This document shows, one piece after another, positions 1 to 64,000 of a DNA stretch of 64,000 nucleotides. Origin of the DNA: Thermoleptolyngbya sichuanensis A183 (GTDB lineage: Bacteria; Cyanobacteriota; Cyanobacteriia; Elainellales; Elainellaceae). The notes under the pieces were generated by a model, which was given only the letters and a program-made list of their open reading frames with translations, had not been told where the DNA came from and did not search any database. The position numbers were made by a program, and so were the translations under genes. Each line of letters opens with the position of its first letter. Position 1 is the first letter of the stretch. The DNA lies in NCBI RefSeq assembly GCF_013177315.1, contig NZ_CP053661.1, positions 682,001 through 746,000 of the forward strand, read 5' to 3'.

Positions 1-331
1 CCGGCAGACGCGGCACACCGATAGCGTCTTGAAACTGCTCGACCTCCGGGGTAAAGGCGATGGGCAGCACCACTTCTACGTTTTCATGGGGGCGGGGAAT
101 AATCACCCAGGTTTCCAGCGTGCCGCCGGGGGTGTTTTGCGCCGCCTCGATGCCCGCGTCCATTGCCTGCTTCACTTCCGACACGTCGCCGCGAATCATG
201 ATCGTAAAGCGGGCGCTTCCGGCGCGAATGTAGCCCACCAGGGTTACGCGACCCGCTTTCACCATCGCATCTGCTGCTGCCAACACGGCAGGAAAACCTT
301 TCGTTTCTAGTGCGCCAACTGCAACCGGCAT
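1..331 (-). CDS. ccmK4: Carboxysome shell protein CcmK4 (3' end beyond window)
   Basis: Minor hexameric (BMC-H, Pfam00936) shell protein of the beta-carboxysome. It tiles the facets and its central pore is thought to pass small metabolites. The reverse strand gives 110 codons from the ATG at 331 and then leaves the window, so only the last few residues are missing (the family is about 112-114 aa). Visible features are the N-terminal AVGALETKGFPAVLAAADAM core, the pore-side stretch YIRAGSARFT, RGDVSEVK and the IIPRPHENV segment, all typical of CcmK4 rather than CcmK1/2. GGAGAG lies just upstream of the ATG. It follows ccmK3 on the same strand after a 290-bp gap, the usual satellite pair away from the main ccm operon. 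The family assignment is secure; the exact paralogue number rests on the pore sequence and context. Confidence 0.93.
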   Translation of the reverse strand, partial: MPVAVGALETKGFPAVLAAADAMVKAGRVTLVGYIRAGSARFTIMIRGDVSEVKQAMDAGIEAAQNTPGGTLETWVIIPRPHENVEVVLPIAFTPEVEQFQDAIGVPRLP

Positions 332-423
332 GATTCTCTCCAGAGGCGATCGCTCGCCCGATACTCAACTCGCGGGTAAAAATCGAACCCAATCCAACCC
401 ACATTGTACGGTCAAGTGATGCC

Positions 424-443
424 CCATCGAAAAAAATCGATGG
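424..443. other. Small palindrome between ccmK3 and ccmK4
   Basis: CCATCGA and TCGATGG are separated by six A residues, giving a 7-bp stem in the 290-bp gap between the two shell genes. Read on the gene strand the loop is T-rich, so it is not a standard terminator. A weak attenuator or mRNA processing site is possible but unproven. Confidence 0.35.
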
Positions 444-621
444 CTTTCCCTACGCTTCGAGTCATATCTACAAAAATGCTTAATGCACAGAAATAGGCGT
501 TAATCAGCGCGATTGATAAGCATCTATTACCGCTGCAATTGGGTTTTTGTAAGGGACTTGGCAAAGTCATCGGAGGAAGTCCAAATGGGCGATCGCCCAT
601 TACGCCAACCCCACAACTCCA

Positions 622-927
622 TTACATGAACTGCTGAACTTTGGTGGTGTACTTAATCGGCAGCACTACTTCCAGGTTTTCCGGTGGGTTGGGGATGATG
701 TAGTAGTCCACCAGTTCCGCGCCATAGACCTGATTCACCGCTTCTACCCCAGCCTCAATAGCGGGCTTGACCTCCGAGGTGCTGCCGCGAATCGCCACCA
801 GGAACTCCGCCCGCTCCGCCAGTCCGTAATACACCAGCGTCACCCGGCCCGCCTTCACCATCGCATCTGCCGCCGCCAAAATCCCTGGAAACCCGACGGT
901 CTGAATCACTCCCACGGCTGCTGGCAT
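622..927 (-). CDS. ccmK3: Carboxysome shell protein CcmK3
   Basis: A BMC-H shell protein of 101 aa. It has the MPAAVGVIQTVGFPGILAAA start, VYYGLAERAEFLVAIRG in the pore region and the IIPNPPENLEVVLPI segment that mark CcmK3. CcmK3 is known not to form stable homohexamers but to co-assemble with CcmK4, and both are dispensable but help growth when CO2 or pH changes. Here ccmK3 is upstream of ccmK4 on the same strand, so the two are probably co-transcribed despite the unusually long gap. GGGAG sits about 7 bases before the ATG. It starts 225 bp from the divergent broken antitoxin gene, so its promoter should lie in 928-1152. Confidence 0.93.
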   Translation of the reverse strand: MPAAVGVIQTVGFPGILAAADAMVKAGRVTLVYYGLAERAEFLVAIRGSTSEVKPAIEAGVEAVNQVYGAELVDYYIIPNPPENLEVVLPIKYTTKVQQFM

Positions 928-1152
928 ACTGGCGCTCCCGGCTCACATTGAAAATCTCAGCATTCTATCTCAAGACTACATTGTACGGAGTTTGCTGCGC
1001 GGGCGCATGGGTGCGGACGAATGGTTTGTGGGATGAAAGGGTTATAGGGCAAACGGAGGGCGATCGCCTTATCTATAAAGCCTGTCCATTCATCGGACAT
1101 ACATTCCTACACTAGGATGTAGAAATCTAGACTTGCCGCAACCTTGCCCTCT

Positions 1153-1401
1153 ATGTTGAAATCTGGTGCAACCGTTAGCCGCGAAAGCATTAAGCAAGAA
1201 ATTGAGTAGCTCACGACCGAAGAGCTTCAACAGGTTGCCGACTTTATTGCGTTTCTAAGATTTCGCAACAAGCGCCGTCGAATGCTCGATGCCGAGCAGC
1301 TCGCGCTTCTCAATACTGAATTTGCAGAAGCCGATCGAGCGCTTGCCGAAGCAGGGATGGAAGACTACGCATCGTTGCTGCGCGAAGAGGATCAATTATG
1401 A
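1153..1401 (+). pseudogene. Antitoxin-like gene (DUF2281 type) with in-frame amber stop
   Basis: An 82-codon frame from ATG 1153 to TGA 1399 interrupted by TAG at codon 19 (1207-1209). Around the stop it reads KQEIE*LTTEELQQVADFIA, and a CAG-to-TAG change would explain it. The downstream part (FLRFRNKRRR, then MEDYASLLREEDQL at the C-terminus) resembles the small DUF2281/VapB-like antitoxins common in cyanobacteria, whose N-terminus binds DNA and C-terminus the toxin. The stop removes everything but 18 residues, so the gene is probably dead unless translation restarts at the internal ATG (codon 44). It overlaps the toxin remnant by ATGA, the normal coupling in such pairs. Confidence 0.7.
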
Positions 1402-1454
1402 GCTATGAGGGGCGATCGCCCATCGCCTCCCCTTCCCTAGTCGGCACTCTGTAG
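1398..1454 (+). pseudogene. Remnant of a toxin gene 5' end
   Basis: The ATG at 1398 overlaps the antitoxin stop (ATGA). It opens MSYEG and ends at TAG 1452 after only 18 codons, running into a HIP1 octamer. Many PemK/MazF-type toxins paired with such antitoxins begin MSYERG. I therefore infer that the toxin body has been deleted and only its start remains. Too little is left to assign the toxin family firmly. Confidence 0.45.
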
Positions 1455-1500
1455 AATATGAAGTGTCGTCAACTCAAGTGACTTGCTCACTAAAACTGGC

Positions 1501-2520
1501 ATGGCTCCCGCAGTTCTAATCGAAAACCTACAGAAGCGCTACGGCAGCGTAGAAGCGGTCAAAGACGTGTCGCTTCAGATCGAGCCAGGAGAAATCTTTG
1601 GGCTGCTGGGGCCCAACGGCGCAGGCAAAACGACGACGATTCGCTGCCTCTGCACGCTGTCTACGCCTGATGCGGGACGGATCGAGGTGTCGGGCGACTC
1701 GGTGCTAGAAAATCCCCGACTGGCGCGGCAGCGGCTTGGCTACGTCGCCCAGGAAGTGGCGCTGGATAAGGTGCTGACGGGGCGGGAACTGCTGGAACTG
1801 CAAGCGGCGCTGTATCATCTGCCCAAGGCAACGATTGGCGATCGCATTTCTCATGTAATCACGCTGTTGGGACTGACCGACTACGCCGACAAAAAAACAG
1901 GCACCTACTCCGGCGGCATCCGCAAGCGACTAGACCTAGCAGCGGGGCTGCTGCATCAGCCGGACGTGCTGGTGCTGGACGAGCCGACCGTGGGGCTAGA
2001 CATCGAAAGCCGCACAGCGGTTTGGGACTTTTTGCGGAAGCTGCGGGAGGGCGGCACAACGGTCTTGTTGACCAGCCATTACCTGGAGGAAGTAGACGCG
2101 CTGGCAGATCGGGTCGCCATTATCGACCAGGGCAAGGTGATTGCCGCTGGCACGCCGTCGGCGCTGAAAGACGGACTGGGGGGCGATCGCATCACCCTGC
2201 GCCTGCGCGAGTTTACCCCAGCAGACGAAGCCCAGCGGGCCACGGACTTGCTGAAAACGCTGCCCTTTGTGCAAGAGGTGATTGTGAACGAAGCCCAGGG
2301 CAATTCGCTAAACCTGGTCGTAGACACTCAGAGCGATGCGCTGCTGACGATTCAGCAGGTGCTAAAGGAAAACGGGCTGCCCATCTTCGGTGTGTCGCAG
2401 TCGCGCCCCAGCCTGGATGACGTGTACCTCGCCGCGACTGGAAAGACCATCCTGGATGCCGAGATTGCCGCCGCTGCCAAGCGCGATCCCAAAAAAGAGA
2501 AAAAGCAGAATATGCGCTAG
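1501..2520 (+). CDS. ABC transporter ATP-binding protein, DrrA/CcmA-like
   Basis: Nucleotide-binding subunit (339 aa) of an ABC-2-type exporter. Walker A GPNGAGKT is at residues 37-44, the signature loop YSGGIRKR near 136-143, Walker B VLVLDEPT near 157-164, and the switch histidine is in LLTSHYLEEVD. The C-terminal third, after about residue 230, is the extra domain typical of the DrrA/NodI subfamily. The frame could start at TTG 1483, but ATG 1501 fits family starts better (MAPAVLIENLQKRYG); neither has a strong ribosome binding site. The next gene, cobL, begins 20 bp downstream on the same strand but is unrelated in function. No ABC-2 permease is adjacent, so the substrate cannot be inferred and the membrane partner must be elsewhere. 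Confidence 0.9.
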   Translation: MAPAVLIENLQKRYGSVEAVKDVSLQIEPGEIFGLLGPNGAGKTTTIRCLCTLSTPDAGRIEVSGDSVLENPRLARQRLGYVAQEVALDKVLTGRELLELQAALYHLPKATIGDRISHVITLLGLTDYADKKTGTYSGGIRKRLDLAAGLLHQPDVLVLDEPTVGLDIESRTAVWDFLRKLREGGTTVLLTSHYLEEVDALADRVAIIDQGKVIAAGTPSALKDGLGGDRITLRLREFTPADEAQRATDLLKTLPFVQEVIVNEAQGNSLNLVVDTQSDALLTIQQVLKENGLPIFGVSQSRPSLDDVYLAATGKTILDAEIAAAAKRDPKKEKKQNMR

Positions 2521-2540
2521 TTTGCCGGGTGCAGCCCTAA

Positions 2541-3851
2541 ATGGTTCCGATTCATGTTGTGGGTATTGGGCTGGAGGGTGCCGCAGGGCTGACGGCGGCA
2601 GCACGGCAGGCAGTGAATCGCGCCACGCTGCTGGTGGGGAGCGATCGCCATCTGGCCTACTTCCCCGACCACGCCGCCCCCAAAGTTCCCCTGGCAGATT
2701 TCCACGCCATGCTGCGGCAAATCCACGCCTACATCGGTGCTGCTTCCCAAGCTGAGACAGATGCAGATCCAGATACAGATTTGTCCATAGCCGTTCTCAC
2801 CTCCGGCGACCCGCTGTTTTTTGGACTGGGGCGGCTGCTGTTGTCCGAGTTTCCTGCCGACTGGCTTACCTTTCATCCCCACCTTAGCGCCATCCAGCTT
2901 GCCTTTAGCCGGGTCAAGGTGCCCTGGCAGGATGCGCGATTGGTCAGCGCCCACGGGCGATCGCCCGACACGCTGATCCAAGCCTTGCAGCAGGGTGCAG
3001 CCAAAATCGCTGCTCTGACAGATGGGCACAATACCCCCCCGGCGATCGCCCGGCTGGTGTGCAATCTGGACCTGCCGGGGCAATATCACCTCTGGGTCTG
3101 CGAGAACTTGGGTGGCGCAGATGAGCGAGTCCAGTGCTTTGCGCCCGCAGAGTTGGCGACCCAACAAGATATCCCGTTTGCGCCGCTGAACGTGGTGATT
3201 CTGCTGCGCGACGCAGAGGCAGACGCGCCTGATCTGGCGACATTGCCTATGTTCGGGATTCCCGATGCGGCATTTCTCAGTTTTGGCGATCGCCCCGGCC
3301 TGATGACCAAGCGCGATGTCCGGGTGCTGGCGCTAGCAGAACTGGCGCTACAACCGGGGCAAGTAGTGTGGGATATCGGCGCGGGCACGGGGTCGGTTGC
3401 CATCGAAGCGGCCCGCCTCTGTCCCGCGTCCACCGTATATGCCCTAGAGAAAACCGCTGCCGGATTCTCCCTGATCCAGCAAAATGCTGAGCGCTTTCAG
3501 GTCAAAAACCTCAAACCTACGCAGGGAAAAGCTCCGGCAGCGCTGAGCCTGCTGCCCGCGCCCGATCGCGTCTTCATTGGCGGCAGCGGCGGGCAGTTGG
3601 GCGAAATTCTGGATGATTGCGCCGAGGTGCTGAAGCCGGGAGGACGGATGGTGCTGGCGATCGCCACCCTCGACCATCTGGCGATCGCCCAGACCTGGCT
3701 CCAGGCGAACCGCTCCGCCTGGCAACAGCACGCCCTCCAGGTCAACCTTGCCCGCACAGTGCCCGTCGCCGCCCTCACCCGCTTTGCCCCGCTCAACCCC
3801 GTCACACTAATCACGCTCCAGCGCAGCGATCGCGCCCCGATACTCAGCTAA
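2541..3851 (+). CDS. cobL: Precorrin-6Y C5,15-methyltransferase (decarboxylating), CbiE-CbiT fusion
   Basis: Cobalamin (corrin ring) synthesis enzyme. It uses S-adenosylmethionine to methylate C5 and C15 of precorrin-6Y and decarboxylates the C12 acetate. The 436-aa protein has an N-terminal CbiE-type tetrapyrrole methylase domain (IHVVGIGLEG at the start, VLTSGDPLFFGLG near residue 90) and a C-terminal CbiT-type class I methyltransferase domain (VWDIGAGTGSVAIEAA near 275-290, LKPGGRMVLA near 360). The fused form and its length match CobL of cyanobacteria and aerobic-pathway bacteria. ATG 2541 lies 20 bp after the ABC ATPase stop. No cobalamin riboswitch or other cob gene is visible nearby. 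The 3' end is rich in HIP1 octamers. Confidence 0.93.
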   Translation: MVPIHVVGIGLEGAAGLTAAARQAVNRATLLVGSDRHLAYFPDHAAPKVPLADFHAMLRQIHAYIGAASQAETDADPDTDLSIAVLTSGDPLFFGLGRLLLSEFPADWLTFHPHLSAIQLAFSRVKVPWQDARLVSAHGRSPDTLIQALQQGAAKIAALTDGHNTPPAIARLVCNLDLPGQYHLWVCENLGGADERVQCFAPAELATQQDIPFAPLNVVILLRDAEADAPDLATLPMFGIPDAAFLSFGDRPGLMTKRDVRVLALAELALQPGQVVWDIGAGTGSVAIEAARLCPASTVYALEKTAAGFSLIQQNAERFQVKNLKPTQGKAPAALSLLPAPDRVFIGGSGGQLGEILDDCAEVLKPGGRMVLAIATLDHLAIAQTWLQANRSAWQQHALQVNLARTVPVAALTRFAPLNPVTLITLQRSDRAPILS

Positions 3852-3913
3852 GCCAGCCCGCAGTGCTACAATCCTCACCGAGCCGTCTTTTCACACCCCT
3901 CACCCCCTTCCCA

Positions 3914-4150
3914 ATGGACACTGCTTTAGAAGCTTTAGAAACAGATATCAGGGCGATCGCCCCCATCATGCCCGCCGATCAGACCCTTTACCTCCTCCTC
4001 GCGCTGCATTGCGTCATTGGGCTGGCTGCAACGGCGGTTGCCTATTACAAAGGGCGAAACCTCAGACTTTGGCTATTCCTAGGGCTAACCTGCGGCACAG
4101 CAGCACTGCTCGTTGCGCTGGTGATGAAGCGTCAACCCCGCACTGCATGA
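3914..4150 (+). CDS. Small two-helix membrane protein, function unknown
   Basis: A 78-aa hypothetical. ATG 3914 was chosen because the residues before it in the same frame are antisense-like, low-complexity sequence from the end of cobL. After a polar N-terminus (about 22 aa) come two hydrophobic stretches, LYLLLALHCVIGLAATAVAY and LWLFLGLTCGTAALLVALVM, separated by the short basic turn YKGRNLR. That predicts a hairpin in the membrane with a basic tail (KRQPRTA). It begins 62 bp after cobL on the same strand, but a functional link is not evident. I do not recognise the family. The hydrophobic pattern makes it likely a real gene. Confidence 0.6.
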   Translation: MDTALEALETDIRAIAPIMPADQTLYLLLALHCVIGLAATAVAYYKGRNLRLWLFLGLTCGTAALLVALVMKRQPRTA

Positions 4151-4558
4151 GGGATTAGCCCATTAGACGCTCGGTGAGATGATCGAAAATCTATTCATGA
4201 CAAATTATTAGGCAGTGCGAAGAGTTTGCTGCTATAGTGTATGAAGTGTAACTACAACTCTGGCGCTTAACTCTGGTTCTTGAGTCTCTGTGGCGTTAGG
4301 AGCCTGTCTTTCATAGGAAAGAGGGTTAGCCCCTTAGAGGTTTCTGTGGTTGTACTCAGGGCCGCGATGCAGGCTGGCGTTATCCCTTTGATGTTTCTTG
4401 AGGTAATCCTGCTGTTGAGTGATGCCCATTGGATGATGCACTGACTGACGCTTCGGGTTTAGTTTGAAGTTATATTCGATTGAGCAGTTCGATTGACCGA
4501 GTTCCTCTACCCAGTCATTCCCTTCTCTAGAATCCCACCCCACCTTCGGTAAGCTGTT
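4151..4558. other. Spacer without recognised gene
   Basis: About 400 bp between the small membrane protein and the next small frame. A possible -10 box (TATAGT near 4235) and a short TCTTTC/GAAAGA hairpin near 4310 are the only visible structures. A 116-codon frame on the minus strand (4334-4684) ends NPKRQSVHHPMG followed by a charged tail. It resembles no family I can name, so it is not called as a gene. This could be decayed sequence. Confidence 0.4.
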
Positions 4559-4789
4559 ATGCTGCACGCTGATCGTTTCGAGGGCACCCTGCCCAGGCAC
4601 CTGTATGTTGTTTCCGGTTCTGATGCCGCCTCCCCCACGTCCGACATGCAGCCTCAGGCGTGTAGTTCCGTAGCAGCCCTCCAAGAGCTTCTAGCAAAAG
4701 AGGTCAGCCCTAGCAAGCGGGCAGTGATTGAAACCCTGATTAAACTATGGGAAGCAAACCCAAGGGTATACCTTCAGCAGATGGGTTAA
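4559..4789 (+). CDS. Small hypothetical protein upstream of pentapeptide-repeat gene
   Basis: A frame of 76 codons from ATG 4559, or 47 from ATG 4646, ending 3 bp before the GTG of the pentapeptide gene, which suggests translational coupling. The C-terminal part (AALQELLAKEVSPSKRAVIE, then LIKLWEANPRVYLQQMG) looks like a compact helical protein; the N-terminal part is low complexity and may not be translated. Neither start has a clear ribosome binding site. I do not recognise it, and it could be a leader peptide for the next gene. Confidence 0.4.
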   Translation: MLHADRFEGTLPRHLYVVSGSDAASPTSDMQPQACSSVAALQELLAKEVSPSKRAVIETLIKLWEANPRVYLQQMG

Positions 4790-4792
4790 GAT

Positions 4793-5566
4793 GTGAGTGA
4801 CGAAGATCAAGCCCTTAAGAGATTTTTACAAGAATTTGCACGGGGTGATAGAGGTCTAGAGAGTCAGGAGATACAGGACTCGCTTCAAGGACTTCTACAG
4901 GCAATCAACCGGGTTCAGAATGCTGAGACTGACGATCCCGCTGAACTTCTAAAGGCTGCTGGGCTAGGCTATACAAGTAATGTCTTAGGTTCCGCTCATC
5001 CCAAGCTGGGGCTGAGCGGAAAAATGTTTATGGGGGCGGATCTCAAAGGGGTCGTCCTCATTGGCGCGGATTTGCGGGGCGCGAACTTCAGTAGCGCTGA
5101 TCTCTGCGGCGCAAACCTGACCAGCGCAATGCTCAATAACGCGGTGCTAATCAGCGCAAAGCTTAATGATGCCAGTCTTACGAGCGCAACGCTATCGGGT
5201 GCAAATCTAACCAGCGCCACGGTCATGCGGGCAAACTTGATTGGTGCAGATTTGTCGGATGCAAATCTGTTTGCCTCGGACTTGCGCTACGCCAATTTGA
5301 CAGGAGCCGCTCTCTGCCGCGCCAAACTGGGAGAGGCGATGCTGTTGGGGATTAACCTGCGGCGAGCAAATCTGATGAGTGCTGACCTGCGGGGCGCAAA
5401 CCTTTACAGCGCAAATCTTTGTGGTTCAAACCTGTACTATGTCAACTTCAACGACGCAAACCTAGACGGTGTAGAGGTCGAAAAGGCTCGCTTTCGTCAG
5501 AACCAAGGCATTCCCAAGGAGACGCGGCGACAGCTCATCCAAAAAGGGGCAGTGTTTGAGGATTAG
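4793..5566 (+). CDS. Pentapeptide-repeat protein
   Basis: A 257-aa protein starting at GTG 4793. An acidic helical N-terminus of about 75 residues (SDEDQALKRFLQEFARGDRG onward) precedes some 140 residues of A(D/N)LxX pentapeptide repeats (GADLRGANF, GANLTSATV, RANLIGADL and others), which fold as a right-handed quadrilateral beta-helix. The C-terminus returns to non-repeat sequence (KETRRQLIQKGAVFED). Such proteins are very common in cyanobacteria and most have no known role; some mimic DNA or protect gyrase, others are assembly scaffolds. No signal peptide or membrane segment is visible, so it is probably cytosolic. The terminal tail about 5-6 residues after QNQGIPKET is typical of cyanobacterial members. 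Confidence 0.88.
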   Translation: MSDEDQALKRFLQEFARGDRGLESQEIQDSLQGLLQAINRVQNAETDDPAELLKAAGLGYTSNVLGSAHPKLGLSGKMFMGADLKGVVLIGADLRGANFSSADLCGANLTSAMLNNAVLISAKLNDASLTSATLSGANLTSATVMRANLIGADLSDANLFASDLRYANLTGAALCRAKLGEAMLLGINLRRANLMSADLRGANLYSANLCGSNLYYVNFNDANLDGVEVEKARFRQNQGIPKETRRQLIQKGAVFED

Positions 5567-5652
5567 TTCTGATATCGGTTCTTGATTTTGGATTTGCGAT
5601 TTTGGATCGCTAGTTAAGCGCTTCCAGGACTTCTAAGAGGATGTTTGAAATA

Positions 5653-5830
5653 AGAGGATGTTTGAAAAGTCCTACTGTTTGTAGCAAAGCGTGCAAGATC
5701 CCCCTAAATCCCCCTTAAAAAGGGGGACTTTAAGGCGGTTTCCCCCCTTGTTAAGGGGGGCTGGTTAAGGGGGGCTGGGGGGATCTCTGAGTGCTTAACA
5801 TTACAAACGATACCTTTTCAAACACCCTCT
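5653..5830. mobile_element. MITE-like element with imperfect terminal inverted repeats
   Basis: A 178-bp element. The left end AGAGGATGTTTGAAAAG and the right end CTTTTCAAACACCCTCT are inverted copies with one mismatch, and the similarity continues inward (GTTTGTA near both ends). It holds no reading frame and encloses an 89-bp core (5697-5785) that begins GATCCCCC and ends GGGGGATC. A direct duplication of the first 17 bp (TAAGAGGATGTTTGAAA at 5634-5650 and again 5651-5667) abuts the left end. It lies between two convergent pentapeptide genes, where its internal C/G-rich hairpin could also stop transcription. It is best read as a non-autonomous transposable element. Confidence 0.7.
5697..5785. 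repeat. 89-bp GATCCCCC...GGGGGATC core repeat, copy 1
   Basis: Starts GATCCCCCTAAATCCCCC and ends GGCTGGGGGGATC, with a TTAAAAAGGGGGACTT motif near the left side. A second core of the same 89-bp length lies at 19503-19591 inside a different outer element. The sequence is strongly palindromic and resembles the GATCCCCC-type repeats known to be abundant in cyanobacterial genomes. Confidence 0.7.
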
Positions 5831-5870
5831 AACCATTTCGTTTTTAGCTTTGCCTGGAGGAGCTTTAATG

Positions 5871-6572
5871 CTAGCACTGGGGCAGGCGGGGCTGTAGGAT
5901 GGAGCGGCTGAGGTCGGTGTCTTGCAGAATTGCTTCTTCTAAGTTTGCGTGGCTAAGCGTCGCCCAGCGCAAATCTGTCTGGATGAGCGTTGCCTGTTGA
6001 AAATTCGCCCCAAACAGGTAAGCGCGGCTGAGGTGCGTGGAAACCAACTGTGCGCCCTGAAGCTGCGCCTCGAAGAGATAGGCGTTAATTAACTCTGTTT
6101 CTAGCAGGTTGGCTTTGCACAGGTTGGCGTGGTTTAGCGTGGCGCGTTGCAGATTGGCATAGGCGAGGCTGCTGCGCTCCAAATTGGCATAGGCAAAGTT
6201 GGTGGCGCGGGCGTTGGCATGGCTGAGGTCTGCCCCGGTCGCGTTGGCGCGGTAAAAGCTGGCATCTCGCAAGTCCGCCTGTTGCAGGGTCGCCCCAACC
6301 AGCACGGCATTCGACAGGTCAGCCGCCTGAAACTGGGCGCTGTGCAGGGTTGCCAGGGTCAGGTCGGCGTGGCTGAGGTCGGCGGCTTGGAGCAAAGCAA
6401 AGGCCAGGTTTGCGCTCTGGAGGTTGGCACGACGCAAATTAATCCCTTGCAGGTCGAACCCGATGAGATTGGCGTGGCTGAGGTCTGGCGTGATGTCGGG
6501 AGCGTGCGATCGCCACTGGTTCCAGCGATCGCCCCCCATCCGCAGCAGCGCTATATGCTCGGCGTTTGCCAT
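5871..6572 (-). CDS. Pentapeptide-repeat protein next to ccmP
   Basis: A 233-aa protein from ATG 6572. The frame extends further upstream to 6707, but that part overlaps the end of ccmP and looks like shadow sequence, and ATG 6572 starts 16 bp after the ccmP stop. After a short N-terminal region with LLRMGGDRWNQWRSHAPD, almost the whole length is pentapeptide repeats (SHANLIGFDL, RRANLQSANL, SHADLTLATL, YANLERSSL and so on to the C-terminus). The ccmP-pentapeptide order on one strand suggests co-transcription. Whether the protein has any role in carboxysomes is unknown. It is unlike the 4793-5566 protein outside the repeats. Confidence 0.87.
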   Translation of the reverse strand: MANAEHIALLRMGGDRWNQWRSHAPDITPDLSHANLIGFDLQGINLRRANLQSANLAFALLQAADLSHADLTLATLHSAQFQAADLSNAVLVGATLQQADLRDASFYRANATGADLSHANARATNFAYANLERSSLAYANLQRATLNHANLCKANLLETELINAYLFEAQLQGAQLVSTHLSRAYLFGANFQQATLIQTDLRWATLSHANLEEAILQDTDLSRSILQPRLPQC

Positions 6573-6588
6573 AGCCTGCTCCCGTGCC

Positions 6589-7230
6589 CTACTCCTTGCG
6601 TCCTGCGTCAGGGAACGGACGACCCGACGAGTTTTCGATGGCCTCGATTGCGGCACGCGACCCTGCAATAATGTCCCGTTCTTCGCCCCCCAGGTAGAGC
6701 CGCCCAAAGCTGCCCACAGAGGAAATTTGCAGAATGTTGATCAGCGCTGCCTTCTCAGCTTCGTTGGCGGCCAGCGAGGCATAGGCGGCTGGCTCGACCT
6801 CCAGCACGTATAGCGTTTGCCCCGACAGCAGCATTTGACCCCGGCGGTTGCGGTTGATGAGCTGGGCGTGGTGGGGGTCAATGTTGCGGATAATCTGACT
6901 GGAGATGATGCGCGGCTTATAGCAGTCCTGCGATCGCACGCCCAGTTCCGCCAGGATCGCCCGGCCCGCCGCCTGGGTTTCGCCCTGGCTGCTGGAATGC
7001 ACCTCCAGCAAGCCATACAGCCGCTCGGTAAACAACACGCCCGGCCGCACCACGGCAGATTTGAGCGCAATGTCCATCAGGCGGTTGATTTCAATTCCCG
7101 GCGAAATCTCGATCCACAGAGAGGCATCACCCGGCAGCGGCAAAAAACCAACGGCGACGGTGCCCATGTAGGCGGCGTGCTGGGATTGTAAGCGGTCAAT
7201 GTAAACGTAGCTGCGAAGCTCAATTCCCAA
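6589..7230 (-). CDS. ccmP: Carboxysome shell protein CcmP (tandem BMC domains)
   Basis: A BMC-T shell protein of the beta-carboxysome. Each chain carries two BMC folds, and trimers stack face to face with a large gated pore. The length (213 aa), the start [39 protein letters not shown] and the second-domain segment [18 protein letters not shown] fit the CcmP family. Residues E69 and R70, which gate the pore in the structurally studied CcmP, are both present ([12 protein letters not shown]). The C-terminus [14 protein letters not shown] is also typical. It sits apart from ccmK3/K4 by about 5.7 kb on the same strand; ccmP is normally a satellite gene. A pentapeptide gene follows 16 bp downstream. 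Confidence 0.93.
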
Positions 7231-7555
7231 AGCTGGTTACGGGTGAAAAAAACGACAAGCCATTGCCCAGTGTATAGCTTTTCTGGGTACGGCTGGGAGT
7301 GAGCGCAAGATTTGCGTGAGATTTGTGTGGCGGATTTCTGAGCAGCGCGATCGACCCCAGAGAGCCAGCCAGATTCCTCGTGTGAAGAGAATGGGGGGCG
7401 CGGGGAAAGCTAGGATCGGTTTATACCGCCCGTTGCCGATTACAGTTAGAAAATGATGAGTCAGACCCTATTCACAGCCGTCTTCAGATTCAGGCATTTG
7501 GCTAAAGGCATTGTGGTAAACCGTGTTTTGGGGCGGCAAGTGCCCACCTGTTGCC
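7231..7555. promoter_or_regulatory. Divergent promoter region between ccmP and antiporter gene
   Basis: A 325-bp spacer separating ccmP (leftward) from the antiporter (rightward), so it should carry both promoters. I see no clear -35/-10 pair, hairpin or repeat that can be assigned with confidence. Confidence 0.4.
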
Positions 7556-9760
7556 ATGAGTGTTGCCATGATTGAGGGATTGTCGCCCACGCCCGAAACG
7601 CCGCTGGCACTGATGCTGCAATTTGTGATTGCGGTGCTGGCAGGCATTAGCGGTCAGGTTGTAGCGGCGTTTTTTAATGTGCCCAGCATTGTATTTCTGC
7701 TGATTTTCGGCATTTTGCTGGGGGGCGACGGGCTGGACTGGCTGCATCCGCAGTCCCTCGGTCTTGGGCTAGAAGTCATCGTGGCGCTGTCGGTGGCGCT
7801 GATTTTGTTTGAGGGCGGGCTGAACCTGGAACTGCGGCAGCTCAGCACGGTATCGGGCAGCCTGCGGAACCTCGTCACCCTGGGTACGCTGATTACGCTG
7901 TTGGGTGGCGGCATGGCGGCCCACTGGCTGGGGGAATTTCCCTGGGCGATCGCCTTTCTCTACGCCGCGCTGGTGGTCGTCACCGGGCCGACGGTGATCA
8001 GCCCGCTGATGAAACAGGTCCAAGTCGATCGCCAGGTGTCCAGCTTGCTGGAAGGCGAGGGCGTGCTGATTGACCCAGTGGGTGCGATTCTGGCGGTGGT
8101 GGTGCTGGATGTGATTCTGAACGGCAACGCGGCTCCGCTGTCGGTGGCTAGCGGGCTGCTGCTGCGGCTGGGCATTGGCGGCGGCATTGGGGCGCTAGGC
8201 GGCTGGCTGCTGGGGCAGTTTCTCAAGCAGGCGAAGTTTTTGTCAGAAGGGCAGAAAAATCTGGTGGTGCTGGCAGGCGTGTGGGGTCTGTTTGGGCTGG
8301 CCCAGAGCATTCGCAGCGAGTCGGGGCTGATGACGGTGGTGCTGGCGGGGCTGGTGTTGCGGGCTTCGTCGATTCCCGATGAGCGGCTGCTGCGGCGATT
8401 CAAAGAGCAACTGACGATTTTGGCCGTGTCGATTTTGTTTGTGCTGCTGGCGGCGGATTTGTCGTTGGCAAGCCTGTTTGCGCTGGGCTGGGGCGCGGGG
8501 CTGACGGTGCTGGCGCTGATGTTTATCGTGCGGCCGCTGAATGTGGCGGTGTGTACGTGGAACAGCGGTCTGAACTGGCGACAGAAGCTTTTCATGTGTT
8601 GGGTCGCCCCCAGGGGCATTGTGTCGGCTTCGGTGGCCTCTCTGTTTGCGATTTTGCTAACCCAGCGGGGCATCAGCGGCGGTGAGGCGATCAAGGCGCT
8701 GGTGTTTCTGACGATTCTCTCGACGGTGTTTTTGCAGGGGCTGACGGCGCGGTGGGTGGCGGAGTGGCTGGACATTACCTCCAAGCAGGCGACGGGCGCG
8801 GTGATTGTCGGCTGCAACCCGCTGAGCCTGCTGATTGGGCGCATGTTTCAGGAGCGGGGCGAATCGGTGGTGCTGATCGACACTGACTTGGCGGCGTGCA
8901 AACTGGCGGAGCAGGAGGGTTTGCGGGCGATCGCCAGCAGTGCGCTAGATACGGACGTGCTGGAACAGGCGGGGCTGGGGCGGGTCGGCACGTTTCTGGC
9001 GCTAACCAGCAATGGCCAGGTGAATCAAGTTTTGGCGCAGCGGGCTGCGGAAGAGTTTCAGCCGCCTCGCGTGCTGGCCGTTGTGCCAGGAGATTTGAGC
9101 CAGGAGAGCGAACCTGTGGCGATCGCCACCAGCGCTGCCAGTTCCTCTACAACTTCCCCTACCTCGCCCAAGGTTCAGCCCGCCTTTGTGCCCAAAATGC
9201 CGCTGAAAACCTGGAACCGCTATTTAGACGATCGCGATGTGCGCCTAGGAGAAACCGTCCTTCAGGAGCCGATCCTGGTGGAGCAGCAAGTCCATTTGGC
9301 AACGCTGATTGCGGATGGCAAGCTGATGCCGCTGCTGGTGGAGCGCGATGGGCAACTTCAGGTTGCCTCGACTGAGGTCTTGCAGGAGGGCGATCGCCTC
9401 CTATACCTGTGGCACAATCCCAAATCCAAAATGCTGAAACGATTGGGCGGCAGCAACCCCAACGCCCGCCTGATGCCGGAGCGCATTGCCGAGGTGGAAA
9501 CCCTGCCCCAGCCGTCGGTGGAAATCGAACAGCTTTTGTCGAAATCCATCGCTGCTGCGCCTGTCGCTGAGGATGTCGAGGGCGATCGCCCTGACCCTAC
9601 GGTTTCCGACGAAATCCCCGGCGCAACTCTCGACGCAACTCCCGACGAAACCCCTGATGCAGTTCCTAGTGAACCCAAAAGCGAAACGCCTCGAGCTGCG
9701 GCCGATGCTCTGACTTCCGGCATCACGCCAGAGGATGTGTCAGAAGCGTCTGTCTCCTAA
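7556..9760 (+). CDS. Cation:proton antiporter with TrkA-N domain
   Basis: A 734-aa membrane protein of the CPA superfamily. It exchanges Na+ or K+ for protons across the plasma or thylakoid membrane. About a dozen hydrophobic segments fill residues 15-395, with the VVVTGPTVISPLMKQ stretch (family proline/threonine region) and FEGGLNLELRQL. A Rossmann-type TrkA-N domain follows (VIVGCNPLSLLIGRMF, then VVLIDTD, near 415-510), then a TrkA-C-like segment and a long acidic, Pro/Thr-rich C-terminal tail (last 100 residues). The frame opens at GTG 7523; ATG 7556 and ATG 7568 are better starts and both precede the first membrane helix. The tail is unusual and probably disordered. Ion specificity cannot be read from sequence. 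Confidence 0.88.
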   Translation: MSVAMIEGLSPTPETPLALMLQFVIAVLAGISGQVVAAFFNVPSIVFLLIFGILLGGDGLDWLHPQSLGLGLEVIVALSVALILFEGGLNLELRQLSTVSGSLRNLVTLGTLITLLGGGMAAHWLGEFPWAIAFLYAALVVVTGPTVISPLMKQVQVDRQVSSLLEGEGVLIDPVGAILAVVVLDVILNGNAAPLSVASGLLLRLGIGGGIGALGGWLLGQFLKQAKFLSEGQKNLVVLAGVWGLFGLAQSIRSESGLMTVVLAGLVLRASSIPDERLLRRFKEQLTILAVSILFVLLAADLSLASLFALGWGAGLTVLALMFIVRPLNVAVCTWNSGLNWRQKLFMCWVAPRGIVSASVASLFAILLTQRGISGGEAIKALVFLTILSTVFLQGLTARWVAEWLDITSKQATGAVIVGCNPLSLLIGRMFQERGESVVLIDTDLAACKLAEQEGLRAIASSALDTDVLEQAGLGRVGTFLALTSNGQVNQVLAQRAAEEFQPPRVLAVVPGDLSQESEPVAIATSAASSSTTSPTSPKVQPAFVPKMPLKTWNRYLDDRDVRLGETVLQEPILVEQQVHLATLIADGKLMPLLVERDGQLQVASTEVLQEGDRLLYLWHNPKSKMLKRLGGSNPNARLMPERIAEVETLPQPSVEIEQLLSKSIAAAPVAEDVEGDRPDPTVSDEIPGATLDATPDETPDAVPSEPKSETPRAAADALTSGITPEDVSEASVS

Positions 9761-9833
9761 CAGTCTGACTGCTAGCAATGTGGTGATTGCAGTGTGGTGA
9801 CTCTTGACAATCTGACTCTTGGCAATCTGACTC

Positions 9834-10544
9834 CTAGCAGTCTGGCCGCTTGACCCAGATTGCCAGACCACCGCCGCGTCCCCGCGCTGCCAAAAAGTGG
9901 GGTGTAGCCTGAAAAAACGAAAAGAAGGGCAATTTTGCGATCGCCCGTGCCGCAAAAGCTTCCGCCGATTCTTCGCGCAGGCTGCGCTGCCACAGGGGGC
10001 GATCGCCCGCGCCAATCCCCATTTCGGTAAAGTCGAACGCCAGCAGATTCTTTTTGGGCTGAAAGCGGCAGGGACCAGTAAACCGAAGCCACAGCCCGCC
10101 CAGCGTCACCTGATTGGCAATCGTGCCTTGATTCGTCGCTGGGTCAGCCGATGCAAAGCTAATCTGCGCGGGCACAAACTTGGGCCAATAAAAACCCGGC
10201 CCCAGTCGAATCCCGCGTCGGCGGGCTTTGCGCGTGGCCGTGGTAAAACAAAGCCGCCATTGTCCCAATAAATGTTCAAACGCGAGGGGCGTTTTTTGGT
10301 GTCGTGCGGTCGTTTCTGCCGCTAGCATGGCTGCCACCAGCGCTTGCGCCGAGGGGCGATCGCCGCCATCCCAGAAAGTCGCTGCGGCCTGAAACAGCGT
10401 GGCGATCGCCTGATCTTCGGTCATTTCTGCTGTCATTTCTGGCATTGGAGAAGGAGTCGTTTCAGACGACGAATCAACGGTCACAAGCTGGCCCTCCCAT
10501 AAAACTGTCCCAAGATTCCCCGGCTGGGTAGTCTTTGACTGCAT
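9834..10544 (-). CDS. Fibrillin/plastid-lipid-associated-like conserved protein
   Basis: A 236-aa soluble protein. After a Ser/Thr/Pro-rich N-terminus, the segment LLGQWRLCFTTATRKARRRG followed by GFYWPKFVPAQISF, NQVTLGGLWLRFTGPCRF and LLAFDFTEMGIG matches cyanobacterial proteins related to the plant PAP/fibrillin lipocalin-like family, which associate with thylakoid lipids and plastoglobules. The C-terminus ends GGGLAIWVKRPDC, as expected for a short beta-strand closing the barrel. It is convergent with the antiporter gene, 73 bp apart. The family call is moderately sure; the role in this cell is not known. Confidence 0.6.
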   Translation of the reverse strand: MQSKTTQPGNLGTVLWEGQLVTVDSSSETTPSPMPEMTAEMTEDQAIATLFQAAATFWDGGDRPSAQALVAAMLAAETTARHQKTPLAFEHLLGQWRLCFTTATRKARRRGIRLGPGFYWPKFVPAQISFASADPATNQGTIANQVTLGGLWLRFTGPCRFQPKKNLLAFDFTEMGIGAGDRPLWQRSLREESAEAFAARAIAKLPFFSFFQATPHFLAARGRGGGLAIWVKRPDC

Positions 10545-10601
10545 AACTCATCTGATTGCGCCTGATGAAGTGGATATCATCACACACTCAGGCTCAGTAT
10601 C

Positions 10602-11087
10602 ATGCGTAAATCACTCACGACTTTTCTACTGATAGGGGTTCAGGCAATCAGCGTTTTGGGCTTAGCGACCACTGGAGTAGTATCCCTGCCCGAACCCGCC
10701 CACGCCCTCTGCGCTGCAAACCCGATGGATGGCGTTTGGCAGAACTTGAATCCCAACACTCGCTCCTTGGTCAGAGTTGAGTATCGTTCTGCTTGCCATG
10801 ATGTCATTTCCTGCCCGGATGGCAACTGTCAGCCCCAGCCGACCCATGTTGGCAGAATTCGAGCCTATGGCGCTTGTCATCCGACTGCGTGTGATTGGGG
10901 CTGGACACCTGTTTATCAGCGACCCCAATGGGTGAGAGGGAGCTACGACCAGGGGTTTGCGGATAAGTGGATTTGGGCAAGGATGCAAAATGATCAGCTC
11001 ATTGTGGTCACTCGCACCCATTTCAAAGACAATAGTGGTCGTGCAAATTATGAAACCTGGGACTATTTTCAAAAAGTGAGCCGCTGA
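10602..11087 (+). CDS. Secreted small protein, function unknown
   Basis: A 161-aa protein with a signal peptide: MRKSLTTFLLIGVQ, a hydrophobic core, then a likely cleavage after AHA (residue about 35). The mature part has several cysteines (ALCAANPMDGVW, SACHDVISCPDGNC, YGACHPTACDWGW) that probably form disulphides in the periplasm or outside. Other stretches include NDQLIVVTRTHFKD and the end NYETWDYFQKVSR. Similar small secreted proteins with a DGVWxN...YGxCHPTxCDWG pattern occur in many bacteria, but no activity is established that I know of. It is divergent from the fibrillin-like gene, with 57 bp between the starts. Confidence 0.75.
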   Translation: MRKSLTTFLLIGVQAISVLGLATTGVVSLPEPAHALCAANPMDGVWQNLNPNTRSLVRVEYRSACHDVISCPDGNCQPQPTHVGRIRAYGACHPTACDWGWTPVYQRPQWVRGSYDQGFADKWIWARMQNDQLIVVTRTHFKDNSGRANYETWDYFQKVSR

Positions 11088-11097
11088 GAACCTTTCC

Positions 11098-11382
11098 TCA
11101 CTGGGTGCTTACAGGACGCTGCTTGAGAACCGAGGGGCGATCGCCCGTCTGCATCAGATCGTCCGGCACACTCGGCTCATTCTCCAAGGTCTCTAAATCC
11201 AACTCCAAATCGTCAGAATTTTCCAGATAGTGGTTTAGCAGCCGCTTTTCATAGCGACGGTTGCGGCGACGACCTTTGGCGGGGGTGGCCCGCTTGTGCG
11301 ATCGCTTGTCTACCACCAGATGCTCTAGATCGGAAGCGTCTTCCCAATGCTGCAAGTCGTTCGGCGAAGTGCGTCTGGGCAT
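11098..11382 (-). CDS. Small charged hypothetical protein
   Basis: A 94-aa soluble protein. It is basic in the centre (KRATPAKGRRRNRRYEKRLL) and acidic toward the end (LENSDDLELDLETLENEP). No motif is recognised. The ATG at 11382 opens MPRRTSPNDLQHWEDASDLE. It converges with the secreted-protein gene, the two stop codons being 10 bp apart. The charge blocks suggest nucleic-acid or protein binding, but that is only a guess. Confidence 0.6.
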   Translation of the reverse strand: MPRRTSPNDLQHWEDASDLEHLVVDKRSHKRATPAKGRRRNRRYEKRLLNHYLENSDDLELDLETLENEPSVPDDLMQTGDRPSVLKQRPVSTQ

Positions 11383-11505
11383 ATTTAGAAATCGGGGAGC
11401 GAGAACGGCTCTCCGCAGTCAGGACATCACTCAAGCTTGGCTTTGTTAACTTATATTAAGCTCGGCCTGAGGGTTTTGCTACGGTTCAGGATGAAACTTT
11501 GTTAG

Positions 11506-11530
11506 AACTTACGCAGTTGGACGATCTCCT
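11506..11530 (+). repeat. Half copy of the 90-bp hairpin element
   Basis: AACTTACGCAGTTGGACGAT matches the left end of the full element at 23101-23191 and then diverges. It ends 12 bp before the ATG of the glycosyltransferase gene, so it occupies the place of the ribosome binding site. Confidence 0.6.
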
Positions 11531-11541
11531 GACCGCTAGAA

Positions 11542-12453
11542 ATGACCCATTTGCCCAACCGCATCCCCGTCTCGGTGCTAGTTCCTGCCAAAGACGAGGA
11601 GCTAAATTTGCCTGCCTGTTTGGAAAGCCTTGCGCCTGCTGATGAGATTTTCGTGGTGGATTCGCAAAGTGGCGATCGCACCGCCGAAATTGCCGCAGAC
11701 TATGGCGCAAAGGTCGTACAGTTCCACTTCAGCGGGCGCTGGCCCAAAAAGAAAAACTGGGCCCTCGACCATCTCCCCTTTCGCAACGAGTGGGTGCTAA
11801 TTGTCGATTGCGACGAGCGCATCCCCCCTGCCCTCTGGGACGAAATCGCCCAAGCCATCCAAAATCTAGCCTTGAACGGCTACTACCTGAACCGTCGCGT
11901 CTACTTTCTGGGCAGATGGATTCGCCACGGCGGTAAGTATCCCGACTGGAACCTGCGCCTGTTTCGCCATGCCAAAGGACGCTACGAAAATCTGCACACC
12001 GACGCTGCCCCCAACACAGGCGACAACGAAGTGCATGAACACGTCGTCCTGGAAGGAACCGCAGGCTACCTCACCACCGATATGCTCCACATAGACTATC
12101 GGGATCTCTACCACTGGCTAGAGCGCCACAACCGCTACTCCAATTGGGAAGCCCGTGTCTACTACAATCTACTCAATGGCATGGATGAAGCCGGAACAAT
12201 GGGCGATCGCACTACCCACTGGTGGAGTAACGCCATCCAGCGCAAACGCTTCCTTAAACGCCTGTGGGTGCGCCTGCCCTGCCGCCCGCTGCTCCGCTTT
12301 GTCCTGTTCTACATCCTCCGCTTTGGCTTTCTCGACGGCCACGCCGGATATACCTACGCCCGCCTGCTCAGTCAGTACGAATACCAAATCAGCGTCAAGC
12401 TCTACGAACTGCAAAAGCTCAACGGTCGCCTGAATCCAGTGAAAAAGAATTAG
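11542..12453 (+). CDS. Family 2 glycosyltransferase, WaaE/KdtX-like
   Basis: A 303-aa GT-A fold enzyme that transfers a sugar from a nucleotide donor, probably in lipopolysaccharide core or exopolysaccharide synthesis. It opens with ISVLVPAKDEELNLPACLES-like sequence (VPAKDEE), followed by IFVVDSQSGDRT and the metal-binding DCDER (DxD). The sequence LNRRVYFLGRWIRHGG and LFRHAKGRYEN toward the middle are typical of the WaaE/LgtF beta-1,4-glucosyltransferase group. C-terminal hydrophobic stretches (LLRFVLFYILRFGFLDG) suggest membrane association. ATG 11542 is the first start after a MITE half copy; no strong ribosome binding site is present. The acceptor cannot be deduced. Confidence 0.88.
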   Translation: MTHLPNRIPVSVLVPAKDEELNLPACLESLAPADEIFVVDSQSGDRTAEIAADYGAKVVQFHFSGRWPKKKNWALDHLPFRNEWVLIVDCDERIPPALWDEIAQAIQNLALNGYYLNRRVYFLGRWIRHGGKYPDWNLRLFRHAKGRYENLHTDAAPNTGDNEVHEHVVLEGTAGYLTTDMLHIDYRDLYHWLERHNRYSNWEARVYYNLLNGMDEAGTMGDRTTHWWSNAIQRKRFLKRLWVRLPCRPLLRFVLFYILRFGFLDGHAGYTYARLLSQYEYQISVKLYELQKLNGRLNPVKKN

Positions 12454-12548
12454 TCTTCAGCCTAGATGCCCGAATTGCCCCCCACAGATTTCCCACAGAT
12501 TTCCCACTGATTTCACTTTACTAGCGTCTTTATTCCAAGATTCAACCG

Positions 12549-12860
12549 ATGCTCAACAAACTCAACGCCCTCCTGGGTCGCCGCCCCGAAGCCGTCAAAG
12601 CCAACGTCGAAATCTACACCTGGCAGACCTGCCCCTACTGTATCCGGGCCAAGATGCTGCTGCGCTGGAAAGGCGTGAACTTCACCGAATACAAAATCGA
12701 CGGCGACGGGGCTGCCCGCGTGAGAATGGCTGAACGCGCCAACGGCCGCCGCACCGTCCCCCAAATTTTCATTAACAACCAGCACGTCGGCGGCTGCGAC
12801 GACCTCTACGCGCTCGATCGAGCCGGAAAGCTAGACGCGCTGCTGAGTCAGGCAGGATGA
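12549..12860 (+). CDS. grxC: Glutaredoxin 3
   Basis: A dithiol glutaredoxin of 103 aa that reduces disulphides and glutathione mixed disulphides with electrons from glutathione. Active site CPYC is at residues 28-31 (TWQTCPYCIRAKMLL), the cis-proline loop TVPQIFINN lies near 77-85 and the glutathione-binding GGCDDLYAL follows. The first 18 residues (MLNKLNALLGRRPEAVKA) extend beyond the core domain, a feature of several cyanobacterial Grx3. It lies 95 bp downstream of the glycosyltransferase on the same strand, separated by an 11-bp-type tandem repeat (CACAGATTTCC) near 12482-12515. Confidence 0.95.
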   Translation: MLNKLNALLGRRPEAVKANVEIYTWQTCPYCIRAKMLLRWKGVNFTEYKIDGDGAARVRMAERANGRRTVPQIFINNQHVGGCDDLYALDRAGKLDALLSQAG

Positions 12861-12905
12861 CCCGGTGAGAACTACTCAGAAGTGCCGCGAATCTCAAGGC
12901 GAATC

Positions 12906-13604
12906 TCAAGTGCCGCGAATCTCATCTAGCTTCGCCCGCACTGCCTGAATATCCTGCCACATCAGCCATTTGGGGCTGCCCTTTTCGCGAGAGGGGTTCC
13001 GCAGCAGATAGGCGGGGTGAAAGATGGGCATATAGAAGCGGCCGTCTTGCTCGATCCACTGGCCGCGCACCTTGGTAATGCCCTGCTTGATGCCCAGCAA
13101 GCCCTTTAGCGCAGTAGCCCCGGTCAGCAAGATAATCTTGGGATTGATCAGCCGAATTTGCTCCATCAGGTAGCCCTTGCAGGCATCGGCTTCGGCGGAA
13201 GTGGGGGTGCGGTTCTCTGGTGGGCGACACTTTACCACGTTGCAGATGAACACGTCCTCGTCAGTTAACTGCACCGATTCCAGAATTTTCGTAAGCAACT
13301 GACCCGACTTGCCGACAAACGGCAGCCCGGTTTCGTCTTCGGTTTGCCCTGGCCCCTCGCCGACAATCATCACGGGCGCAGCCAGTCCGCCACGCCCAAT
13401 GACCGCATGGGTGCGATTTTGCCCCAGTTCGCAGCGCTGACACTGATCGCAGTGCGCCTTCATCTCCTCCATCGAGGCGTAGGTTCCCGGTGGAATGGGG
13501 ATGCGGGCGCTAGTGGGAATTTGGGACGGGTCGAAGCTGGCAGATGCGGCGGGCGCGGCGACCTCCGCCAGACTGAATAAGTCGATTTGGTCTTCGCTCG
13601 CCAT
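12906..13604 (-). CDS. Uracil-DNA glycosylase, family 4 (Fe-S type)
   Basis: A base-excision repair enzyme of 232 aa that removes uracil from DNA. The domain starts with the cysteine cluster CDQCQRCELG, which with two later cysteines (NVVKCRPPENR and ADACKGYL) binds a 4Fe-4S cluster. Motif 1 GEGPGQTEDETGLPFVG matches the family 4 GEAPGxxED pattern with E in place of A-type variants; the C-terminal motif IFHPAYLLRNPSRE gives the HPxxLLR signature. The N-terminal 40 residues are variable. It converges with the glutaredoxin gene 45 bp away. There is high confidence in the enzyme family. Confidence 0.92.
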   Translation of the reverse strand: MASEDQIDLFSLAEVAAPAASASFDPSQIPTSARIPIPPGTYASMEEMKAHCDQCQRCELGQNRTHAVIGRGGLAAPVMIVGEGPGQTEDETGLPFVGKSGQLLTKILESVQLTDEDVFICNVVKCRPPENRTPTSAEADACKGYLMEQIRLINPKIILLTGATALKGLLGIKQGITKVRGQWIEQDGRFYMPIFHPAYLLRNPSREKGSPKWLMWQDIQAVRAKLDEIRGT

Positions 13605-13721
13605 TGGATTCGGTCTAGGGCTTGGTGATCAGAGATTAAACCTATGGAAGCTTCATTGTAAAACGAATCGGCAACCCGAACCGGCCAACACAAACCAGCG
13701 CGATCGCCCACCCCTCTCTCT

Positions 13722-13790
13722 TCCTCCCTCTTCGTTTTTCCCTTTTCGTTCTTCGTTCTTCGTTCTTCGTTCTTCCCTCTTCCCTACACC
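13722..13790. repeat. TTCGTTCTTC-type pyrimidine-rich repeat
   Basis: Four tandem TTCGTTC units surrounded by CTCTTCC blocks lie between the 3' end of the NADH dehydrogenase gene and the start of the glycosylase gene, both on the minus strand. The same TTCGTTCTTC word recurs at 29416-29449 and 58441-58450, where an inverted GAAGAACGAA partner is also present. Here only one orientation is seen. Confidence 0.6.
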
Positions 13791-15157
13791 TCCACCGGCT
13801 CCTTCACCCTAGTCCGATACGTCCCTGCGGCCTCTGCGGTCGCCACACCGCCCTCACCCGTAATCAGCCGTGCGCCGCGCTTGCGGGTGAAGTAGTTCCA
13901 GCCCCACTGGAGCATGACGATCAGCTTGTTGTCGAACTCGATCAGATAGTAAATGTGGGCAAACACCCAGGCAAACCAGGCCGGCGGGCCAGAAAACTTG
14001 ACGAAGCCCAAGTCAACCACCGCGGCATTTTGCCCGATGATGGCCAGGCTACCTGGATCTTTGTAGATAAAGGGTTCTACGGACTGCCCCTGGATGCGTC
14101 GCTGGAGGGTCTTGGCGACGTATTCACCGGCCTGCACGGCGGCCGGAGCGACACCCGGAATGGGGCGATCGCCCTGGTGGGCATAGTGGGCCAGGTCGCC
14201 GATGACGAAGATGTTGGGATAGCCCGCGATGCTGAAATCAGGTTCCACCATGACGCGCCCGACGCGATCGCACGACGCCCCCGCCCGATCTGCCAGCACC
14301 TTGCCCATGCCAGAGGCTTTTACCCCCGCTGCCCAGAGGATGGTGCGAGCGGTCATGGTCTCAATCAGGGGATTATCCGGCGTGCCGCTTTTCATCGTTA
14401 CCACGTCGCCGCTGTCGCTGGGTTCGATCTGCGTCACCAGGGTTTTGGTGCGGACGGTCACGCCCAGACGGGATAGTGATTCGGCCGCCTTTGCCGACAG
14501 GTCAGGGTCGTAGGGCGGCAGCACCCGATCCATCCCTTCAAGCAGCAGGATGGTGGCTTCTGAGGTGTCGATGTTGCGGAAGTCTTCTTTGAGCGTGCGG
14601 TAGGCGAGTTCGGCGATCGCCCCGGCTAGCTCAACTCCCGTCGGGCCGCCGCCCACAATGACGAAGGTGAGCCATGCCTTGCGCTTTTCGGGGTCGGTTT
14701 CTTTCTCTGCTGCTTCAAAGGCGACAAAAATCCGGCGGCGCATTTCTAGCGCATCTTCAATGGTTTTCAGCCCTGGAGCGGTGTCGCGCCACTGGTCGTT
14801 GCCAAAGTAGTGGTGGCTGACACCCGTCGCCACAACCAGCGTGTCGTAGGGAATCTCCTGCTCTCGCAGCTTTAGCACTTGTGCCTGTGGATCAAGATCA
14901 ACCGCCTCATCCATCAGGACGGTGATGTTTTTGTAGTCGCTGAGAATGCCGCGCAGGGGCGAAGAAATGTCGGCTGGCGACAGCGTGCCCGTTGCCACTT
15001 GATATAGCAAGGGCTGAAACAGGTGGAAGTTGCGCTTGTCTACTAGCGTCACCTTAATGTTTTTTGCGCGTCCCAACGTTTTGGCGGCGTATAGACCGCT
15101 AAATCCGCCGCCAATGATGACGACGTGGTGCGGCTCTGGTGTTGCGATCGCGTCCAT
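13784..15157 (-). CDS. ndb: Type II NADH dehydrogenase (NDH-2)
   Basis: A monotopic flavoprotein of 457 aa that oxidises NAD(P)H and reduces plastoquinone without pumping protons. The FAD-binding VVIIGGGFSGLYAAKTLG is at residues 12-29, and RNFHLFQPLLYQVATGTLSP follows, a hallmark of NDH-2. The NADH-binding Rossmann motif FVIVGGGPTGVELAGA is near 165-180, and the second FAD contact NIFVIGDLAHY near 315. The C-terminal region (WFAWVFAHIYYLIEFDNKLI) supplies the membrane-binding helix. Cyanobacteria have several paralogues (NdbA, B, C) and I cannot say which this is. The annotated start ATG 15157 has only a weak upstream purine run. Confidence 0.93.
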   Translation of the reverse strand: MDAIATPEPHHVVIIGGGFSGLYAAKTLGRAKNIKVTLVDKRNFHLFQPLLYQVATGTLSPADISSPLRGILSDYKNITVLMDEAVDLDPQAQVLKLREQEIPYDTLVVATGVSHHYFGNDQWRDTAPGLKTIEDALEMRRRIFVAFEAAEKETDPEKRKAWLTFVIVGGGPTGVELAGAIAELAYRTLKEDFRNIDTSEATILLLEGMDRVLPPYDPDLSAKAAESLSRLGVTVRTKTLVTQIEPSDSGDVVTMKSGTPDNPLIETMTARTILWAAGVKASGMGKVLADRAGASCDRVGRVMVEPDFSIAGYPNIFVIGDLAHYAHQGDRPIPGVAPAAVQAGEYVAKTLQRRIQGQSVEPFIYKDPGSLAIIGQNAAVVDLGFVKFSGPPAWFAWVFAHIYYLIEFDNKLIVMLQWGWNYFTRKRGARLITGEGGVATAEAAGTYRTRVKEPVEV

Positions 15158-15300
15158 AGGGGTTCTCAGGCGGTTCTGTAGATGAGGACGTAGATGAGGA
15201 CATTGTTCAAGATATTAAGCGCCATGTTAGCCGCCCGAATCGGGGATGTCGTGTGTAACGTTGTACATTTACGGCATCTCTGCATAAATAAAAGCTTTAA

Positions 15301-15345
15301 AAGTTCGAGATTCGGGGTTCGAGATTCGGGGTTCGAGATTCGGGT
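15301..15345. repeat. Tandem 14-bp repeat
   Basis: Three copies of GAGATTCGGGGTTC stand in tandem in the 248-bp spacer between the NADH dehydrogenase start and the end of the DUF554 gene. The GGTTCGA resemblance to a tRNA T-loop is accidental; no cloverleaf surrounds it. Confidence 0.7.
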
Positions 15346-15405
15346 GGTTGGAAAATCGCGTACCTCCACAAAACGATTCCTTACGCCTCAACCCTTGGGC
15401 CCGCC

Positions 15406-16158
15406 TTATGCAAAAGCGGCGGTGAGCCAAACGGCGAGCCAGTACACTAGCGGCGCGAGGAAGGGGGCTGGCAAGAAGGAGCCGACGCGCACGTTGCCAA
15501 TTTCTAGCAGGTTCAGCCCGATGGATAGAATCATGAGTCCGCCTACGCCCGTTGCCAGCAGTACGGGCGGTGAACTGGCGGGATCGGGGAGGGCGCGGGC
15601 CAGGAGTCCGGCGGCTAGGGAGAGGCCGCCTTGATACAGCAAAATTGCCAGGGTCGAAAAGCCAACGCCGATGCCGTAGCTGCCTGTGAGGGCGATCGCT
15701 GCCAGTCCGTCCATCGTTGCCTTCAGCGTCAGCAGCCGCGCATCGCCCACCAGCCCGTTGTTTAGGCTGCCGATCATGGCCATCGGGCCAATGCAAAACA
15801 GCAGGCTGGCGGTGACAAAGCCATCGGTAAAGCGACCCCTGCCTTTGACCCGATATTTCAGCCAATCTCCGGCGATCGCCAGCCGTTCTTCAATCTGCCA
15901 CCACTCGCCCAGCAGCCCGCCCGCCACCAGCGCCAGCAGTCCCAAAATCACGCCGTCTACGATGCCGCCCCTGACCTGGTTCAGGCTGCCTGCCATGCTG
16001 ATGCCGATAAACAGCGTCGTCAGCCCTAGCCCTTGCTTGATCACTCGCTGCATCCGCTCTGGCAAGTGCCCGGTGAGCAGCAGCCCCAGGGCAGTACCCA
16101 GTAGAACCGTGGCAACGTTGATCCAGGTGCCGCTGGTTTTTGCCCAAAAATCTAGCAT
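15406..16158 (-). CDS. DUF554 family membrane protein
   Basis: A 250-aa integral membrane protein of the DUF554/YdfK family, whose role is unknown (suggested to be a small-molecule transporter). The frame opens at 16221, but ATG 16158 (MLDFWAKTSGTWINVATVLL) matches family starts. Six to seven hydrophobic helices are visible. Characteristic family sequences are TVLLGTALGLLL, FIGISMAGSL, LLFCIGPMAMIGSLNNGL and LKATMDGLAAIAL. The C-terminus is LAPLVYWLAVWLTAAFA. It lies upstream of the NADH dehydrogenase on the same strand, 248 bp apart, and divergent to the CDF exporter. Confidence 0.88.
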   Translation of the reverse strand: MLDFWAKTSGTWINVATVLLGTALGLLLTGHLPERMQRVIKQGLGLTTLFIGISMAGSLNQVRGGIVDGVILGLLALVAGGLLGEWWQIEERLAIAGDWLKYRVKGRGRFTDGFVTASLLFCIGPMAMIGSLNNGLVGDARLLTLKATMDGLAAIALTGSYGIGVGFSTLAILLYQGGLSLAAGLLARALPDPASSPPVLLATGVGGLMILSIGLNLLEIGNVRVGSFLPAPFLAPLVYWLAVWLTAAFA

Positions 16159-16357
16159 GGGGTACGAGGTGACGGGGTGATAGGGCGAACTGCGAAGCAG
16201 GAGAAAATCTTCCAAAATCACCTTATCTCATCCGCTCCCCACTTCATTATTCTGCGGTCTAGACGGAACCTGCCGCCCCCGGCTTCCGTCGTGGCTGCTC
16301 AGGGAATTTTGTGGGATGATCCCAAACAAGGTCTTTTGTCGTGTTCCTCCAGCCTTC

Positions 16358-17344
16358 ATGCATACCGCCGACTGTCCAGAGGGCTGCCAAGCGCCCCACC
16401 GATCTGGTTTGCCAACGCCCCATTCCTACACGGTGGATGCCCAGAAAAAAGCAAAACTGCTGTGGATTGCGCTGGGGCTGATTGGCGGGTTCTCGCTGGT
16501 GGAACTGGCGGTCAGCCTGTCGAGCCACAGTCTGGCGCTGCTGGCGGAGGCGGGGCATATGCTGTCGGATGTGGCGGCGCTGGCGCTGGCGCTGTTGGCA
16601 ACCTGGATTGCGGGCTGGCCGCCGTCGGCGCAGGCTCCCTTTGGCTATCGGCGGGTGGAAATTCTGGCGGCGCTGGCAAACGGGCTGGGGCTGGTGGCGA
16701 TCGCCCTCTGGATTGCCTGGGAAGCAGTCGAGCGGTTGCAACACCCCGATGCCGAAATTTTGGGCCTGCCCATGCTGATTACGGCGGCCGTGGGGCTGGG
16801 GGTGAACCTGCTAAATGCGTCTCTGCTGCACGACCATAGCCACCACGACCTGAACCTGAAGGGCGCATTTTTGCACATAGTGTCCGACGCGATTGGGTCG
16901 CTGGGTGTGATTTTGGCGGCGATCGCCGTCTGGCTCTTTGGCTGGACGTGGGCCGACGGAGCTATTAGCCTGGTCGTTGCTGCGCTCATCCTGGCCGGAG
17001 CCGTGCCGCTCATCCGCCAAAGCTTGAACATTTTGCTGGAACAAGCGCCCGCCTACCTTGACCCTGCCGCTGTCCAAGCGCATCTGCTGCAAACCGAAGG
17101 CGTGCAGGCGGTGGAAACGCTGCGCCTGTGGGCGATCGCCCCAGGCCAAGTCGCCCTCACTGCTCATCTGACGGTGAACCCGCAGGATGGCCCAGAGCGC
17201 GATCGCCTCCTGCAAACCCTGCAAGCCTCCCTGCAAGCCACTTTCGGACTCACCGACACCACGCTCCAGCTTGCTGCCCCGCCTGCAACACCCCTAGTGA
17301 ATCTGTCGATGCCGCCTAGCCTGGAACTGGTGGTCAAGGAGTGA
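16358..17344 (+). CDS. Cation diffusion facilitator, CzcD/ZitB type
   Basis: A 328-aa proton-coupled exporter of Zn2+ and related divalent metals from the cytosol. Six transmembrane helices occupy residues about 30-215. Helix II carries the metal-site HMLSD (LAEAGHMLSDVAALALAL) and helix V the matching HIVSD (GAFLHIVSDAIGSLGV), so the HxxxD/HxxxD set indicates zinc. Between helices IV and V is the short His loop LLHDHSHHDLN. The C-terminal cytoplasmic domain (after about 215) has the ferredoxin-like metal-sensing fold. ATG 16358 was chosen over ATG 16316 because it opens with MHTADCPEGCQAPH, a His/Cys-rich N-terminus typical of metal handling. Confidence 0.92.
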   Translation: MHTADCPEGCQAPHRSGLPTPHSYTVDAQKKAKLLWIALGLIGGFSLVELAVSLSSHSLALLAEAGHMLSDVAALALALLATWIAGWPPSAQAPFGYRRVEILAALANGLGLVAIALWIAWEAVERLQHPDAEILGLPMLITAAVGLGVNLLNASLLHDHSHHDLNLKGAFLHIVSDAIGSLGVILAAIAVWLFGWTWADGAISLVVAALILAGAVPLIRQSLNILLEQAPAYLDPAAVQAHLLQTEGVQAVETLRLWAIAPGQVALTAHLTVNPQDGPERDRLLQTLQASLQATFGLTDTTLQLAAPPATPLVNLSMPPSLELVVKE

Positions 17345-17432
17345 TGGCGTAATGGAGTGATGGAATCATAGAGTGACGGAGGGATGCAGTAAACTACTCA
17401 TCACGTCCTCTCCCGCGCTCCCGTAGTCCTGC

Positions 17433-18218
17433 ATGAAGATCGCCACCTGGAATGTCAACTCCATCCGCACCCGTCTAGAACAGGTCGCCAACTGGCTGAC
17501 GGAGAATCCGGTGGATGTGCTGTGCGCTCAGGAAACGAAGGTGGTGGATGCTGACTTTCCGATGGCTGCGTTTACCGATCTGGGGTATACCTGCTACGTC
17601 TCTGGGCAAAAGTCCTACAACGGTGTGGCGCTGATCAGCAAAACGCCGCTGGAGTCGGTCAGTTGTGGGTTCGAGCCTGTGCTAGGAGGGGCGATCGCCA
17701 CACCGTTTGACGACCAAAAGCGAGTCATTACGGGCGTGCTCGACGGCATTCGCATCGTCAACCTCTACGTGCCCAACGGCTCCAGCGTCGGCAGCGACAA
17801 ATACACCTACAAGCTCAATTGGCTGGCGGTGCTGCGCGAGTATTTGGCAAAGTTGCTGGAGGAAAATCCCAAACTCTTAGTCTGCGGCGATTTCAACGTG
17901 GCGCTGGAAGATCGAGATATCCACGATCCCACCGGGCGCGAAAAAGAAGTCATGGCCACCGATGCCGAACGGCAGGCGCTGCGGGCCATTCTCGACTTGG
18001 GGCTGGCGGATGCGTTTCGCAAGTTTAACCAGGAAGATGGACAGTTTAGCTGGTGGGACTACCGCGCTGCCGCCTTTCGCCGCAACCTGGGCTGGCGCAT
18101 CGACCATCACTACCTCAGCCCGCCGCTCTATGCCGAGGCTAAAAGCTGCATCATTGACAAAGCGCCCCGCAAGCTGGAAAAGCCCAGCGACCACACGCCA
18201 GTAATCGTGGAGTTGTAA
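17433..18218 (+). CDS. xthA: Exodeoxyribonuclease III (AP endonuclease)
   Basis: An Mg2+-dependent DNA repair enzyme of 261 aa. It cuts at abasic sites and removes 3' blocks. Signature elements are KIATWNVNSIRTRL at the start (N7 metal region), LCAQETKV (catalytic Glu), NLYVPNGS (Tyr), LLVCGDFNVALEDRDIHDP (catalytic Asp/Asn), FSWWDYR and the C-terminal RIDHHYLS and KPSDHTPVI (Asp-His pair). The length is standard. The start ATG 17433 is 88 bp after the CDF gene stop. The spacer holds GAGTGATGG-like short repeats but no terminator. Confidence 0.96.
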   Translation: MKIATWNVNSIRTRLEQVANWLTENPVDVLCAQETKVVDADFPMAAFTDLGYTCYVSGQKSYNGVALISKTPLESVSCGFEPVLGGAIATPFDDQKRVITGVLDGIRIVNLYVPNGSSVGSDKYTYKLNWLAVLREYLAKLLEENPKLLVCGDFNVALEDRDIHDPTGREKEVMATDAERQALRAILDLGLADAFRKFNQEDGQFSWWDYRAAAFRRNLGWRIDHHYLSPPLYAEAKSCIIDKAPRKLEKPSDHTPVIVEL

Positions 18219-18344
18219 ATTGCGTAAATTGCGTAAATTGCCTAAATCGCCTAAATCGCTAGTGAGGGTTCCCGCTTTTTGCGCTGCACATCACACCGTC
18301 AACAAAAACCAGGACTATTGTCCGACTGCGTAAGTCCAAAAAAA
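18213..18344. repeat. 9-bp tandem repeat and half copy of hairpin element
   Basis: Right after xthA comes a run of TTGCGTAAA units turning into TCGCCTAAA (about 18213-18260). At 18319-18338 the sequence TTGTCCGACTGCGTAAGTCC matches the right end of the 90-bp hairpin family. The rest of this gene-free stretch up to 18576 holds the Hsp20 terminator (18345-18399) and nothing else recognised. Confidence 0.55.
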
Positions 18345-18399
18345 AGAGAGCAACTCCATTACCCTGTCAGCCCTGAGGGTAGATGGCTCGTTGCTCTCT
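18336..18399 (-). terminator. Rho-independent terminator of the Hsp20 gene
   Basis: Read on the minus strand, the 10-bp stem AGAGAGCAAC/GTTGCTCTCT (18345-18354 and 18390-18399) with an inner TACCCT/AGGGTA stem is followed by eight T residues (18336-18344 region). This is a canonical terminator for leftward transcription, 178 bp past the Hsp20 stop codon, so the Hsp20 mRNA has a long 3' untranslated part. Confidence 0.8.
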
Positions 18400-18576
18400 A
18401 GGTTCAACGTGAGTTTGCTGAGCCAATAGCAGCACAGCGACTCACGGCAGCGATTCACGCTTGAGCAGGTCTTCAATAAACGACCTCTCGTATGCGCTGT
18501 TTACCAGCTAGACGGAATCTTGGTTCGCCGCAACCCAGGCGAGGGAAGCAGCCGTGAAGCTGCGCGGAACTCTCCC

Positions 18577-19017
18577 TCAGCCTAGGCTCACCTTGACGAC
18601 GCGATTTTTTTCTTCCTCGGCCTTCGGCAAGGTCAGGTTCAAGATACCGTCCTTGTATTCAGCCGTAACCTTGTCGTTTTGGATGCGGCTCGGCAACGGA
18701 ATCACCCGCTGGAACTTGCCATAGCGGAACTCCGTTCGGGTCATGCCTTTTTCTTCGGTTTTGCTTTCCGACTTGCGTTCGCCGCTGATGCTAACGGAGT
18801 CTGCCGAAACCTCAACATTGAGGTCTTTGGCATCCATGCCAGGGACTTCCAGCCTCAGGTGAATCGCTTCACCGGTTTCTTCCATCTCTGCCAGCGGCAT
18901 GAAGCTGGTCAGCTTGTGGTTTTCTGTAGTCGCTGGCAGGAACTCATCAAACAGCCGATTCATTTGCCGTTGTAGCGTTTCAATCTCACGGAATGGTTCC
19001 CATCGAACGAGTGCCAT
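18577..19017 (-). CDS. hspA: Small heat-shock protein Hsp20 (HspA)
   Basis: An ATP-independent holdase of 146 aa. In cyanobacteria HspA protects soluble proteins, membranes and phycobiliproteins during heat and light stress. The start MALVRWEPFREIETLQRQMN is the typical cyanobacterial HspA opening. The alpha-crystallin domain runs from about residue 40 (FMPLAEMEETGEAIHLRLEV) to 140 and contains GILNLTLPK. The C-terminal tail is short (VVKVSLG). ATG 19017 is preferred over ATG 19023 because GGAGG lies 8 bases before it but only 2 bases before the other. No CIRCE element is seen upstream. A good terminator lies downstream. Confidence 0.95.
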   Translation of the reverse strand: MALVRWEPFREIETLQRQMNRLFDEFLPATTENHKLTSFMPLAEMEETGEAIHLRLEVPGMDAKDLNVEVSADSVSISGERKSESKTEEKGMTRTEFRYGKFQRVIPLPSRIQNDKVTAEYKDGILNLTLPKAEEEKNRVVKVSLG

Positions 19018-19284
19018 ATCCATCGCCTCCTAGAGACAGTAGTTTGAGAATGTGGAATCAACGCTAGTTAGGGTTATCGTCTGAGTCGTCGCCTCGCCAA
19101 CACTTCCGCTAAGGGAGTGAGCTTCTGTTGATTTAGCTGGTTGGTTGGACGGGGCGTTTCTGATCCTCAGACGATTGATGGCTGACAATCATTATGGTAC
19201 GGCAAGCGATTCAGGAGTGGGGGTCGGTTTTTTGGACTCGCTGGGTTCTTATTCCCGTACCAAACCCGCTCTTTCATCACATCT
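19018..19284. promoter_or_regulatory. Hsp20 upstream region
   Basis: Gene-free region carrying the Hsp20 promoter on the minus strand. I looked for the CIRCE inverted repeat (TTAGCACTC-N9-GAGTGCTAA) and did not find it, so a HrcA-independent control is likely. No other element is recognised before the inverted-repeat element at 19285. Confidence 0.4.
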
Positions 19285-19613
19285 CTAGGAAGTGTCTTAA
19301 AACTTTCTAGGCCGTTGATTGCTTTGATCGATCCCAGAAGTGTTGAACGCAATGTTAGCAGGGCAAGTTCATAGCTGAATCCAGTACAAAAGATCTATAA
19401 TTCTGCCTGTAATGACCTACTTATTGCTTCCATTCTCAATAATCCGCCTCTTGAGAGTGCTTTTTGTAAAGTTTTACCATCAAGATTCAACACTTCTGGA
19501 TCGATCCCCCTTAAGTCCCTCTTAATAAGGGGGACTTCCGGAGTGGTTCGGCTCGGTTCCCTGCTTTTTATTAGGGGGGCTAGGGGGGATCGAAGGGTTT
19601 TAAAGCACGCTCT
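19285..19613. mobile_element. Composite inverted-repeat element downstream of ppx
   Basis: About 330 bp. The outer ends are loosely inverted (CTAGGAAGTGTCTTAAAAC on the left against CCTAGAGCGTGCTTTAAAAC read inward from the right). A second, better inverted pair lies inside: GATCGATCCCAGAAGTGTTG at 19326 and its inverse ending GGATCGATC at about 19506, with one base difference. An 89-bp GATCCCCC core fills 19503-19591. No reading frame of note is inside. The last bases of the element supply the TAG stop of ppx, so insertion may have set the present ppx C-terminus. Confidence 0.5.
19503..19591. repeat. 89-bp GATCCCCC...GGGGGATC core repeat, copy 2
   Basis: Same length, ends and AAGGGGGACTT motif as the copy at 5697-5785, but embedded in different flanking inverted repeats. 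The middle has diverged strongly. Confidence 0.65.
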
Positions 19614-21282
19614 AGGTCAAGTAGGAGCCAGCGTCAGGGGGCAACGGCACTAGCTTGGGCACGACTTTCAGCCCAAACTCTTCTTCAAAACAGCCCTTTT
19701 TGCCATCCAGGCTCCACAGTTCCAGAGCGCAATCGTCGTTGGGGTGGGTTGGATGGATCAGCAGGCGAAACTCTTGCTGAGCAGGCACTACCTCGCAGGT
19801 GATGCTGTCGATCGCCCCGATTTGGCGACGATCGAGGGCGACCGCTATCCGCAGCAGCGTGTTGAGCTGTTCGACGACTTTGCGGTGTTTCTTGGTGGTC
19901 AGGCTGCGGTAGTTGTCGTGCTTTTTCTTGGGACAGCTCTTGCGGTGATAGCGGGACAAATTGGCGATCGCCTCAATTTCAATCTCCGTGTAGCCCAGCA
20001 GGTCGCCATTGCGAATCAGGTAGTAGGAATGTTTATGGTGGGCAGAGTGGCTGATAAAGTGTCCACAGTTGTGCAACATGGCGGCTGCCCACAGCAGTTC
20101 TCGCTCCTCGTGCCCCCAGTTGTGTAAGATGCCCTGGGTCTGGTCAAACAGGCTGAGTGCAAAGGTTGCCACCCGTTCAGCGTAGGGCAGGTTCACCTGA
20201 TATTTTTGGGCGGCGCGGAGGACGCTGCGCTGGCGGATGGAGCTTTGGAAGCGCAGACGGTCTTCGATTAGCCCGTGGGTCAGCATCCAGTCCACCACGA
20301 GTCCTTCTCGGAGCGATCGCTCGCAAATCGTCACCGAATCCAGCCGCAGTAGCTCCATCGCCTCCTGCAAAATCAGCGCCCCCGCCACGATAATCTCTGC
20401 TCGCCGATCCGACATTCCTGGCAGGGCGGCTCGCTCGGCCATCGTCATGCGGCGCAGCCGATTCACCATTTCGCGCAAATCCGCTAGGGGAATCTGGTAG
20501 CCATGCAGCGGATCGGGCACGGTGCCCGTGTGTTCGCGGGCGTGCAGGGTGGCCAGCGTCTCAATGGTGCCGGAGGTTCCCACCAGACGGGGGGTTTCCC
20601 CAGCGCGAACTTTGCTCAGCAGTTCGTCCACCGAGCGCTCCAGCATCCCGCGCACGTAAGCCCGCAGGTAGTTAAACTCGCTGCTGCTGATGGGGTCGGT
20701 GCTGACCATCTCCGTCGTCAGCCGCACTGCGCCGACCTTGGTGCTAGTGAGGCAGCGCGGCTCGTGGCCATCGCCCAAGATTAGCTCCGTCGAGCCGCCG
20801 CCGATGTCGATAATCGCGTGGGGCTGTTCGTTAAACGCCACCCCCGACAGTACGCCCAGATAGATTCGCCGGGCCTCTTCCTGCCCCGAAATCAGGTCAA
20901 TCTCCAGCCCCAGTTCGTTTTCTACCAGTTGCAAAAAGTCTCGTCCGTTGGGGGCTTCGCGCACGGCGCTGGTGGCCACAGCTACGATCGCCTCGGCGTG
21001 GTGCATCTGGGCAATGTCCTGACAGCGGCGCAGCGTGGCGATCGCCCGTTCCATGGCCGCCTGAGTCAGATTGCCCGTAGCGCGATCGCGATCGCCCAGA
21101 CGCACCGTCGTCTTTTCTCGGTTAATAATGGTGAACGCAGGCAGCGTGGGGTCAATCTTGACGACCACCATGTGGATCGAGTTCGTCCCTACATCAATCG
21201 CGGCCAGGATGCGATCTTGAATCACGGCAGAGGAAATGGGGGTTGGCAGCACACTTTTGCGCTTAGAGAACACACTAATCAT
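19612..21282 (-). CDS. ppx: Exopolyphosphatase / guanosine pentaphosphate phosphohydrolase
   Basis: A 556-aa enzyme of the Ppx/GppA family, which removes terminal phosphate from polyphosphate or converts pppGpp to ppGpp. The actin-like ATPase fold shows AAIDVGTNSIHMVVVKID (residues about 28-45), VATSAVREAPNG, DIGGGSTELILGDG and GTSGTIETLA. The C-terminal half holds an HD-type domain (AAMLHNCGHFISHSAHHKHS) as in the longer Ppx forms. The final residues SYLT and the stop codon overlap the end of an inverted-repeat element, so the native C-terminus may have been altered. The N-terminal 25 residues before the first strand are variable in the family. Confidence 0.92.
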   Translation of the reverse strand: MISVFSKRKSVLPTPISSAVIQDRILAAIDVGTNSIHMVVVKIDPTLPAFTIINREKTTVRLGDRDRATGNLTQAAMERAIATLRRCQDIAQMHHAEAIVAVATSAVREAPNGRDFLQLVENELGLEIDLISGQEEARRIYLGVLSGVAFNEQPHAIIDIGGGSTELILGDGHEPRCLTSTKVGAVRLTTEMVSTDPISSSEFNYLRAYVRGMLERSVDELLSKVRAGETPRLVGTSGTIETLATLHAREHTGTVPDPLHGYQIPLADLREMVNRLRRMTMAERAALPGMSDRRAEIIVAGALILQEAMELLRLDSVTICERSLREGLVVDWMLTHGLIEDRLRFQSSIRQRSVLRAAQKYQVNLPYAERVATFALSLFDQTQGILHNWGHEERELLWAAAMLHNCGHFISHSAHHKHSYYLIRNGDLLGYTEIEIEAIANLSRYHRKSCPKKKHDNYRSLTTKKHRKVVEQLNTLLRIAVALDRRQIGAIDSITCEVVPAQQEFRLLIHPTHPNDDCALELWSLDGKKGCFEEEFGLKVVPKLVPLPPDAGSYLT

Positions 21283-21619
21283 CCGGAGATCCAGGGTTTA
21301 GAGAAGCACAGGAGCAAGCTCAGAGTCCACAGCCCGCTGCAAGCTCAGTGCCAGGGCAGCAAACACCGTTTTACGAACAATTGGAGATTCACAGGTTTGT
21401 AGACTAGGGCGATCGCAGTTCAGTGCCCCAGCGAACTTGTGGTGTCTTTGGCTGTTTCCAGTCGCTAATTTCTACATTAAGGCGCTTGTATCCGCAGCTA
21501 TACAGACAGATTCAAGTTTTAAAAACCCTGATCCGGTCATTTCTCCAAACCCCAAACGCCCTGGGGTTCATAGAGACTCGCCTTCCAGAAGCCATTGATA
21601 CCGTTTATTCAAAATCCAT
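21283..21619. other. Spacer upstream of ppx and Hsp33 gene
   Basis: Gene-free sequence holding the ppx promoter. A small frame here (21423-21704) runs into the hairpin element and is not credible. No other structure is recognised. Confidence 0.4.
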
Positions 21620-21709
21620 AGGACTGATGCAGTTGGAGGACTTCTCGCGGGCGCAGCCCGCGAGAAGTCCTCCAGAACCTGGGAAATTTATCGCAAGTGC
21701 GTAAGCCCT
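21620..21709 (+). mobile_element. 90-bp hairpin element, copy A
   Basis: Starts AGGACTGATGCAGTTGG and ends GTGCGTAAGCCCT. TA dinucleotides flank both sides. The inner palindrome TTGGAGGACTTCTCGCGGGC pairs with the inverse arm across a GCA loop. The outer ends are the least well paired of the four full copies. Confidence 0.8.
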
Positions 21710-21890
21710 AATCTATTCAAAATCTATTCAGAGTTTAGACTCCGGTGAATCACTTAATGGATTCCCCAGGGTTTCCCCAATCTTAGCCCGACACTCCGCG
21801 CACAATCATGAATTCCTGACGAAGCGTTCATCAAACCCGACCCGCCCGCAAATCGGTAAAATAGAGATGCATATTAAGAAGTATTTCAAC

Positions 21891-22793
21891 ATGGCAGATC
21901 AGCTCGTGCGGGCAACCGCAGCCGGAGGCGGTATTCGGGTTGTGGGCGCAGTCACCACCCGCCTCACAGAAGAAGCCCGCCAGCGCCACAAGCTTTCCTA
22001 CGTTGCCACGGCTGCCCTGGGGCGGACGATGGTTTCCGGGCTGCTGCTGGCCTCCAGCATGAAGCGACCCGAATCGCGGGTTAATATTCGCGTGCGCGGC
22101 AGCGGCCCCCTGGGGGTGGTCTTTGCAGATGCGGGGCTAGACGGCACCGTGCGCGGCTATGTGCAAAATCCTGATGTAGAACTTCCCACCAACAGTCGGG
22201 GAAAGCTCGACGTAGGCGCGGCGGTTGGTTCCGAAGGATTTCTCTACGTGGTGCGCGATATCGGCTTTGGCTATCCCTATTCCAGCACGGTGGAACTGGT
22301 GTCGGGCGAGATTGGCGAAGACGTGGCCAACTATCTGGTGACTTCAGAGCAAACGCCCTCAGCGCTGCTGGTCGGCGTGTTTGTCGATCCCAATGGCGTG
22401 ACGGCGGCAGGCGGGATGCTGGTGCAGGTGTTGCCCAAAGCCGCCCGCGACGAAGCCTTGGTCGAAAAGCTGGAATCTCGGCTGGCGGCGCTGTCTGGCT
22501 TTACCAGACTGCTGAATGAGGGCAAAACCCTGCCGCAGATTTTTACGGACTTGATGGGCGATATGGATTTGCAAATCTTGCCCGAAAGCCAGATGCTACG
22601 GTTTCACTGCGGCTGCACGTTTGACCGGATGCTGGGTGCACTCAAGCTTCTGGGCGAAGAGGAACTGCGCGACATGATCGTCAAAGACGACGGCGCAGAA
22701 GCCACCTGCCATTTTTGCAATGAGGTTTATCGGGCTAGCAGCAACGAGCTAGAGCAGTTGATTCAAGAGTTGCAAACCGAATCGGTTGGCTAG
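21891..22793 (+). CDS. hslO: Redox-regulated chaperone Hsp33
   Basis: A holdase of 300 aa that is switched on by oxidation and protects unfolding proteins during oxidative and heat stress. The frame opens at 21867, but ATG 21891 (MADQLVRATAAGGGIRVVG) matches the family start. The C-terminal redox switch has the four zinc cysteines in HCGCTFDRM and CHFCNEVY (residues about 238-275). The body shows RGSGPLGVVFADAG and VGSEGFLYVVRDIG. A Rho-independent terminator follows at 22827. The cysteine set is complete, so the protein should be functional. Confidence 0.95.
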   Translation: MADQLVRATAAGGGIRVVGAVTTRLTEEARQRHKLSYVATAALGRTMVSGLLLASSMKRPESRVNIRVRGSGPLGVVFADAGLDGTVRGYVQNPDVELPTNSRGKLDVGAAVGSEGFLYVVRDIGFGYPYSSTVELVSGEIGEDVANYLVTSEQTPSALLVGVFVDPNGVTAAGGMLVQVLPKAARDEALVEKLESRLAALSGFTRLLNEGKTLPQIFTDLMGDMDLQILPESQMLRFHCGCTFDRMLGALKLLGEEELRDMIVKDDGAEATCHFCNEVYRASSNELEQLIQELQTESVG

Positions 22794-22826
22794 CCGCCGC
22801 TGCCTGACTGCGAAACCTACCTCTCG

Positions 22827-22868
22827 AACCGGGCTGTTGAATCTTGACGGCCCGGTTTTATTTTTTTT
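22827..22868 (+). terminator. Rho-independent terminator of hslO
   Basis: AACCGGGC (22827-22834) and GCCCGGTT (22850-22857) form an 8-bp GC-rich stem with a 15-base loop, followed by TTATTTTTTTT. It lies 34 bp after the hslO stop. Confidence 0.9.
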
Positions 22869-23100
22869 GATGCTTTTAATTTTTCCACTACAGCCCTGTT
22901 GCCATCAGGCTGCCGCTGATCTGTGGCTAATCAGTTGCCTGAAAAATTGTTGTGCAGGTTATTTCAGAACTTTGCGATCCTCCTTTAAGATCTGGATGAA
23001 CTGTAAATATACGTAGGCAAGTCCTAGAAAAACTACTGAGAGGGCTAGAGGGCGATCGCCCTTTCCATACACTCTGCTAAACCCCCAAATCTGTACACTG
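22869..23100. other. Spacer between hslO terminator and hairpin element
   Basis: No gene, promoter motif or repeat that I can support, apart from a HIP1 octamer near 23051. Confidence 0.4.
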
Positions 23101-23191
23101 AGGACTTACGCAGTTGGACGATTTCTCGCGGGCGCAGCCTGCGAGAAATCGTCCAAAACCCAGAAAGTTGAATCGCAAGTGCGTAAGTCCT
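23101..23191 (+). mobile_element. 91-bp hairpin element, copy B
   Basis: Best-preserved copy. The ends AGGACTTACGCA and TGCGTAAGTCCT are perfect inverted repeats. The inner 20-bp stem TTGGACGATTTCTCGCGGGC pairs with its inverse arm around a GCA loop with a single G.T pair. It lies 79 bp upstream of the acyltransferase gene. Confidence 0.85.
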
Positions 23192-23269
23192 GACACTGCT
23201 GGATCTGTGCTGTCTTTGAATCCAAGCCCTGATGGGCCTCTCGTTCATCAATCTTGACCAATCGACATC

Positions 23270-24319
23270 ATGAATCCGCCAGGCATTTCTGCACTCGATC
23301 GGGCGACGGTTGACGCATTCCGCACCGGCGCTCAGTCCCAGCGTATCGCTTTGATTGACTATGCAAAGGGCATTGGCATTTTTCTGGTCGTCTTAGGGCA
23401 CGTCCTCCGGGGGCTAACTGGTACTGTTTTGCGGGAAAACGCCCTGACTCAAGCCCTCGACCAGTGGATCTATGCCTTTCACATGCCCCTGTTCTTTTTT
23501 CTGTCTGGCTACCTCGCCGAGCGTTCTGTCTCAAAACCGCTCGGCACAGCGATTTCTAGCAAGCTGCGGGCGATCGCCTATCCCTATTTCCTGTGGTCGG
23601 TGATTCAGGAAACGCTGCGCCACCTCGCAGGGATCAGCGACCAGCCCTTGAGCAGCCTCTGGCGCATCACGTATCTTCCTATTCTGCAATTCTGGTTTCT
23701 CTACGTCTTGTTTGCGGTTTCGCTCGTGTACCTGCTGCTGCGAAAGCTAAAGGTTCCTGTTGCAGTCTGCTTCGCGGGGTTTGCGCTGCTATTTGCTTCC
23801 GAGTTTATCGACCTCAGCCTTGGCCCCTGGCCAGTGCTGTACATGATTCGGCTCAACGCGGTTTACTTTGGACTGGGGGCGATCGCCCGCAGGGTCGATT
23901 GGGTCGGGCAAATCCAGCGGGTGCAGCATTCTATCCTGCTGCCCAGCGCCTTCTTCGGGTTCAGTCTCATTGCCCTGGCTGCCATCGTCAATCTAACCCG
24001 TCTCGAATTGTGGCTATTTCCGCTGGCGGTGCTGGGTATCTTTGCCAGCCTATCGCTGTCTGCCTATCTAGATACCGTCCAGCGCGTTTCCGTGCTGCAA
24101 ACCTGGGGACTGCGCTCCCTAGAAATTTTCGTGGCTCATACGATTTTCACGGCTGCTGCCAGGATTGTTCTGCAAACGGGGTTGCACATTCACCAGCCTG
24201 TTATTCATATCCTTGTGGGCACAGCGGTTGGGCTGGGCGCGTCTCTGTGGCTATATCGCCTGTGTATGCAACTCCGCCTGCCATATCTATTTAGATTACA
24301 ATCCGCATCTGCCAGTTAG
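23270..24319 (+). CDS. Acyltransferase 3 family membrane protein
   Basis: A 349-aa membrane enzyme of the acyltransferase 3 (OafA/fucose O-acetylase) type, which O-acetylates or acylates surface sugars. The first 25 residues are polar, then helix 1 has the family histidine in IGIFLVVLGHVLRG. FHMPLFFFLSGYLAERS follows (the FHMPLFFFLSG signature), then about eight more hydrophobic helices up to the C-terminus. There is no ribosome binding site before ATG 23270. It has no glycan genes nearby, so the substrate is open. Confidence 0.88.
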   Translation: MNPPGISALDRATVDAFRTGAQSQRIALIDYAKGIGIFLVVLGHVLRGLTGTVLRENALTQALDQWIYAFHMPLFFFLSGYLAERSVSKPLGTAISSKLRAIAYPYFLWSVIQETLRHLAGISDQPLSSLWRITYLPILQFWFLYVLFAVSLVYLLLRKLKVPVAVCFAGFALLFASEFIDLSLGPWPVLYMIRLNAVYFGLGAIARRVDWVGQIQRVQHSILLPSAFFGFSLIALAAIVNLTRLELWLFPLAVLGIFASLSLSAYLDTVQRVSVLQTWGLRSLEIFVAHTIFTAAARIVLQTGLHIHQPVIHILVGTAVGLGASLWLYRLCMQLRLPYLFRLQSASAS

Positions 24320-24547
24320 TGCTAACTTTGTGGGCGGGCGGAGCCAAGTGAGCAAGCTGACAGTCAAACCCGTTGAGTTTCGCTATTCTCTGAAAGCGGG
24401 TTAGCCTGGATGCACTAGAATGGCGACTGCTAAGGCGCTGCACTTAGTTGCACCAGCTATTGCACCAGCCTGTTAAAGCGTGGGACAAAGGGTAGGCTAA
24501 AGGTCGAGACGTAGGGTTTAGAGCAGGGTTCAGACAGAAGGTAGGGC

Positions 24548-26692
24548 ATGACGAGAAACCGACAGGCATCAGGAGACGGGGAGGCAGACAAGGTGCGTCG
24601 CCTGCCCAGCCGTTCGCCTGCGTCCCAAAACGCTAGGACTCGTCGGGGCACGGCTCGGGGCGCCCGGCCCACAGATGCCCCGCCGCGAGAGCCAGGTCGG
24701 TATGAGTCGCGCAGTCGGTCTGCGCCTGCTCGGCGCGATCGCCCCTTCGTTGAAGGGATACAGTCGTCTGCTCAGCCCCCGCTGCGGGTTCTGTCCTCGA
24801 CTCCGCGATCGCCCAAGGTTCAGACGCTCCCTGCTGTGCCTGCCGACCGCCGCAGGGACGAACCATCGGCGCAGCCCCGCAGTCCCTTGGTGCGATTTTT
24901 CACAAGCTGGCAGCTTTGGGTGTTGGTGGCGACGACGGGCTGCGTTGGAGCGGGCGTGCTGGCGGCGGCGCTGCTGTTCAAGCTGCCTGCTTTGCCCAAC
25001 TGTCCGTCGATTTTCTGGCCGACGGCTTCGGCATCCCTGCGGATTTACTGCGCCCAGCTTGCGTCTAATAAGCAAACGGTGGACGACCTGCTAGAGGCGA
25101 TCGCCCTGGTGAACACGCTGCCGCCCAACCACGCCATGCGTCCCGAAGCCGATCGCCACATCGCGCAGTGGTCAGACGATATCTTGAAACTGGCTGAGAA
25201 AGCCTTCCACAAGGGCGACCTTCAGGGGGCGATCGCCATCGCCGAGCGCATTCCCGACAACACACCCGCCTTTGCCCAAGTCGAGCAGCGCATCCAGTCT
25301 TGGAAAGAGACTTGGGCAACCGCCGAAGCCCTCTACAAGCAGGCAGAAGAAGCCCTGTTTGACGACGACCCCACCAAGGCCTTTGATCTGGCGGTGAAGC
25401 TGCTCGACGTGGACAACGAATATTGGAAAACCACCAAATATCAGGAAATGGTGGATTTGGTCACGGCCTCGCGGGAAGACGGCAAAAAGTTGGCTCAGAT
25501 TCGCCGTATGGCGCGGCGTGGCGGTGCGAGTAACCTGCTAGAGGCGATCGCCTTGGTGCAGGAAATCAAGAAAACCAGCCCTGCCTATCCCGCGGCCCAG
25601 CGGTTGCTCAACAGCCTGGGCAAAGACGTGCTGAACCTGGCGGATGAATACCTGAATCGGCGCGACCTCCCCGGCGCGATGGATCTGGTTCGCAAGATTC
25701 CCGAAGGGGCGCGCGTGCAGGCAGAAATTCAGGACTTCACGGCGCTGGCCCAGGCGCGGGCCCAGGCATGGGACGGCAGCGCCTCGGATATCGAAGCTGC
25801 GATCGCCCAGGCGCTCCGCATTCGGCGCGATCGCCCGCTCTATGGCAAAGCCCAGCAGTTGATTAGCTATTGGCGTGTCGAGCTACAGGATCTAGTGCAT
25901 CTGTCCCGCGCCCAGCAATATGCGGATTTGGGCACAGTGAGTGACTTGCGGGCGGCGATCGCCGAAGTCAACAACATTCCTCAAGGGAATCCTCGCAGCC
26001 GCGAAGCCCGCCGCCTAGCCAGCCGCTGGACCGCCGACATCGAGCTACGAGAAGACCGCCCCACGCTGACCCAAGCCGAGGAAATTGCCCGCGCAGGCGA
26101 TGCCGACTCGCTGCAAGCGGCCATCAGCATCGCTCGCCAAATCGGTTCTGGTCGCGCCCTGTCTGCCGAAGCCCGCGATCGCATCCAAACCTGGCAGCAG
26201 CAGCTCGTCGCCCTGCAAGCGCCACCCCCTGTCGAACCGGTTCCTGTGTTTGCGTCGCGCCCGTCTGATCCGGTCGTGCTAGACAACGGTCTGCCGTCTA
26301 CCCTCCGCACAGTGCCCGCGCCCTCACCTGCCAGCAGCCCTGATGAGGGCAACCCGCGAGATTTCGCGTCCGTCGATCGCTCGACGCTCCAGCTTGCCCA
26401 GAGCGCTGCCAGCGCCGGTACGCCCTCCATGCTGATTTCTGCGATTCAAACCGCAGATCGAATTCCCACCAGCAGCACCCAGCGCCCCGAAGCCGATCGC
26501 CTGATTGCCGAATGGAGCGATCAGGTCTTGCAAATTGCCCAGCAAACCGCCGCCGAGAGCCTAGAAGGGGCGATCGCCATTGCCAAAGGCATTCCCCCCC
26601 GCACCCCCGCCTACGCGCCAGCCCAGCTTTGGATTGAGCAGTGGCGACAGCAATCGCTCAATGCCAACACGGTTCAGTTCCCGAACCCGTAG
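24548..26692 (+). CDS. Single-pass membrane protein with ten helical repeats
   Basis: A 714-aa protein I cannot name. The first 115 residues are Arg/Pro/Ser-rich and probably disordered. One membrane segment follows (about 121-144, LWVLVATTGCVGAGVLAAALL) and then a conserved-looking CPSIFWPTASASLRIYCAQL. From about 178 to the end I count ten units of the pattern L-x2-AI-x2-A-x2-IP-x(5-6)-A-x2-I-x2-W, about 33 residues each and spaced 35-75 apart, for example LEAIALVNTLPPN, LQGAIAIAERIPDN and LEGAIAIAKGIPPR. A Pro/Ser-rich linker (about 560-620) splits units 8 and 9. Orientation is probably N-in with the repeats outside or in the periplasm. Such proteins are often labelled chromosome-segregation ATPases, but no ATPase motif is visible. 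Confidence 0.7.
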   Translation: MTRNRQASGDGEADKVRRLPSRSPASQNARTRRGTARGARPTDAPPREPGRYESRSRSAPARRDRPFVEGIQSSAQPPLRVLSSTPRSPKVQTLPAVPADRRRDEPSAQPRSPLVRFFTSWQLWVLVATTGCVGAGVLAAALLFKLPALPNCPSIFWPTASASLRIYCAQLASNKQTVDDLLEAIALVNTLPPNHAMRPEADRHIAQWSDDILKLAEKAFHKGDLQGAIAIAERIPDNTPAFAQVEQRIQSWKETWATAEALYKQAEEALFDDDPTKAFDLAVKLLDVDNEYWKTTKYQEMVDLVTASREDGKKLAQIRRMARRGGASNLLEAIALVQEIKKTSPAYPAAQRLLNSLGKDVLNLADEYLNRRDLPGAMDLVRKIPEGARVQAEIQDFTALAQARAQAWDGSASDIEAAIAQALRIRRDRPLYGKAQQLISYWRVELQDLVHLSRAQQYADLGTVSDLRAAIAEVNNIPQGNPRSREARRLASRWTADIELREDRPTLTQAEEIARAGDADSLQAAISIARQIGSGRALSAEARDRIQTWQQQLVALQAPPPVEPVPVFASRPSDPVVLDNGLPSTLRTVPAPSPASSPDEGNPRDFASVDRSTLQLAQSAASAGTPSMLISAIQTADRIPTSSTQRPEADRLIAEWSDQVLQIAQQTAAESLEGAIAIAKGIPPRTPAYAPAQLWIEQWRQQSLNANTVQFPNP

Positions 26693-26764
26693 TCCGCCGC
26701 AGCGAACAGCAAAAGGCGCAACACTTCCCAGCCCCAATCTGCTATAAACTGCTTTCAAATCAAA

Positions 26765-26857
26765 TAGGACTTACACACTTGCGATTAAACTTTCTGGGTT
26801 TTGGACGATTTCTCGCGGACGCAGCCCGCGAGAAATCATCCAACTGCGTAAGCCCTA
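26765..26857 (-). mobile_element. 91-bp hairpin element, copy C
   Basis: Reverse orientation relative to copies A and B. TA flanks both ends. The ends are AGGACTTACACA and TGCGTAAGCCCT. Read in the A/B orientation, the two non-standard pairs of the inner stem are both G.T. Confidence 0.8.
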
Positions 26858-26966
26858 TCAAATTTTCCCATCAGAACTTGAGGGGTGTGCAGGTTGGGTT
26901 CTTTGATCAGCCTGGCCCAAAGTTCTAAATTCTTGCCTCCTGACCTCCTAACCCTCAACCTCAGAC

Positions 26967-27857
26967 ATGCTGACCAGCGAATATATTGAAAAAGCCGAAG
27001 CCACTCGCGTGCGAGTCCTCAGTGAGGCCCTGCCCTACATTCAGCAGTTTGCGGGGCGCGTCGTGGTGGTGAAGTATGGCGGCGCAGCCATGAAAGATAG
27101 CAACCTCAAGGAAACCGTCATCCGCGATATTGTGTTTCTCTCCTGTGTGGGGTTGCGGCCCGTGGTGGTGCATGGTGGCGGCCCCGAAATCAACACCTGG
27201 CTGGACAAGCTGGGCATTGAGGCGCAGTTCAAAAACGGGCTGCGCGTCACCGATGCGGCCACGATGGACGTGGTAGAGATGGTGCTGGTGGGCCGGGTGA
27301 ACAAAGAACTGGTAGCCTTGGTGAACCAGGCGGGCGGCTCGGCGGTTGGGCTGTGCGGCAAAGATGCAAACCTGATCAAAGCGCGACCCCAGGGCGAAGA
27401 GGGCATCGGCTTTGTGGGCGAAGTGCAAAGCACCGATACCAAGCTGATCGAGGCGCTGGTGCGCGAGGGCTATATCCCCATCGTGTCTAGCGTGGCCGCA
27501 GACGATAGAGGGCAGGCCTACAACATCAACGCCGATACAGTGGCGGGGGAACTGGCGGCTGCGCTGGGGGCCGAAAAGCTAATCCTGATGACCGACACAC
27601 CGGGCATTTTGAAAAACTACCACGACCTTTCGACGCTGATTCCCCGGCTGGATATCCAGGAAGCGCGGCGGCTCATCGAGTCGGGTATTGTCTCCGGCGG
27701 CATGATTCCCAAGGTCAACTGCTGCGTGCGATCGCTCGCCCAAGGGGTCAAGGCAGCCCACATCATCGACGGTCGCTTGCCCCACGCCCTGCTGCTGGAG
27801 ATCTTTACTGACGCGGGCATTGGCTCTATGCTAGTTGCCTCAGACTTTATGGGATAG
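26967..27857 (+). CDS. argB: N-acetylglutamate kinase
   Basis: Second step of arginine synthesis: ATP-dependent phosphorylation of N-acetyl-L-glutamate. In cyanobacteria it is feedback-inhibited by arginine and relieved by binding PII (GlnB). The 296-aa protein has the [12 protein letters not shown] phosphate-binding start (residues about 31-42), [13 protein letters not shown] and [11 protein letters not shown]. The C-terminus [17 protein letters not shown] is the arginine-sensitive form's. The N-terminal helix [20 protein letters not shown] is also typical of hexameric, arginine-regulated kinases. The gene follows a hairpin element 110 bp upstream and is 34 bp from the next gene. Confidence 0.96.
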
Positions 27858-27891
27858 GTTGGAATAGGCATGGGATAGGTGCAGCACAGGT

Positions 27892-28437
27892 ATGGTGGCA
27901 AATCCAGAAGCGCTGGAGCGGGCCAGGGCGCTCTTCCAGGCTGGCAAGCAAAATTTTGAAAGCGGGCGCTATCGCGAATCGGTGGAATGCCTGGAGAAGT
28001 CGGCGGCGCTGGTGGAGCGGGGCGGCAAGCTGGGCGGCGAGGTGCAGATCTGGCTGGTGACGGCCTACGAGGCTGCAGGACGGGCCGATGCGGCGATCGC
28101 CCTCTGTGAGCAACTGGTGCGCCATCCCGATGTGAAGACCCGCAAGCAAAGTCGCCGCCTGCAAGCCATCCTGACCGCGCCGCGCCTGCGGACTCGCCCC
28201 GAATGGCTGACCCAGATTCCCGACTTGGGCGGGTTGGAAACCGCCAGCGCTGAAGATCAGAAGGCCTACGCCGTGCCCAATCGCCCCAAGCCGTCGCGCC
28301 CGAAGCCACGCCCCAAGCCCGATCCAGAGCCGATTGATCTGAGCCAGGTTAACACCAAAGACAACTCGTTTGTGTGGCTGTCCCTGGGGGCGATCGCCCT
28401 GATTGTGGCGGGACTCCTCCGGTTCGGCTATGCCTGA
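27892..28437 (+). CDS. TPR-type protein with C-terminal membrane anchor
   Basis: A 181-aa protein conserved in cyanobacteria by appearance. Residues 5-85 form tetratricopeptide-like helices (ALFQAGKQNFESGRYRESVE, AGRADAAIALCEQLV). The middle (RTRPEWLTQIPDLGGLE) is a conserved-looking motif. A Pro/Lys-rich linker (SRPKPRPKPDPEP) precedes a C-terminal hydrophobic helix (VWLSLGAIALIVAGLLRFG), so it is tail-anchored with the TPRs in the cytosol. It starts 34 bp after argB and may be co-transcribed, but no link to arginine synthesis is known. Confidence 0.75.
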   Translation: MVANPEALERARALFQAGKQNFESGRYRESVECLEKSAALVERGGKLGGEVQIWLVTAYEAAGRADAAIALCEQLVRHPDVKTRKQSRRLQAILTAPRLRTRPEWLTQIPDLGGLETASAEDQKAYAVPNRPKPSRPKPRPKPDPEPIDLSQVNTKDNSFVWLSLGAIALIVAGLLRFGYA

Positions 28438-28529
28438 GCCAGAAGCCCTACGCCGATCCCCAGTCTCGCAAATCGCGCAATAGCGAGAAATCGCCAGAAA
28501 CCTACTGAAAAGCTACCGGACGCTTGAAC

Positions 28530-28605
28530 CCACACCCGCAATTCGCAAAATCGCCAATCCAAAATCGTCAATCCAAAATCGCCAATCTAAAATCCAAAAT
28601 CAACA
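28530..28605. repeat. CCAAAAT heptamer repeats
   Basis: Several irregular copies of CCAAAATC-type heptamers (ATCCAAAATCGTCAATCCAA and so on) in the spacer before the HEAT gene. The same words recur near 5578-5612, 36282-36328 and 44093-44128. They resemble the short tandemly repeated repetitive (STRR) sequences of cyanobacteria. Confidence 0.6.
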
Positions 28606-28685
28606 CGACGCACTGGAGCGGATTGGCAGCCCCGCCACCGAAAAACTCCGCTATCATAAAGTTAATAATTCGTAACAAAACTGCC

Positions 28686-29357
28686 ATGAGTCAACTCAGC
28701 CTGGAGCAGATCAAGACCCAACTCGACAGTCCCAAGTCGAGCGATCGCATGGTCGCCCTGGCCATGCTGCGCGACGTGCCTCCCGAATCCGCTGTGCCGC
28801 TGATTCTCAAGGTGCTAGATGACGAAAGCCTACAAGTGCGCTCAATGGCCGTGTTTGCCCTGGGGATCAAGCAGACCGACGAGTGCTACCCCATCCTGGC
28901 GCAGATTTTGGAAAACGACCCCGACTACGGCATCCGCGCCGATGCGGCTGGGGCGCTGGGCTACTTGGGCGACTCTCGTGCCGTCGAGCCATTGCTGCGG
29001 GCATTTTACGAAGATACCGACTGGCTGGTGCGCTTTAGCGCCGCCGTATCGCTGGGCAATCTGCAAGACCCCCGTGCCCGCCATGCCTTGCTGCAAGCGC
29101 TGGAGAGCGATGAGGTTGTGCTGCATCAGGCGGCGATCGCCGCTCTCGGCGAACTGCAAGACCTAGAAGCGGTCGAGGCGATCCTGCGATTTGTGGACTC
29201 GCCCGACTGGCTGGTTCGTCAGCGCCTCGCCGAAGCCCTGGGCAACCTGCCCACCCCCAAGAGCATTGCTGCGCTGCGATACCTGCTGCGCGACAGCCAC
29301 CCCCATGTGTCGGACGCGGCGGCGCTGTCGTTGCAAAAGCTGGAAGCAGTGGAGTGA
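28686..29357 (+). CDS. HEAT-repeat protein, NblB-like
   Basis: A 223-aa all-helical protein of five to six HEAT repeats (ALAMLRDVPPESAVPLILKV, VRSMAVFALG, IRADAAGALGYLGDSRAVEP, VRFSAAVSLGNLQDPRARHA, LHQAAIAALGELQDLEAVEA, VRQRLAEALGNLPTPKSIAA). Its size and E-Z-type repeats resemble NblB, which takes part in phycobilisome breakdown and bilin detachment, and the CpcE/F lyases. I favour an NblB-like role but cannot exclude another HEAT adaptor. ATG 28686 (MSQLSLEQIKTQLD) was chosen over upstream starts that run through repeat sequence. Confidence 0.72.
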   Translation: MSQLSLEQIKTQLDSPKSSDRMVALAMLRDVPPESAVPLILKVLDDESLQVRSMAVFALGIKQTDECYPILAQILENDPDYGIRADAAGALGYLGDSRAVEPLLRAFYEDTDWLVRFSAAVSLGNLQDPRARHALLQALESDEVVLHQAAIAALGELQDLEAVEAILRFVDSPDWLVRQRLAEALGNLPTPKSIAALRYLLRDSHPHVSDAAALSLQKLEAVE

Positions 29358-29365
29358 GGAAGAGA

Positions 29366-29449
29366 GAAGAACGAAGAACGAAGAGAGAAGAACGAAGAGG
29401 AAAGGGTTTTCGGTTTTCGTTCTTCCTTTTTCGTTCTTCTTTTTTTATC
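29366..29449. terminator. Bidirectional terminator between HEAT gene and pheT
   Basis: GAAGAACGAA (29387-29396) and TTCGTTCTTC (29416-29425) form a 10-bp stem, with further copies of both words on each side. Runs of T on the right and of A on the minus-strand side fit termination of both convergent genes. Confidence 0.65.
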
Positions 29450-29450
29450 T

Positions 29451-31913
29451 TTAGCTCCGCAAGCTCACCTGGAACTTCTCTTGGAGCGCTTCGCGGACTT
29501 TCTGATGAACCGGCTCGATGTCTTCGTCCGTTAGCGTGCGATCGCTCGCCCGGTAGACCAGTCGAAATGCCAGACTGCGCTTGCCTTCGGGCACTGACTC
29601 GCCGCGATATTCATCAAACAGTTCTACCGAGTCGAGCAGTTTGCCTGCCGTCTTGCGAATTGCCCGCTCAATTTCCGCAACTGAAAACTGTATGGGCGCA
29701 AAGAACGCCAGATCTCGGTCGGAGGCTGGATAGGCGGAGTAGGGCTTGAAGATCGGCGTAATCCTGGCTTCGTCAGACATATCTTCCAGCAGCAAGTCCA
29801 GGTCTAGCTCGAAGGCATAGACCTCATCCGGCAGTCCCCGGCGCTGGCGTTCTTGGGGGTGGATCTGTCCAAACGTACCCAGCCGCTCGCCCTGCACCCA
29901 CAGCGAGGCCGTCCGTCCGGGATGCAGCAGCGGGTTCCGCCGATCGGGCTGAAATTCAACCGCTATGCCAAGCTGTCGAAACGCGCTCTCTAACACGCCC
30001 TTGGCCTCAAACCAGGTCATCGGCTGTTCGCGGCCGCTGCGAACCCAGCGCCCGACCGACGCATCACCGCCCATGATTCCCGCGAGGCGATCGCCCTCAT
30101 ATAGCCCGTCCTCTTCGCGCCAAAACACACGCCCGATTTCGTAGGCATTGAGCGCCCCGTTGCCCTGCTCCAGATTGTACTGGAAGGCATCGATCAGCGC
30201 CGTCAGCATTTCAGTCCGCAGCGCAGAATATTCCACAAACAGCGGATTGCTGAGGGCAATCTGGTTGTCGCCGTCCGGCTTCACCAGCGAATAGTGAATC
30301 ACCTCCGTCAGCCCCACCGCTTTGAAGGCATGGTGAATTTGCCGCGTTAGCGCGTAGTCGGGCGACAGGAAGCCCAGTTCGGTCTTGGCAGGCAGCGTAT
30401 CGCAGAAGTTGTTGTAGCCGTAAACCCGCGCCACTTCCTCGATCAGATCGATTTCGCGTTCCAGATCTCGGTGACGATAGGGCGGCACGCTCACTCGCCA
30501 CACGTCGCCCGCCGCCGAAATCGGGGTGAGTTCGCAGCCCAGCGCCGTCAAAATCCGCTCTACCTCGGTGGGCGGCAAGTCGCCAATTTCGCCTTCGCCC
30601 GGACGCGCCTCTTTGTCTAGTTCGATGGGGCCAAGCACTTGGTTTAGCCGCTCCAGCCGCAGTTCAATCGTGCGCGTTGCCATTGCGCCGCCCGGCCGAG
30701 CATCCGCCACCGTTTGTATGTCCACCGTGCCGCCCGCCAGTTCCCCCAGCAGCGCCAGGGCCCGCCGACAGGCCAGTTCGAGTTCCGCAGAATTTACGCC
30801 GCGCTCGTAGCGGGCCGAGGCTTCGGTGCGGAGTCCCTGCGATCGCGCTGATCGACGAATCGCCACCGAGTCAAACACTGCCGCTTCTAGCACCAGATTC
30901 GTCGTATCGGCATAAACTTCGCTGTTTTCACCCCCCATCACGCCTGCCAGCGCCACGGGCTGGTCGTTGGCGGTGATCAGCAGGGTTTGATCCGTCAGCT
31001 TTCGCGCCTGGCTATCCAGCGTGGTCAGGGTTTCGCCGTTGCGGGCAAAGCGCACGCCCAGCGTCAGATCCGAAGAACCCGCAATCGCACGCAGGCGATC
31101 GCCATCAAAGGCGTGCAGCGGCTGCCCCCACTCCAGCAGCACGTAGTTGGTCACGTCCACCACGTTGTTAATCGGACGAGTTCCCGCTGCCTGGAGCCGC
31201 CGTTGCAGCCATTCGGGAGAAGGGGCGATCGCCACGCCTTTGATCACCGTCCCCATGTAAATCGGGCAGGCCCCCGGCTCCGAAATCCGCAGCGCCAAAT
31301 CTTTTCCACCGGACTTTACAGGCAATTCGGGCACCTCCGACAGCTTGAGTGTTGCACCCGTCAGCGCCGCCACCTCCCGCGCAATGCCCACCATGCTCAG
31401 CGCATCGGCCCGGTTTGCCGTAGAAGTCAGGTCTAAAATCACATCGTCCAAACCCAGCAGCGGACGGGCATCCATGCCCACCTGAAGCGAGTCCTGCGGA
31501 AAGATATGAATCCCTTCTGACTCCTTCGCCAGCCCCACCTCTGCCAGCGAACAAATCATCCCTTCCGAGGGCACATCCCGGAGCTTCCGGGGGCGAATCG
31601 TCAGGTCAATTATCGGCAGGTGCGTCCCCAGCGTCGCCACGGGCACGTAGATATCTGCCCGCACATTGGCCGCGCCGCAGACAATCGTGGAAGGTGCGTC
31701 GGCTCCAATGTCCACCGTACACACGCTCAGCTTGTCGGCATTGGGATGGGGCTGACGCTCCAGCACGCGACCCACCACCACGCCATCCGCCCAAGTGCGG
31801 CGATCCTCAATCTCTTCGACTTCAAACCCCGCCATCGTCAGCATATCCGCCAGCGCTTCTGGAGATACGTTGATATCGACTAGCTCTCGCAACCAGTTCA
31901 GAGAAATTCGCAT
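29451..31913 (-). CDS. pheT: Phenylalanyl-tRNA synthetase beta subunit
   Basis: Large subunit (820 aa) of the alpha2-beta2 enzyme that charges tRNA-Phe. The N-terminal EMAP-type tRNA-binding domain (about 40-150, [20 protein letters not shown]) is followed by the B3/B4 editing domain (about 215-390), B5 (about 410-500) and the catalytic-like core. The C-terminal FDX-ACB anticodon-binding domain begins [14 protein letters not shown] (about 728). The length is standard. pheS is not adjacent, as is common in cyanobacteria. The 516-bp region upstream holds its promoter and that of the divergent kinase gene. Confidence 0.97.
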
Positions 31914-32429
31914 CGCCTACCGTGCCTTTTTGCCCAGCAAAGATTAACGTGATCGAAATCTAATCCAGTCCAGCCCCGGCACGGCTCCATCCAGACATTA
32001 ATCCCAGTGGAGCGACTGATAAACCGCCAAATCTCGTGCCTCGGCCCTCCCAATTCTACCGCCCGGTTGCCTCGGAACGCGCTTCTACCCCCTAGCACAT
32101 CCATCAACAATCTGTTAAACAATCTATAGAAGCTAAATGCTTTTACCCGCTGCATCTCGCCCATCTAGCAGTCTTGGCAACATCTCGCTTGGATGCTTCG
32201 TCAGTGCTTTAGACTAGACGCTTGGGCGAATTGCTACCTGCTGACTCCGTGCATCTATGGATATTTACTGGGGCTTCAAGCGAATCAGCGTGATCTTTAG
32301 CAAGTCTTCAAGGGTTTCCCCGAGAGAACTGCACTCTACCTTCATGCTCTTGGGCCGATAATTGTAAAAGAGGTGCATGTTCTCACTATGAGATATACGC
32401 CCGGCGGTCAACCTAACGAGTGATGCCGA
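31914..32429. promoter_or_regulatory. Divergent spacer between pheT and Ser/Thr kinase gene
   Basis: A 516-bp gene-free region. It must carry promoters for pheT (leftward) and the kinase (rightward), but I cannot point to clear boxes. A T-box leader for pheT was considered and not found. No terminator, MITE copy or RNA gene is seen. Confidence 0.4.
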
Positions 32430-34073
32430 ATGAGCTACTGCTTAAATCCTGCCTGTCCAAAACCAGAGAATCTGACTCATACTGAGCTGTGTCAGGCCTG
32501 TGGCTCCAAGCTGCTGTTGCGCGATCGCTATCGGGTAGTGCAGTCCCTGGGGCATGGCGGGTTTGGAGCCACGTTTCTGGCCAAGGATGAATCACTTCCC
32601 GGTAGTCCCCATTGCGTGATCAAGCAGCTTCGTCCTGTTGCCTCCTCGCCCCATGTGTTACAAATGGCACGGGAGCTGTTCCGCCGAGAAGCCAAAACAC
32701 TAGGTAAAATCGGTAACCACCCCCAAGTGCCTCGACTGCTCGACTATTTCGAGGCGAACCAGGAGTTTTACCTAATCCAGGAATATATCAGCGGCTCCAC
32801 CCTCCAGCAAGAAGTGAAGCAAAATGGCCCCTTCAGCGAAGCGGGGGTCAAGCAGTTTCTCAGCGAAGTGCTGCCGATGTTGCAGTACGTGCATTCCCAG
32901 CAGGTGATTCATCGCGACATCAAGCCTGCCAACCTGATTCGTCGCACTCAAGATAAAAAGCTGGTGCTGATCGACTTCGGCGCGGTAAAAGATCAGGTCA
33001 ACCCTGTGCGGGCCGGCGCAACGGAGCAGACTGCCCTGACGGCCTACGCCATCGGCACTCCCGGCTATGCCCCGCCAGAGCAAATGGCGATGCGTCCGGT
33101 CTATGCCAGCGATATCTACGCGCTGGGCGTGACCTGCATTTACCTGCTGACGGGCAAAGCGCCGAAGGATATGGACTATGACCCGACCACCGGCGAAATT
33201 CTATGGCGCGAACAGGTTCACATCAGCGAACACTTTGCGGGCGTATTGCAAAAGATGCTGGAGGTTTCCGTTCGCCATCGCTATCAGAACGCAGGAGAAG
33301 TGCTGCGGGCGCTGGATCTAGAGCCATACCTCGACAGCCTAGCCCAGAGCATGGTCAAGCCTGTACGGCCTTCTGCCCGTCAGCCTGAGGTTTCGCCCCA
33401 TCATTACATACCCTCTGGTGACCTCAGCGGCGACCTCTTCCCCTCTTCGCCTTCTGCCCGTATGGCGGCCGCGATTCGCGCACGGCAATCCAAGTCCGGC
33501 GGAGATTCTGGCGGTTCGCCCTACACGGGTGGTCATCGCCGCACCGCCATCCAAAAGCCTGTCTCCGTCACCACGATCGAGCGAGGTCGGGGCGCATCGG
33601 GCGGCAGCAGCGGCAGCTCTGGCGGACATCTAGCGCTGATGCCCAAACTGCGAGCGGATGAGTTGCTGAACGACTACGCCAAGGGTAAGCGCGACTTTAC
33701 CTCCCGCGACCTGAGCCAGTTGAACCTGTCTAAGGTCGCGCTGACGGGGGCAAACTTTCACCAGTCCAAACTGCATAAGGCGAACCTCCAGGGCGCAAAC
33801 CTGTTTAACACGGATTTTGGTCGAGCCAGTCTGAATCAGGCGATTCTGAAAAACGCAAACTTGGCGCGGGCCTATCTTAGCCATGCGGATTTGCAGGGAG
33901 CAGATCTGCGGGGGGCAGACCTGAGCTATGCCTATCTGAGCAACGCCAACCTGCGGGGGGCGAACCTTTGCGGCGCGGACCTGACCGGAGCCAAGATTAG
34001 CGACGAACAACTGGCGCTGGCGCGAACCAACTGGGCGACAGTTCACCCCAGCGGCAAACGAGGGCTATGGTAG
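32430..34073 (+). CDS. Ser/Thr protein kinase with Cys motif and pentapeptide repeats (SpkB-like)
   Basis: A 547-aa Hanks-type kinase. The N-terminus has a four-Cys zinc-ribbon-like motif (CLNPACPKPENLTHTELCQACG). The kinase domain follows from about residue 34 to 300: Gly loop LGHGGFGATF, lysine in VIKQLRP, catalytic HRDIKPANLI, DFGAVKD and GTPGYAPPEQ. A Ser/Gly/Pro linker precedes a C-terminal block of pentapeptide repeats (about 430-525, GANFHQSKL, KANLQGANL, HADLQGADL). This Cys-kinase-pentapeptide order matches SpkB of Synechocystis, linked to oxidative stress and motility. It starts ATG 32430 with a poor ribosome binding site. All catalytic residues are present. Confidence 0.9.
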   Translation: MSYCLNPACPKPENLTHTELCQACGSKLLLRDRYRVVQSLGHGGFGATFLAKDESLPGSPHCVIKQLRPVASSPHVLQMARELFRREAKTLGKIGNHPQVPRLLDYFEANQEFYLIQEYISGSTLQQEVKQNGPFSEAGVKQFLSEVLPMLQYVHSQQVIHRDIKPANLIRRTQDKKLVLIDFGAVKDQVNPVRAGATEQTALTAYAIGTPGYAPPEQMAMRPVYASDIYALGVTCIYLLTGKAPKDMDYDPTTGEILWREQVHISEHFAGVLQKMLEVSVRHRYQNAGEVLRALDLEPYLDSLAQSMVKPVRPSARQPEVSPHHYIPSGDLSGDLFPSSPSARMAAAIRARQSKSGGDSGGSPYTGGHRRTAIQKPVSVTTIERGRGASGGSSGSSGGHLALMPKLRADELLNDYAKGKRDFTSRDLSQLNLSKVALTGANFHQSKLHKANLQGANLFNTDFGRASLNQAILKNANLARAYLSHADLQGADLRGADLSYAYLSNANLRGANLCGADLTGAKISDEQLALARTNWATVHPSGKRGLW

Positions 34074-34136
34074 ATAGGCGGGGCCCATCACGCCCGCTGA
34101 GTTTTACCTGAACAATTGCTAGGGTGGTGAATAGCC

Positions 34137-34427
34137 ATGACAGATCGGTTGCGGGAGCGGGGCGAGAAGCTGAAAGAGCGTGATCCAGAAGCCTATGCTC
34201 GGCTAGTAGCAGAATCAAAAGCACCCTATCGTGGGCTGCGACAGTTTGTCTATCTGGCGTTTGGCGCGTCCGGGCTAATTGGCGCGTTCATTTTTGCCAC
34301 GCAGTTTGCAGCCGGGCGGGGAGACAGCGACACACTGCCTAATCTGGCGCTGCAATTGGGACTGGTGGCGCTGATGGTGTGGCTCTTTCGGCTGGAACAG
34401 AAGGCTGCCGCTCGTCGGCGGGGATAA
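34137..34427 (+). CDS. LPA1-like (DUF3493) membrane protein
   Basis: A 96-aa protein. A charged N-terminal half (RLRERGEKLKERDPEAYARL and APYRGLRQFVYLAFGASGLI) leads into two hydrophobic helices (about 42-62 and 72-90). This is the DUF3493 family; the plant relative is part of LPA1, which is needed for photosystem II accumulation. It starts 63 bp after the SpkB-like gene, same strand, and converges with pcyA. A role in photosystem assembly is plausible from the family only. Confidence 0.75.
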   Translation: MTDRLRERGEKLKERDPEAYARLVAESKAPYRGLRQFVYLAFGASGLIGAFIFATQFAAGRGDSDTLPNLALQLGLVALMVWLFRLEQKAAARRRG

Positions 34428-34499
34428 CGGGTTTTGACGACGCTGCATAGTTTGTGCAGTTTGTGCATAGTTTGCATAGTGTGCTGTTGAGCTGCGCTG

Positions 34500-35255
34500 C
34501 TACCTTGTGGGCAAGTCGAATAGCACCGTGGTCATGTAGCGTTCTGCCCAGTCTTCGCCAAAGGCTTTTTCTAGCACGCGGCGGGTTTTGTCGTTTTGCT
34601 GCTGCTGGGCGCAGTAGTGCTGCTGTCCGGCCAGGATTTCAGACTGCTTTTCGGGGGTGGCCGGAGTGGCGATCGCCCGTTTACAGTGAATCTTCAGGTA
34701 GGCTTCGACGCGATCGAGAAACTGCTGCTGTTCATCCTCCGACTCTGGGCGGATAAACAGGCAATAGCTGGAAAAAATCGTGCCCCAGGTGGGGAAACTG
34801 CGCGTCTGCGAAAACTGGAGCGGCGGCAGAGATTCCAACTCGCCCACGTAGCTGCTGGGCAGGCTGCGATCGCCCCGCACGGGAGACAGATCGGCGATCG
34901 CCATGCTCACCTGGCCGCGCCCACCTACCAAATCTGCGCCAAACATGGGCAGATCATAGTCCGAACGGGGAAACATAACACAGTGTAGGATATCTAGCCC
35001 CGTGCCCAGCTTCGCCAGTTCTAGATGCAGCTTGCGAAACTGCGGCGTTTGGTAGCAGTGATTTTCGATCACCAGACGCTCGCCCTCTAGTCGTCCTTCT
35101 ACGTAGCCCAGATCTTCGGGCAGGCGATAAGGCGACAAGTCCAGATGAGTTTGCCATACAGCCTCGATCCGATCTGCCAGGGCGCGAATCAGGGGATGCT
35201 GTTGGTGGCGGATCGAGTCGGACTGGGGAGCGGGCGATGGAACGGAAAAAGACAT
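34500..35255 (-). CDS. pcyA: Phycocyanobilin:ferredoxin oxidoreductase
   Basis: A radical-type bilin reductase of 251 aa. It reduces biliverdin IXalpha to 3Z-phycocyanobilin in two two-electron steps with ferredoxin, supplying the chromophore for phycocyanin, allophycocyanin and phytochromes. Family sequences are [38 protein letters not shown] (with the catalytic Asp and the substrate-binding histidine region), [19 protein letters not shown] and [18 protein letters not shown]. The length is standard. It is 11 kb from the cpc operon that uses its product. Confidence 0.97.
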
Positions 35256-35463
35256 GGTGGTAAATCGTGATGACAGGTGTCGAGAGGCGGCTCTAGAGAT
35301 AGGCTTGAAGTTAAGGTTTCGCTCTAAGGCTTTGCAGAGAAAACTTTTCAGTGGCGCTACAATTGGGCGGCATACCGGGCAGCATACTGGATGGTATGTT
35401 GGGCGGCAGGTTCAGCCATAGGCAGCGCCCCGAACGAACATTCATCACCTCAACTTTTGTATT

Positions 35464-36273
35464 ATGTCAGGTCAGATACTTGGCGATCGTTACGAAGTGG
35501 AACAGCAACTCGGCAAAAAGTCTGGCCGCTGGACGCTGCTGGCCCGCGATCTGATGACCCATGAACCCGTCATCCTCAAGGTCGTGTTTATTGACGAAAA
35601 CCTTGGTCCCGATGACCTCAAGCTGTTTACCCGCGAGGCCGATGCGCTGCAAGTGCTGGCCCATCCTGCTACGCCGCGCTACCTGGGCTATTTTGAAATC
35701 GACCTGCCTCGCGGCGGAAAGGCCCTGGCGCTGATTCAGAGCTATTTGCCGGGAACCTCGCTCGATAAATACCTCAAGGCCGAGCGCACCCTCAGCGAAG
35801 CCGAAGCCAAACAGGTTGCGCGGAAGGCACTGGAAATTTTGCAATATCTGCACGCGCAGCAGCCGCCCATTGTGCATCGAGACATCAAGCCCAGCAACGT
35901 GCTGCTGTCGGACGATGAAGGGGCGATCGCCACTCAGGTCAACCTAGTCGATTTTGGCTCCGTCAAGTCTCTTGCCTCTGCGGATGGCACCACCTTTAGC
36001 ATCGTTGGCACTGAAGGCTACGTTGCGCCAGAGCAAATCGGTCGCCGCGCCATGACCGCCTCCGATCTCTACAGCCTGGGCATGACGTTGGTCGTCGGCA
36101 TGACCGGAATCGAACCCATGAATCTGCCCCACCGGGGACTTCGCATCGATCTGGCTCAGTGCCTCCAGTGCAGCCCCGACTTTGCCACTTGGCTGAAGCA
36201 AATGACCGAGTCAGACGTAACCCAGCGATTTCGCACGGCCGATGCGGCGCTGGCGGCTCTGCCCACGGGGTAG
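35464..36273 (+). CDS. Ser/Thr protein kinase, kinase domain only
   Basis: A 269-aa Hanks-type kinase consisting almost entirely of the catalytic domain. The Gly-rich loop is LGKKSGRWTLLARD (G-x3-G, looser than GxGxxG but common in this cyanobacterial subgroup), the ATP lysine is in VILKVVF, and the catalytic segments are VHRDIKPSNVLL, VDFGSVK and GTEGYVAPEQIG. There is no membrane segment or extra domain. ATG 35464 follows TTGTATT by little and lacks a clear ribosome binding site. It is divergent from pcyA with about 208 bp between, and it is followed by CCAAAAT-type repeats. Confidence 0.9.
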   Translation: MSGQILGDRYEVEQQLGKKSGRWTLLARDLMTHEPVILKVVFIDENLGPDDLKLFTREADALQVLAHPATPRYLGYFEIDLPRGGKALALIQSYLPGTSLDKYLKAERTLSEAEAKQVARKALEILQYLHAQQPPIVHRDIKPSNVLLSDDEGAIATQVNLVDFGSVKSLASADGTTFSIVGTEGYVAPEQIGRRAMTASDLYSLGMTLVVGMTGIEPMNLPHRGLRIDLAQCLQCSPDFATWLKQMTESDVTQRFRTADAALAALPTG

Positions 36274-36281
36274 AGGGGAGG

Positions 36282-36328
36282 GGATTTTGGATTTTAGATT
36301 GGGGATTTTGGATTTTGGATTGGGGATG
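36282..36328. repeat. ATTTTGG heptamer repeats
   Basis: GGATTTTGGATTTTAGATTGGGGATTTTGG-like tandem heptamers (inverse of the CCAAAAT words elsewhere) fill the spacer between the convergent kinase and membrane-protein genes. Probable STRR sequence. Confidence 0.6.
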
Positions 36329-36337
36329 GACTCGGAC

Positions 36338-37375
36338 TTAATCCACGTAACCCAGCCACAGCAGACCCATCAGCGCCAGCAGCGACCCAATCGCAAAGAC
36401 CCCCATGCCGCCTGCAAAGCTCAGAAAACGGCGCGTATTGATAGGTCGCCTGCGATAGAGCCAGAACGCCGCCAGCCACGCTGCCCCGCTGGCAAGAAAA
36501 ATTGGCAGATGGCTCCCAAACGAGCCACTGCCCACCGGGATGCCCATAAAGCTTAGGAGGTAAGCACCCGGCGACTGCGCCAGCAGGCTAAACAGCGACA
36601 CCCCCGCCAGCAGGCTCACAATCAGACGCATCACCGGGCCAAAGGGGAAATAGAGCAATGCCGCTGTGCTGATCCAGGTGCCGATGCCAGCGGCGATCGC
36701 CAGCCCATGCGTCAGCCATTGCCACTGGTCGTCGGAAATGCCAACCCCATACACTGTTTCCAGCAAAACTCGCCCAAAATAGTTAGCCACCAGCATTGCC
36801 ATCCCCATGCCACAGGCAAAGCTGGCAATGCCCTTGGCCCAGCGCCCCGGACTACGCCACGCCCCTAGCGCCACCAGCACCCCGCCCGCCAGCGACAGTC
36901 CCAGCCCCAGCCCAATCAGCCCCAGGTCTCGCAGAGACATCAGCAGGTTAATGCCCCAATAGTGCCACCGCAGCCCGTTCAACTGTGCCGCGCTCAGCTC
37001 TAGGTCGCCCTGCAAGGTGTAGCGGTATTGCAGCCCACGCACAAAGTCCATCCCTGCTTCGCGGCATGAAACCGTCCGACCTGCATAGGTTGCGCCACAG
37101 TCCCCCAGTTCAGCAGGAAATGCTGGGCTATAGCTCCAGGTCAGGTCGAGCGGCTGTTCGGCCAGAGCAGCGCTGCACTGCCACTGGGCCGCACCCTGGG
37201 TGCAGTCAAAAATGCGGTTGGGCAGGTGGATCGGCCGGCCGGCGCGGGGCTGAATCTCGATGCTGGCAAAGGGCGTGTAAGCCAGCGTGGGCGATTCGCG
37301 GATCAGCAGCGCCACCAGCGCCACCGACAGAACGAGCCAAAGGGCGATCGCCCGCTTCAGCGAAAACCGGGGCAT
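36338..37375 (-). CDS. Multi-pass membrane protein, function unknown
   Basis: A 345-aa protein from ATG 37375, preferred to the frame start at 37411 because AGGAG lies 9 bases upstream. The first helix (IALWLVLSVALVALLI) leads to a periplasmic domain of about 140 residues with paired cysteines (IFDCTQGAAQWQCS, DCGATYAGRTVSCREAG). About seven hydrophobic helices follow (LGLIGLGLGLSLAGGVLVAL and others). No motif is recognised. Cyanobacterial conserved proteins of this kind are usually unnamed. The C-terminus ends GLLWLGYVD. Confidence 0.7.
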   Translation of the reverse strand: MPRFSLKRAIALWLVLSVALVALLIRESPTLAYTPFASIEIQPRAGRPIHLPNRIFDCTQGAAQWQCSAALAEQPLDLTWSYSPAFPAELGDCGATYAGRTVSCREAGMDFVRGLQYRYTLQGDLELSAAQLNGLRWHYWGINLLMSLRDLGLIGLGLGLSLAGGVLVALGAWRSPGRWAKGIASFACGMGMAMLVANYFGRVLLETVYGVGISDDQWQWLTHGLAIAAGIGTWISTAALLYFPFGPVMRLIVSLLAGVSLFSLLAQSPGAYLLSFMGIPVGSGSFGSHLPIFLASGAAWLAAFWLYRRRPINTRRFLSFAGGMGVFAIGSLLALMGLLWLGYVD

Positions 37376-37594
37376 GGGGCATAGCTCCTTGAACAAGACG
37401 GTTGGACTCAAGAAGGAATACGGGCAGGTCTATCGATGCACCCAGATGAGCTAGAGTTCCGCTCGATCGCCGATCATAGCCCGCTTCTCATGTTTACCGT
37501 ACAGGAAGTACGCCTTGTCAGTGAAGGATTATCGTTGCGCTGCTCAGAGCCGGAACTTTCCCCATTGCTGAGAGGCCTGGCTTTGAGTTCAAAG

Positions 37595-38473
37595 CTACAG
37601 GAACAGTTCCCACGATTCTCGAATGTGTTCTGGGGTAATGCCCTGTTGCCGGAGCGATCGCAGGCTGCGGGCCCCGTCGCGTTTTGCCAGTCGCTTGCCT
37701 GCTGCATCGCGCACTAAGGGACAGTGATAGAATGCCGGAATTTCCCAGCCCAGTGTGCGATAGAGCAAAATCTGCTTGGCGGCGGAAAGCAGCAGGTCTT
37801 CGCCGCGCACCACTTCGGAAATCGCCATTGCGTGGTCGTCGGTCACGACGGCCAGGTCATAGCTGGGCAGCCCGTCTCGCCGCCACACCATGAAGTCACC
37901 AAAGTCCTGCCCTGCAATGAAGCGCTGTGGGCCTAGATGTTCGTCTATAAAGGCGATCGCCTCGCCATCGGGCACACGAAATCGCCAGTTCACCTCGCCG
38001 GGTTCCGTTGCCACTTCCCACGTTGCAGGACGCAATTTGACGGGAAAGATCACTTCGCGATCGCCCTCATGGGGCGCACGGAGCGCATTGGCCACGTCTT
38101 TACGAGAGTGGGGACTGGGATAAATTGCGCCGAGATGGTTCAACTGCTGCCAGGTTTGGTGGTAGAACGACTGGCGATCGCGCTGCCTGTAGGGCTGAAA
38201 TGGGCCGCCTACGTCGGGCCCTTCTTGCCAGCAAAAGCCAAACCAGACCAAATCTTCCAGCAAATCGTCAGCATATTCGGGTTTGCAGCGATTGCGGTCG
38301 AGGTCTTCGATTCGCAAAACCAGCACGCCGCCATGCTGCACAGCCCGCTGCTGCGCCGTCCAAAACGTTTTGGCATGACCCAAGTGCAGGTGCCCGGTGG
38401 GTGTCGGCGCGAGTCGCCCGCGATAGGCATGGGTCAATGGCAACACCGCAAATGAATCATCCACTTCCAACAA
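37595..38473 (-). CDS. gluQ: Glutamyl-Q tRNA(Asp) synthetase
   Basis: A class I synthetase paralogue (292 aa) that attaches glutamate to queuosine at position 34 of tRNA-Asp. It lacks an anticodon-binding domain. The HIGH-like motif is in GRLAPTPTGHLHLGHAKTFW and the KMSKS-like one is KRLAKRDGARSL. The zinc-site cysteines of the E. coli enzyme (CTC segment) are absent here (AIYPSPHSRKDV). The start is uncertain: the frame opens at TTG 38473, and a hairpin element ends only 4 bp upstream (38478). GTG 38464 is an alternative. No Shine-Dalgarno sequence remains, so translation may be weak. Confidence 0.93.
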   Translation of the reverse strand: MLEVDDSFAVLPLTHAYRGRLAPTPTGHLHLGHAKTFWTAQQRAVQHGGVLVLRIEDLDRNRCKPEYADDLLEDLVWFGFCWQEGPDVGGPFQPYRQRDRQSFYHQTWQQLNHLGAIYPSPHSRKDVANALRAPHEGDREVIFPVKLRPATWEVATEPGEVNWRFRVPDGEAIAFIDEHLGPQRFIAGQDFGDFMVWRRDGLPSYDLAVVTDDHAMAISEVVRGEDLLLSAAKQILLYRTLGWEIPAFYHCPLVRDAAGKRLAKRDGARSLRSLRQQGITPEHIRESWELFL

Positions 38474-38477
38474 GGGC

Positions 38478-38567
38478 AGGACTTATGCACTTGCAATCAG
38501 CTTTCTAGGTGTTGGAGGATTTTTCGCGGGCGCAGCCCGCGAAAAATCCTCCAACTGCGTAAGTCCT
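38478..38567 (-). mobile_element. 90-bp hairpin element, copy D
   Basis: Reverse orientation. Ends AGGACTTATGCA and TGCGTAAGTCCT. The inner 20-bp stem (GGAGGATTTTTCGCGGGC and inverse) is perfectly paired. Its left end is 4 bp upstream of the gluQ frame. Confidence 0.85.
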
Positions 38568-38604
38568 AAAGGAAAATGGTAAACCCGAAGGCGCAATGTC
38601 CGCG

Positions 38605-38678
38605 GTGAATTCTCATGATGAATTCTCACGATGAATTTTCGCTATGAATTCTTGCGATGAATTCTGATGAATTCTACA
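38605..38678. repeat. 13-bp tandem repeat (GATGAATTCTCAC)
   Basis: Four units of 13 bp at 38605-38656 (GGTGAATTCTCAT, GATGAATTCTCAC, GATGAATTTTCGC, TATGAATTCTTGC), then two shorter ones to 38678. It lies just downstream of a minus-strand gene end and beside the hairpin element. Confidence 0.8.
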
Positions 38679-38687
38679 GACTCAGCC

Positions 38688-39122
38688 TCACGTTGCCAGC
38701 AGGCGCATCTGCACTCGAACCGTTCCATTCTCCTGAAACTGGAACTGGAACAACCGAGACTCCGCTGTGCCGCTCTTGGGTGGTGTTCCGCCTAGACCTT
38801 GTGGAACGTCCAAGATGCATTCGTACTGATTCTCTGCACTTGGAACAGGACAGCCCAGCGTGTTTACAAAGGCTTCCAGGTTGTCCGCAGGCATCACAAA
38901 ATTGACGTGGGCAATATATTCAATGTCTGTCGGAATGGGGCCGAGCAGCCCGCTAAAGTTCACCTCTGGCGTAACGCCGTAGGGTAGGGGAACCCCAATC
39001 ATGCGTTCCGTCAGGTTGCGGGGCGATCGCCAGGGAGCCGCGCCCGCGGCCCATCCCAGCAGCACTATCGTCCCCAAAGCAAGCGTTCCGCAACCAATGG
39101 CAATCTTTTGAAGGCGGTTCAT
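38688..39122 (-). CDS. Membrane-anchored or secreted protein, function unknown
   Basis: A 144-aa protein starting MNRLQKIAIGCGTLALGTIV. The N-terminal hydrophobic stretch (about 6-28) may be a signal anchor, and the cysteine at residue 11 is too early for a lipobox. The remainder (IPTDIEYIAHVNFVMPADNL, LGCPVPSAENQYECIL) carries a Cys pair that could form a disulphide in the periplasm. No family is recognised. It is divergent from ATP sulfurylase with 315 bp between. Confidence 0.65.
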   Translation of the reverse strand: MNRLQKIAIGCGTLALGTIVLLGWAAGAAPWRSPRNLTERMIGVPLPYGVTPEVNFSGLLGPIPTDIEYIAHVNFVMPADNLEAFVNTLGCPVPSAENQYECILDVPQGLGGTPPKSGTAESRLFQFQFQENGTVRVQMRLLAT

Positions 39123-39437
39123 TCAGATTTCACCTCACGTATGGATTCTGAATAGCTAGAACAGTTTCGTAGACATGGCAGCAATAGGATGGGCGATCGC
39201 CCTAATTCGATCTTCCTAAATAAACTCGCATGTCTGGATATTGCTCAAAAAAAGCGACCGTTTCCATAATCCTGCCAGCATAGCCGCCGCACTCCATCAC
39301 TCGATTATGCGGCATGGCTTTGGAGAGGATCTGGGGGCTAAGGGGGACTGGGAGGAGCCAGCGGGCAATTCAAATGCGATCGCCCCTGCTGGTAGGATGA
39401 AGGCTAGTAGCAAATCTAAAAAAAACCTAAAGCAGTC
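39123..39437. promoter_or_regulatory. Divergent spacer before ATP sulfurylase gene
   Basis: A 315-bp region with promoters for both flanking genes. A small ATTCAGA/TCTGAAT hairpin (39121-39153) and HIP1 octamers are the only features seen. No sulphur-regulated site could be identified. Confidence 0.4.
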
Positions 39438-40625
39438 ATGACTCACTTCCCCGATCCGGCCCCTGCCCACGGCGGGACGTTGATTAACCGAATCTGCACT
39501 CCAGAGCAGCGGCAAGAGTTTTTGGATAAAGCCGACTTTTTGCCCCGGCTCCGGCTCGATGAGCGGGCCGTGTCAGATTTGGAGCTAATCGCGATCGGCG
39601 GCTTTAGCCCCCTAACGGGCTTCATGGAGCAGGCAGACTATCAGCGCGTGGTCGATGAAATGCACCTGGCCAATGGGCTGCCGTGGTCGATCCCAATCAC
39701 GCTGTCGGTGACGGAAGAAGAAGCCACGCCGCTGAAAGAGGGGATGTTGGTGCGGCTGGATGACTCTCTGGGGCGGTTCGTTGGCGTGCTGCAACTGACG
39801 CAAAAGTACACCTACGACAAGGTTCACGAGGCGCTACATGTCTATCGCACCAATGAAGAAAAGCATCCCGGTGTAAAGGTGGTTTATCGCCAGGGTCCGG
39901 TGAACTTGGCCGGCCCGGTGTGGCTGCTTCAGCGCGATGCCCATCCACGGTTTCCCACCTATCAAATCGACCCGGCTGAGTCGCGGGCGCTGTTTCGAGA
40001 TAAGGGCTGGAAAACGATCGTCGGCTTCCAGACCCGCAACCCCATCCACCGGGCCCACGAATACATTATCAAATGCGCGATGGAAGTGGTGGACGGGCTG
40101 TTTTTGCATCCGCTGGTGGGCGCAACCAAAGAGGACGACATTCCGGCAGACGTGCGGATGAACTGCTACGAGATCATGCTGGAAAACTACTTCCCGAAGG
40201 ATCGAGTGATTCTGGCGATCAACCCGGCTGCGATGCGCTATGCCGGCCCTAGAGAGGCGATTTTCCACGCGCTGGTGCGGAAAAACTACGGCTGCACGCA
40301 CTTCATCGTGGGGCGCGATCATGCGGGCGTGGGCGACTATTACGGAACCTACGACGCACAGTATATTTTCGACGAATTTGACCCGCTGGCGCTGGGCATC
40401 ACGCCGCTGAAGTTTGAACACGCCTTCTACTGCACCCGCACCAACCAGATGGCGACCACCAAAACCAGCCCCAGCACGCCCGAAGAGCGGATTCACCTAT
40501 CGGGAACAAAGGTGCGGGAAATGCTGCGAAACGGACAACTGCCACCGCCGGAGTTTTCTCGTCCGCTGGTGGCGGCTGAACTGGCGCGGGCAATGCAGAT
40601 TCCGCAGCCGTCGTTTGAGATTTAG
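39438..40625 (+). CDS. sat: Sulfate adenylyltransferase (ATP sulfurylase)
   Basis: First step of sulphate assimilation: ATP plus sulphate gives adenylyl sulphate and pyrophosphate. The 395-aa homo-oligomeric form matches cyanobacterial and chemolithotroph Sat. Substrate-binding motif [12 protein letters not shown] (residues about 194-205) contains the RNP and HRAH elements, and [17 protein letters not shown] (about 290-306) the GRDH motif. The N-terminal PUA-like domain covers about 1-165. The C-terminal APS-kinase-like region is absent, as usual here. ATG 39438 opens [19 protein letters not shown]. Confidence 0.97.
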
Positions 40626-40931
40626 GTGGGGCTTAGCATTGGATGAATTTAGGTTGCACGTGGTTTGGATTGTCAAAGAGGCAGATGGGGCTTTTCGATG
40701 AGGGGTTCCTATCTTCAACTTGCTGACCAAGGCCGGAATGCCGCCTGGCGCTATTTGGTCGGTATATTAATCACGATTTTTGTTTGGATAGCCGGCAGCG
40801 TATTGTTCGCGCTGCCGATCTTCATCGGGCTGATTCAGCCAGAGTCCCCTTTCGGTCTTACGCTAATGCTGCTTCCTTTCGGCCTGTTGCTTGCTAGCTC
40901 GTTGATGGCTGTGGGGCTACTTCATCAGCGT

Positions 40932-42448
40932 CTTTAGTTTGGACTAACTGGCATCACAATAATGCTCAACAGGATGCCATAAAGAATCTGCTCAACCGTT
41001 CATAACAGTTGAACTTAAGGAATTGGATACAATCCTGCTCGCAGTTAAGCTGCTGTTGCAACCGGACTGTTCAGGGATTGTTCGGATGTCTTGCGTTTCG
41101 AGGCTCGTTTTTTGACCATCGGATAGCAGGGACGAGGAGTTGGCTTGTGCCCCTTGCCTCGTCCTGGCGATTTACCACGAGGTTTAGGCGCAGGAGCAGG
41201 GGTGCCAATCGCTGCCAAAATGCCTGCAAACGCTTGTGCGACCCGACCCGGAGTCAACGTTTCTTGCGGTGCCTGCCAGGGCAAGGGGTGGTCAGTACAG
41301 TCCTTTCGCGCTAACCACAACTGCCAACTGAGCAACGGCATCAGGCTGCTCCACTGTTCGGTTGCCGATACAGAACTGAACTGGGGATGTGTCCAATATA
41401 GCCTCTGCTTGGCAAAGCGATACCAGTGTTCAATGGCAAAGCGACGGAGGTAGTGCAACCACAGGGTTTCTAACGGAGGCATCTGCTCACCCAGCCAAAC
41501 TAACCACAAAGGAGCCAAGCGTCGCGTGCTGCTCTGTGTCTCCAGCACCTCCACGCGCAACACTTCCATTGCCCGTTTGGGGGATTTGCGGAAATGGTAT
41601 GCACTCCAACGACTGACCCGCACTCGTCCCCAGTTGGGATCATCGACTTCAACGGTTTCGACCGGGACACTCCAAGTGTCAGGGTCATTGAGTTTCATCT
41701 TATGTCCATGCTTGGCAGGTGCGCCTCGCCCTCGATACGCTGGGGGCGCGCCATAGACACATCGATTGGATGTAACCCGCAGCAGCAAGTCTGCCTCAAT
41801 CCCTGCCGTTTGGTTGACAAAACTGGCATTGCCGTACCCTCGGTCGTAGATCGCCAACGGACGCACCGCTAACTGCCGAGTCACTTGTTTGAGTTGGAAT
41901 GCCGCTTTACTGGCGGGTGTTTCAAAGCTGGTGATGCGCTCATGCCGCAATGGTAATGCCCAACTGCCCCTGTCTTCAGCAATCCAGGCTAAGGTACTGT
42001 AGTTTTGTCCGGCTATCGGGGCATGTCCTGTTCTGCCTGATAAGGTGCGGTCTTTCAAACGCCTGGCAGCAGGACGGTTCCACCGACTCGCATCACCTGC
42101 CAACAACGGTTGCTGCTGAGTCGGTATCTGCTGCACCAACAGCTTCAGCACCTTTGATCGGGGTAGGCGGCTATCGCGCAACGCTTCATAGGTGCTCGAC
42201 CACTGGCGACGAAAGACAGGACTCTGCGATAGCCTCACAAACGACACGATGCACGCACTCACTAACACGGCATCCATCAGATCAAACAGGGCATCTCTGG
42301 CGTTTCCCAAGCTGGCATACAACGTTTGGCGAAATTGCTGAAGTTCGTTGAAAATCATGGGGTCAATGTTGGTTGTACTTCATTGACCTTACGGCAGTCG
42401 GTGCTTCTCATTGACTGCCTTCCTCTTCACCATTAGTCCAAACTAAAG
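40932..42448 (-). mobile_element. Insertion sequence, 1517 bp
   Basis: The ends CTTTAGTTTGGACTAA and TTAGTCCAAACTAAAG are perfect 16-bp inverted repeats. Seven-base direct repeats TCAGCGT flank it (40925-40931 and 42449-42455). It carries a single DDE transposase gene on the minus strand. The intact ends, full reading frame and exact target duplication indicate a recent insertion. Confidence 0.93.
41045..42358 (-). CDS. DDE-type transposase of the IS
   Basis: A 437-aa transposase of a cyanobacterial group related to IS4/IS701 (DDE superfamily). It opens MIFNELQQFRQTLYASLGNA. The first catalytic Asp is probably in LLAGDASRWNRP, the second in LAIYDRGYGNASF, and the Glu in FAIEHWYRFAKQRLYW (YREK-like region HWYRFAK). 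The C-terminal 60 residues are basic and proline-rich (KPRGKSPGRGKGHKPTPRP). It lies wholly inside the 16-bp terminal repeats and its stop is 113 bp from the left end. There is no frameshift. The family name is provisional. Confidence 0.9.
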   Translation of the reverse strand: MIFNELQQFRQTLYASLGNARDALFDLMDAVLVSACIVSFVRLSQSPVFRRQWSSTYEALRDSRLPRSKVLKLLVQQIPTQQQPLLAGDASRWNRPAARRLKDRTLSGRTGHAPIAGQNYSTLAWIAEDRGSWALPLRHERITSFETPASKAAFQLKQVTRQLAVRPLAIYDRGYGNASFVNQTAGIEADLLLRVTSNRCVYGAPPAYRGRGAPAKHGHKMKLNDPDTWSVPVETVEVDDPNWGRVRVSRWSAYHFRKSPKRAMEVLRVEVLETQSSTRRLAPLWLVWLGEQMPPLETLWLHYLRRFAIEHWYRFAKQRLYWTHPQFSSVSATEQWSSLMPLLSWQLWLARKDCTDHPLPWQAPQETLTPGRVAQAFAGILAAIGTPAPAPKPRGKSPGRGKGHKPTPRPCYPMVKKRASKRKTSEQSLNSPVATAA

Positions 42449-43226
42449 TCAGCGTCCGAGTGCAACACTTATAGGGCCGCTTGGCAGAATTAGCTGGCCG
42501 CAGGTGTGGCGTGGGTTTATTCTGTTTTTCTTGCTAGCGGCGATCGCCACGATAGTCGAGGCATTGCTCCACCCTGGACGCTACAGTCTGAACCCCAGTT
42601 TTGTGGTTACCCTGCCTAGTCTTTTAGTTGGCCTTGTGCTGATTCCCATCCAAACCAGTGCTGAGGAAGTTTTTTTTCGAGGCTACCTCCTACAGGGCTT
42701 GGGACGACTGACGCAGAACTGGTTGCTACTAAGTGTTGCGAATGGCATTCTGTTTACCCTGCCCCATCTCTCTAATCCAGAGGCTGAAGGACAGCCTTGG
42801 CTAGCGGCGTTGAACTGGTTTGCGGCTGGCGCGTTTTTAACGCTAGTCACCCTGAGGAGTGGCAGCCTGAATCTGGCGCTGGGGATTCATGCAGCGTTTA
42901 ATCTATTTGCGTTCGGTGTTGCGGGTTATCCCAATGCTGCGTTGCCGCTATTTTCCCTCTTCAAAGCCTCTACTCTAGATGCAAGGTTTGCTTTGGGGTC
43001 CTTTTTGATTTGCTGTGTAGTGGCTCACTGGTTATTGTTCCGGTGGCGAGGTATTATGGCTGAGCCTTCTTACCGCTGAACTGAGCGTTATCTGACCATT
43101 CACAAGGCTTTAGTTGCAGAGTCTTAGTCCTCTGAACCTTGGGTCAGAGCAGCAGTCAAGCTTGGTCTTCCTCTGCTGACTATGATGTTTAGAGATGTTA
43201 GGCAGAAATAAGGGGGTAGATGAGAG

Positions 43227-43469
43227 ATGTCTGTTTTTCGTCAATACATTGCGCCGCTGCTGGTGGTGTTGATGTTTGTGCTGGCGCTGGTGGTGGTGAG
43301 CGTCCGCATCTTTTTGCCCGAAGATATGGCTGCGCCTGCGCCAATTGAAGCAGTAGAGCAAGTCGGGTTGGGCGGTTCCGACGACGTGGCAGATCTGGGA
43401 ACGGCTTCCTCGCTGGATGTGCTGATTCATGGGCTGCCGGATGAAGCGGCGATCGCCCCGGCAAGCTAA
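43227..43469 (+). CDS. Small single-pass membrane protein
   Basis: An 80-aa hypothetical. One hydrophobic helix (LLVVLMFVLALVVVSVRIFL, residues about 11-30) is followed by an acidic/alanine-rich tail (AAPAPIEAVEQVGLGGSDDV). There is no known motif. AGATGAGAG sits before ATG 43227. The gene stops 26 bp before the GNAT gene, so the two may be co-transcribed. The helix and purine-rich leader favour a real gene. Confidence 0.6.
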   Translation: MSVFRQYIAPLLVVLMFVLALVVVSVRIFLPEDMAAPAPIEAVEQVGLGGSDDVADLGTASSLDVLIHGLPDEAAIAPAS

Positions 43470-43495
43470 GCAGTTGCAACCCGTTCTGATAACCC

Positions 43496-43984
43496 GTGCT
43501 TGACACTGCTGACCTGTGCCCCGGATATCTGATTTACCGCAGCACTGGGGTTGATCGAGCGCTGCTGGTTAAGTTTATGCAGCGCACCTACTGCGAACTG
43601 TTTCCTGGCGAAGGGTTTGACCATCTCGCGTACACCGTCGAGCAATATTTCTCTGGCGACACGCCGCTGTGGTGGGTGCGGTCTCATGCGGATGCGAACC
43701 TGCGAATTCCCGATCCGGTGGCTTGTTTGTGGATGGGCAGCGCGGTCGATCAGGTGCGGGGCGATCGCCACGCTCACATTTTCTTGCTCTATGTCTCGCC
43801 AGAGCATCGTCGCCGGGGAATTGGCACCGCCCTGATGCGGCAAGCTGAAGACTGGGCCAGGCTGAGGGGCGATCGCCAGATGGGGCTGCATGTGTTCTGC
43901 CAAAACCAGCCTGCCCAACGGCTATACGAATCGCTGGGCTTTGTGCCGCAGTCGATCTGGATGGTCAAGCTGCTCGACCGCTAG
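43496..43984 (+). CDS. GNAT family N-acetyltransferase
   Basis: A 162-aa acetyl-CoA-dependent transferase. The acetyl-CoA loop is HIFLLYVSPEHRRRGIGTAL (motif A, RRGIGTA at about 102-112), followed by LHVFCQNQPAQRLYESLGF (motif B). The start is GTG 43496 (VLDTADLCPGYLIYRS). The GNAT substrate cannot be told; small-molecule or protein N-acetylation are both possible. It contains two HIP1 octamers. Confidence 0.85.
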   Translation: MLDTADLCPGYLIYRSTGVDRALLVKFMQRTYCELFPGEGFDHLAYTVEQYFSGDTPLWWVRSHADANLRIPDPVACLWMGSAVDQVRGDRHAHIFLLYVSPEHRRRGIGTALMRQAEDWARLRGDRQMGLHVFCQNQPAQRLYESLGFVPQSIWMVKLLDR

Positions 43985-44092
43985 GCAGCGGGAAGGGTTG
44001 AGGTAGAGGGGCAGATTTGGGATTTTAGATTTGGGGCTTCGGTTGCGGGTGGAAGCATCAAGAGCGCTATGCGAGACTGATGTAGGTCAATT

Positions 44093-44128
44093 GGCGATCC
44101 AAAATCGTCAATCTAAAATCCAAAATGA
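44093..44128. repeat. CCAAAAT heptamer repeats
   Basis: GATCCAAAATCGTCAATCTAAAATCCAAAATG, the same heptamer words as at 28530-28605, lies in the 180-bp spacer after the GNAT gene. An inverse ATTTTAGATTTGGGG stands at 44013-44036. Confidence 0.55.
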
Positions 44129-44167
44129 ATTATTTAAGTCAGATTGATGCAAGCAGGAGAACACCCC

Positions 44168-44389
44168 ATGACCCCTACCGAAATTAACTGCGCCGAAGCG
44201 TGTAAAAACGGCTGCGTTCTGGGCGATCGCTGTCCCAATCAGGAATATCGCAACCAGGCGTCGCAGTTTATCGAAACCACGTCGCTGGATAAGATGCTGG
44301 AAATGGCAGAGGAAGCGCTGCGCCGCAAAGCGATGGAGCCGCCCAAGTGGGTTTTCCCAGAAGATGGAATCGGCCCGGATGTTGAGTAA
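44168..44389 (+). CDS. Small Cys-containing protein, function unknown
   Basis: A 73-aa protein starting MTPTEINCAEACKNGCVLGD, chosen because AGGAGA lies 8 bases upstream (the frame itself opens at 44144). Four cysteines in the first 25 residues (NCAEACKNGC and DRCPNQ) suggest metal or Fe-S binding. The rest is helical and charged (LDKMLEMAEEALRRKAMEPP, KWVFPEDG). Similar short proteins with this Cys pattern are conserved in cyanobacteria. The stop is 14 bp before the RluD-type gene, indicating an operon. Confidence 0.75.
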   Translation: MTPTEINCAEACKNGCVLGDRCPNQEYRNQASQFIETTSLDKMLEMAEEALRRKAMEPPKWVFPEDGIGPDVE

Positions 44390-44403
44390 GATACCTGGCA
44401 TTG

Positions 44404-45501
44404 ATGGGGACAGCCTGCGGAGGCACTGTGGATAACCGTCCGAGCAATGATTCAGGCGATTTTGACAATGAAGCGGTTGACGATGAAGCGTTTGACGATG
44501 AAGCGTTTGACGACCCGGAGCTAGCGCCCCAAGGCATTGATGCAGCCGTCGATGTAACCGCCGATGTAGCCGATCTGGAGCTAGTGGTGGATGCGGGAAT
44601 CGGTAGGGGCGATCGCCTCGATCGCTATCTCGCAGCCCGTTTGCCCGATCTGTCCCGCGCCCGCCTGCAAAAGCTAATCGAGCAGGGGCAGGTGCGCGTC
44701 AACGGGGTTCCCTGCACGTCCAAAAAAGCGGAGGTTCAGGGGGGCGATCGCCTCACGGTGTCTATTCCGCCTTCTGAGCCGATGACGCTCCAAGCCGAAG
44801 CCATTCCCCTCAATATCCTGTTTGAAGACGCACACCTGATTATTGTGAATAAGCCCGTGGGTCTGGTGGTGCATCCTGCGCCAGGCCACACCACGGGGAC
44901 GCTGGTGAATGCGCTGCTAGCGCACTGTCCCGACTTAGCGGGCATTGGCGGCGTGCAGCGGCCAGGCATCGTGCATCGGCTGGATAAAGACACCAGCGGT
45001 GCGCTGGCGATCGCCAAGACCGATCAGGCGCATCAGCGTTTACAGGCTCAGTTCAAAACCAAAACCGCCCGACGCACCTATCTGGCAGTAGTCTACGGTG
45101 CGCCCAAGGCAGATGCGGGTACCGTGGACGCGCCCATTGGTCGTCATCCGGTAGATCGCAAAAAAATGGCGATCGTGCCGGAAGATCGCGGCGGGCGACG
45201 CGCCGTGACCCACTGGCAGGTGGTCGAACGCCTGGGCAATTACACGCTGATGCAATTTGACCTGGAAACGGGGCGCACGCACCAGATCCGTGTCCACAGC
45301 GCCCACCTGGGGCATCCGGTGGTAGGCGACCCGGTCTACAGCGGCGGCAAATCTGTCGGCGTGAACTTACCGGGGCAGGCGCTCCATGCCTGGAAGCTGC
45401 GGCTGTATCACCCGATTTCTGAGAAAGAGATCGAGGCGATCGCCCCTCCGCCGGACTCTTTTGCGACGCTTTTGCGCGTTTTGCGGCAGCGTTTTGTGTG
45501 A
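44404..45501 (+). CDS. rluD: RluD-type pseudouridine synthase
   Basis: Isomerises uridines in 23S rRNA (helix 69 in E. coli RluD). The first 60 residues form an acidic extension with a repeated DDEAF unit, unusual for the family. An S4 RNA-binding domain follows (RLDRYLAARLPDLSRARLQK) and then the catalytic domain with GIVHRLDKDTSGALAIAK, where the Asp of RLDKDTSG is the nucleophile, and LETGRTHQIRVH. The C-terminus ends LRVLRQRFV. ATG 44404 follows a TTG (44401); either could serve. The 15-bp spacing from the preceding gene suggests co-transcription. Target uridines are inferred from the family. Confidence 0.93.
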   Translation: MGTACGGTVDNRPSNDSGDFDNEAVDDEAFDDEAFDDPELAPQGIDAAVDVTADVADLELVVDAGIGRGDRLDRYLAARLPDLSRARLQKLIEQGQVRVNGVPCTSKKAEVQGGDRLTVSIPPSEPMTLQAEAIPLNILFEDAHLIIVNKPVGLVVHPAPGHTTGTLVNALLAHCPDLAGIGGVQRPGIVHRLDKDTSGALAIAKTDQAHQRLQAQFKTKTARRTYLAVVYGAPKADAGTVDAPIGRHPVDRKKMAIVPEDRGGRRAVTHWQVVERLGNYTLMQFDLETGRTHQIRVHSAHLGHPVVGDPVYSGGKSVGVNLPGQALHAWKLRLYHPISEKEIEAIAPPPDSFATLLRVLRQRFV

Positions 45502-46101
45502 CAAATCTCAAATTAGCGAAGGACTTGTTTACATTGCTTAAAATTATGAGTACACTCAGACCGCCCTCAGAGAGTATTTATACCTTTGTCCAGGCAACGG
45601 TTTTCAGAATTCTTAAGAGAATCTAAAATGCCAAATTCTGCTTCTATGAGGAGTTGGCAGGCGCGAAAATGTAAACAAATGTGCCGGAAATGATTTGCAG
45701 AAATATGCCGCAAAGCTTTGCCTGTCAAGCCTTTGCGGGCATATCTGAGCGGTTCTATGCAATTTAATAACTTGTAACAAGTAAATGGGTTAACCGCATT
45801 GTATAAAGAGATTCGGAAGGGTACAAACCACAGACAGAGTACGACAATTCGCTGGTTTGCCAGGTTCTAAACCTTCTCATCTAACTGTGAAGTTTTTCTC
45901 GGATTTATGAGAAGCGCCTTGCGTCCGGGAAGATGAGTTCAGCGGCTAAGCCGTTCTCTCTCATCTGTGGGAGCCTTTCCAAGCTGCATGTGTCGCCGTG
46001 TTAACTCAGCACTGCTATCCATCAGCAACAGTGAAGACTGGGCTACCTTTCATCCAGTTTTTAAGACCGAACTCAACCAAAACGATTAGGAGATTGAGTC
46101 C
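45502..46101 (+). promoter_or_regulatory. cpc promoter and leader region
   Basis: A 600-bp gene-free region upstream of cpcB. A TATAAA -10 candidate lies at 45802-45807; no matching -35 is obvious. CTTCTCAT and ATGAGAAG (45873-45880 and 45907-45914) form a leader hairpin about 190 bases before cpcB. AGGAGA at about 46088 is a good ribosome binding site. Light or nutrient control sites could not be recognised by eye. Confidence 0.55.
45873..45914 (+). promoter_or_regulatory. Hairpin in the cpcB leader
   Basis: An 8-bp stem, CTTCTCAT with ATGAGAAG, around a 26-base loop that itself contains TTTTTC. It lies downstream of the probable -10 box, so it should be in the 5' untranslated RNA, where it may affect mRNA stability. 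No attenuator T-run follows. Confidence 0.5.
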
Positions 46102-46620
46102 ATGTTAGATGCTTTCGCTAAAGTCGTTTCCCAGGCTGACACGAAGGGAGAGTTTCTGAGCAGCGCCCAACTCGACGCTCTGAGCAACGTAGTCAAGGAT
46201 GGCAGCAAGCGTCTGGATGCCGTTAACCGCATGACCAGCAACGCTTCCACCATCGTTGCAAACGCTGCACGCTCTCTGTTTGAAGAGCAGCCCCAGCTGA
46301 TCCAGCCCGGTGGAAATGCTTACACCAACCGTCGTATGGCTGCTTGCCTGCGCGACATGGAGATCATCCTGCGCTATGTGACCTATGCAACTCTGGCGGG
46401 TGACTCCAGCGTTCTGGATGACCGCTGCCTGAACGGCTTGCGCGAAACCTATCAAGCGCTGGGCGTGCCCGGTGGTTCTGTGGCTGCTGGCGTTGCCAAA
46501 ATGAAGGACGCCGCAATTTCCATCGTCAACGACCCCAACGGCATCACCAAGGGTGACTGCTCTGCGCTGGTGTCTGAAATTGCCAGCTACTTCGATCGCG
46601 CTGCTGCTGCGGTTGCGTAA
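46102..46620 (+). CDS. cpcB: C-phycocyanin beta subunit
   Basis: A 172-aa light-harvesting globin-like subunit that pairs with CpcA and forms (alpha-beta)3 discs in phycobilisome rods. It opens [20 protein letters not shown]. Phycocyanobilin is bound at Cys82 (RRMAACLRD) and Cys153 ([10 protein letters not shown]), and Asn72 (GGNAYTNR), the site methylated by CpcM, is present. Length and sequence are standard. AGGAGA precedes the ATG by about 8 bases. It is first in the cpc operon. PecB was rejected because no pec lyase genes are present and the sequence follows CpcB. Confidence 0.98.
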
Positions 46621-46750
46621 TTTGGCTTTGGTGATGGGCTGGTGCTGTCCTGTGCAGCCTCAGGCTCTAGCCTACAGTTCTCGGCTCCGTGCCGACGGTT
46701 TTCAAAATACTCAAGGACAACTTTAGGTTTTTTAGGGAGATATCTCGACT

Positions 46751-47239
46751 ATGAAGACCCCGATTACTGAAGCGATCGCCGCAGCAGATACCCAAGGCCG
46801 TTTCCTCAGCAACACCGAGCTGCAAGCTGTTAACGGTCGCTTCGAGCGTGCCGCTGCCAGCATGGAAGCTGCTCGTGCGCTGACCAATAATGCTCAGCAA
46901 CTGATCGACGGTGCTGCAAATGCCGTGTATCAGAAGTTTCCCTACACCACCCAGATGCAGGGCGCAAACTTTGCCTCGGATTCTCGCGGCAAGTCCAAGT
47001 GCGCTCGTGACATCGGCTACTACCTGCGGATCATCACCTACTCGTTGGTTGCAGGTGGCACCGGCCCGCTGGATGAGTACCTGATCGCTGGTCTGGATGA
47101 AATCAACCGCACCTTCGATCTGTCTCCCAGCTGGTATGTGGAAGCTCTGAAGTATATCAAGGCGAACCACGGTCTGTCTGGTCAGGCTGCAAACGAAGCT
47201 AACACCTACATCGACTACGCAATCAACGCCCTGAGCTAG
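46751..47239 (+). CDS. cpcA: C-phycocyanin alpha subunit
   Basis: A 162-aa partner of CpcB. It opens [20 protein letters not shown]. The single bilin site is Cys84 ([11 protein letters not shown]), the substrate of the CpcE/CpcF lyase encoded downstream. The C-terminus ends [12 protein letters not shown] as in other CpcA. AGGGAG lies about 11 bases upstream of ATG. It is 130 bp after cpcB. A strong hairpin follows, which probably sets the high ratio of subunits to linkers. Confidence 0.98.
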
Positions 47240-47250
47240 TTGATTGTGCT

Positions 47251-47309
47251 TGCCCGGAAAGGTAAGCAATTGCTGGTTCACGACTGGCAGGGGTTTACCT
47301 TTCCGGGCA
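47251..47309 (+). terminator. Hairpin after cpcA
   Basis: TGCCCGGAAAGGTAA (47251-47265) and TTACCTTTCCGGGCA (47295-47309) form a perfect 15-bp stem with a 29-base loop. No T-run follows, so it more likely causes partial termination or protects the 3' end of the abundant cpcBA mRNA, with read-through to linker genes. Confidence 0.85.
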
Positions 47310-47651
47310 TTGTTATATCTGTGCGCGAGATTTGGGTGGGTGATGTCTAAGTTGCAGGATCTGAACGAAGCTTCTGCACTGGGCTATACCTAGTCTGATC
47401 TGTTCGCACCAATTTGCGATTGAAGCTTCTGTGTTTATTTCGACGCGCTTGTGGCAACGGCGGAAGCAGTCTGGGAACGCAGGCGATCAGAACCGGTGAA
47501 GTTCTGCTGGTTCAGGCTTCTGAGATTTTTGTTCTGGCGTTCGTTCTGGCCTGATGGATTGGTTTTCCGCATTGGGCGCTGAGCTTTGAGCACCCTCTCG
47601 TCACAAGGGCTTTTCAAAACCGAGTGCCAGTTTTAGGAGGAGGGATTTGAG
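47310..47651. other. Spacer between cpcA hairpin and first rod linker
   Basis: A 342-bp gene-free region within the cpc locus. AGGAGGAGGG at 47635-47644 is a strong ribosome binding site for the first linker. No second promoter is clear. Confidence 0.4.
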
Positions 47652-48497
47652 ATGAGCGGTCTGGTTGCGGCAGATCGATTAGGCATTACTGCGTTTTCGC
47701 CGAGCGATCGCGTAGAACTGCGTCCAAACTGGACAGAAGACGACGTGCAGGCTGTGATTTGGGCAGCCTATCGTCAAGTGCTGGGAAATGATCACCTGAT
47801 GGCAAGCGAACGTCTGACCAGCGCAGAGTCGCTCTTGCGCCAGGGGCAGATCAGTGTCCGCGACTTTGTGCGGGCGATCGCCCAGTCTGAACTGTATAAG
47901 GAGAAGTTTTTCTATTCCAATCCCCAGGTTCGATTCATCGAACTGAATTACAAGCATCTGTTGGGCCGCGCACCCTACGATGAGTCCGAGATCGCCTTCC
48001 ATGTTGACCTGTATGACCAGCAGGGCTATGAGGCAGAGATTAACTCCTACCTCGACTCGACGGAATATCAGGAAAGCTTTGGCGATTCAGTCGTGCCGTC
48101 CTATCGCGGGTTCAACTCGCAGCGGGGGCAAAAGACCGTCGGATTTACGCGCATGTTTCGGCTGTACCGGGGCTATGCCAACAGCGATCGCGCTCAGTAT
48201 GGCAAGAACCGCCCCCGGCTGACGCAGGAAGTGGCTCGCAACCTGCCTATGCCGATCCAGCCGCCTTCCACAGGCCGCGTCAGCGAGTTTGTCGGAGCCG
48301 GAGCTGGGTTGGTGGGTGCAGCAGCGGGCGATCGCGACCAGCTCTATCGAGTCCGCTATACCCAGTCCGTTGCCAGCGGACGGGCCCCTCTGCGGCTCAG
48401 CAATCGCGACCTGCTCGTTTCCTACGATCAGCTTTCCACGCGCCTCCAGCAGATCAATCGCGCAGGCGGTCGGGTGCTTAGCATCAGCGCCGTCTAG
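47652..48497 (+). CDS. cpcC2: Phycobilisome rod linker, CpcC type (first copy)
   Basis: An L_R-type linker of 281 aa. The N-terminal PBS linker domain (Pfam00427, about 20-175) with [40 protein letters not shown] and [14 protein letters not shown] sits inside the phycocyanin hexamer. The C-terminal CpcD-like domain (about 215-281) starts QLYRVRYTQ and ends [20 protein letters not shown]. It makes rod-rod contacts between adjacent hexamers. It is a paralogue of the next gene. The numbering C2/C1 follows the two-linker order of Synechocystis and is provisional. Confidence 0.93.
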
Positions 48498-48503
48498 GGT
48501 TCA

Positions 48504-48531
48504 GGGTAGCCTCAAGAATCGCCCGCTACCC
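48504..48531 (+). other. Hairpin between the two cpcC genes
   Basis: GGGTAGC and GCTACCC form a 7-bp stem with a 14-base loop right after the first linker stop. No T-run follows. One of several stem-loops in cpc spacers. Confidence 0.5.
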
Positions 48532-48625
48532 GTTTGAGTTCCGGTTTCTAGTGGTTGGGGTTTGGGGTCAGCTTCAAGCGCCAACCGCTTCCAAGCCATT
48601 CGCAAACACGAAGGAGAGATCGACC

Positions 48626-49507
48626 GTGCCAGTTACCGCAGCAGCATCCCGTTTGGGAACATCTCCGTTTGACGGAGCGCCCCGGGTAGAACTCCGCCCC
48701 AATTACACCAAAGAGGATGTCGAAAACGTCATTCGCGCCGTCTATCGGCAGGTGTTGGGCAACGACTACCTGATGAAGTCCGAACGACTCACCAGCGCCG
48801 AATCGCTCCTCCGCGACGGCAACATCAGCGTCCGTGAATTTGTTCGCGCCGTTGCCAAGTCTGACCTTTACAAGCAGAAGTTCCTTTACGGCAACTTCCA
48901 GACCCGCGTGATCGAGCTGAACTACAAGCACCTGCTGGGTCGTGCGCCCTACGATGAGTCGGAAGTCATCTTCCACCTCGACCTGTACGAAACCCAGGGC
49001 TTTGATGCGGATATCGACTCTTACATCGACTCCGAGGAGTATCAGTCTAACTTCGGCGAAAGCATCGTGCCCTACTATCGCGGCTTCGAGTACTATGCCG
49101 GGGCCCGCACGGTTGCCTTTAACCGCATGTTCCGTCTCTATCGCGGCTATGCCAACAGCGATCGCTCTCAGGCAGAGGGCCGCGTGCCCCACCTGGCCCG
49201 CGACCTCGCTCAAAACAAGCCGACCTCTATTGTCAGCCCCTCTGGCAGCGGCAGCTTTGCCTTCTTCCGCGCTTCAGATGATGTGGCTCCCAGCAAGTGC
49301 CTGGGTGGCTCCGTGGGCGAAAGCACCCGCGTCTATCGGGTAGAAGTAGCAGGCCTGCGAAACGGTGGCTCTGGCGTTGGCTATCCCAAGCTGCGCCGCA
49401 GCAGCACTGCTTACCTGGTGCCCTACGATCAGCTCTCTGCCCGGATGCAGCAAATCCAGCGCCAGGGTGGTCGCATCGTTAGCGTGTCGCTAGCCAGCGC
49501 AAGCTAG
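48626..49507 (+). CDS. cpcC1: Phycobilisome rod linker, CpcC type (second copy)
   Basis: A 293-aa rod linker. The start is GTG 48626 ([17 protein letters not shown]), because AAGGAGA lies 8 bases upstream and the opening fits the family; the upstream extension to 48551 is not credible. Pfam00427 linker domain about 20-180 (FIRAVYRQ-like [40 protein letters not shown]) and CpcD-like C-terminus about 225-293 ([36 protein letters not shown]). It links phycocyanin hexamers within rods. It is clearly a tandem duplicate of the preceding gene. Confidence 0.94.
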
Positions 49508-49516
49508 GTTTCAGGA

Positions 49517-49597
49517 ATCAGGGTTTGGGACTTGGCGCTTGAGCCTTTGACTGGCTTCCAGGCTTGCGGCTTGACCTGAACCTCCTGAACCCTGATC
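49517..49597 (+). other. Inverted repeat between cpcC1 and cpcD
   Basis: ATCAGGGTT (49517-49525) and AACCCTGAT (49589-49597) form a 9-bp stem around a long loop that holds further short repeats (GGCTT words). Possibly a mild attenuator between rod linkers and the capping linker. Confidence 0.5.
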
Positions 49598-49634
49598 CCT
49601 CCCTTTTATCCTCTAGACAATGGAGAACAGGACA

Positions 49635-49874
49635 ATGTACGGTCAAACTGCTGTGGGAAGTGCCGCAAATTCGCCTTCTGGGGCGCGGATGTTTCGCTAT
49701 GAAGTCGTGGGTCTGCGTCAGAGCCAAGAGACAGACAAGAATAACTACGCGATTCGCAACAGTGGCAGCGTCTTTTTCACAGTTCCTTATAACCGCATGA
49801 ACGAAGAGATGCAGCGCATCCTGCGGATGGGCGGCAAGATTGTCAAGATCGAACCGCTGACGAGCGATTCATAA
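49635..49874 (+). CDS. cpcD: Small rod-capping linker CpcD
   Basis: A 79-aa linker (Pfam01383) that caps the outer end of phycocyanin rods and limits their length. The frame opens at 49620, but MYGQTAVGSAANSPSGARMF from ATG 49635 is the family start, and GGAG lies 10 bases upstream. The typical end VPYNRMNEEMQRILRMGGKI followed by VKIEPLTSDS is present. It is followed 48 bp later by cpcE. Confidence 0.95.
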   Translation: MYGQTAVGSAANSPSGARMFRYEVVGLRQSQETDKNNYAIRNSGSVFFTVPYNRMNEEMQRILRMGGKIVKIEPLTSDS

Positions 49875-49922
49875 GCACGCGATCGCCCCTTTGGACGGAA
49901 CGCGACACCCCCAGGTTCAGGA

Positions 49923-50771
49923 ATGCTTGACGGAACATCGGAGACGCAGTTTGAGGAATCGACCGCTGTATCGGAAGCCACTGGCGCAGAAGCGCTGACG
50001 GTGGAGCAGGCGATCGCCAATCTTTCCCATCCCGACACCAGCTTGCGCTATTACGCAGCATGGTGGTTGGGGAAGTTTCGTGTGTCTGATCCGGCTGCTG
50101 TGGATGCGCTAATTGCAGCACTCCGCGACGAGTCCGATCGAACCGAACTGGGCGGCTACCCGCTGCGGCGGAATGCGGCCCGGGCCCTGGGGAAGCTGGG
50201 CGATTGCCGTGCCGTTCCGGGGCTGATGGAGTGTCTTGGCTGTGAGGACTTTTATGTGCGCGAGTCGGCGGCGCAGTCGTTAGGAATGCTGGGCGATGCG
50301 TCCTGCGTGCCCGCGCTGCTGGGCCTGTTGGCGGGCGGCGTAGCGGCGGCGATAAAGGTTCCGGGCCGGCCTCACCTGGCCCAGCCCTACGAAGCCATTC
50401 TAGAGGCGCTGGGCGCATTGGGGGCTGTGGAAGCCGTCGAGGTGATTCGTCCCTTTGTCGAGCATCCGCTCCAGCGGGTTCAATATTCGGCGGTGCGGGC
50501 GCTGTACCAGTTGACGGAAGACGCGGCCTACGGCGATCGCCTGGTGGCCGCGCTGCAAAGCGACGACATCAACCTGCGCCGCGTCGCCCTTTCGGATCTG
50601 GGTGCTGTGGGCTATTTGCCCGCCGCCGAGGCGATTGCCACTGCTGCCACCGAAAACAGCTTCAAGCTCTTTTCCCTGAAAGGGCTGCTGGAACGCGCCA
50701 TGCGCCAGTCGCCCCACAGCCTCAGCGCCGATGCGGTCAAAGTGATGACGCTGATGGACGAGATGCTCTGA
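49923..50771 (+). CDS. cpcE: Phycocyanobilin lyase subunit CpcE
   Basis: One half of the heterodimeric E/F-type lyase that attaches phycocyanobilin to Cys84 of CpcA. The 282-aa protein is made of HEAT/E-Z helical repeats: LRYYAAWWLGKFRVSDPAAV, LRRNAARALGKLGDCRAVPG, VRESAAQSLGMLGDASCVPA and others. The C-terminus holds FKLFSLKGLLERAMRQ, a conserved CpcE stretch. Its partner cpcF begins 172 bp further down. A CAGGA sequence lies close before ATG 49923. Confidence 0.95.
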   Translation: MLDGTSETQFEESTAVSEATGAEALTVEQAIANLSHPDTSLRYYAAWWLGKFRVSDPAAVDALIAALRDESDRTELGGYPLRRNAARALGKLGDCRAVPGLMECLGCEDFYVRESAAQSLGMLGDASCVPALLGLLAGGVAAAIKVPGRPHLAQPYEAILEALGALGAVEAVEVIRPFVEHPLQRVQYSAVRALYQLTEDAAYGDRLVAALQSDDINLRRVALSDLGAVGYLPAAEAIATAATENSFKLFSLKGLLERAMRQSPHSLSADAVKVMTLMDEML

Positions 50772-50943
50772 GCAGCCGCCAGGTTGGCCAGCCGCCAAAT
50801 TGTCCGCCAAGTTATCAGATAGCAGAGTTGAATAGCGAAGTTGAAAAAGGCAGCGGGGAAGCAAGCCCCTACCCCTTTTCTCTCAACCCTGTGTCTTTTC
50901 ACGCCGATCCTCTGTCGCTCCCCGCCTCTTTCCTGCTTTATTC

Positions 50944-51615
50944 ATGTCCACCTCCCTTGCCACCCTTATTGCCGACATCGACCGGGCTGATTCCCCGGAA
51001 CGGCTGATCGCGGCAGTGCAGGCCTTGGCGGCAGCGCGTCTGGAAGGGGGCATCCCAACGCTGATTCGAGCGCTGGGGTTCAACAATCCTGGCGCAGCGG
51101 TAACGGCTGTGAAGGGGCTGGTGCAGATGGGTGAAGCGGCGGTGATGCCTCTGTTGACGCTGCTGGATGACTATAACTACGGAGCGCGAGCCTACGCAAT
51201 TCGGGCACTGGCGGCGATCGCCGATCCGCGTGCGCTGGATGTGCTGCTGTCGGCGGCCGAGGCGGACTTTGCTCCCAGTGTGCGCCGCGCGGCCACCAAG
51301 GGCGTAGGGCAGTTGCTCTGGCTCAAGCTGGCAGACTCCGAGCGGGCGATCGCCCAGTCCCGCACCTACGATACGCTCGTTCGCATCCTAGACGATGCTG
51401 ACTGGTCGATCCGCTATGCGGCGATCGCCGGACTGCAAGCCCTAGGACAGTCCACACCCGACTTGCAGCCTCAGATTCTCGAAACACTGCGAACTCTCGC
51501 AGACTCGGATATTGCCGTGCAGGCGCGGGTTCAGTGGGCGATCGCTACGCTGCAATCTCCCCAGCCCGTTCCCAACAGCTTCCCTGGCTCCCAAACCCCA
51601 ATCCCAAACCCCTAA
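50944..51615 (+). CDS. cpcF: Phycocyanobilin lyase subunit CpcF
   Basis: A 223-aa partner of CpcE; the dimer transfers phycocyanobilin to CpcA and can also remove it. HEAT-type repeats include ALGFNNPGAAVTAVKGLVQM, ARAYAIRALAAIADPRALDV, VRRAATKGVGQLLWLKLADS and IRYAAIAGLQALGQ. The C-terminal tail (PVPNSFPGSQTPIPNP) is proline-rich. The sequence before ATG 50944 is pyrimidine-rich (CTCTTTCCTGC) and has no ribosome binding site, so expression may depend on a leaderless or coupled mode. Confidence 0.94.
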   Translation: MSTSLATLIADIDRADSPERLIAAVQALAAARLEGGIPTLIRALGFNNPGAAVTAVKGLVQMGEAAVMPLLTLLDDYNYGARAYAIRALAAIADPRALDVLLSAAEADFAPSVRRAATKGVGQLLWLKLADSERAIAQSRTYDTLVRILDDADWSIRYAAIAGLQALGQSTPDLQPQILETLRTLADSDIAVQARVQWAIATLQSPQPVPNSFPGSQTPIPNP

Positions 51616-51628
51616 ACCTCTAACCACC

Positions 51629-52471
51629 ATGTCAATTCCCCTGCTCGAAATCACACCCAAAACCCAGAACCAGCGCGTACCCGGCTACGATGTTCCCGAC
51701 GAGGACGACGCTCGGATTTATCGCCTGACGGATGCCACCTCCGACACCGATGTCAACAACATCATCTGGGCCTGCTATCGCCAGATCTTCAGCGAGCATC
51801 TGATTTTGGAAAGCTATCGGCAGGAGTTTCTGGAATCGCAACTGCGGAACCGCGCCATTTCCGTGCGCGAGTTTATCCGAGGTCTGGGCAAATCGGAAGT
51901 CTATCGAGAGCAGATTGCCGAACTCAACTCCAACTATCGAGTGGTTGAGCTAACAGTGCAGCGCTTTTTGGGTCGCCCGTCCTACGGCAAACAGGAGCAA
52001 ATCGCCTGGTCGATTGTGATTGCCACCAAAGGGCTGCATGGCTTTATTGATGCGGTGGTGGACAGCGACGAATATCGTTCCAACTTCGGCGACGACATTG
52101 TGCCCTATCAGCGCCGCCGCATGGAGGCACGACCGTTTAATCTGGTGAACCCGCGCTATAACGACTATTGGCGCGGTCGCCTGCTGGAGCGGGAAATGAT
52201 GACCCGTTCTTACTACCAGGTGCGGCAGTATCAGGCGGGCGAACTGGACAAGAAAGTGGTGCGGCAAGCGATTCCGGCATCCTTCTTCATCATGGCAAAG
52301 GGTATCATCACGCCACAGCTTACGCCCCAGCGCGACGTGGCCCGCTCCACCTCCAGCGCCATCAAGGTGCCCGATATGAGCCGCGACGACAACGGCACCC
52401 CCAAGCCTACCGTCAAGCCTGTCGCCGCTCGGTTGCCCTACAGCTATATCCCGCCGCTGAAGAAGAATTAG
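51629..52471 (+). CDS. cpcG1: Rod-core linker CpcG (copy 1)
   Basis: Joins phycocyanin rods to the allophycocyanin core. The 280-aa protein starts MSIPLLEITPKTQNQRVPGY, from ATG 51629, which lies 14 bp after the cpcF stop. The single PBS linker domain (about 30-180) includes IIWACYRQIFSEHLILESYR, SVREFIRGLGKSEVYRE and [20 protein letters not shown]. The C-terminal 100 residues are longer than in the next copy and end PYSYIPPLKKN. No ribosome binding site is seen before the ATG (CTCTAACCACC). First of four cpcG-type genes. Confidence 0.95.
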   Translation: MSIPLLEITPKTQNQRVPGYDVPDEDDARIYRLTDATSDTDVNNIIWACYRQIFSEHLILESYRQEFLESQLRNRAISVREFIRGLGKSEVYREQIAELNSNYRVVELTVQRFLGRPSYGKQEQIAWSIVIATKGLHGFIDAVVDSDEYRSNFGDDIVPYQRRRMEARPFNLVNPRYNDYWRGRLLEREMMTRSYYQVRQYQAGELDKKVVRQAIPASFFIMAKGIITPQLTPQRDVARSTSSAIKVPDMSRDDNGTPKPTVKPVAARLPYSYIPPLKKN

Positions 52472-52580
52472 GGTTTCGGTATCCGGTGTCAGGGGTTGGG
52501 GTTCAGGAATTTACTCACGTCCTGGCCCCTACATCTGGTTCCCAAACCCCTAACTCCTAAACTCTAACCTCTGGAAAACC

Positions 52581-53324
52581 ATGAGCATTCCCCTTCTTGC
52601 ATACAAACCTGCGTCTCAAAACCAGCGCGTGCCGGGTTATGAAGTCGGCAACGAGGACACCCCCTATATCTATCGCTTGGAAGACGCAGCCGATAACTCC
52701 GACATCGAGCAGCTAATTTGGGCGGCCTATCGCCAAGTGTTCAGCGAGCACGTCATTTTGAAAAGCAGCCGTCAGGGTGATCTGGAATCGCAGTTGAAGA
52801 ACCGCTCGATTACAGTGCGGGACTTTATTCGCGGGCTGGCCAAGTCGGAAACCTACCGCAAGCTGGTGGTGGAAACCAATTCTAACTACCGGATTGTGGA
52901 CATTACGCTGAAGCGCCTGCTGGGTCGTGCGTCCTACAACCAGGATGAGCAAATCGCCTGGTCGATTGTGATTGCCACCGAAGGCTTTGAGGGCTTTGTC
53001 GATCAACTGCTAGACAGCGACGAGTATAGCACCAACTTTGGTGACAACACGGTTCCCTACCAGCGGCGGCGCTATCGCGATCGCCCCTTTAACTTGGTGA
53101 CTCCCCGCTATGGCGACTATTGGCGCGATCGCCTAGAAGCCGAGCGCTATAAGTGGGGTGACGTTCGCAACTTCCTCGAAATGGCGAAGGCCGTACAGCC
53201 AAAGCCGATGCAGTTTACCTCGGTGTCTACAGCAAATATCAAAATTCCCGATATGAGCCGCAGCAGCGCCACCGCAGGCGTGCCCGTGTCCATCAGCCCC
53301 TCGGCCAGCTTCCCCGTCCGCTAA
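52581..53324 (+). CDS. cpcG2: Rod-core linker CpcG (copy 2)
   Basis: A 247-aa rod-core linker paralogue with the same opening (MSIPLLAYKPASQNQRVPGY) and PBS linker domain ([60 protein letters not shown]). The C-terminus (KPMQFTSVSTANIKIPDMSR) shares the IKxPDMSR motif with copy 1, so these two are closest relatives. The spacer before it resembles the one before copy 1 (CCCAAACCCCTAA...CTCTAACC), as expected from tandem duplication. The upstream ribosome site is weak (CTGGAAAACC). Confidence 0.94.
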   Translation: MSIPLLAYKPASQNQRVPGYEVGNEDTPYIYRLEDAADNSDIEQLIWAAYRQVFSEHVILKSSRQGDLESQLKNRSITVRDFIRGLAKSETYRKLVVETNSNYRIVDITLKRLLGRASYNQDEQIAWSIVIATEGFEGFVDQLLDSDEYSTNFGDNTVPYQRRRYRDRPFNLVTPRYGDYWRDRLEAERYKWGDVRNFLEMAKAVQPKPMQFTSVSTANIKIPDMSRSSATAGVPVSISPSASFPVR

Positions 53325-53333
53325 AAGTCTGGC

Positions 53334-53400
53334 CTTCAGGCGTTGGCGGTTTGTGAAAGGCGGTTTGTGAAAACTGCGGATCAACCCTCAACGCCTGAAG
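53334..53400 (+). terminator. Hairpin after cpcG2
   Basis: CTTCAGGCGTTG (53334-53345) and CAACGCCTGAAG (53389-53400) form a 12-bp stem with a 43-base loop, starting 9 bp after the cpcG2 stop. No T-run follows. It may end or stabilise the first cpc transcript. Confidence 0.65.
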
Positions 53401-53998
53401 CGCTGGAAACTGTTTAAGACACCTAAGGCACCTAAGGCGCATTAAGGCACGTTAGGATACGCGCTGATTTCCGTTCTAGATTGACCACCTCTTGCATAAG
53501 AGACTTGCATAGAAGATTGGATTTAGCCGTTCAGAGCTAATTTATGAAGCAAATCTTAAGAAGCCTGAAACTCTTGGCATGTGTGGCTTTGAGGTCATGT
53601 TTGCCCAGGAAAAGCGGTTTCTCGGAAATCCTTGATTAACAAGGCTTTCAGGCTCCTTTACAAATTAGCTCTCAAACTTGTCCGTTCAAACTTAGCCGTT
53701 CAACCATAGTTCGTGCAGTGATTCGCGCTAATTTTCTCAACTCTGGCTAAATCGTATTTTGAGATTGTTCTACTGTCGGGTTAGGGATTGGTTCGCAAAG
53801 ATTGAAACCGGTGTGTTTTTTAGCTGACTGATTGTTTGATGAAGGGGCGATCGCCCGCATACTGTGCCCAATCGTTCCAGCTTACTCAGCCTGAATGCAA
53901 CGCTATGCTCTGGTGCATTCGGGTTCCTGTAGAATCCCCGACCCCTGACTCTGTGCAAGAAGTCTCTTCACCTTTCAGATGTTGAAGGAGAAATCGAG
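53401..53998. promoter_or_regulatory. Long spacer upstream of cpcL with imperfect inverted repeat
   Basis: About 600 bp. GAGCTAATTTATGAAGC...CCTGAAA (from 53534) and its imperfect inverse ending AATTAGCTC (to 53672) frame a 139-bp palindromic element. Words CCGTTCAAAC and TTAGCCGTTCA repeat near 53525-53720. GAAGGAGAAATC just before 53999 is a good ribosome binding site. Size and content suggest that cpcL has its own promoter here, separate from the main operon. Confidence 0.55.
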
Positions 53999-54736
53999 AT
54001 GACATTGCCTCTTTTAGACTACAAGCCAACCGCGCAAAACCAGCGGGTATCTAGCTTTGGCACGGTTGATACCAACGGCGACATTCTCTATATCTATCGG
54101 CTCGAAGACTCTCGTGCGGCGGATGAGGTGGACGAGTTGATCAACGCTGCCTATCGCCAGGTGTTTAACGAGCAAGAGCAGCTTCGGTTTAATCGCCAAA
54201 TTGCGCTGGAAACCCAGCTCCGCAACCACTCCATTTCCGTGCGGGACTTCATTCGGGGGCTAGCCAAGTCGGAGCGATTCTATCGGCTGGTGGTGGAGCC
54301 AAACAACAACTATCGCCTGGTCGAAATGTGCCTGAAGCGGCTCCTTGGCCGTGCGCCCTACAGCAAAGACGAAGAAATCGCCTGGTCGATTGTGATCGCC
54401 ACCAAGGGCTGGGGCGGCTTCGTGGATACGCTGATCGACAGCGACGAGTATGCCCAGGCCTTTGGCGACAACGTGGTGCCCTATCAGCGCAAACGGATGG
54501 GCGATCGCCCCTTCAGCTTTACCCCGCGCTATGGAGCCGCCTACCACGACAAGCTGCCGAAGCCCCGCCCCTACGTCCCTGCGGGTCGATTTGCCCTGAT
54601 CTTTGACCAGCCTTTCGACCTGCAAGCCTTCCTCAAGACGGCCAACTGGGGGCGCGTGTCGATTGTTGTGCTGACGCTGGTGCTGATGCTGGTCGTGCTG
54701 GCGCTGGTGAGTTCGCTGCCCGGAGCCACCGGATAA
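53999..54736 (+). CDS. cpcL: Membrane-anchored rod linker CpcL (CpcG3)
   Basis: A 245-aa CpcG paralogue whose C-terminus is a hydrophobic helix ([21 protein letters not shown], about 220-240), which marks CpcL. Such linkers hold core-less rods on the thylakoid and feed photosystem I or the NDH-1 complex. The PBS linker domain ([60 protein letters not shown]) is intact. In Anabaena the third cpcG gene is likewise CpcL, so the order is conserved. A 674-bp spacer upstream sets it apart from the genes before. Confidence 0.95.
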
Positions 54737-54875
54737 GCTGGATTCCATTTGCAAAAAAGCCGATTGCAGATGGAGTCTAGAGGTTCAATCCACGGGATAA
54801 TAAGCCAAAGACTGTCGTTAGACCGCTGGCTTGAACCATTTCAGACGTTCCATAAAACTGAAGGGAGATACTTGA

Positions 54876-55649
54876 ATGGCGTTGCCGTTGCTTGAATACA
54901 AACCAACCACTCAGAACCAACGGGTTCGCAGCTTTGGCGCTGCTGACCAGAACGAGGACACTCCGTACATCTATCGTCTAGAAGACGCTGCGGACGATTC
55001 CGATATGCAGCAAGTCATCTGGGCGGCCTATCGTCAGGTGTTTAGCGAACATCAGATCCTCAAATTCAACCGGCAGCCCGCGCTGGAATCTCAGCTCAAA
55101 AACCGTGTGATCACCGTGCGCGACTTTGTGCGGGGGCTGGCGCTGTCTGAGCGCTTTTACAGCCAGGTTGTGAGCGTGAACGACAACTATCGCTTGGTGG
55201 ACATTACGCTGCGCCGCCTGCTGGGTCGCAAAGCCTATAACCAAGACGAAACCATTGCCTGGTCAATCGTGATCGCCACCAAGGGCTTCGACGGTTTTGT
55301 GGATGCGCTGCTCGATAGCGAAGAATATACCAACGCCTTTGGGGACTATACCGTGCCCTATCAGCGCAAGCGCATGGGCAACCGCGATGAGGGTCGTCCT
55401 TTTAACCTGGTAACGCCGCGCTATGGCGAAGAGTTTCGCGACAAGGTGGGAACCACCAAGACCGACTGGCGCTTTGTGGTGGAGAAGTTCTACAGCCGCA
55501 AGTTCCAGGAGCGGATGCTGTCCGAGGGCGATCCCCGCAAGTATCGCGACATGGCCGCCGCTGTGGGGGCCAAGGGCAACTATGCTCAAACCCTCCGCGC
55601 CAACGATATCGACTACCTGAACAAGGTTCCCTATCGCGGTCGCCGCTAG
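54876..55649 (+). CDS. cpcG4: Rod-core linker CpcG (copy 4)
   Basis: A 257-aa rod-core linker. [20 protein letters not shown] opens it from ATG 54876 with AAGGGAG upstream. PBS linker domain: [60 protein letters not shown]. The C-terminal part differs from copies 1 and 2 and has no membrane helix ([32 protein letters not shown]). It lies 139 bp after cpcL. The last gene of the locus. It may serve rods attached to a different core site. Confidence 0.94.
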
Positions 55650-55938
55650 TGGGGTTCAGGGATCACAGGTTGAAGATGAGCAGTGGGGCGATCGCCCTGT
55701 TGAACATCACGCCTTCCCGCTAACAAACCTCATCAGTGTGCCAACATCGCCAGAGCGCGATTTCCAGAATCCGGTTTTGCAAATCTTGAAGCTGCTCACA
55801 GACCGCGCTGCCTAAAGCGCCGCCCAGCGAGTGGTTTTGGGACTGGCAAAGCCGGATTTAGTTTTTGCGCCTTTGCTTCCAGGCCCCATCACGGCATAAC
55901 GCTGAGCCAGCCAGATGGCGCTAAGCCAGCCGATGACG

Positions 55939-57321
55939 CTAAGCCAGCCAGCCTACGCGAGTCAGCGGCAAATTCCAGCGTGTCTCCGACTTTGGACGCA
56001 GCAGCGTTTGATAAAGCCCCATCTGATTCTGTTCAAAGCCGAGAGCAGAGCCAAGCAGATAGGCCCGCCAGAGTTGCAGATAGCGATGGGGCAGCGTTTC
56101 AGGCAGGGTGCTGGGCAAGCGGCCCGATTGCTCACTGTTTTCTAGCATTCGGTTCCGCATTGCGTCGCCCAAAAGCCGTTTTGCCTGAGCAGCAGCGTTT
56201 CGCAGATTGGCTTCCCAGCAGCGCAGGGTTTTGGCGTAGTGGAGTCGCCAGGCATCTACATCCACAATTTCCCAGCCTGCTGCTTCGGCCGCCGCCAGCA
56301 GTGTCGAAATCTGTAGCAGTTCGCCGTGGGGAAAGATGTAGCGGTTGATGAACCGTTCGCCCAGGCTGCTGCCGTTCCATTCGGTGCTGGCCGTGATGCC
56401 GTGGTTGAGGAATAGCCCCCCTGGTTTGAGCGATCGCCCAATTCGCTGAAAATAAACGGGCAGGTTCCTGCGACCCACATGTTCCACCATGCCCACGGAC
56501 ACGATCTTGTCAAATGTGGGCGTTTGCGGCAGGTCGCGATAGTCCATCAACTGCGCCTGGAGGCGATCGCCCAGGCCCGCCTCTGCAATTTTTGCCTGGT
56601 TATAGTCCAATTGCGCCTGGCTGAGCGTGATGCCAACGCCGTGTACGCCGTATCGTTCCACCGCCCAGCGCAGCAGCGCCCCCCAGCCACAGCCAATATC
56701 CAGCAGCGTTTCCCCCGGCGACAGGCGCAGCTTGCGACAGATCAGGTCTAGCTTGGCTGCCTGCGCCTCGGCCAGCGACATCTGTTCTGTTTCAAAGTGG
56801 GCGCAGGAGTAGACCATGCGCGGGTCGAGCCAGAGCTGATAAAAGTCGTTGCCCATGTCGTAGTGGTGATGGATGGCGGCTCGGTCTTGTGCTGGGGTGT
56901 GGCGCGTCTTTTCGGAAGACAGGCTGGGCTGGGTTTTGAGGGAGGGCAGCGACAGGGCGGCGCGAGCGGCTTGCAGCGTGGTGAGGTTGAGCGGAATCGG
57001 GACTCGACCCAACTGCTGCATGGCCACGATCAGCGTTTCCAGATCGCCCACAAAATCACAGTCGCCGTTGAGATAGCCCTCTACCAGGATGAGCGGATCG
57101 CGGCGGGTCAGGAGCGATCGCACGATGCCAGGATGCCGAATCTGGAGGCTCACAGGCGGCGGATCGTCGGCATTGCAGTGAATCCAGAGTTGCTCACGTC
57201 CCCAAAAATCCAGGCAAAGGGGAACGGATAGCTGACTGAATGCTGCTTCTAGCCAGGTGCGGAGGGCGGGCGGCAGGGCGATCGCCCACTGTGGCGCTGC
57301 GGAAGCCTGAGACCGTTGCAA
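55939..57321 (-). CDS. Cyclopropane-fatty-acid synthase-like methyltransferase
   Basis: A 460-aa SAM-dependent methyltransferase of the CFA/mycolic acid synthase family, acting on acyl chains of membrane lipids or on related substrates. The N-terminal SCP2-like region (about 10-120) contains LIVAMQQLGRVPIPLNLT. The catalytic domain has HHHYDMGNDFYQLWLDPRMV, YSCAHFETEQMSLAEAQ and the SAM site LLDIGCGWGALLRWA (about 215). VSVGMVEHVGRRNLP follows, the family E/G motif. The frame opens only at TTG 57321. A better start with GGAGG 8 bases upstream (ATG 57335) is one base out of frame, so a start-site frameshift is possible. Confidence 0.88.
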   Translation of the reverse strand: MQRSQASAAPQWAIALPPALRTWLEAAFSQLSVPLCLDFWGREQLWIHCNADDPPPVSLQIRHPGIVRSLLTRRDPLILVEGYLNGDCDFVGDLETLIVAMQQLGRVPIPLNLTTLQAARAALSLPSLKTQPSLSSEKTRHTPAQDRAAIHHHYDMGNDFYQLWLDPRMVYSCAHFETEQMSLAEAQAAKLDLICRKLRLSPGETLLDIGCGWGALLRWAVERYGVHGVGITLSQAQLDYNQAKIAEAGLGDRLQAQLMDYRDLPQTPTFDKIVSVGMVEHVGRRNLPVYFQRIGRSLKPGGLFLNHGITASTEWNGSSLGERFINRYIFPHGELLQISTLLAAAEAAGWEIVDVDAWRLHYAKTLRCWEANLRNAAAQAKRLLGDAMRNRMLENSEQSGRLPSTLPETLPHRYLQLWRAYLLGSALGFEQNQMGLYQTLLRPKSETRWNLPLTRVGWLA

Positions 57322-57420
57322 TTCTGAACAACCATCGGAGTGTCCTCCAGTTGAATCTGAGGCTAGTTATTCTAGGATAGTGTTTGCGTTGGGTCGGCTG
57401 CTTTGGCAGGCTCCGGGACG

Positions 57421-57541
57421 CAACACAACTGCAACACAACTGCAACACAACTTCAGAGACGGGTTCCAGAGACAGGTTTCGGGAGTCTTCGAGAACTCCG
57501 GGAACTCAACTCCCGGAACTCAACTCCGGGAACGAGTAGAG
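57421..57541. repeat. Short tandem repeats upstream of yebC
   Basis: ACACAACTGCA-type units (CAACACAACTGCAACACAACTG) around 57421-57450, then three GGAACTCAACTCC-like units around 57498-57536, fill the spacer between the methyltransferase start and yebC. Confidence 0.6.
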
Positions 57542-57563
57542 AAGCGTTTTATCGATCGAGTGC

Positions 57564-58358
57564 ATGGCAGGACATAGTAAGTGGGCGAACATTAAGCGGC
57601 AAAAGGCTCGCGTGGATGCCGTCAAGGGCAAGACGTTCGCAAAAATTTCTCGACAAATTATCATTGCGGCGCGAAACGGCGTGCCCGATCCGGCGGGTAA
57701 TTTTCAGCTCCGCACGGCGATTGAAAACGCCAAGGCAGCGGGCATCCCAAATGACAATATCGAGCGGGCGATCGCCAAAGGGTCTGGCAAGCTGGCAGGC
57801 GACAACCTGGAAGCCATTCGCTACGAGGGCTATGGCCCTGGCGGCATCGCCATCCTGATCGAAGCGCTGACCGACAACCGCAACCGCACCGCCGCCGACC
57901 TGCGGGCCGCCTTCAACAAGCGTGGCGGCAACTTGGGCGAGACGGGCTGTGTCGGCTGGATGTTTGAGCAAAAGGGAGTTGTGACCGTGAAGGCCCCGCC
58001 GCCCGCCAGCAAAAAGGAACTGCCTGTAATCGATGAGGATGACCTGCTGGAAGCCTCTCTGGAAGGTGGCGCAGAGTCCTATGAGCTAATTTCGCTAGAA
58101 GACGACATTCCCGGCGCGGAAGTCTTCACCGATCCGACCAACCTGGAAGCCCTGACCCAAGCCCTCAAAGACCGAGGCTATCTGGTCATCCAGGCAGAGC
58201 CGCGCTGGTTCCCAAACAACAGCGTCGAAGTCAGCGACCCCGCCCAAGCCTCTGATCTGCTGCGGCTGATGGATGCGCTGGAAGACCTGGACGATGTGCA
58301 GTCCGTCACGGCTAATTTTGAAATGTCGGACGAACTGATGTCGCTCAGCATGGCGTAG
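57564..58358 (+). CDS. yebC: YebC/PmpR family protein
   Basis: A 264-aa member of the YebC family, formerly called DNA-binding regulators and more recently linked to rescue of ribosomes stalled at proline-rich stretches in some bacteria. The start MAGHSKWANIKRQKARVDAV is the invariant family opening. Other conserved parts are GVPDPAGNFQLRTAIENAKA, YEGYGPGGIAILIEALTDNR and RAAFNKRGGNLGETGCVGWM. The C-terminus ends VTANFEMSDELMSLSMA. It lies divergent to the methyltransferase gene and converges with the cyclase gene. Confidence 0.94.
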   Translation: MAGHSKWANIKRQKARVDAVKGKTFAKISRQIIIAARNGVPDPAGNFQLRTAIENAKAAGIPNDNIERAIAKGSGKLAGDNLEAIRYEGYGPGGIAILIEALTDNRNRTAADLRAAFNKRGGNLGETGCVGWMFEQKGVVTVKAPPPASKKELPVIDEDDLLEASLEGGAESYELISLEDDIPGAEVFTDPTNLEALTQALKDRGYLVIQAEPRWFPNNSVEVSDPAQASDLLRLMDALEDLDDVQSVTANFEMSDELMSLSMA

Positions 58359-58467
58359 GAAGGAAGAAGGAAAAAGGAAGAAGGAAAAAGGAAGAATGAA
58401 AAACGAAGAACGAAAAACGAAAATTTTTCCCTCTTCTCTCTTCGTTCTTCTCTCTTCCCTCTTCCTC
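58359..58467. terminator. Bidirectional terminator-like repeat between yebC and cyclase gene
   Basis: GAAGAACGAA (58405-58414) and TTCGTTCTTC (58441-58450) form a 10-bp stem around AAAATTTTT, within purine-rich and pyrimidine-rich flanks. The same words make the stem at 29387-29425, also between convergent genes. Confidence 0.65.
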
Positions 58468-59532
58468 CTAGCTTCCTAGTAAAAAGTACGTCGTCATCTC
58501 GCCTTTGCCTTTGACCTCGATGGGGCCGCGCTTCTCGAACTGGAACTTGTCTTGCAGGCGTTCGTAGGTGGTGGCGCTGACCTGGATGCGGCCAGGCAAC
58601 GAGAGCGACTCCATGCGGCTGGCGATGTTTACCGTGTCGCCCCAGAGGTCGTAGGTGAATTTCTTGATGCCGATGACCCCTGCGCCGACGGGGCCGGTGT
58701 TGATGCCGACGCGCATTTGCAGGGGGCCAAAGCTAGGGTGGATGTGGCTGATGTTGATCTGGGCGATCGCCTTTTGCATGTCCAGCGCCATCCGGGCGAT
58801 CGCCTCTGCATGACCCGCCTGGGGCAAAGGTAGCCCGCCGACGACCATATAGGAATCGCCAATAGTTTTGATTTTCTCTAGACCGTGCAGTTCTGCAAGC
58901 TGGTCGAAGGTAGAAAAAATCTGGTTCAGCAGCGCCACCAGTTCTGCGGGGGAGAGCTTGGAGGAGAGTTCTGTAAAGTTCACCAAATCGGCAAACAGGA
59001 CGGTGACTTCGGTGAAGTTATCGGCGATGGTTTGGGAGCCTTGCTTGAGCTGGTCGGCGATCGCCTTGGGCAACACGTTCAGCAGCAGCCGTTCAGATTT
59101 TTCCTGCTCTGCCTGGATGAGCTTCAGGTAGGACTGTTCCTGGTCGCGCAGCCGCTTTTTCTCCAGACACGCGCCGATTCGCGCCTTTAGCAGCGTCGGG
59201 TTAAACGGCTTAAACAGGTAATCTTCGGCCCCTAGTTCGATGCAGCGCACGACGCTCTCAATGTCATCCAGCGCCGAAATCATGATCACCGGAATATGGC
59301 GCAGGTCGGGGTCTTGCTTCAACTGCTCCAGCGTTTCGTAGCCGTTTAGCTCCGGCATCATCACGTCCAAAAGCACGAGGTCAAAGGGCTGCGATCGCAT
59401 CTTGTCAATGGCTTCGCGCCCATTATTTGCCGTCACAATCGTATGCCCCTGGCGCTGGAGCCGCCGAGACAGCAAATCGCGGTTCATCTCGTTATCATCG
59501 ACAACTAGCAGAACGCCTTGCTCAGGAGTCAT
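58468..59532 (-). CDS. Response regulator with class III adenylate cyclase domain
   Basis: A 354-aa receiver-cyclase fusion. The receiver (about 1-125) has LLVVDDNEMNRDLLSRRL, the phospho-acceptor in LVLLDVMMPELNG and LFKPFN. After a short coiled linker (about 140-160) comes the cyclase catalytic domain: VTVLFADLVNFTELSS and IGDSYMVVGG supply the metal aspartates, KIKTIGDS the adenine-specifying lysine, and GDTVNIASRMES the matching Asp and transition-state residues. It should make cAMP when the receiver is phosphorylated. It overlaps the upstream receiver gene by ATGA, so the two are coupled. Homodimer expected. Confidence 0.93.
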   Translation of the reverse strand: MTPEQGVLLVVDDNEMNRDLLSRRLQRQGHTIVTANNGREAIDKMRSQPFDLVLLDVMMPELNGYETLEQLKQDPDLRHIPVIMISALDDIESVVRCIELGAEDYLFKPFNPTLLKARIGACLEKKRLRDQEQSYLKLIQAEQEKSERLLLNVLPKAIADQLKQGSQTIADNFTEVTVLFADLVNFTELSSKLSPAELVALLNQIFSTFDQLAELHGLEKIKTIGDSYMVVGGLPLPQAGHAEAIARMALDMQKAIAQINISHIHPSFGPLQMRVGINTGPVGAGVIGIKKFTYDLWGDTVNIASRMESLSLPGRIQVSATTYERLQDKFQFEKRGPIEVKGKGEMTTYFLLGS

Positions 59533-59906
59533 TTCAGCGAGCCTTCCCCCAAAATCGCCTGAATTTTGCCTGTCAGCCGCGCAAAGTCTACAGGCTTCGT
59601 ATCGTAATCATCACATCCCGCCTCTCGACACTTTTCCTGATCTCCCGCCATTGCGTGGGCTGTCAGGGCAATAATGGGAATTTCCTTCGTTTCCGATGCC
59701 GCCTTGAGGGTGCGCGTTGCCTCCCAGCCGTCCATCACGGGCAGGCTCATGTCCATCAGAATCAAGTCCGGACGCTCCGCCTGGGCCATTTCGACTCCTT
59801 GCGCTCCATCTGTTGCAATCAGCACCTCTGCGCCCCGCCGCAGCAGCCGCCGCGAGAGCATATCTCGGTTCATTTCGTTGTCTTCTACCAAGAGTATCTT
59901 AGGCAT
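59529..59906 (-). CDS. Stand-alone receiver-domain response regulator
   Basis: A 125-aa CheY/DivK-type receiver with no output domain. All catalytic residues are present: the acidic pair in ILLVEDNEMNR, the phospho-Asp in LILMDMSLPVMDG, the Thr in IIALTAHAM and the Lys in DTKPVDF. It probably shuttles phosphate between the upstream hybrid kinases and the receiver-cyclase with which it overlaps by 4 bp. Its opening resembles that of the cyclase receiver (NEMNRDMLSRRLLRRG against NEMNRDLLSRRLQRQG), suggesting gene duplication. Confidence 0.92.
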   Translation of the reverse strand: MPKILLVEDNEMNRDMLSRRLLRRGAEVLIATDGAQGVEMAQAERPDLILMDMSLPVMDGWEATRTLKAASETKEIPIIALTAHAMAGDQEKCREAGCDDYDTKPVDFARLTGKIQAILGEGSLK

Positions 59907-59953
59907 TTTTCAGATTCCCCTCCCATCATCTCTTTATCTCTCAATCCTGGCTG

Positions 59954-62900
59954 TCATGCGGATTGCTGGCAGGCCGCCACCAACTGACGAATTCTCACCA
60001 GCAGGTCTTCCTGGCTGTAGGCTCCTTTTTGCAGGATTTGTTCAACGTAGCCGCGCAGTCGAAACTGGTCTTCGGCCGTAATGTCTTTGGCGGTGATGAT
60101 AATGACGGGGAGCGATCGCCATGCTTCGTGGCGCTGTAATTCTGCGACGAAACCAAAACCGTCCAGTTCCGGCATCATCAGATCCAGCAGGATTAGCTCT
60201 GGCTGGACGGTTTGCAGCTTTTCTAGGGCCACACGCCCGTTTTCGGCTTCGATCACCTGCCAGTGTTCTTTTTCCAAAAGCTGGCGCAGCAGGTCGCGGT
60301 TGGTGGGGTCGTCTTCTACCACCAGAATGGGGCAGGCAGGGCGAGCGCACTCATACTTTTTCAGCACCGAGAGCAACTGCTGGCGATCAATTGGCTTGAT
60401 TAAATAGTCCGACGCACCCAGCGCATAGCCCATATTCTTGTTGTCCAGCATCGTCAGCATAATCACGGGAATATTGGCCAGGTCTGGATTGCTCTTAAAC
60501 GCCGACAGCAGCATCCAGCCGTCCATCTTGGGCATCATCACGTCTAGCGTAATGGCGATGGGGCGGATGCTTTGCGCCAGAGTCAGCCCTTCTTCGGCGG
60601 TGAGGGCGCTGTGGACGGTGTAGCCTTCGCGGGCAAGCTGGCGGTGGAGCAGGTCGTGAATCGCCGGGTCGTCGTCGATCACCAGGATTGGGCGATCGGG
60701 GCGGGGCGGACTCTCTCCAAAATCCTCGCCCTCGTCAACCGATGCCATCTGATCTGCGTCCGCATCGGGCGCAGCGTCAGGATGATGAACGACCTGGGGC
60801 AGCGTCATGGTAAACGTACTGCCCTTGCCCAGGGTGCTGGTGACGGTGATATTGCCCTTCATCATCTGACAAAACCGCTGGGCGATCGCCAGCCCTAGCC
60901 CCGTGCCGCCATACTTGCGCGTGGTCGAAGCGTCTGCTTGGGTAAAGGCTTGGAACATCTTTTCCATCTGCGCTTCGGTCATGCCGATGCCCGTATCCGT
61001 CACCTGGAAGCAAATTACGGGTTGAGTTGTTTCGGGATGCAGTTGCTTTTCAACTGTGAGCGTAATGGTGCCGTTTTCGGTAAATTTGGCAGCGTTACTC
61101 AGCAGGTTCAGCAGATTTTGCCGCACCTTGGTCAGGTCGGCGTGCATGGTTTCTAGCTGGGGATCGGCGTGAACCACCAGGGTATTGTTGTTTTTGCTCA
61201 CCAGCGGGCTGACCGTGTGGACGACCTCGCTGACTAGATCGGGCAGACAAAATTCTTCCAGATACAAATCCATCTTGCCTGCTTCGATCTTCGACAAATC
61301 CAGGATGTCGTTGATCAGGTTGAGCAGGTGTCGTCCGGCGGTGTGGATTTTCTGCAAATCGGGAACCAGATCCTCCTGTCCCAGGTCTTCTGCCTCTTCT
61401 TGCAGCATTTCGCTGTAGCCAATGATGGCGTTGAGCGGTGTGCGGAGTTCGTGGCTCATGTTGGCCAAAAACTGGCTCTTGGCGCGGTTTGCTTGCTCTG
61501 CTGTTTCCTTTTGCCGCAGCAGTTCCTCGGCCCGCTGGCGCTCGGTGATGTCGCGCAAGGTCAGGATGATGCTCTCCACCGCCGGATTATCCAGCAGGTT
61601 CGTGCCTACGGCCTCTAGCCGGGCCCAGGAGCCATCGATCCGGCGCAGTTGGATTTGAAAGGGCAATGTAATTCCGGGCTGGTGGACGGCGTGGCTGAGG
61701 GCGACGCGGGCGGTGGTGTGGTCGTCAGGATGGACGAACTCAAGCAGGGTCTTGCCGTATACATTTTGCGGGTCGTAGCCCAAGACGGCTTTGAGGGCGG
61801 GGCTGCTGTAGCGGATCTGGCCGTCGGCGCTGAGCAGCATGACGATATCGGACGTGTTTTCAATAATCGAGCGAAAATATTCTTCTCGGCGGTGCAGTTC
61901 AGCCTTGGCCTGGTGTAGCCCCTGTTCGCGATCGCGCACTTCCCCCACCATCCGCTGAAACACTCGCGCCAGCGTGCCCAGTTCGTCTTGGCGGATGGCT
62001 ACGTCTGCCAGAGTTTCTGTGTCAAAGTCTTCTGTTTTCATGGCGGACTTGATCGCGTTGGCAGCATCGGTGAGGCGGGCGACGGGCTGCGTGACGCGCC
62101 GCGACAGGAGCAGCGACCCCAACAGTCCGGCGGCCATGATGCCCGTTGAGGCCAGGGCAACATGATACAGATCGCGCTGGAGGGCGCTGCGAACGGAATC
62201 GGTGGATAGATAGACTAGCGTTGCCCCCTGAATCCAGTTGGCGTTGCCCCGAATCGGCACGGCGACCTTGAGCAGGTTTTCGTCTAGGTAGGTTTTGGAT
62301 TGTCCAGTCTCTAAAACGTGCAGCAGCTTGGCGCGATCGCCCGCCGACAGACTGACAATATTGCCGTTGCTGGAGGTGACGCTGCGGGCCAGGCTGTTGA
62401 GCTGGCGATCGACAATCCGAATACCCACTATCGCATCGCCATCCACCAGTTCATTGGTCAGGCGCTCCAGCCCAATCTGCTGGGGCAGGGTTTTAAGGAT
62501 TTCGGCATCGTGCCCGATTTGCACAATACGGGGCTGATCGACCCCCGCCACGGCGACATACTTGAAGATTTTGCCGTCGGTATCCCTCGCTCGCGCATCC
62601 ACATCGACCGTGGCCGCCCCCCCCATCAGCAAGGACTGAAAGCTGAGCGCCTGGGGTTGCTGGCTGCCCAGGGCAGACTGGTTTTGGTATTCCACCCTGC
62701 CCTCACGATCGGTAATCCAAAATTCGTCGATTGCTGTGGTCTTGGCCAGGTCTTCTAGCTGCTGATTGATTTCAGCGGGGCTGAGGTTGGCTTGCTGGGC
62801 GATCGCCACCAGCCGTGCGGTGAGGGCCGCCTGGGCCAGCATTTGGTCGCCCATCATCGTGTCTACATCGGCGGGAACCTGGTTGGCAAATCGCGACATT

Positions 62901-63052
62901 CGCGCCAAAAACTCCGCAATCAGTAACCCATTGGACTCCGTTTGCGCCAGGATCGACTGGCGAGTCCCCCAGGACAAAACGCCCGTTGTGACTGCGACCG
63001 TCGCCGCCAGCAGCGAGGTCACCATTAGCAAGATGCGGAGTTGGAGCTTCAT
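59954..63052 (-). CDS. Hybrid sensor histidine kinase (CHASE-like, HAMP, PAS, HK, two receivers)
   Basis: A 1032-aa membrane sensor. Membrane helix 1 is at about 7-30 ([20 protein letters not shown]), then a periplasmic sensor of about 260 residues, then helix 2 near 290-315 and a HAMP domain (to about 370). A PAS domain follows (about 395-510, [19 protein letters not shown]). The HisKA motif is [20 protein letters not shown] (about 545), and the ATPase has [12 protein letters not shown]. Two receivers follow ([26 protein letters not shown]; then [27 protein letters not shown]). Both keep Asp and Lys positions. The 3' end is 47 bp from the response regulator. It overlaps the next upstream kinase gene by 4 bp. 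Confidence 0.93.
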
Positions 63053-64000
63053 AGCGCACTCGACAAATGAAGGAGGACAGCGTCGCGAATCTGGGTGAGA
63101 AAATCGCCCAAAGACCCCGCATCAGGCTGATCATGCTGAAGAAACTGCTCTAGCCGATCATTCAGCCGGGATTGGTCGGCCGGGCTGAGGTCGCGGGTGA
63201 GCAGGCTGATCACCGGGGGAACGCGCCCGCTCATTGTTCGCAGCGGGTAAACATGCTGAAACCCCTCTTTGGCCAGCACCAGCAAGTCCACCAGCAGCAC
63301 ATCCGGCAGCAGCGCATCCACGGCTGAGGATGATTTTGGACTGGGGTGGGGCAGGGTGTCTTGGGGGCGATCGCCCTCCGTCACGCGCCAGCCCGCCCGC
63401 TCTAGCACCTGTCGCAGGATGGAGCGCGTGGCCCGGTCTTGATGCACCAGCAGCGCTCGATTGCCCCCCTTAAGCTGTGGCGCTTGGTAGGTTTGCAGCA
63501 GGGCCGTCAGTCGGGAAAAGTCTGCGGGCCGGGTGAACTGGTCGGCAATGCCCAACACCAGGCCGTTGGGCGCATGAAGTCCGGCGGGGAGTTCGGCTGG
63601 GGGTGTGGCGGTCAGCATAACGGGAACCCCTGCCAGCAGCGGGTCGGCCTTGAGGGTCGCCAGCACGGTCCAGCTATCCAGCGCGGGCATCAGCACATCC
63701 AGCACAATCAGATCTGGCTGTAGCTCCTGCGCTAGCCGCAGCCCTTCCTGCCCACACCAGGCAGTGACCACGCGATAGCCCTCTTGGTTCAGGCTTTGCA
63801 CCATCCAGTCGCGGATGCTCCGGTCGTCGTCGATGATCAGCACCAGCGGGCGATCGCGCGTCGAGGGTTCCTGCGGCTGATAGACCGGGGGAAAGCGGGC
63901 GGGGCGATCGCTACTGACCAGAGGCAGCCGCAGCGTAAACGTAGACCCATGCTCTGGCTCACTCTCCACAGAGATCGTGCCGCCCAGCATCTCGCAATAG
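63049..64000 (-). CDS. Hybrid sensor histidine kinase, C-terminal part (5' end beyond window)
   Basis: Only the last 316 codons are inside the window. The sequence begins within the ATPase domain ([20 protein letters not shown]), so the sensor and histidine parts are outside. A receiver follows ([31 protein letters not shown]), whose expected lysine is replaced by Arg (FTRPADF). A second receiver-like domain ([18 protein letters not shown]) has no acidic pair and ends in [11 protein letters not shown]. The last receiver may thus be an inactive docking domain. It overlaps the next gene by ATGA, so it heads the signalling operon. Confidence 0.85.

What the first reader, a model, noticed from the sequence alone, without database searches (positions are those of the whole stretch)
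46102..55649. cpc locus with two cpcC and four cpcG-type genes including CpcL
The order is cpcB A C C D E F G G L G. Most operons have one cpcC, or one to three cpcG. The combination of tandem cpcC with the Anabaena-like G1-G2-L-G4 set and no pec genes suggests an unusually flexible antenna: rods of different lengths on the core and rod-only CpcL complexes on the membrane. The C-terminal tails of the cpcG-type copies are unlike each other except 1 and 2, which share an IKxPDMSR motif.
Basis: partly seen in the sequence, partly recalled or inferred. Interest (0 to 1): 0.5.

Follow-up and report, generated by a model that had tools for sequence, protein, structure and literature searches.

The report
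Known phycobilisome rod gene cluster
This is the gene cluster that builds the light-harvesting rods of a hot-spring cyanobacterium; every gene is a known type, the same gene set has already been published for what is almost surely this very strain, and the arrangement is uncommon but ordinary.

Summary
The window holds cpcB-A-C-C-D-E-F-G1-G2-L-G4 on the + strand (46102-55649), and the whole genome has one cpcBA pair and no pec-like pair. Tang et al. [quoted passage not shown] What I add: (1) the tandem cpcC look like the Synechocystis-type C2-C1 pair, not a local duplication; (2) the four CpcG-type proteins fall in four clades shared with Nostocales, so they are orthologues of Anabaena CpcG1, G2, L(G3) and G4; (3) their tails are conserved inside each class, not drifting neutrally; (4) IKxPDMSR is a near-private spelling of a looser G1/G2 signature; (5) of 64 complete loci of other genomes, 23 have CpcL, 6 have tandem cpcC, 2 have both. 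So the combination is uncommon but made of known parts. "Unusually flexible antenna" is plausible, untested and not special to this strain. Interest is low. A separate bilin-protein-like gene plus linker elsewhere in the genome is the more open lead.

The parts
46102..46620 (+). cpcB, phycocyanin beta
   Evidence: TIGR01339, 312 bits, cut-off 279
46751..47239 (+). cpcA, phycocyanin alpha
   Evidence: TIGR01338, 311 bits, cut-off 269
47251..47309 (+). strong hairpin just after cpcA (-44.8 kcal/mol, z -7.8); may set the ratio of cpcBA to linker mRNA (inference)
   Evidence: a 90-nt stretch folding at -25 kcal/mol or better lies in the cpcA-cpcC gap of 61 of 63 other loci (no shuffled control there)
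47652..48497 (+). first cpcC, CpcC2-type (distal) rod linker
   Evidence: PF00427 + PF01383; 338 bits to the chain named rod linker 2 (7sc8) against 300 to rod linker 1; tree
48626..49507 (+). second cpcC, CpcC1-type (core-near) rod linker
   Evidence: PF00427 + PF01383; 449 bits to 7veb CpcC, 431 to 7eyd (Anabaena) CpcC, 375 to rod linker 1 and 273 to rod linker 2 of 7sc8; tree
49635..49874 (+). cpcD, rod-capping linker
   Evidence: NF058509, 138 bits, cut-off 80
49923..50771 (+). cpcE, phycocyanobilin lyase subunit
   Evidence: NF058502, 427 bits, cut-off 330
50944..51615 (+). cpcF, phycocyanobilin lyase subunit
   Evidence: NF058515, 256 bits, cut-off 220
51629..52471 (+). cpcG1, rod-core linker
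   Evidence: NF058511, 476.5 bits, cut-off 430; Anabaena CpcG1 chain 7eyd_A3 over nearly the whole length
52581..53324 (+). cpcG2, rod-core linker
   Evidence: NF058512, 471.7 bits, cut-off 420; 7eyd_A1 over the whole length
53325..53998 (+). 674-nt gap before cpcL, with an inverted repeat just after cpcG2; longest G2-L gap of the survey
   Evidence: 23 other loci: 21-407, median 187; hairpin z -3.8; no promoter-like site found in the gap; one one-mismatch CcaR-like box at 53656 (not above chance)
53999..54736 (+). cpcL (Anabaena cpcG3), rod-membrane/PSI linker with C-terminal membrane segment
   Evidence: best single-domain structure matches are chains named Photosystem I-associated linker protein CpcL, 9wd5/9w4j/9w7k (310-312 bits, linker part); hydropathy 3.06; tree; below the CpcG3 model cut-off
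54876..55649 (+). cpcG4, rod-core linker
   Evidence: NF058513, 474.4 bits, cut-off 440; 7eyd_A2 over the whole length

Best explanation
This is the single phycocyanin-rod cluster of Thermoleptolyngbya sichuanensis A183. CpcB/CpcA make the discs, CpcE/F attach the bilin, CpcC1 and CpcC2 stack a second and a third hexamer, CpcD caps the rod. CpcG1, CpcG2 and CpcG4 bind the rod base with a shared linker domain and dock it through class-specific tails at different places of a five-cylinder core (ApcE has four linker repeats). CpcL has the same linker domain but a membrane helix instead of a core-binding tail, so it holds core-less rods at the thylakoid membrane, probably at photosystem I. Shown here: gene identities, orthology, membrane-type segment, conservation of tails. 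Inferred from studied relatives: rod length, docking sites, PSI attachment. Not shown: expression or light control.
For: Domain and family matches. Matches of G1, G2, G4 over (nearly) their whole length to the chains of the same name in 7eyd, and of L's linker part to chains named CpcL. Tree of 83 linkers: G1 20 rows (support 99), G2 20 (88), L 16 (99), G4 20 (94), each holding the window's copy together with Nostocales. Tree of 57 CpcC: 19 C2-type rows apart from 32 C1-type rows. Four linker domains in one 1138-aa ApcE frame. Tail conservation. PMC9205905 passages: in Nostoc 7120, deleting CpcG1, G2 and G4 together leaves rods unbound, single deletions change the binding. PMC11165356 passages: CpcL, formerly CpcG3, found with PSI of heterocysts by mass spectrometry.
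Against: CpcL scores below the curated cut-off of the CpcG3 model (369 against 425), and its tail is only 30% identical (median, n = 23) to other CpcL tails, so PSI contacts may differ. The first CpcC prefers the rod-linker-2 chain only modestly (338 bits against 326 for 7veb CpcC, 313 for Anabaena CpcC and 300 for rod linker 1). Nothing here shows that all six linkers are made. Trees are quick searches with SH-aLRT support only; class labels come from best BLAST match to the window's own proteins. The strain name rests on genome size.
Confidence: 0.92

Rival explanations
1. The cluster is a recent local expansion: cpcC and cpcG duplicated in this lineage and the copies are now drifting.
For: Tandem position; tails unlike each other between the four CpcG-type copies (17-30%).
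Against: Each copy groups with its namesake from other families and orders, not with its neighbours. Tails conserved within class: median identity 46% (G1), 64% (G2), 65% (G4), 30% (L), against 5-6% in shuffled controls.
Confidence: 0.02
2. The first cpcC (C2 type) was put into an Anabaena-type cluster by horizontal transfer, rather than kept from an ancestor and lost elsewhere.
For: Only 6 of 64 complete G1-G2-G4 loci have it.
Against: It sits at the same place (after cpcA, before C1) in all six and in further loci without cpcG beside them; the window's C2 and C1 have the same nearest row, L036. Gain and loss cannot be told apart on an unrooted tree.
Confidence: 0.15
3. cpcL is present but hardly used, or used only under stress (iron or nitrogen lack), so the antenna is in practice the ordinary core-bound one.
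For: In Anabaena CpcL was hardly seen in vegetative PSI fractions; it was found in heterocysts and, by earlier work that the paper cites, under iron lack (PMC11165356 passages). No promoter-like or CcaR-like site stands out before cpcL.
Against: The frame and the membrane segment are intact, and a gene of this type lies between cpcG2 and cpcG4 in 23 of 64 complete loci. This rival is about use, not identity, and may be true together with the main reading.
Confidence: 0.4

Closest known systems
T. sichuanensis A183 cpc cluster as published (Tang et al. 2023, PMC10053587)
   Different: They number the last gene cpcG3, leave open which cpcC is distal, and in the parts I saw do not assign the tandem pair to C2 and C1
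Anabaena (Nostoc) sp. PCC 7120 cpc operon with cpcG1-G2-G3(L)-G4
   Same: Same four CpcG-type genes, each orthologous
   Different: Anabaena 7120 has one cpcC in this operon and pec genes (recalled; some Nostocales loci, such as L109, look so); the window has tandem cpcC and no pec
Synechocystis sp. PCC 6803 cpcBAC2C1D
   Same: Order B-A-C2-C1-D (recalled), with the first CpcC nearer to rod linker 2 and the second nearer to rod linker 1 of 7sc8
   Different: Synechocystis has its cpcG genes outside this operon and a three-cylinder core (recalled)
   Same: The same complete gene order, tandem cpcC and CpcL included
   Different: Other genera (L025 and L036 are of the same family); G2-L gaps of 70 nt (L025) and 393 nt (L036) instead of 674

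Membership tests
Anabaena-type cpcG1-G2-L-G4 cluster | Four CpcG-type genes, each orthologous to its Anabaena namesake | tested here: met
   NCBIfam and 7eyd/CpcL chain matches; tree. The L copy is below the CpcG3 model's cut-off
CpcL (rod-membrane linker) | CpcG-type linker domain plus C-terminal membrane segment | tested here: met
   PF00427 164 bits; hydropathy 3.06 over 19 residues; clade of 16 L rows, support 99
CpcL (rod-membrane linker) | Found in core-less rods bound to PSI or membrane | not testable with these tools
   Needs biochemistry
Synechocystis-type cpcC2-cpcC1 pair | Tandem linkers, first C2-type, second C1-type, each with a CpcD domain | tested here: met
   the margin for the first gene is modest, and the organism of 7sc8 is recalled
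Five-cylinder phycobilisome | ApcE with four linker repeats and several CpcG | tested here: met
   Four PF00427 domains in one 1138-aa frame; core shape itself not tested
CA1-type light control of cpcL by CcaR | CcaR box before cpcL | tested here: inconclusive
   Recalled box CTTTNCNATTT: no exact match in the window; 16 one-mismatch matches against 13.2 expected, one of them in the G2-L gap at 53656. ccaS/ccaR genes not sought

The most novel reading that the evidence does not exclude
The strain has a further light-harvesting or bilin-sensing module beyond the cpc and apc genes: a divergent phycobiliprotein-like protein that keeps the bilin-type cysteine and its aspartate, with its own single-domain linker next to it (genome 2,388,960-2,390,202), running beside core-bound rods and CpcL rods. 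The same pair sits together in 23 of 29 other genomes looked at and is not among the genes in the tables and sections that I saw of the paper on this strain.
Probability: 0.25. Interest if true: 0.55.

Novelty: already known. Interest (0 to 1): 0.13.

Why it matters
It gives a heat-tolerant, genome-complete example in which one cluster encodes two rod linkers, three core-docking linkers and one PSI-type linker, useful for structural work on five-cylinder phycobilisomes. It changes no general idea: each part and the set itself were known.

Tried and rejected
Recent duplication of cpcC or cpcG: rejected by trees. Neutral drift of tails: rejected by within-class conservation. Known RNA elements in 44000-57500: none at gathering score. 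CcaR box before cpcL: a one-mismatch match at 53656, not above chance in the window. A promoter for cpcL in the 674-nt gap: none found; the scan gives 4 sites in 45500-56000 against 4.2 expected. Conserved hairpins around cpcL: present in the window, but a stretch folding at -25 kcal/mol or better is in only 11 of 23 G2-L gaps and 4 of 23 L-G4 gaps of other loci (no shuffled control), so not taken as a conserved control. Literature on the phycobiliprotein-like/linker pair: one search gave 0 papers; no claim of absence from print beyond that search and the parts of PMC10053587 that I saw. No structure was predicted.

Limits: orthologue labels come from the best BLAST match to the window's own proteins, membrane tails from a hydropathy threshold, pec genes from identity thresholds; the survey sample was drawn by CpcE similarity (best 80 of 511) and kinship, so its shares are not shares of all cyanobacteria. 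The trees used selections: 83 of 229 CpcG-type rows, 57 of 119 CpcC rows. Organism names of PDB chains other than 7eyd are recalled.

Full report
Identity of the source. The window lies in a single-contig genome of 5,525,100 bases. This is the exact size given for Thermoleptolyngbya sichuanensis A183, CP053661 (PMC8461337, passages seen). The match of size is my only test of identity, but the gene set also agrees with what is published for A183.

Observation. The order cpcB-A-C-C-D-E-F-G1-G2-L-G4 on the + strand is real and the genes are named by curated models. G1, G2 and G4 pass the NCBIfam cut-offs of the models of the same name. L fits the CpcG3 (= CpcL) model best but below its cut-off (369 against 425 bits). 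Against solved structures G1, G2 and G4 match over (nearly) their whole length the Anabaena chains of the same name in 7eyd (370.9, 411.4 and 411.1 bits), and L matches chains named CpcL over its linker part (310-312 bits); the multi-domain chains CpcN and ApcE list higher than these for L because several domains add up. L alone has a membrane-type segment. The genome has 11 linker domains: six in this cluster, four in one ApcE frame and one elsewhere. PF00502 shows a single cpcBA pair and nothing like a pec pair.

Is it known? Yes. Tang et al. 2023 (PMC10053587; [quoted passage not shown] They describe the hydrophobic C-terminal segment of CpcL and suggest CpcL-PBS for PSI. They leave open which cpcC is distal.

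What the tandem cpcC is. The first CpcC scores 338.2 bits to the 7sc8 chain named rod linker 2, 325.9 to 7veb CpcC, 312.8 to Anabaena CpcC and 300.4 to 7sc8 rod linker 1. The second scores 449.4 to 7veb CpcC, 431.2 to Anabaena CpcC, 374.9 to rod linker 1 and 273.3 to rod linker 2. (7sc8 as Synechocystis and 7veb as T. vulcanus are recalled.) In a tree of 57 CpcC rows, 19 first-type rows are one group (96) and 32 second-type rows another, with five pec-locus linkers far off and one long row (L054) apart. So the pair looks like the C2-C1 pair, and the single CpcC of most loci is the C1 type.

What the CpcG quartet is. In a tree of 83 rows from 25 loci and the window, G1 (20 rows), G2, L and G4 (20, 94) separate, each with Leptolyngbya-like, Fischerella, Nostoc and Anabaena members; G1 joins G2 (95) and L joins G4 (97). 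Seven rows of other loci, three labelled G4, three G2 with a membrane tail and one L, fall outside these groups. The quartet is thus shared and older than this lineage.

Tails. Identity of the tail to the window's copy, as median (range): G1 46% (36-69, n = 66), G2 64% (54-72, n = 65), G4 65% (33-80, n = 67), L 30% (23-65, n = 23); shuffled tails give medians of 5-6% and at most 12%. The linker part has a median of 74% in all four. So the tails of G1, G2 and G4 are clearly conserved; CpcL keeps mainly a short stretch after the linker domain and a hydrophobic segment: 23 of 23 proteins outside the window whose best match is L have one, against 4 of 202 of the others. The strict motif IKxPDMSR is in 2 of 67 G1 and 1 of 66 G2, window included; a looser form is in 66 of 66 G2, 34 of 67 G1, 0 of 24 L and 0 of 68 G4 (the four non-L rows with a membrane tail are not in these counts).

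How common. Of 93 loci kept from 100, 64 hold a complete B-A-C-D-E-F-G1-G2-G4 set; 23 of these also have a CpcL-type gene, 6 have tandem cpcC, 13 have pec genes in the locus, and 2 (L025, L036) have both tandem cpcC and CpcL. The window is not among the 64. The only other held genome of the same genus has the tandem cpcC, but its contig ends in cpcF. Tandem cpcC also occurs in several loci where no cpcG follows.

Control signals. A very stable hairpin follows cpcA (-44.8 kcal/mol, z -7.8), and a stretch folding at -25 kcal/mol or better is in that gap in 61 of 63 other loci (no shuffled control), so it is a general trait of such clusters. The G2-L gap of 674 nt is the longest among 24 loci; the 23 others range from 21 to 407. 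It has a hairpin near cpcG2, but no promoter-like site or Rfam element, and one one-mismatch CcaR-like box that is not above chance. Separate control of cpcL is possible and is suggested by Tang et al.; I could not show it.

Mechanism. From structures and mutants of relatives: CpcG1, G2 and G4 dock rods on a five-cylinder core in different ways (PMC9205905 passages), C1 and C2 lengthen rods (inference from the chain names), CpcL associates with PSI (PMC11165356 passages). In this strain these steps are inferred from orthology. A CpcD domain in a 504-aa frame at 5,206,682 has the layout of the long FNR that caps rods; I did not test it further.

Verdict. Low interest.

Noticed in passing
own genome 2,388,960-2,390,202 (L011:960-2202; L165:5961-7203): A divergent phycobiliprotein-like gene (157 aa, PF00502 74 bits) followed by a single-domain linker (245 aa, PF00427, no CpcD domain, no NCBIfam model above cut-off). 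Of 145 genomes searched, 29 besides the own one have a copy at 50-64% identity (more at lower identity); the linker lies within about 1.5 kb in 23 of these 29. Cys75 and Asp78, which by eye fall on the bilin cysteine and aspartate of CpcB, are invariant in 31 of 31 rows (own genome twice). In wider stretches of five of the 29, no other neighbour is shared with the own genome, and the linker is there in 4 of 5. A relative of the linker is also in the same-genus genome G001.
   Followed up: partly
own genome 1,991,385-1,991,864 (L018:1471-1950): Another divergent PF00502 protein (159 aa, 77 bits) that lacks the bilin cysteine at that place by eye; no NCBIfam model above cut-off.
   Followed up: no
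own genome about 3,965,887-3,968,427 (L022:260-2800): A weak PF00502 protein (163 aa) between two V4R-domain proteins; resembles the Synechocystis slr0144-slr0152 cluster (name recalled).
   Followed up: no
   Followed up: no
L096, L098, L111: In Symploca, Hormoscilla and Moorena loci a CpcG-type gene with a hydrophobic tail lies near cpcB and forms its own branch outside the Anabaena-type CpcL clade, so membrane tails may have arisen more than once.
   Followed up: no
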